This document shows positions 1-9,944 of a stretch of DNA of 9,944 nucleotides, piece by piece. Below the pieces are notes generated by a model, which was not told the origin of the DNA, did no database searches, and saw only the letters and a program-made list of their open reading frames with translations. The stretch's first letter is position 1, and every line of letters starts with the position of its first letter. The stretch is from NCBI GenBank assembly GCA_019747615.1, contig JAIEQQ010000415.1, forward strand, positions 1-9,944, written 5' to 3'. Origin of the DNA: Phycisphaerales bacterium (GTDB taxonomy: Bacteria > Planctomycetota > Phycisphaerae > Phycisphaerales > UBA1924). The translations under genes and the position numbers were made by a program.

Positions 1-666
1 GAACACGTTGCCAGCCCCAAACCCAACCAACCGATATTGCAACCGGTCCGCCGGCACACCGGTCATCACCAGCACATCAACATCCACGCGAGCCCCAAAC
101 TCGCCCGAGGTCTTGGTCTGGACCGGGCCCCAGCTCGCGGGCCGCTCGATCCCCGCGCCGCCGAGATCAAACCACGGTGTCCACTGAGCGAGCCGCGTGT
201 TGCCGGCGCGAACCTCGACTCGGACGCCAGCTCCATCGCTTGCGACGTCGAAGTTCCAGCTCGGCAGGATCTCTTGCACCGGCCGCCGCAGCTCGATGAC
301 CGGTGAAGTCAGGATCGCACCGGCGCGATACGCCTTGCCCTCGGTCGTCGTGAGCGTCGGCGTGCTTTCGGGCGTGCCGTGCTCCGCAAGCTGCATCGCG
401 GCCCACGCGTCTCGCCCGAGCACCGTGGTGAGCGTCGCGGCGCCTTGAGTGGAAAAGTCCGATGCGCGCACCGATGCGACGTCGTGGACGATCAACTCCG
501 TGCCCGGGTCGTCGCGGAAGATCGAGTCCGCGACCGCCGAGAGCGCCGTGTTGCCGTCGGGTCTGGACGCACCGCAGCCACCAAGGCCCAGCGCGCACGC
601 GACCACCACGCACCACACGCCCACGCGCCCGACCGCCGCCACCACGCCCGCAAAGTTCTGTCTCAT
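1..666 (-). CDS. Lipoprotein, probable N-terminal part of a C39-family peptidase (partial)
   Basis: An open frame runs from ATG at 666-664 to the left edge with no stop, 222 codons, so the C-terminus lies outside the window. The start has a basic/hydrophobic leader and a lipobox-like LGGC with Cys31, which suggests signal peptidase II processing and membrane anchoring. Residues about 110-222 contain SPVIELRRPVQEILPSWN, a valine-rich VRVEVRAG strand and QWTPWFDLG. From memory this resembles the beta-rich domain that precedes the papain-like domain in bacterial peptidase C39-family proteins (SPV...PSWN...VEVR...W..WYDLG). The catalytic Cys/His would be off the window, so the protease assignment is by analogy. 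The gene is divergent from pyrC. A GAGGT lies 10 bases before ATG but overlaps a TAGAAT box. It could alternatively be a non-catalytic secreted carbohydrate- or wall-binding protein. Confidence 0.6.
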   Translation of the reverse strand, partial: MRQNFAGVVAAVGRVGVWCVVVACALGLGGCGASRPDGNTALSAVADSIFRDDPGTELIVHDVASVRASDFSTQGAATLTTVLGRDAWAAMQLAEHGTPESTPTLTTTEGKAYRAGAILTSPVIELRRPVQEILPSWNFDVASDGAGVRVEVRAGNTRLAQWTPWFDLGGAGIERPASWGPVQTKTSGEFGARVDVDVLVMTGVPADRLQYRLVGFGAGNVF

Positions 667-671
667 CGTCG

Positions 672-681
672 ATTCTACCTC
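672..681 (-). promoter_or_regulatory. Overlapping TAGAAT (-10-like) and GAGGT (SD-like) before the lipoprotein gene
   Basis: Read on the minus strand, GAGGTAGAAT is followed by CGACG and ATG. TAGAAT matches four or five positions of a sigma70 -10 box and ends 5 bases before the start codon, while GAGGT is an SD-like site 10 bases away. If TAGAAT is the -10 box, transcription would start at or very near the ATG and the SD would not be transcribed. Which reading is right cannot be decided from sequence. Confidence 0.3.
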
Positions 682-789
682 GCTGGTGCCCTTGATCTCG
701 AAGATGCGGGAAACCTTGATCGCGGAGAAGCGGAGGGGAGCGGAAAGGTTGCGTGTGCTGGCTTGACCGACTGATCGGATTGATCAACG

Positions 790-867
790 AAGGGAGGGAA
801 GGGAGGGAAGGGATGGAAGGGGAGACGGGTAAAGCTCAAAGCAGCAAAGCAGCAAAGCTCAAATCGA
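790..867 (+). repeat. Composite repeat: 9-bp G-rich tandem array plus AAAGC modules
   Basis: The first part is AAGGGAGGG twice (790-798, 799-807), AAGGGATGG (808-816) and a degenerate fourth unit AAGGGGAGA (817-825). G-runs at 792-807 fit a G-quadruplex pattern (four runs of three G, loops of 1-2 bases). After GACGGGT come modules built from AAAGC plus TC or AGC: AAAGCTC (831-837), AAAGCAGC (838-845), AAAGCAGCAAAGCTC (846-860), ending in AAATCGAG (861-868). A 19-base stretch at 845-863 recurs exactly at 9576-9594 in another intergenic region, and the order of the parts is the same there, which points to a dispersed intergenic repeat family rather than chance low complexity. Confidence 0.75.
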
Positions 868-1139
868 GACCGGCTCCTCAGCGCGTGGTCGGGTGATGGT
901 GGTGCGACACGGGTTCCGCGTGCTCGCGCGTCGAGCCTTGGTGCTCTCAGCATGACTGCCTCGAGACGAACTGCGTTGATGTGCCGTGCTGTTACGACCC
1001 TCGCGTGTGCCCTTCCCTTCCTTCCGTCGCTTCGTTGAAAGAATCTGACCCGGGCAAAGCGAGCGAACACAACCTCTCCGCTCCCGTCCGTAACCTCCGC
1101 GATCCAGACCCCCCGACCACGCCTCCGCCGCCACGCGGC

Positions 1140-1145
1140 TACCTT
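1140..1145 (+). promoter_or_regulatory. Candidate -10 box TACCTT immediately upstream of pyrC
   Basis: TACCTT ends 7 bases before the pyrC ATG, and no Shine-Dalgarno-like sequence is present between it and the start codon. The spacing would put the transcription start at the ATG, giving a leaderless mRNA. No matching -35 box is visible, so this is weak on its own and is supported mainly by the similar arrangement before rpe. Confidence 0.25.
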
Positions 1146-1152
1146 CTGCCCG

Positions 1153-2454
1153 ATGTCCACACTCCTTGTTACCAACGGGCGAGTCATTGATCCATTCTCC
1201 GGCCACGACGCGGTCGCTGACATCGCGATCAAAGACGGCGTCATCGTCGAGATCGGGCGCGGGCTCTCGCGCTCACCCGCGGCGGAGGTCATCGACGCCG
1301 CGGGCCATCTGGTCACGCCCGGGCTCATCGACCCGCACGTCCACCTGCGAGAGCCGGGCAATGAGCGTGCCGAGACCATCGCCAGCGGCACGCGGGCCGC
1401 CGCCAGTGGGGGGTTCACCACCGTCTGCTGCATGCCCAACACCACGCCGGCGCTCGATAACGACACGATGGTCCACTTCGTGATGGCGAGGGCGGAATCG
1501 ACGGGTGCGTGCCGCGTGTTTCCGGTGTGCGCCGTGAGCAAGGCGCGCCGCGGCGAGGAACTCGCCGAGATCGCTCTCATGGCCCGCGCCGGCGCCTGCG
1601 GCTTTTCTGACGACGGCGATTGCATCGCGTCTGCGGGGCTGATGAGCCGCGCGCTGGCAACTGTCAAGGCCACCGGCAAGCCGCTGATGCAGCACTGCCA
1701 GGAGCCGACGATGACCCGCGGCTCGGTCATGCACGCCGGCATCACGTCCACGCGACTGGACTTGGCAGGTTGGCCCCGGGCCGCGGAAGAGATCATCATC
1801 GAGCGCGACATCCGTCTCAATCGCAACATCGGTTGTGCGTACCACGTGCAGCACATCAGCAGCGCCGAGAGCGTGAACATCGTGCGAGCGGCGCGGGCGC
1901 AGGGTCAACCAGTGACGGCCGAGGCCACGCCGCACCATCTCCTGCTCACGTGCGACCTCATCGAATCCAGCGGCTACGACACTCGCTACAAAGTCAACCC
2001 GCCGATCCGCGAGCAGGCCGACCAGGACGCGATCAAGCAAGGCATCGCCGACGGCACGATCACAGTCCTCGGCACCGACCACGCGCCGCACCCGGCGGAG
2101 TCGAAGGACGTTCCGTTCGACGCCGCGTCGTTCGGGCTGATTGGTCTTGAGAGTGCGCTGAGCCTCTACTACGAAGCCCTCGTTGAGGGCAACGTCATCG
2201 ACTGGCCGCGGCTGATCGCGATGATGACCATCGAGCCCGCCAAGCTCTGCGCCCTCGACACCCCCCCCCGCGGCCTCGGCAAACTCGCCGTCGGCGGCCC
2301 GGCCGATGTCACGATCATCGATCCGAGTGCCCGCTGGAACCTCACCCGCGCCGAACTCGCGGGCCGCTCATTCAACACGCCGTTCCTCGGGCGCGAGCTG
2401 CGGTCGCGAGCGGTGATGACGGTGGTGGGGGGCGTGGTGCGGTGGCGGCGGTGA
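1153..2454 (+). CDS. pyrC: Dihydroorotase (class I, metal-dependent amidohydrolase)
   Basis: It catalyses the reversible cyclisation of N-carbamoyl-L-aspartate to dihydroorotate, the third step of de novo pyrimidine synthesis, in the cytoplasm. The 433-residue length is normal for the class I (Aquifex/Bacillus-like) enzymes. Visible signatures are the metal-binding DPHVHLREPG (His62, His64), GFSDDG (Asp153/154, where class I enzymes use Asp as the bridging ligand instead of carbamylated lysine), His181 in HCQE, His234 in HVQHISSAE and the catalytic Asp309 in GTDHAPH. The C-terminus has the usual small beta domain (GGPADVTIID...). The ATG at 1153 gives the expected start LLVTNGRVIDP; there is no SD. 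A run of nine C at 2261-2269 lies within the coding sequence (residues TPPRG). pyrB is not adjacent here; the neighbour is an unrelated divergent lipoprotein gene, so pyrC is probably transcribed alone. Confidence 0.96.
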   Translation: MSTLLVTNGRVIDPFSGHDAVADIAIKDGVIVEIGRGLSRSPAAEVIDAAGHLVTPGLIDPHVHLREPGNERAETIASGTRAAASGGFTTVCCMPNTTPALDNDTMVHFVMARAESTGACRVFPVCAVSKARRGEELAEIALMARAGACGFSDDGDCIASAGLMSRALATVKATGKPLMQHCQEPTMTRGSVMHAGITSTRLDLAGWPRAAEEIIIERDIRLNRNIGCAYHVQHISSAESVNIVRAARAQGQPVTAEATPHHLLLTCDLIESSGYDTRYKVNPPIREQADQDAIKQGIADGTITVLGTDHAPHPAESKDVPFDAASFGLIGLESALSLYYEALVEGNVIDWPRLIAMMTIEPAKLCALDTPPRGLGKLAVGGPADVTIIDPSARWNLTRAELAGRSFNTPFLGRELRSRAVMTVVGGVVRWRR

Positions 2455-2484
2455 ACGCGGGCGTGCGGTGGCCTCCCCGCGTCT

Positions 2485-2512
2485 AGGTGGCCCGCCTGTC
2501 CCAGGCGGACCT
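2485..2512. repeat. Palindromic hairpin element downstream of pyrC
   Basis: CCGCCTG (2492-2498) pairs perfectly with CAGGCGG (2502-2508) around a TCC loop, and outside a 3-base bulge AGGT (2485-2488) pairs with ACCT (2509-2512), an 11-pair structure in total. It lies about 30 bases after the pyrC stop. It has no following T-run, so it is not a canonical intrinsic terminator. The compact palindrome with a CCGCCTGTCCCAGGCGG core looks like a dispersed extragenic palindrome, which only a genome-wide search could confirm; a role in 3'-end stability or termination of pyrC mRNA is possible. Confidence 0.5.
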
Positions 2513-2649
2513 GGCCAACCTGCAAGCACACGAGAGCTCGGGACGGGGGGGAGCGCCGACCCACACCGACCCGCGCCGGCCGTTCGCAAAGATCGTGTGA
2601 ATCGAATGACTACGGGTTTTCCTTCGCACCCGCGATGAGCATGCTCGCG

Positions 2650-2679
2650 TATGCTGTTCGCGGGAGTTCACCGAAGGAG
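2650..2679 (+). promoter_or_regulatory. Candidate -10 box and strong SD for the SUMF1-like gene
   Basis: TATGCT at 2650-2655 is a -10-like box 31 bases before the chosen start codon, and AAGGAG at 2674-2679 sits 7 bases before ATG 2687. The SD decides the start: an earlier in-frame ATG at 2651 lies inside the TATGCT box, has no SD, and would put 12 extra residues before a good signal peptide. Confidence 0.45.
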
Positions 2680-2686
2680 CGCGACG

Positions 2687-3781
2687 ATGCGTCAAAAGTT
2701 GTGGTGTGCAGTGCGATCGACCGCGTTTATCGTGAGCTTCGGGCTCATGTTGGCCGCTGCCTCGGATGTTGCGAGGGCTGATCTGCCGCCGTTGTCGGCG
2801 AGGGCGATTGCCAATGGTGCTGAGATCACCCGCGAGTTTGGGCATGAGTTTGTTACCGTCGGTGCGCCGGGGAACGCTGGCTATGAGGGTGGCCAGTTCG
2901 GCAACAACGCTGGAGCAGGCGCCGTCGCTGACCCGTTTCGTATCGCCCGCACACAAGTGACCAACGGTCAATGGGTCAACTTCGCGAACGCCTATCTCCC
3001 GCACATCATCGCGCGCGGCGACGACCCTGCCCGCCAGTGGGGCATCTTCGGCAGCGTCTTCGTTGGGTACGACGCCTCGCAGGGACGCTACGTAACCAGC
3101 CCGGGTGCCGAGAACTACGCGGCCAACATGTCATGGCGGATGGCCGCACGATACTGCAACTGGCTCTGCAACGACCAGCGAAACGACGCCGCGGCGTTCG
3201 AGAATGGCGCGTACGACACAAGTACATTTGGCAACGGTCCAAACAACACCTTCACGGATCAGATCACTCACAACGCCGGGGCACGGTTCTATATCCCGAC
3301 ACGGGATCAATGGGTCAAAGCCGCTTACTTCGATCCCAACCGGAATGGCGCCGGACAGGCGGGGTATTGGGAGTATCCACACGCGTCCAGCGTCGCTCCA
3401 AGATACGACTTTCCCGAGAATGGAGGCGAGTCCATCGCGGGGTTGGAGGGCATTCCTCTCTTTTCTTGGTACTTGCCGGTCGGTTCGTACCAGAACACGC
3501 AAAGCCCATGGGGATTGTTCGATCTTTCGGGAAGTTCAAGGGACTGGAATGAGGACACCACATCGAGGCGCGAAGATCGCTTCGTTTCCGGAAGTGGACG
3601 TCGAGATCTCGTGGCAGAATCGACAGATTCACTATACGGGGGTTTCCCGTGGAGCACTCGACCGGACGAACTGAGTGCAATCTCCGGGCTTCGTATTGCT
3701 GCGCTCATTCCCGGCCCTGGAAGCTCTGTATTGCTGATCGGTTGCGTCGCATTGGTGAACATTAAAAGGAGAAGGCGATGA
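2687..3781 (+). CDS. Exported SUMF1/FGE-sulfatase-domain protein with PEP-CTERM-like tail
   Basis: The 364-residue product begins with a signal peptide (MRQKLWCAVR..., hydrophobic core to residue 26, likely cleavage after ARA at 31). The body follows the formylglycine-generating-enzyme-like (SUMF1) fold order: FVTVGAPGN (55-63), PFRIARTQVTNGQWVNFANA (83-102), NMSWRMAARYCNWL (147-160), RFYIPTRDQWVKAAYFDPN (200-218), PVGSYQNTQSPWGLFDLSG (264-282) and SGLRIAALIP (333-342). The usual GNVWEW is replaced by GSSRDWNED and the RGGSW segment by SGSGRRD; the paired active-site cysteines of true FGE are not seen, so sulfatase activation is unlikely and a binding or structural role is more probable. The tail IPGPGSSVLLIGCVALVNIK plus RRRR (341-364) is a PEP-CTERM-like sorting signal with Gly for Glu. 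It overlaps the next gene by 4 bases (ATGA), implying one transcript and coupled translation. Exact function unknown. Confidence 0.82.
   Translation: MRQKLWCAVRSTAFIVSFGLMLAAASDVARADLPPLSARAIANGAEITREFGHEFVTVGAPGNAGYEGGQFGNNAGAGAVADPFRIARTQVTNGQWVNFANAYLPHIIARGDDPARQWGIFGSVFVGYDASQGRYVTSPGAENYAANMSWRMAARYCNWLCNDQRNDAAAFENGAYDTSTFGNGPNNTFTDQITHNAGARFYIPTRDQWVKAAYFDPNRNGAGQAGYWEYPHASSVAPRYDFPENGGESIAGLEGIPLFSWYLPVGSYQNTQSPWGLFDLSGSSRDWNEDTTSRREDRFVSGSGRRDLVAESTDSLYGGFPWSTRPDELSAISGLRIAALIPGPGSSVLLIGCVALVNIKRRRR
3766..3771 (+). promoter_or_regulatory. Strong SD for the dockerin-like gene, inside the upstream gene
   Basis: AAGGAG lies 6 bases before ATG 3778, within the last codons of the SUMF1-like gene. 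Together with the ATGA overlap of start and stop this fixes the start at 3778 and suggests translational coupling, even though the downstream frame is now interrupted. Confidence 0.75.
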
Positions 3782-5664
3782 CACTTGGAAGAACATGTCT
3801 TACGATGTTTGTGTATTTGTTCGTTGCAACTACTTGGACCAGCGGACAGTTGTTCAACGTCGGCGTGAATCCCATAGGGCCGGGCATAAACAACTCGATT
3901 ACCGAGAACAGTTTGACCCCCGGCGACTCGCTTAGTGCGAGAATCAGAATCTTCGTCGGCCATGTCCCCGGACCCACCACAATTACGCTTCGCGCGAATG
4001 ACCCAAATTACAAGCTCGAATATGTGATTGTCGAGATTGCGACGCCTCAGCAGATTCAACTTTGAATTACTGGCCCGACCGACAATGACCCGCTGTCGCA
4101 GATTGGAACTATTGATTTTGTCACGTCTGGCACGAGCAGTGGAGACCTTATTATAACCAATGTGCGAACATCTGGCAATGTCGGAACTGTCCGAGCACAC
4201 GGATGGAACCTTGCTCAAATCGGTGGATCCATTACTGGAGGCATTACGATCGTCGATCGCGATCCTAGCGCAAACTCAAACCTGCTGAATACTCGAGTGT
4301 TTGGATCAATCCTCGGAAATATCAATGTCGAGGACGGTGTAATCATCGATCTTAACGTCTCCGGCACTATCGGTACACCGACGAGTCCGGTTACGATTAG
4401 CGCAAAGAACGACGGCAACATTGCCAACTCCTTCATCACGCGCATCGTCTGCTCCGCCTTCTACGGCACGCTCCGCGGCCCCGGCTCCCTCCCCGCCCCG
4501 GAGATCGGCGAGTTCCGCACCACCAGCGGCCCGGTTGTCGGCACGCTGAACTTCGACGGCATCTACACGGCGCCTCAAGCAGGCAAGGGTCTCTTCGTCG
4601 CCACCGACCTGAACGCAAACGTCAGCGTAACGCGCGATACCGCCGGGCCCGTGCAGGTCGGCGGCAAGCTCGTCGCCGGTCGGACATTCACCATCCGCAA
4701 CTTCAACGATAACGCCTCATTCGCCGCGATCGAGCCCGGCGCGACCCTCCGCGTCAACGGCTCACTTCCCGCTGGCCGTACCCTCAGCTTCGGCACCGCC
4801 ACGCCGTTCGTGGCCGGAATCTCTGGTCAGGTCATCCTGAACGCCGCGAACACAGGGGGCACATGGACGGGCGACGTCCGAATCGGCGGACCGACCGGTT
4901 CCATTCTGTCGCCCACACCTGCGTACGACGAATCCTCGACAATTGTTGGCGGCGGTGCCGTCGGCCTCGTGCCCTTCCGCGTCAAGACGCAGGACTTCGT
5001 GCCGTACCCCGTCGCAGGAACGCGACGACTCAGCCGCTACGCGTTCACGGGCTATGTTCCGAATGATCCGGCCCGTCAGTCCGCCGCCACGATCTCGTTC
5101 TACGGTCCGGTTCGCAACGTGAACGCGTCGACGCTGAAGCTGCAATCGTTCAACCCCTCGACCTCGATATGGACCGATGTGCCCACGGCCAACTACCAGG
5201 TTCCGTTGCTGCCCGTGGCAAACACCAACGGCCGAGACTGGAAGCTCGGCGGCAACGGAACCATGACGTTTGCCTCCGGCACGTACCGCGTCCTCGCGAC
5301 GACCGGCATCCGCTGTGACATTGGCCTCGGTGCAAACGATCCGACCATCGCCGCGGAGACGGCCGTCGAGTTCTTCCTCTCGGACCAGTGCGCGAATGCG
5401 GGCATCGCAAATCCGTGCGATATCGCCTATGACAATGGTCAGCCACTTCCGCCGTTCGGACCGGCCGAGACGGGCTACGTGAACAACGGCGTTACCGAGG
5501 GCGACTACAACCTGTTCTTTGCCGGCTTCTTTGTTCCCGAGCTGTACTGCGATGTTGCCGATGACGCGGGCAATGTCTTGCCCACCACCGGTGTCAACAA
5601 CGGCGTGACCGAAGGGGATTACAACGCCTTCTTCGCCGCGTTCTTCAACGGCTGCACGAACTGA
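3778..5664 (+). pseudogene. Large exported protein with two dockerin-like units, interrupted by an in-frame TGA
   Basis: One frame runs from ATG 3778 to TGA 5662-5664 (628 codons) with a single internal stop, TGA 4063-4065 (codon 96). The first 95 codons give a signal peptide (MTLGRTCLTMFVYLFVATTW..., probable cleavage near TSG-Q) and a beta-rich start; the downstream part has no good ATG or SD at its head, the first alternative start being GTG 4162. The middle is rich in short Gly/Asn/Val turns (GSITGGITIVD, GSILGNINVEDGVIIDLNVS), suggesting a beta-solenoid, followed by GGGAVGLVPF and a beta-sandwich-like region. The C-terminus (5416-5658) has two Cys-initiated units, CDIAYD...VNNGVTEGDYNLFF and CDVADD...VNNGVTEGDYNAFF, ending NGCTN, like the GC-type dockerin tails of planctomycete secreted proteins. 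Codon use shifts sharply at 4432. Either a recent pseudogene, a readthrough gene or a sequence error; role unknown, probably surface or extracellular. Confidence 0.72.
5479..5646 (+). repeat. Duplicated 18-residue dockerin-like motif
   Basis: Two 54-base coding segments, 5479-5532 and 5593-5646, encode VNNGVTEGDYN[L/A]FFA[G/A]FF, 16 of 18 residues identical, with 12 nucleotide differences, mostly at third positions. Each is preceded by a Cys-Asp-(I/V)-Ala-x-Asp stretch and a proline-containing linker. The arrangement resembles the paired calcium-binding segments of dockerin domains, though the first-half loop is longer than a canonical EF-hand. Confidence 0.8.
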
Positions 5665-5705
5665 TCGACAGGCCCAGCGCTCACTCCACATCGCCCGTGC
5701 ACCGC

Positions 5706-5737
5706 AAGCCCTCGCCGCCCGGCGGGGGCTTTTCGTT
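5706..5737 (+). terminator. Rho-independent terminator after the dockerin-like gene
   Basis: AAGCCCTCGCC (5706-5716) pairs with GGCGGGGGCTT (5721-5731) around a GCCC loop: 11 pairs with one T-G wobble, followed by TTCGTT. It lies about 40 bases after the stop codon of the dockerin-like frame and would end the SUMF1-like/dockerin-like transcript before gap. Confidence 0.85.
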
Positions 5738-5769
5738 GGCGCGCACCCTCCAATCTCCCGCCACCCCCA

Positions 5770-5799
5770 TTCGACCTCTCGCACTCGCTCCTCTATCCT
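5770..5799 (+). promoter_or_regulatory. Candidate sigma70-type promoter for gap
   Basis: TTCGAC (5770-5775), an 18-base spacer and TATCCT (5794-5799) lie upstream of gap, giving a leader of about 110 bases. The same TATCCT hexamer precedes rpe and the pyrophosphorylase gene. The -35 match is moderate. The leader between 5800 and 5916 is strongly pyrimidine-rich on this strand; no riboswitch was recognised in it. Confidence 0.4.
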
Positions 5800-5916
5800 T
5801 GCGCAACCGCTTCCGCGGGTTTGTCAGTCGCTCTCTATATCCACCCTTGCCTCACGCAGTCTCACGGCCCACCTCCCACGCAATCCCCCTCACCCCCCGC
5901 CCTGAAAGGCCCCCAA

Positions 5917-6966
5917 ATGGCAATCCGCATCGGCATCAACGGTTTCGGTCGCATCGGTCGCCTCGTCTACCGCATCGCCGCCGAGCACGGCATCGACGTT
6001 GTCGGTGTCAACGACCTGGTCCCGGCGGACAACCTCGCGTACCTGCTCAAGTACGACACCATGCACCGCCAGTTTTCACTCAACGGCAAGCACGCCGAGA
6101 TCTCCGCCACCGCCACCGAGACCGGCGGCAGCTTCACCGTCAACGGCAAGGTCACCAAGACCACCGCGATCAAGGATCCCGCGCAGCTCCCCTGGAAGGA
6201 CATGGGCGTGAACTACGTCCTGGAGTCCACCGGGCTGTTCACGGATTTCGAGAAGGCCAGCGCCCACGTCGCCGCGGGCGCTAAGCGCGTGGTGATCTCC
6301 GCCCCGACCAAGAGCGAGCCGGCCCAGGTGCCGACGCTGGTGTTGGGCGTGAATCACGAGGTCTTTGACGCCAGCAAGCACACCGTCGTCAGCAACGCCT
6401 CCTGCACCACCAACTGCCTGGCGCCGATCGCCAAGGTCATCAACGACGCCTTCGGCCTCGATGAGGGCCTGATGACCACGATCCACGCCGCGACCGCGAC
6501 GCAGCCGACGCAGGACGGCCCGTCCAAGAAAGACTGGCGCGGCGGGCGCAACGCCTACCAGAACATCATTCCCGCCAGCACCGGCGCCGCCAAAGCCGTG
6601 ACGCTCGCGATCCCCGCGCTCAAGGGCAAGCTCACGGGCATGAGCTTCCGCGTGCCGACGGCCGATGTCTCGGCGGTGGACCTGACGTTCAAGACCGCCA
6701 AGGACACGAGCCTCGCGGAGATCAACGCCGCGATGAAGAGCGCCAGCGAGGGCGCGATGAAGGGCATCCTGGGCTACACCGAAGAGGAAGTCGTCAGCAG
6801 CGACTTCATCAGCGATCGCCGCAGCAGCATCTTTGACGCCAAGGCGGGCATCGAGCTGAACAAGCGGTTCTTCAAGGTCGTGTCGTGGTACGACAACGAA
6901 GCCGGCTACGCCGCGCGTTGCGTGGACCTGATCAAGTACATGGCCGCGAAGGACGGCGTTCAGTAA
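5917..6966 (+). CDS. gap: Glyceraldehyde-3-phosphate dehydrogenase, type I
   Basis: It oxidises and phosphorylates glyceraldehyde 3-phosphate to 1,3-bisphosphoglycerate with NAD(P) in cytoplasmic glycolysis and runs in reverse in gluconeogenesis. The 349-residue product has the Rossmann start [15 protein letters not shown] (5-19), with Asp33 of VNDL at the end of the second strand favouring NAD. The catalytic block SNASCTTNC places the active Cys at 163 and the conserved C-x3-C partner at 167; the catalytic His190 is in [10 protein letters not shown], followed by [14 protein letters not shown] and [12 protein letters not shown]. The C-terminal WYDNEAGYA is intact. ATG 5917 was chosen because [11 protein letters not shown] is the normal N-terminus; the open frame extends 96 bases further upstream only through a TTG and unlike sequence. 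AAAGG lies 7 bases before the ATG. No pgk follows; the next gene, rpe, is convergent. Confidence 0.97.
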
Positions 6967-7000
6967 GCGGCCGGAAGCGAAGACGCACGTAGACGGGAAG

Positions 7001-7036
7001 CGACCTGCGTTCTAGGTCGGGCGCTGTTGTTGCGCC
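7001..7036. terminator. Weak hairpins between convergent gap and rpe
   Basis: The 186-base gap between two convergent stops contains CGACCT/AGGTCG (7001-7006 with 7014-7019, 7-base loop) and GGCGC/GCGCC (7020-7024 with 7032-7036, 7-base loop), plus a GC-only palindrome just after. None has a T-run on either strand, so bidirectional termination here is only a guess from the gene arrangement. Confidence 0.3.
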
Positions 7037-7152
7037 GCCGGCGGCGGCTGCGTGTTCCCGTAACGCGATGCTACGGCGATTGGCCGGCGTCGTGTCTTCG
7101 GCGAGCCCCCGAGGTGACGGACCCGACTTGCGAGAGACGCTGCGCGCGACAA

Positions 7153-7854
7153 TCACGCCGGTCCGAGGCCGCGCAGGTCTCGGATGATCGCGGCGTGCTT
7201 CTCCACGGGCTTGCCGAAGATTGCCGACGCCGCCACGATGACGTCGCATCCGGCCTCGCGGACCAGTTCGGCGTTGAGCGGGTTGATGCCGCCGTCCATT
7301 TCGAGTCGCTGCACGGGCATGAGCTCGTCGCTGATCCGTTCGACCTTGCTCAGTACGTCGCGAATGAACGACTGCCCGCTGAAGCCGGGGTTAACGGACA
7401 TCACCAGGACCATGTCGAGCACCGGCAGGTGCGGAAGGACCGCGCTGGCGTCGGTGCCGGGGTTGATCGCCAGGCCCGCCGTCATGCCCTGATCGCGGAT
7501 CTTGCCGATGACCTCGGCGATGCGGCCCGCCGGGATCACCTCGGCGTGGAACGTCAGGTGATTCGCGCCCGCCTCGGCGAACGGCTTGATGAACATCTCC
7601 GGGTCGGTCACCATCAGGTGAACATCGAGAAACGCGTCGGGCAGGTGCTTGCGCACGCCGCGGCAGAGATCCGGGCCCATGGTGAGGTTCGGAACGAAGT
7701 GGCCGTCCATGACGTCCAGGTGCAGCAGATCCGCGCCCGCCGCGATCACGCCCTTGCACGCGGCGGCCATCTGGCCAAAGTCCGCCGAGAGGATCGAGGG
7801 CGCAATCAGCGGCAGCGTTCGTGGCGGGGTCGGATGGGTCAGCAGGTTGCGCAT
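7153..7854 (-). CDS. rpe: Ribulose-phosphate 3-epimerase
   Basis: It interconverts D-ribulose 5-phosphate and D-xylulose 5-phosphate in the pentose phosphate pathway as a cytoplasmic TIM-barrel metalloenzyme. The 233 residues slightly exceed the usual 215-225 because of a short N-terminal extension (MRNLLTHPTPPRT) before LIAPSILSADF. Metal and catalytic residues are all present: His45 and Asp47 in LLHLDVMDGHFVPN, His79 in DVHLMV, Asp187 in EMDGGI, with Ser20 and Met49/81/152 as in the family; VMSVNPGFSGQSF is the classic signature. The frame is open further upstream, but ATG 7854-7852 is the only plausible start, since upstream residues are low-complexity Arg/Gly. There is no SD; a TATCCT box lies 5 bases before ATG. 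Convergent with gap and divergent from the UDP-sugar pyrophosphorylase. Confidence 0.95.
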   Translation of the reverse strand: MRNLLTHPTPPRTLPLIAPSILSADFGQMAAACKGVIAAGADLLHLDVMDGHFVPNLTMGPDLCRGVRKHLPDAFLDVHLMVTDPEMFIKPFAEAGANHLTFHAEVIPAGRIAEVIGKIRDQGMTAGLAINPGTDASAVLPHLPVLDMVLVMSVNPGFSGQSFIRDVLSKVERISDELMPVQRLEMDGGINPLNAELVREAGCDVIVAASAIFGKPVEKHAAIIRDLRGLGPA

Positions 7855-7858
7855 GGTG

Positions 7859-7943
7859 CAGGATACCCGCGGCCGGCCAACGCCCCGCACCCCCCGCATC
7901 CCGCACCCGGCGCACCACGCCCGCCGCGCCGCCCGGTATCCTG
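7859..7943. promoter_or_regulatory. Divergent promoter region with mirrored TATCCT boxes
   Basis: GGTATCCTG occurs on the plus strand at 7935-7943 and on the minus strand at 7867-7859, a perfect 9-base inverted repeat 67 bases apart. Each faces its own gene: the minus copy is 5 bases before the rpe ATG, the plus copy is 48 bases before the pyrophosphorylase ATG. Both look like extended -10 elements. Neither has a convincing TTGACA-like -35 box. Confidence 0.4.
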
Positions 7944-7990
7944 TCCCTCGATCCCTCCGTGCCTTGATCCCTGGTCTCCCGGAGCCCACC

Positions 7991-9484
7991 ATGTCCAGCC
8001 CGTCGCTCGCCACCATCCGCCAATCCCTCGCCTCGATCCAGCAGGAGCACCTGCTCACGTTCTTCGAGCGGCTTGACGCGACCAAGCAGGCCCGCTTGCT
8101 GGCGAACATCGCTTCGATGAATCTCGGCGCGATCCCCGGCCTCGTGCGCGAGTACGTCCTCACCAAGCCCGCGGCCCACGGCGATTCGGAGCTCTCGCCC
8201 CCTGCCTACTACCCCGCCGATTGCACCAGCACCGCCGGGCGCGGCGCGTGGGATCGCGCACACTTTCGCGCCAAGGGCATCGAGTTGATTGCCGGCGGCC
8301 AAGTCGCGGCGTTCACCGTCGCCGGTGGCCAAGGCTCGCGCCTGGGCTTTGAAGGGCCCAAGGGTTGCTATCCCGCCGGGGCTGTTTCAAACATCCCGCT
8401 CTTTGCGTGTCTGGCCGATTGGATCATCGCGGCCCAGCGAGCCTTCTGCCCGGCAGGCGTGCGCATCCCCTGGTACATCAAGACCAGCCCGCTGTACGTG
8501 GCGCAGACGCGCGAGTTCTGCAAGCTGAAGGCCTACTTGGGCCTCGACCGTCACCACGTGATGTTCTTCCCGCAGGGCGTCATGCCGTCGTTCGACATCA
8601 CCACCGGCAAGATCCTCCTCAGCGACCTGCACGAGCCGGCGGTCAACCCCGATGGTCACGGCGGCAGTATCCGCGCGCTCATGGTCAGCGGCGCGATCGC
8701 GGACATGAAGCGCCGCGGCGTCCGCCACATCTCCTACACGCAAATCGACAACCCGCTGGTCCGCGTGATCGACCCGGTCTTCCTGGGCCTGCACTCGTTC
8801 GCGCCCGATTCCTCGGCTCAGATGAGCAGCAAGATGGTGGCCAAGGCTCACGCCGGCGAGAAGGTCGGCGTGCTGGCGCGCATGGGGGCGGGCGGCAAGA
8901 TCGGTGTCGTTGAGTACTCGGACATGCCGCGGGCGCTGACCGAGGCGGTCGATGCGAGCGGGCGGCTCGTCTTCAACGCCGGCAACGCGGCGGTGCACGT
9001 GCTCTCAGTCGAGTTCGTTGAGCGGCTGAACGGTGGGGGCGGCGGCGGTGGGGGGGCGGGGGGCCAAGGCGCGTCGATGCCGTATCACCGCGCCGAGAAG
9101 AAGGTGCCGCATGTTGACCTGACCACCGGCCAGCGCGTCGAGCCGACATCGAACAACGCGGTGAAGCTCGAGACGTTCGTGTTCGATGCGCTGGCGATGT
9201 GCGAGTCGTCGATTGTCATGGAGTCGCTGCGTGTCGATGAGTTCGCGCCGATCAAGAACGCGACGGCGCCGGGAGTGTCAGATTCGCCGCAGACCTGCCG
9301 CGAGATTCAGACGGCGCGAGCCGCGGCGTGGCTGGAGCGCGCCGGCGTGCGCGTCCCGCGGAAGGCCACCGGCGAGCCCGACTGCGTTCTGGAGCTGCCG
9401 CCGAGCACCGCGATGGACATGGAGTCGCTGATCGCCCAGGGGCCGGCGATGGACATCGTGGCGGGGGCGAAGATTGTGGTGTGA
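7991..9484 (+). CDS. UDP-sugar pyrophosphorylase, UDPGP type 1 family (UAP1/AGX-like)
   Basis: It is predicted to make a UDP-sugar from UTP and a sugar 1-phosphate, most likely UDP-GlcNAc (or UDP-glucose), in the cytoplasm. The 497-residue product has the nucleotide-binding loop VAGGQGSRLGFEGPKG (110-125), WYIKTS (161-166, usually WYIMTS), FFPQGVMPSFD (192-202), NPDGHGGSIRAL (219-230), YTQIDNPLVRVIDPVFLG (249-266), KVGVLAR (291-297), VVEYSDMPRA (306-315), FNAGNAAVH (328-336), YHRAEKKVPHVD (365-376), KLETFVFD (392-399) and DEFAPIKNATAPG (416-428). These match eukaryotic UAP1/AGX in order and sequence. A glycine-rich insert (348-360) precedes YHRAEKK. GGAG 6 bases before ATG 7991 supports this start; the longer open frame upstream crosses the rpe promoter region. 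Substrate choice cannot be settled here: bacteria normally use GlmU for UDP-GlcNAc. Confidence 0.9.
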   Translation: MSSPSLATIRQSLASIQQEHLLTFFERLDATKQARLLANIASMNLGAIPGLVREYVLTKPAAHGDSELSPPAYYPADCTSTAGRGAWDRAHFRAKGIELIAGGQVAAFTVAGGQGSRLGFEGPKGCYPAGAVSNIPLFACLADWIIAAQRAFCPAGVRIPWYIKTSPLYVAQTREFCKLKAYLGLDRHHVMFFPQGVMPSFDITTGKILLSDLHEPAVNPDGHGGSIRALMVSGAIADMKRRGVRHISYTQIDNPLVRVIDPVFLGLHSFAPDSSAQMSSKMVAKAHAGEKVGVLARMGAGGKIGVVEYSDMPRALTEAVDASGRLVFNAGNAAVHVLSVEFVERLNGGGGGGGGAGGQGASMPYHRAEKKVPHVDLTTGQRVEPTSNNAVKLETFVFDALAMCESSIVMESLRVDEFAPIKNATAPGVSDSPQTCREIQTARAAAWLERAGVRVPRKATGEPDCVLELPPSTAMDMESLIAQGPAMDIVAGAKIVV

Positions 9485-9544
9485 GGGGGGCGAAGGGATC
9501 GGGGGACCAAGGGAACAAGGGACCAAGGGTCCAGGGAACGCGGG
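9485..9544 (+). repeat. 8-bp G-triplet tandem array after the pyrophosphorylase gene
   Basis: Starting directly after the stop codon, runs of G recur at regular intervals; from 9503 the units are GGGACCAA, GGGAACAA, GGGACCAA, GGGTCCA and GGGAACGC, with a partial unit beyond. At least six runs of three or more G with loops of 4-5 bases fit a G-quadruplex pattern on the plus strand. This is the first part of the composite repeat region that extends to 9714. Confidence 0.7.
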
Positions 9545-9576
9545 ATCGAGCCGCGGCAACGCGACGGTCAGTGCCC

Positions 9577-9668
9577 AAAGCAGCAAAGCTCAAAGCAGCA
9601 AAGCACAAAGCAGCAAAGCTCACGGCAGCAAGTCGACCCCCGACGTCGAGCGATTGAGCTTTGAGCTT
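9577..9668 (+). repeat. 15-bp AAAGC-module tandem repeat with an inverted partner
   Basis: Three 15-base units AAAGCAGCAAAGC[T/A]C lie at 9577-9591, 9592-9606 and 9607-9621. AAGCTCAAAGC at 9586-9596 is exactly inverted at 9658-9668, so an 11-pair stem with a 61-base loop is possible. A 19-base stretch (9576-9594) is identical to 845-863 upstream of pyrC. It could act as an mRNA 3' structure for the pyrophosphorylase gene, but no T-run follows. Confidence 0.75.
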
Positions 9669-9670
9669 CT

Positions 9671-9714
9671 CCCAGTGCCCAGTCCCCAGTGCCCAGTGCC
9701 CAGTGCCCAGTGCC
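9671..9714. repeat. Heptamer tandem repeat CCCAGTG, six copies
   Basis: Six contiguous 7-base units run from 9671 to 9712: CCCAGTG, CCCAGTC, then four CCCAGTG, followed by CC. On the minus strand this is a CACTGGG array leading directly into GAGAAGCTCAAAGCTCAATCG-type sequence, the same order of parts as the G-rich/AAAGC elements on the plus strand. The copies are nearly identical, as expected from slippage expansion; similar extragenic heptamer arrays (STRR) are known from cyanobacteria. Confidence 0.85.
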
Positions 9715-9779
9715 TTCTGTTTCCCCCCAAACGCACACGCGGCGGTCGGGCGAGTGATCGCCAGAACGCCGCGTGCAAA

Positions 9780-9863
9780 TGCCCAGGAGAGGACTTGAAC
9801 CTCCATGCCGGTGAAGGCGCTACCACCTCAAGGTAGTGCGTCTGCCAATTTCGCCACCTGGGC
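9780..9863 (-). tRNA. tRNA-Leu(GAG)
   Basis: Read on the minus strand, GCCCAGG (9863-9857) and CCTGGGC (9787-9781) form a perfect 7-pair acceptor stem. The D stem is GCG/CGC with a loop containing the GG pair, the anticodon stem CTACC/GGTAG encloses TTGAGGT with anticodon GAG (reads CUC/CUU leucine codons), a long variable arm marks a class II tRNA, and the T arm is GGAGG-TTCAAGT-CCTCT. The discriminator base is A (position 9780), as required by leucyl-tRNA synthetase. CCA is not encoded, since the following bases are TTT. Total 84 bases without CCA. Confidence 0.96.
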
Positions 9864-9880
9864 TCTATGGGTGGGAAGGG

Positions 9881-9909
9881 ATGCTAGGCCAGCGCGGGCG
9901 GCTTGGCCA
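9881..9909 (-). promoter_or_regulatory. Candidate promoter for tRNA-Leu
   Basis: On the minus strand TGGCCA (9909-9904), a 17-base spacer and TAGCAT (9886-9881) precede the mature tRNA by 17 bases. Each hexamer matches four of six consensus positions and the spacing is ideal. The -35 box lies in one arm of the hairpin at 9902-9928. Confidence 0.35.
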
Positions 9910-9928
9910 TCGCAGAGCGGTGGCCAAG
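9902..9928. repeat. Strong 12-pair hairpin upstream of tRNA-Leu
   Basis: CTTGGCCATCGC (9902-9913) pairs with GCGGTGGCCAAG (9917-9928) around an AGA loop, with one T-G wobble. No T-run follows on either strand. It may be the end of a gene beyond the right edge, a dispersed palindrome, or a site that overlaps the tRNA promoter. Confidence 0.6.
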
Positions 9929-9944
9929 TGCTGGACAGCTATCG

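Follow-up and report, generated by a model that had tools for sequence, protein, structure and literature searches.

We tentatively propose, at close to even confidence, that a dispersed tandem-word repeat of non-autonomous type is present twice in the window (the whole stretch analysed, 9,944 nucleotides of Phycisphaerales DNA). It would have been copied into permissive gaps, where such copies slip, decay and are overwritten. The unit would be a short array whose word measures 7-8 bases (AAAGCTC/AAAGCAGC in this case), and the neighbouring G-rich arrays would be other words.

All sequences named in an earlier note on this DNA were found in the window, and the arrays it described are real. Its count of three instances of a single element has to be lowered to two elements, however, the third instance being the opposite arm of the second. 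In the first element, the AAAGC units (831-863) and the cap AAATCGAG (861-868) form a single-armed AAAGCTC/AAAGCAGC array (831-868, plus strand) at the tip of an imperfect hairpin of about 390 bases (fold of 680-1140, z -5.1). Its left side is built of an outer arm of CGCGGAG-type words (715-764, plus) and of the 9-bp G-rich array GAAGGGAGG as inner arm (784-821, plus; TRF 789-821, period 9, 3.7 copies), its right side of an inner arm beginning with CCCTTCCCTTCC (1010-1038, plus) and an outer arm (1057-1107, plus), the outer arms being inverted repeats with orthologous arms in the sibling genome G002. Complementarity is 92% for 715-727/1095-1107, 82% for 731-764/1057-1090 and 90% for 784-812/1010-1038. 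In the second element (fold of 9480-9780, z -4.0), the AAAGCAGC/AAAGCTC array at 9576-9631 (plus; TRF period 15, 3.7 copies) is the left arm and pairs with AAGCTCAAAGCTCAATCG, read on the minus strand at 9651-9668, as right arm, in agreement with the inverted pair described in the note. Two separate word families lie beside it: an 8-bp GGGANCAA array (9485-9537, plus; TRF 9503-9537, 4.5 copies), which lies directly 3' of the stop codon of a UDPGP-family gene, and a 7-bp CACTGGG array (9671-9714, minus; TRF as CCCAGTG, 6.3 copies). The identity of 19 bases noticed between 845-863 and 9576-9594 was confirmed; this 19-mer, CAAAGCAGCAAAGCTCAAA, has four matches in the window with at most two mismatches, a number reached by 0 of 200 shuffles. 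AAAGC doublets number eight in the window, against a mean of 0.002 and a maximum of 1 in 500 Markov surrogates. Among known RNA families, only a tRNA passed the threshold in the window, and a plasmid search with positions 9480-9725 gave zero matches. In IMG/VR, three consecutive CACTGGG units were seen in 1 stretch and three AAAGCTC units in 6 stretches.

In Phycisphaerales, AAAGC words form a dispersed family: 28 to 143 AAAGC doublets are present in 7 of 9 MAGs, compared with 1 to 5 for the reversed pattern. The G-rich arrays are words separate from it. CACTGGG forms 32 doublets in G002, 50 in G003 and 0 in the control. The AAAGC words have no G triplet, whereas the neighbouring CACTGGG and GGGACCAA words carry one. 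Word sets are genome-specific, and the same words, 7-8 bases long and often alternating, turn up at numerous loci, control counts being low; counted by eye, these genomes hold about a dozen of them. GGGAATC adjoins an AAAGC array at one locus (L260). In the open-access literature, word hairpins of Phycisphaerales were not found described. Within 150 bases, a G/C-triplet array accompanies 9 of 60 intergenic AAAGC elements (the two of the window included), compared with 24 of 285 control gaps, whereas tandem arrays of any kind were found near 30 of the 60, compared with 65 of 285 control regions, with a density of 4.67 per kb beside the elements and 1.60 per kb in controls. Since so few have a G/C-triplet neighbour, the fixed modular element of the earlier note, a G array followed by AAAGC in set order, is unsupported and we reject it; AAAGC copies without G arrays, which the note itself had named as evidence against its reading, are largely what was found.

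In 24 copies, an AAAGC array is followed by a spacer and then by the reverse-complement array. Copies are single or inverted-paired, the unit often ends in a cap AAAT(C/T)(A/G)A, and inverted pairs enclose a spacer of about 25-75 bases, which allows the strand to fold into a hairpin. An origin of arms by fold-back copying from their own partners was unsupported, arms showing no excess of identity to their partner: the mean arm-to-arm score was 18.6 within the 24 elements and likewise 18.6 when arms were scored against those of different elements in the same genome (172 pairs); among 20,000 permutations, 13,810 reached the observed sum.

The dispersed, mostly extragenic repeat that the earlier note had expected was borne out in related Phycisphaerales. 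Sixty of 67 elements lie outside genes as predicted by our own codon-score script, in a count that lists orthologous copies of G001 and G005 separately, although about 84% of the G002 sample is coding. This non-random sample of 394 kb, made up of the syntenic stretch and of the initial 20 kb of each of 19 larger contigs, contained 4 AAAGC arrays and provided the gene-density background, some elements and some control gaps. The repeat is not wholly extragenic, 7 of the 67 copies being within genes. Copies cluster 3' of stop codons: 25 of 66 distances to a gene 3' end were 19 bases or less, compared with 5 of 42 distances to a gene 5' end, and convergent gaps, which make up 5,412 of the 55,307 intergenic bases of the G002 sample, contain 18 of 54 elements. 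Copies are also located in the divergent gap upstream of pyrC. In-frame copies were observed in dnaE, purM, mnmG, gltX, rimO, clpB and a kbl-type gene, and tandem arrays were found at 20 of 46 gene slots, compared with 11 of 386 equal-length pieces elsewhere in the same frames. Tracts of the KAQSSKAQSS type in DnaE, PurM or ClpB are probably repeat insertions.

The word occupying a given slot differs between genomes. G002 has a CCGATTG array where the window has the CCCAGTG array, with similar flanks, and the words of the ortholog of the 8-bp array behind the UDPGP-family gene have changed. For element 1, G002 holds an orthologous long hairpin (fold z -9.8), in which the corresponding AAAGCTC run is longer; the G002 ortholog of the second element folds no better than shuffles (z 0.12). 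Between near-siblings the arrays vary in both length and word, as the note had supposed, and the AAAGC part, which it took as the fixed module, is replaceable, other words occupying orthologous slots. At slots selected where G001 or G005 carry AAAGC, words differ between genomes at purM, rimO, gltX and clpB; G005 and G006 share a word at purM, where their arrays differ by one 15-base unit, and G001 and G006 share one at groES-groEL. The latter slot, examined in 8 genomes, has a hairpin in 5 of the 6 with groES upstream. Three word classes each were distinguished at groES-groEL and ppa, and at least two each at lolD and mnmG, with classes assigned by eye (an automatic word-class table mis-binned words and was excluded) and in hairpins picked by arm complementarity, so that one word per hairpin is partly built in. 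In the mnmG comparison, 15 of 30 loci were left out, the script having failed to span them. No inverted repeat of z>4 was found in 53 of 78 slot segments, with a z that favours the observed sequence, taken at its best split point whereas shuffles kept that split. No insertion event was caught and no target duplication was seen at these slots, where the element-free genomes and relatives are too diverged to give a clean or close empty site.

Under the proposed origin, new copies would arise by copying of words, through replication slippage and ectopic, hairpin-assisted copying. Their targets would be places tolerating extra DNA, such as the 3' side of stop codons, gaps between operon genes and length-variable protein positions, presumably loops, provided that the frame stays open. 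Copies, presumably close to neutral, would afterwards change by slippage, decay and be overwritten by other words, the present word of a slot having in this case replaced an earlier one. Against copying, a permissive position could also expand locally. Array lengths varying at fixed places, as in purM of G005 and G006, are what purely local replication slippage in permissive gaps would give, but the presence of the same words at many loci of several genomes, with low controls, makes an origin without any copying between loci highly improbable. The stop-codon bias and the slots shared by several genera could also mean a selected 3'-end or intercistronic role. The elements might then be functional RNA hairpins, in which the stem is selected behind the stop codon and any stem-making word serves, with a role like that suggested for REPs, in termination, processing or the stability of the mRNA; we consider this unlikely, but a serious possibility. 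The preference for convergent gaps and for the 3' ends of genes, the groES-groEL hairpin made of three different words and the strong fold of element 1 in G002 are in agreement with it, and some changed pairs are still pairable after one change (8 in element 1 and 10 in six other orthologous pairs). However, broken pairs exceed both-side compensations in counts given without chance expectation: taking G002 as reference, element 1 has 21 of the former and 4 of the latter, and taking the window, 14 and 3 (40 of 132 falling in gaps); the six other pairs, with the first genome as reference, have 20 and 1. A selected RNA stem was not retained, these compensations being few; the poor fold of the second element in G002, the slot segments without strong inverted repeat and the copies within genes and upstream of pyrC also argue against it.

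A MITE- or REPIN-like family of transposons, with the word arrays as its ends and with some unrecognised transposase mobilising it in trans, is unlikely. Inverted pairs with family-like arms and an inner cap, the coexistence of single and paired copies as in REPs, and presence or absence among genomes favour it. Unlike in a MITE, however, the arms are alike and the internal sequence mostly is not: z exceeds 4 in 91 of 106 left-arm pairs and in 13 of 106 spacer pairs, in a comparison whose rows list six elements twice, and spacers are mostly unlike yet not fully so (mean pairwise z 2.29). The transposase link was examined for the Y1 family. Y1_Tnp matches number one or two per genome in the AAAGC-rich G002, G003 and G006, with a best E of 7e-6 to 2e-8, whereas the AAAGC-poor G007 and G294 carry nine each, and an AAAGC doublet was found within about 1.5 kb at 0 of the 20 Y1_Tnp loci fetched, out of 79 matches. 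A REP/RAYT origin is thus unsupported, copy numbers not tracking. Homologous recombination exchanging alleles between species, each word having arisen once per slot and whole slot regions having been swapped among lineages, could explain why the word class of slots follows no single relationship (G005 with G006 at purM, G001 with G006 at groES-groEL). It leaves unexplained one word at dozens of loci per genome, and different words at one slot in close relatives with similar flanks, and is very unlikely. It is also doubtful that these bacteria possess an active process by which words of 7-8 bases, drawn from a small lexicon particular to each genome, are written as tandem copies in either orientation into fixed permissive slots, located behind stop codons and in protein loops, and by which one word can be overwritten by another across the genome. 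If true, such a system would copy specific words, by templating or hairpin priming. It would differ from transposition as well as from simple slippage, and be the same in kind as the cyanobacterial and Xanthomonas heptamer repeats.

Repeats of 6-9 bases are called rarely reported (PMC4692102), and the literature compared here offers no agreed account of their origin. Phycisphaerales add several words per genome and conserved slots whose word differs between species, some of them within essential proteins, for which there is no doubt about orthology and frame; the spread of words is therefore testable by strain comparison. Moreover, intergenic hairpins in these bacteria need not be regulatory. 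As described by Rehm et al. 2015 (PMC4692102), G-rich heptamers are GGGAATC in Xanthomonas and GGGGA(C/T)T in Nostoc. The Phycisphaerales words resemble them as tandem words of about 7 bases (here 7-8) dispersed over genomes and over-represented outside genes and near stop codons, but differ in that the AAAGC words lack the G triplet of a G-quadruplex-capable word, in the several words per genome and differing words at one slot, and in the A-rich word hairpins and in-frame copies in housekeeping genes. The P6b stem of the Nostoc tRNA-Leu(UAA) group I intron is reported to consist of one of two 7-base words, whose classes repeatedly replace each other at the same site (PMC4476775); stems of words whose class (by eye) differs at the same site are common to both systems, P6b being one site in an intron RNA whereas the present slots are in protein genes and intergenic, with more words. 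Rickettsia palindromic elements, given as about 150 bp, in ten families and in-frame in unrelated metabolic genes in a MITE review (PMC10969869), share the in-frame palindromic DNA in protein genes; in Phycisphaerales, by contrast, copies have arm words in common but mostly not their spacers, and the same slots can be taken by other words. REPs, described as palindromes of 20-40 bp tagged GTAG or CGTC with stems of 5-13 bp (PMC3733652), are likewise single or inverted-paired downstream of genes and sometimes within them, but the Phycisphaerales repeats are tandem words, with no linked RAYT among the 20 loci checked. Finally, the TAACTGA heptamer of Beggiatoaceae, for which a single word mostly upstream of start codons and one indirect repeat are reported (PMC4679880), also forms dispersed intergenic arrays common to distant lineages with a few copies within ORFs, whereas Phycisphaerales have multiple words, biased to the 3' side of stop codons.

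The arrays described by the earlier note are present in the window. The first of its three claimed instances of a G-rich array followed by AAAGC modules and ATCG is found where it was placed, but as one part of a larger imperfect hairpin of ~390 bases (element 1; DNA fold z -5.1), with inverted repeats at 715-764/1057-1107 and 784-812/1010-1038 as arms and the AAAGC array (831-868) at the tip. Element 1 separates two divergently oriented genes, one on the minus strand that starts at 666 and gave no match in a Pfam search, the other a dihydroorotase gene with its start at 1153. The third instance exists as sequence but is not a separate element, being the right arm of element 2 (9651-9668) together with a CCCAGTG array. 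The left arm of element 2 is at 9576-9631, and the hairpin (fold z -4.0 in the window) follows the stop of a UDPGP-family gene (gene end 9484) and precedes a tRNA-Leu. On the 3' side of this tRNA (minus strand), an 18-base hairpin at 9736-9775 (89% complementary, 4-base loop), in sequence 97% identical to the near-sibling genome G002, is perhaps the terminator or processing hairpin of the tRNA transcript, distinct from the repeats.

Elsewhere in the window, ~629 same-frame codons (3778-5664) are broken by a single TGA at 4063-4065 (ORFs 3778-4065 and 4162-5664, the latter with no Pfam match), the alternatives being a pseudogene, a sequence error or readthrough. A C-terminal coding motif with NNGVTEGDYN (5418-5655), repeated within the gene and matched at several places in stretch L197 of G002, is suggestive of a shared module for sorting or anchoring. 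At ~2485-2512, GGTGGCCCGCCTGTCCCAGGCGG is similar to a different palindromic repeat, GGCAGGCGGGACGCCTGCC, which by eye adjoins AAAGC elements in stretches L008, L015, L027 and L254; a similar palindrome occupies the rimO slot of G307.

In G002 (record JALHNK; UDPGP-family protein 95% matching), synteny spans window positions 7155-9944 and 28-2415. Around element 2 the flanking sequence is 90% identical on one side and 97% on the other, and its parts come in the same order, while in G002 its G-rich 8-mers differ, its AAAGC array is shorter, a CCGATTG array stands in the position of the CCCAGTG array, and its fold is not better than shuffles (z 0.12). Element 1 keeps its long stem in G002 with a stronger fold (z -9.8), the apical array being an AAAGCTC run in G002 and mixed units plus ~130 bases in the window.

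In a scan of genome contigs, the shared 19-mer matched 44 stretches, 38 from Planctomycetota records (33 titled Phycisphaerales); the other six (two Flavobacterium, Bryobacterales, Nitrosomonadales, Bacteroidetes, Methylohalobius) showed no array in the context inspected. Counted on both strands against the reversed pattern, AAAGC doublets per genome were 45/3 in G001, 143/1 in G002, 112/5 in G003, 28/3 in G004, 42/2 in G005, 34/5 in G006, 13/9 in G007, 47/3 in G008 and 3/1 in G009. A match is present in 268 of 298 genomes of the class, most of them near their own control as judged by eye, and a hand count gives 13 that reach 15 matches or more and a ratio to the control of three or higher; since few genomes clearly exceed their control, the distribution is patchy. 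AAAGCTC x3 arrays also occur in six IMG/VR stretches (L422-L427), for which viral and host origin are both possible. Among 17 genomes, CACTGGG doublets number 50 in G003, 32 in G002, 24 in G004, 8 in G008, 6 in G001, 4 each in G210 and G246, 3 in G308, 1 each in G005 and G294 and none in seven (control 0). CCAAAKGG doublets number 23 in G234, 16 in G007, 11 in G005, 9 in G210, 8 in G246, 6 in G308, 4 each in G001, G003 and G006, 2 each in G004 and G307 and none in six, AAAGC-rich G002 included (control 1 over all).

The typical copy in G001 and G005 reads AAAGCTCAAAGCAGCAAAGCTCAAATCAAGGC - spacer - GCCTTGATTTGAGCTTTGCTGCTTTGAGCTTT, and a search of 72 stretches surrounding AAAGC words yielded 24 such inverted pairs. 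The retrieved stretches of G001, G002, G003 and G005, together with the window, hold 67 distinct arrays or elements, 60 of them outside predicted genes and seven inside; the coding share of the G002 sample is 84%. The 54 extragenic elements with both neighbours called occupy 30 co-directional, 18 convergent and 6 divergent gaps, against 32,460, 5,412 and 17,435 intergenic bases, respectively, in the G002 sample. A gene 3' end lies within 19 bases in 25 of 66 cases and a 5' end in 5 of 42, and in seven cases the final two bases of a TAA stop are part of the element. Other tandem arrays are denser beside AAAGC elements than in control regions (4.67 vs 1.60 per kb; 30/60 vs 65/285 regions), as are G/C-triplet arrays (0.96 vs 0.36 per kb; 9/60 vs 24/285). 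In L260 of G002, a GGGAATC heptamer run (~1470-1540) adjoins an AAAGC array; the Xanthomonas repeat is built of this word.

AAAGC arrays also lie within open frames of dnaE (L107, L042), purM (L111, L026), mnmG (L131, L115), gltX (L014), rimO (L110), clpB (L108) and a kbl-type gene (L010). By NCBIfam, the mnmG, purM, gltX, rimO and clpB products score above curated cut-offs, the dnaE piece passes the superfamily (polc) but not the equivalog cut-off, and the kbl-type product matches glycine C-acetyltransferase below its cut-off. The insertion in this last gene (PLP-dependent acyltransferase) is an in-frame composite in which AAAGC words come after CCAAATGG/AAAGGGCC words. Five genes, each compared in 8 to 11 genomes, give 46 gene slots, of which 20 contain a tandem array of period 6-10; for pieces of equal length taken from other parts of these frames, the figure is 11 of 386. 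The test does not pick up the purM arrays of G005 and G006, where 7/8-base units are mixed, and it scores as arrays two period-6 gltX runs (G005, G307) that resemble ordinary codon runs.

The word at one slot differs between genomes (classes for purM, rimO, clpB, gltX and dnaE read by eye). The purM slot holds AAAGC in G005 and G006 and CCAAAGGG-type words in G001 and G308; G246 and G307 have GGGGCAAA-type words there, G294 and G316 have others and G210 has none. At rimO, G005 carries AAAGC, G001 GGCAAAT and G294 AGCGAAA; the words of G246 and G308 are CCAAAGGG-type and that of G006 is CCAAATGG-type, while G307 has a GC-rich palindrome and nothing clear is present in G007, G316 and G234. At clpB, G005 has AAAGC and G001 a decayed copy of it; G307, G294 and G308 have CAAATCG-type words, G007 and G246 GGCATCAA-type ones, and G310 has no word. 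The gltX slot has AAAGC in G001 and AGCGAAC in G294, with six others lacking a clear word, and dnaE has AAAGC in G001 and G005 and no word in nine others. Among 15 loci spanning the mnmG slot, two carry AAAGC (G001, G005), one CCAAAGCG (G210) and 12 neither (including G006, G007, G246, G307 and G308); AAAGC words are present at this slot in G003 as well (L283). Between groES and groEL, AAAGC occurs in G001 and G006, CCAAAKGG in G005 and G307, AGCGAA in G294 and no word in G316, the upstream gene in G246 and G308 being a different one. Downstream of ppa the words are AAAGC (G005), CCAAAKGG (G001) and CGCAGAG (G234), and upstream of lolD AAAGC (G005) and AGCGAA (G294); the pdhC, lipA and gltA hairpins have AAAGC words in both G001 and G005.

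An inverted repeat with z>4 is present in 25 of 78 slot segments and absent from 53. For 21 hairpins with z>6 at seven slots, left arms score 0.61 with their own right arm and 0.36 with right arms found at that slot in other genomes (50 pairs), and 0 of 20,000 within-slot permutations reach the observed sum, although the choice of hairpins by arm complementarity makes this excess partly one of construction; the informative point is that hairpins built of different words occupy one slot.

Against maintenance by selection on the structure, broken pairs outnumber compensated ones in element 1, in raw counts that carry no chance expectation: with G002 as reference, 71 of 105 long-range pairs are unchanged, 8 survive one change, 4 show compensation on both sides, 21 are broken and 1 falls in a gap, and with the window as reference, the same classes hold 67, 8, 3, 14 and 40 of 132. 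In six further orthologous comparisons, again with the first genome as reference, 10 pairs survive one change, 1 is compensated and 20 are broken. Against a standard transposon, left arms are alike (91 of 106 pairs with z>4) while most spacers differ from one another (z>4 in 13 of 106 pairs, with a mean z of 2.29 and six elements entered twice). As to a Y1 transposase, Y1_Tnp exceeds its cut-off in 16 of 16 genomes searched, yet its number does not track AAAGC richness, with one or two matches in AAAGC-rich G002, G003 and G006 (best E 7e-6, 7e-7 and 2e-8) and nine each in AAAGC-poor G007 and G294, and no AAAGC doublet was seen at the 20 loci fetched out of 79 matches. Within a genome, the two arms of one element resemble each other no more closely than do arms taken from separate elements (18.6 vs 18.6; 13,810 of 20,000 permutations reach the observed value). 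A mechanism that copies the words could be at work, and we consider it about as probable as all its rivals combined.

The repeats are real and dispersed and, though biologically odd, belong to a broad kind that is already known; their description is firm. The open-access literature searched gave no description of repeats that combine several words per genome, a word differing at one slot and in-frame positions in essential genes. The Nostoc trnL intron P6b stem, with one of two 7-base words and repeated replacement at one site (PMC4476775), the Rickettsia palindromic elements, inserted in-frame into genes (PMC10969869), and the repeats of Rehm et al. each share part of the features described here.
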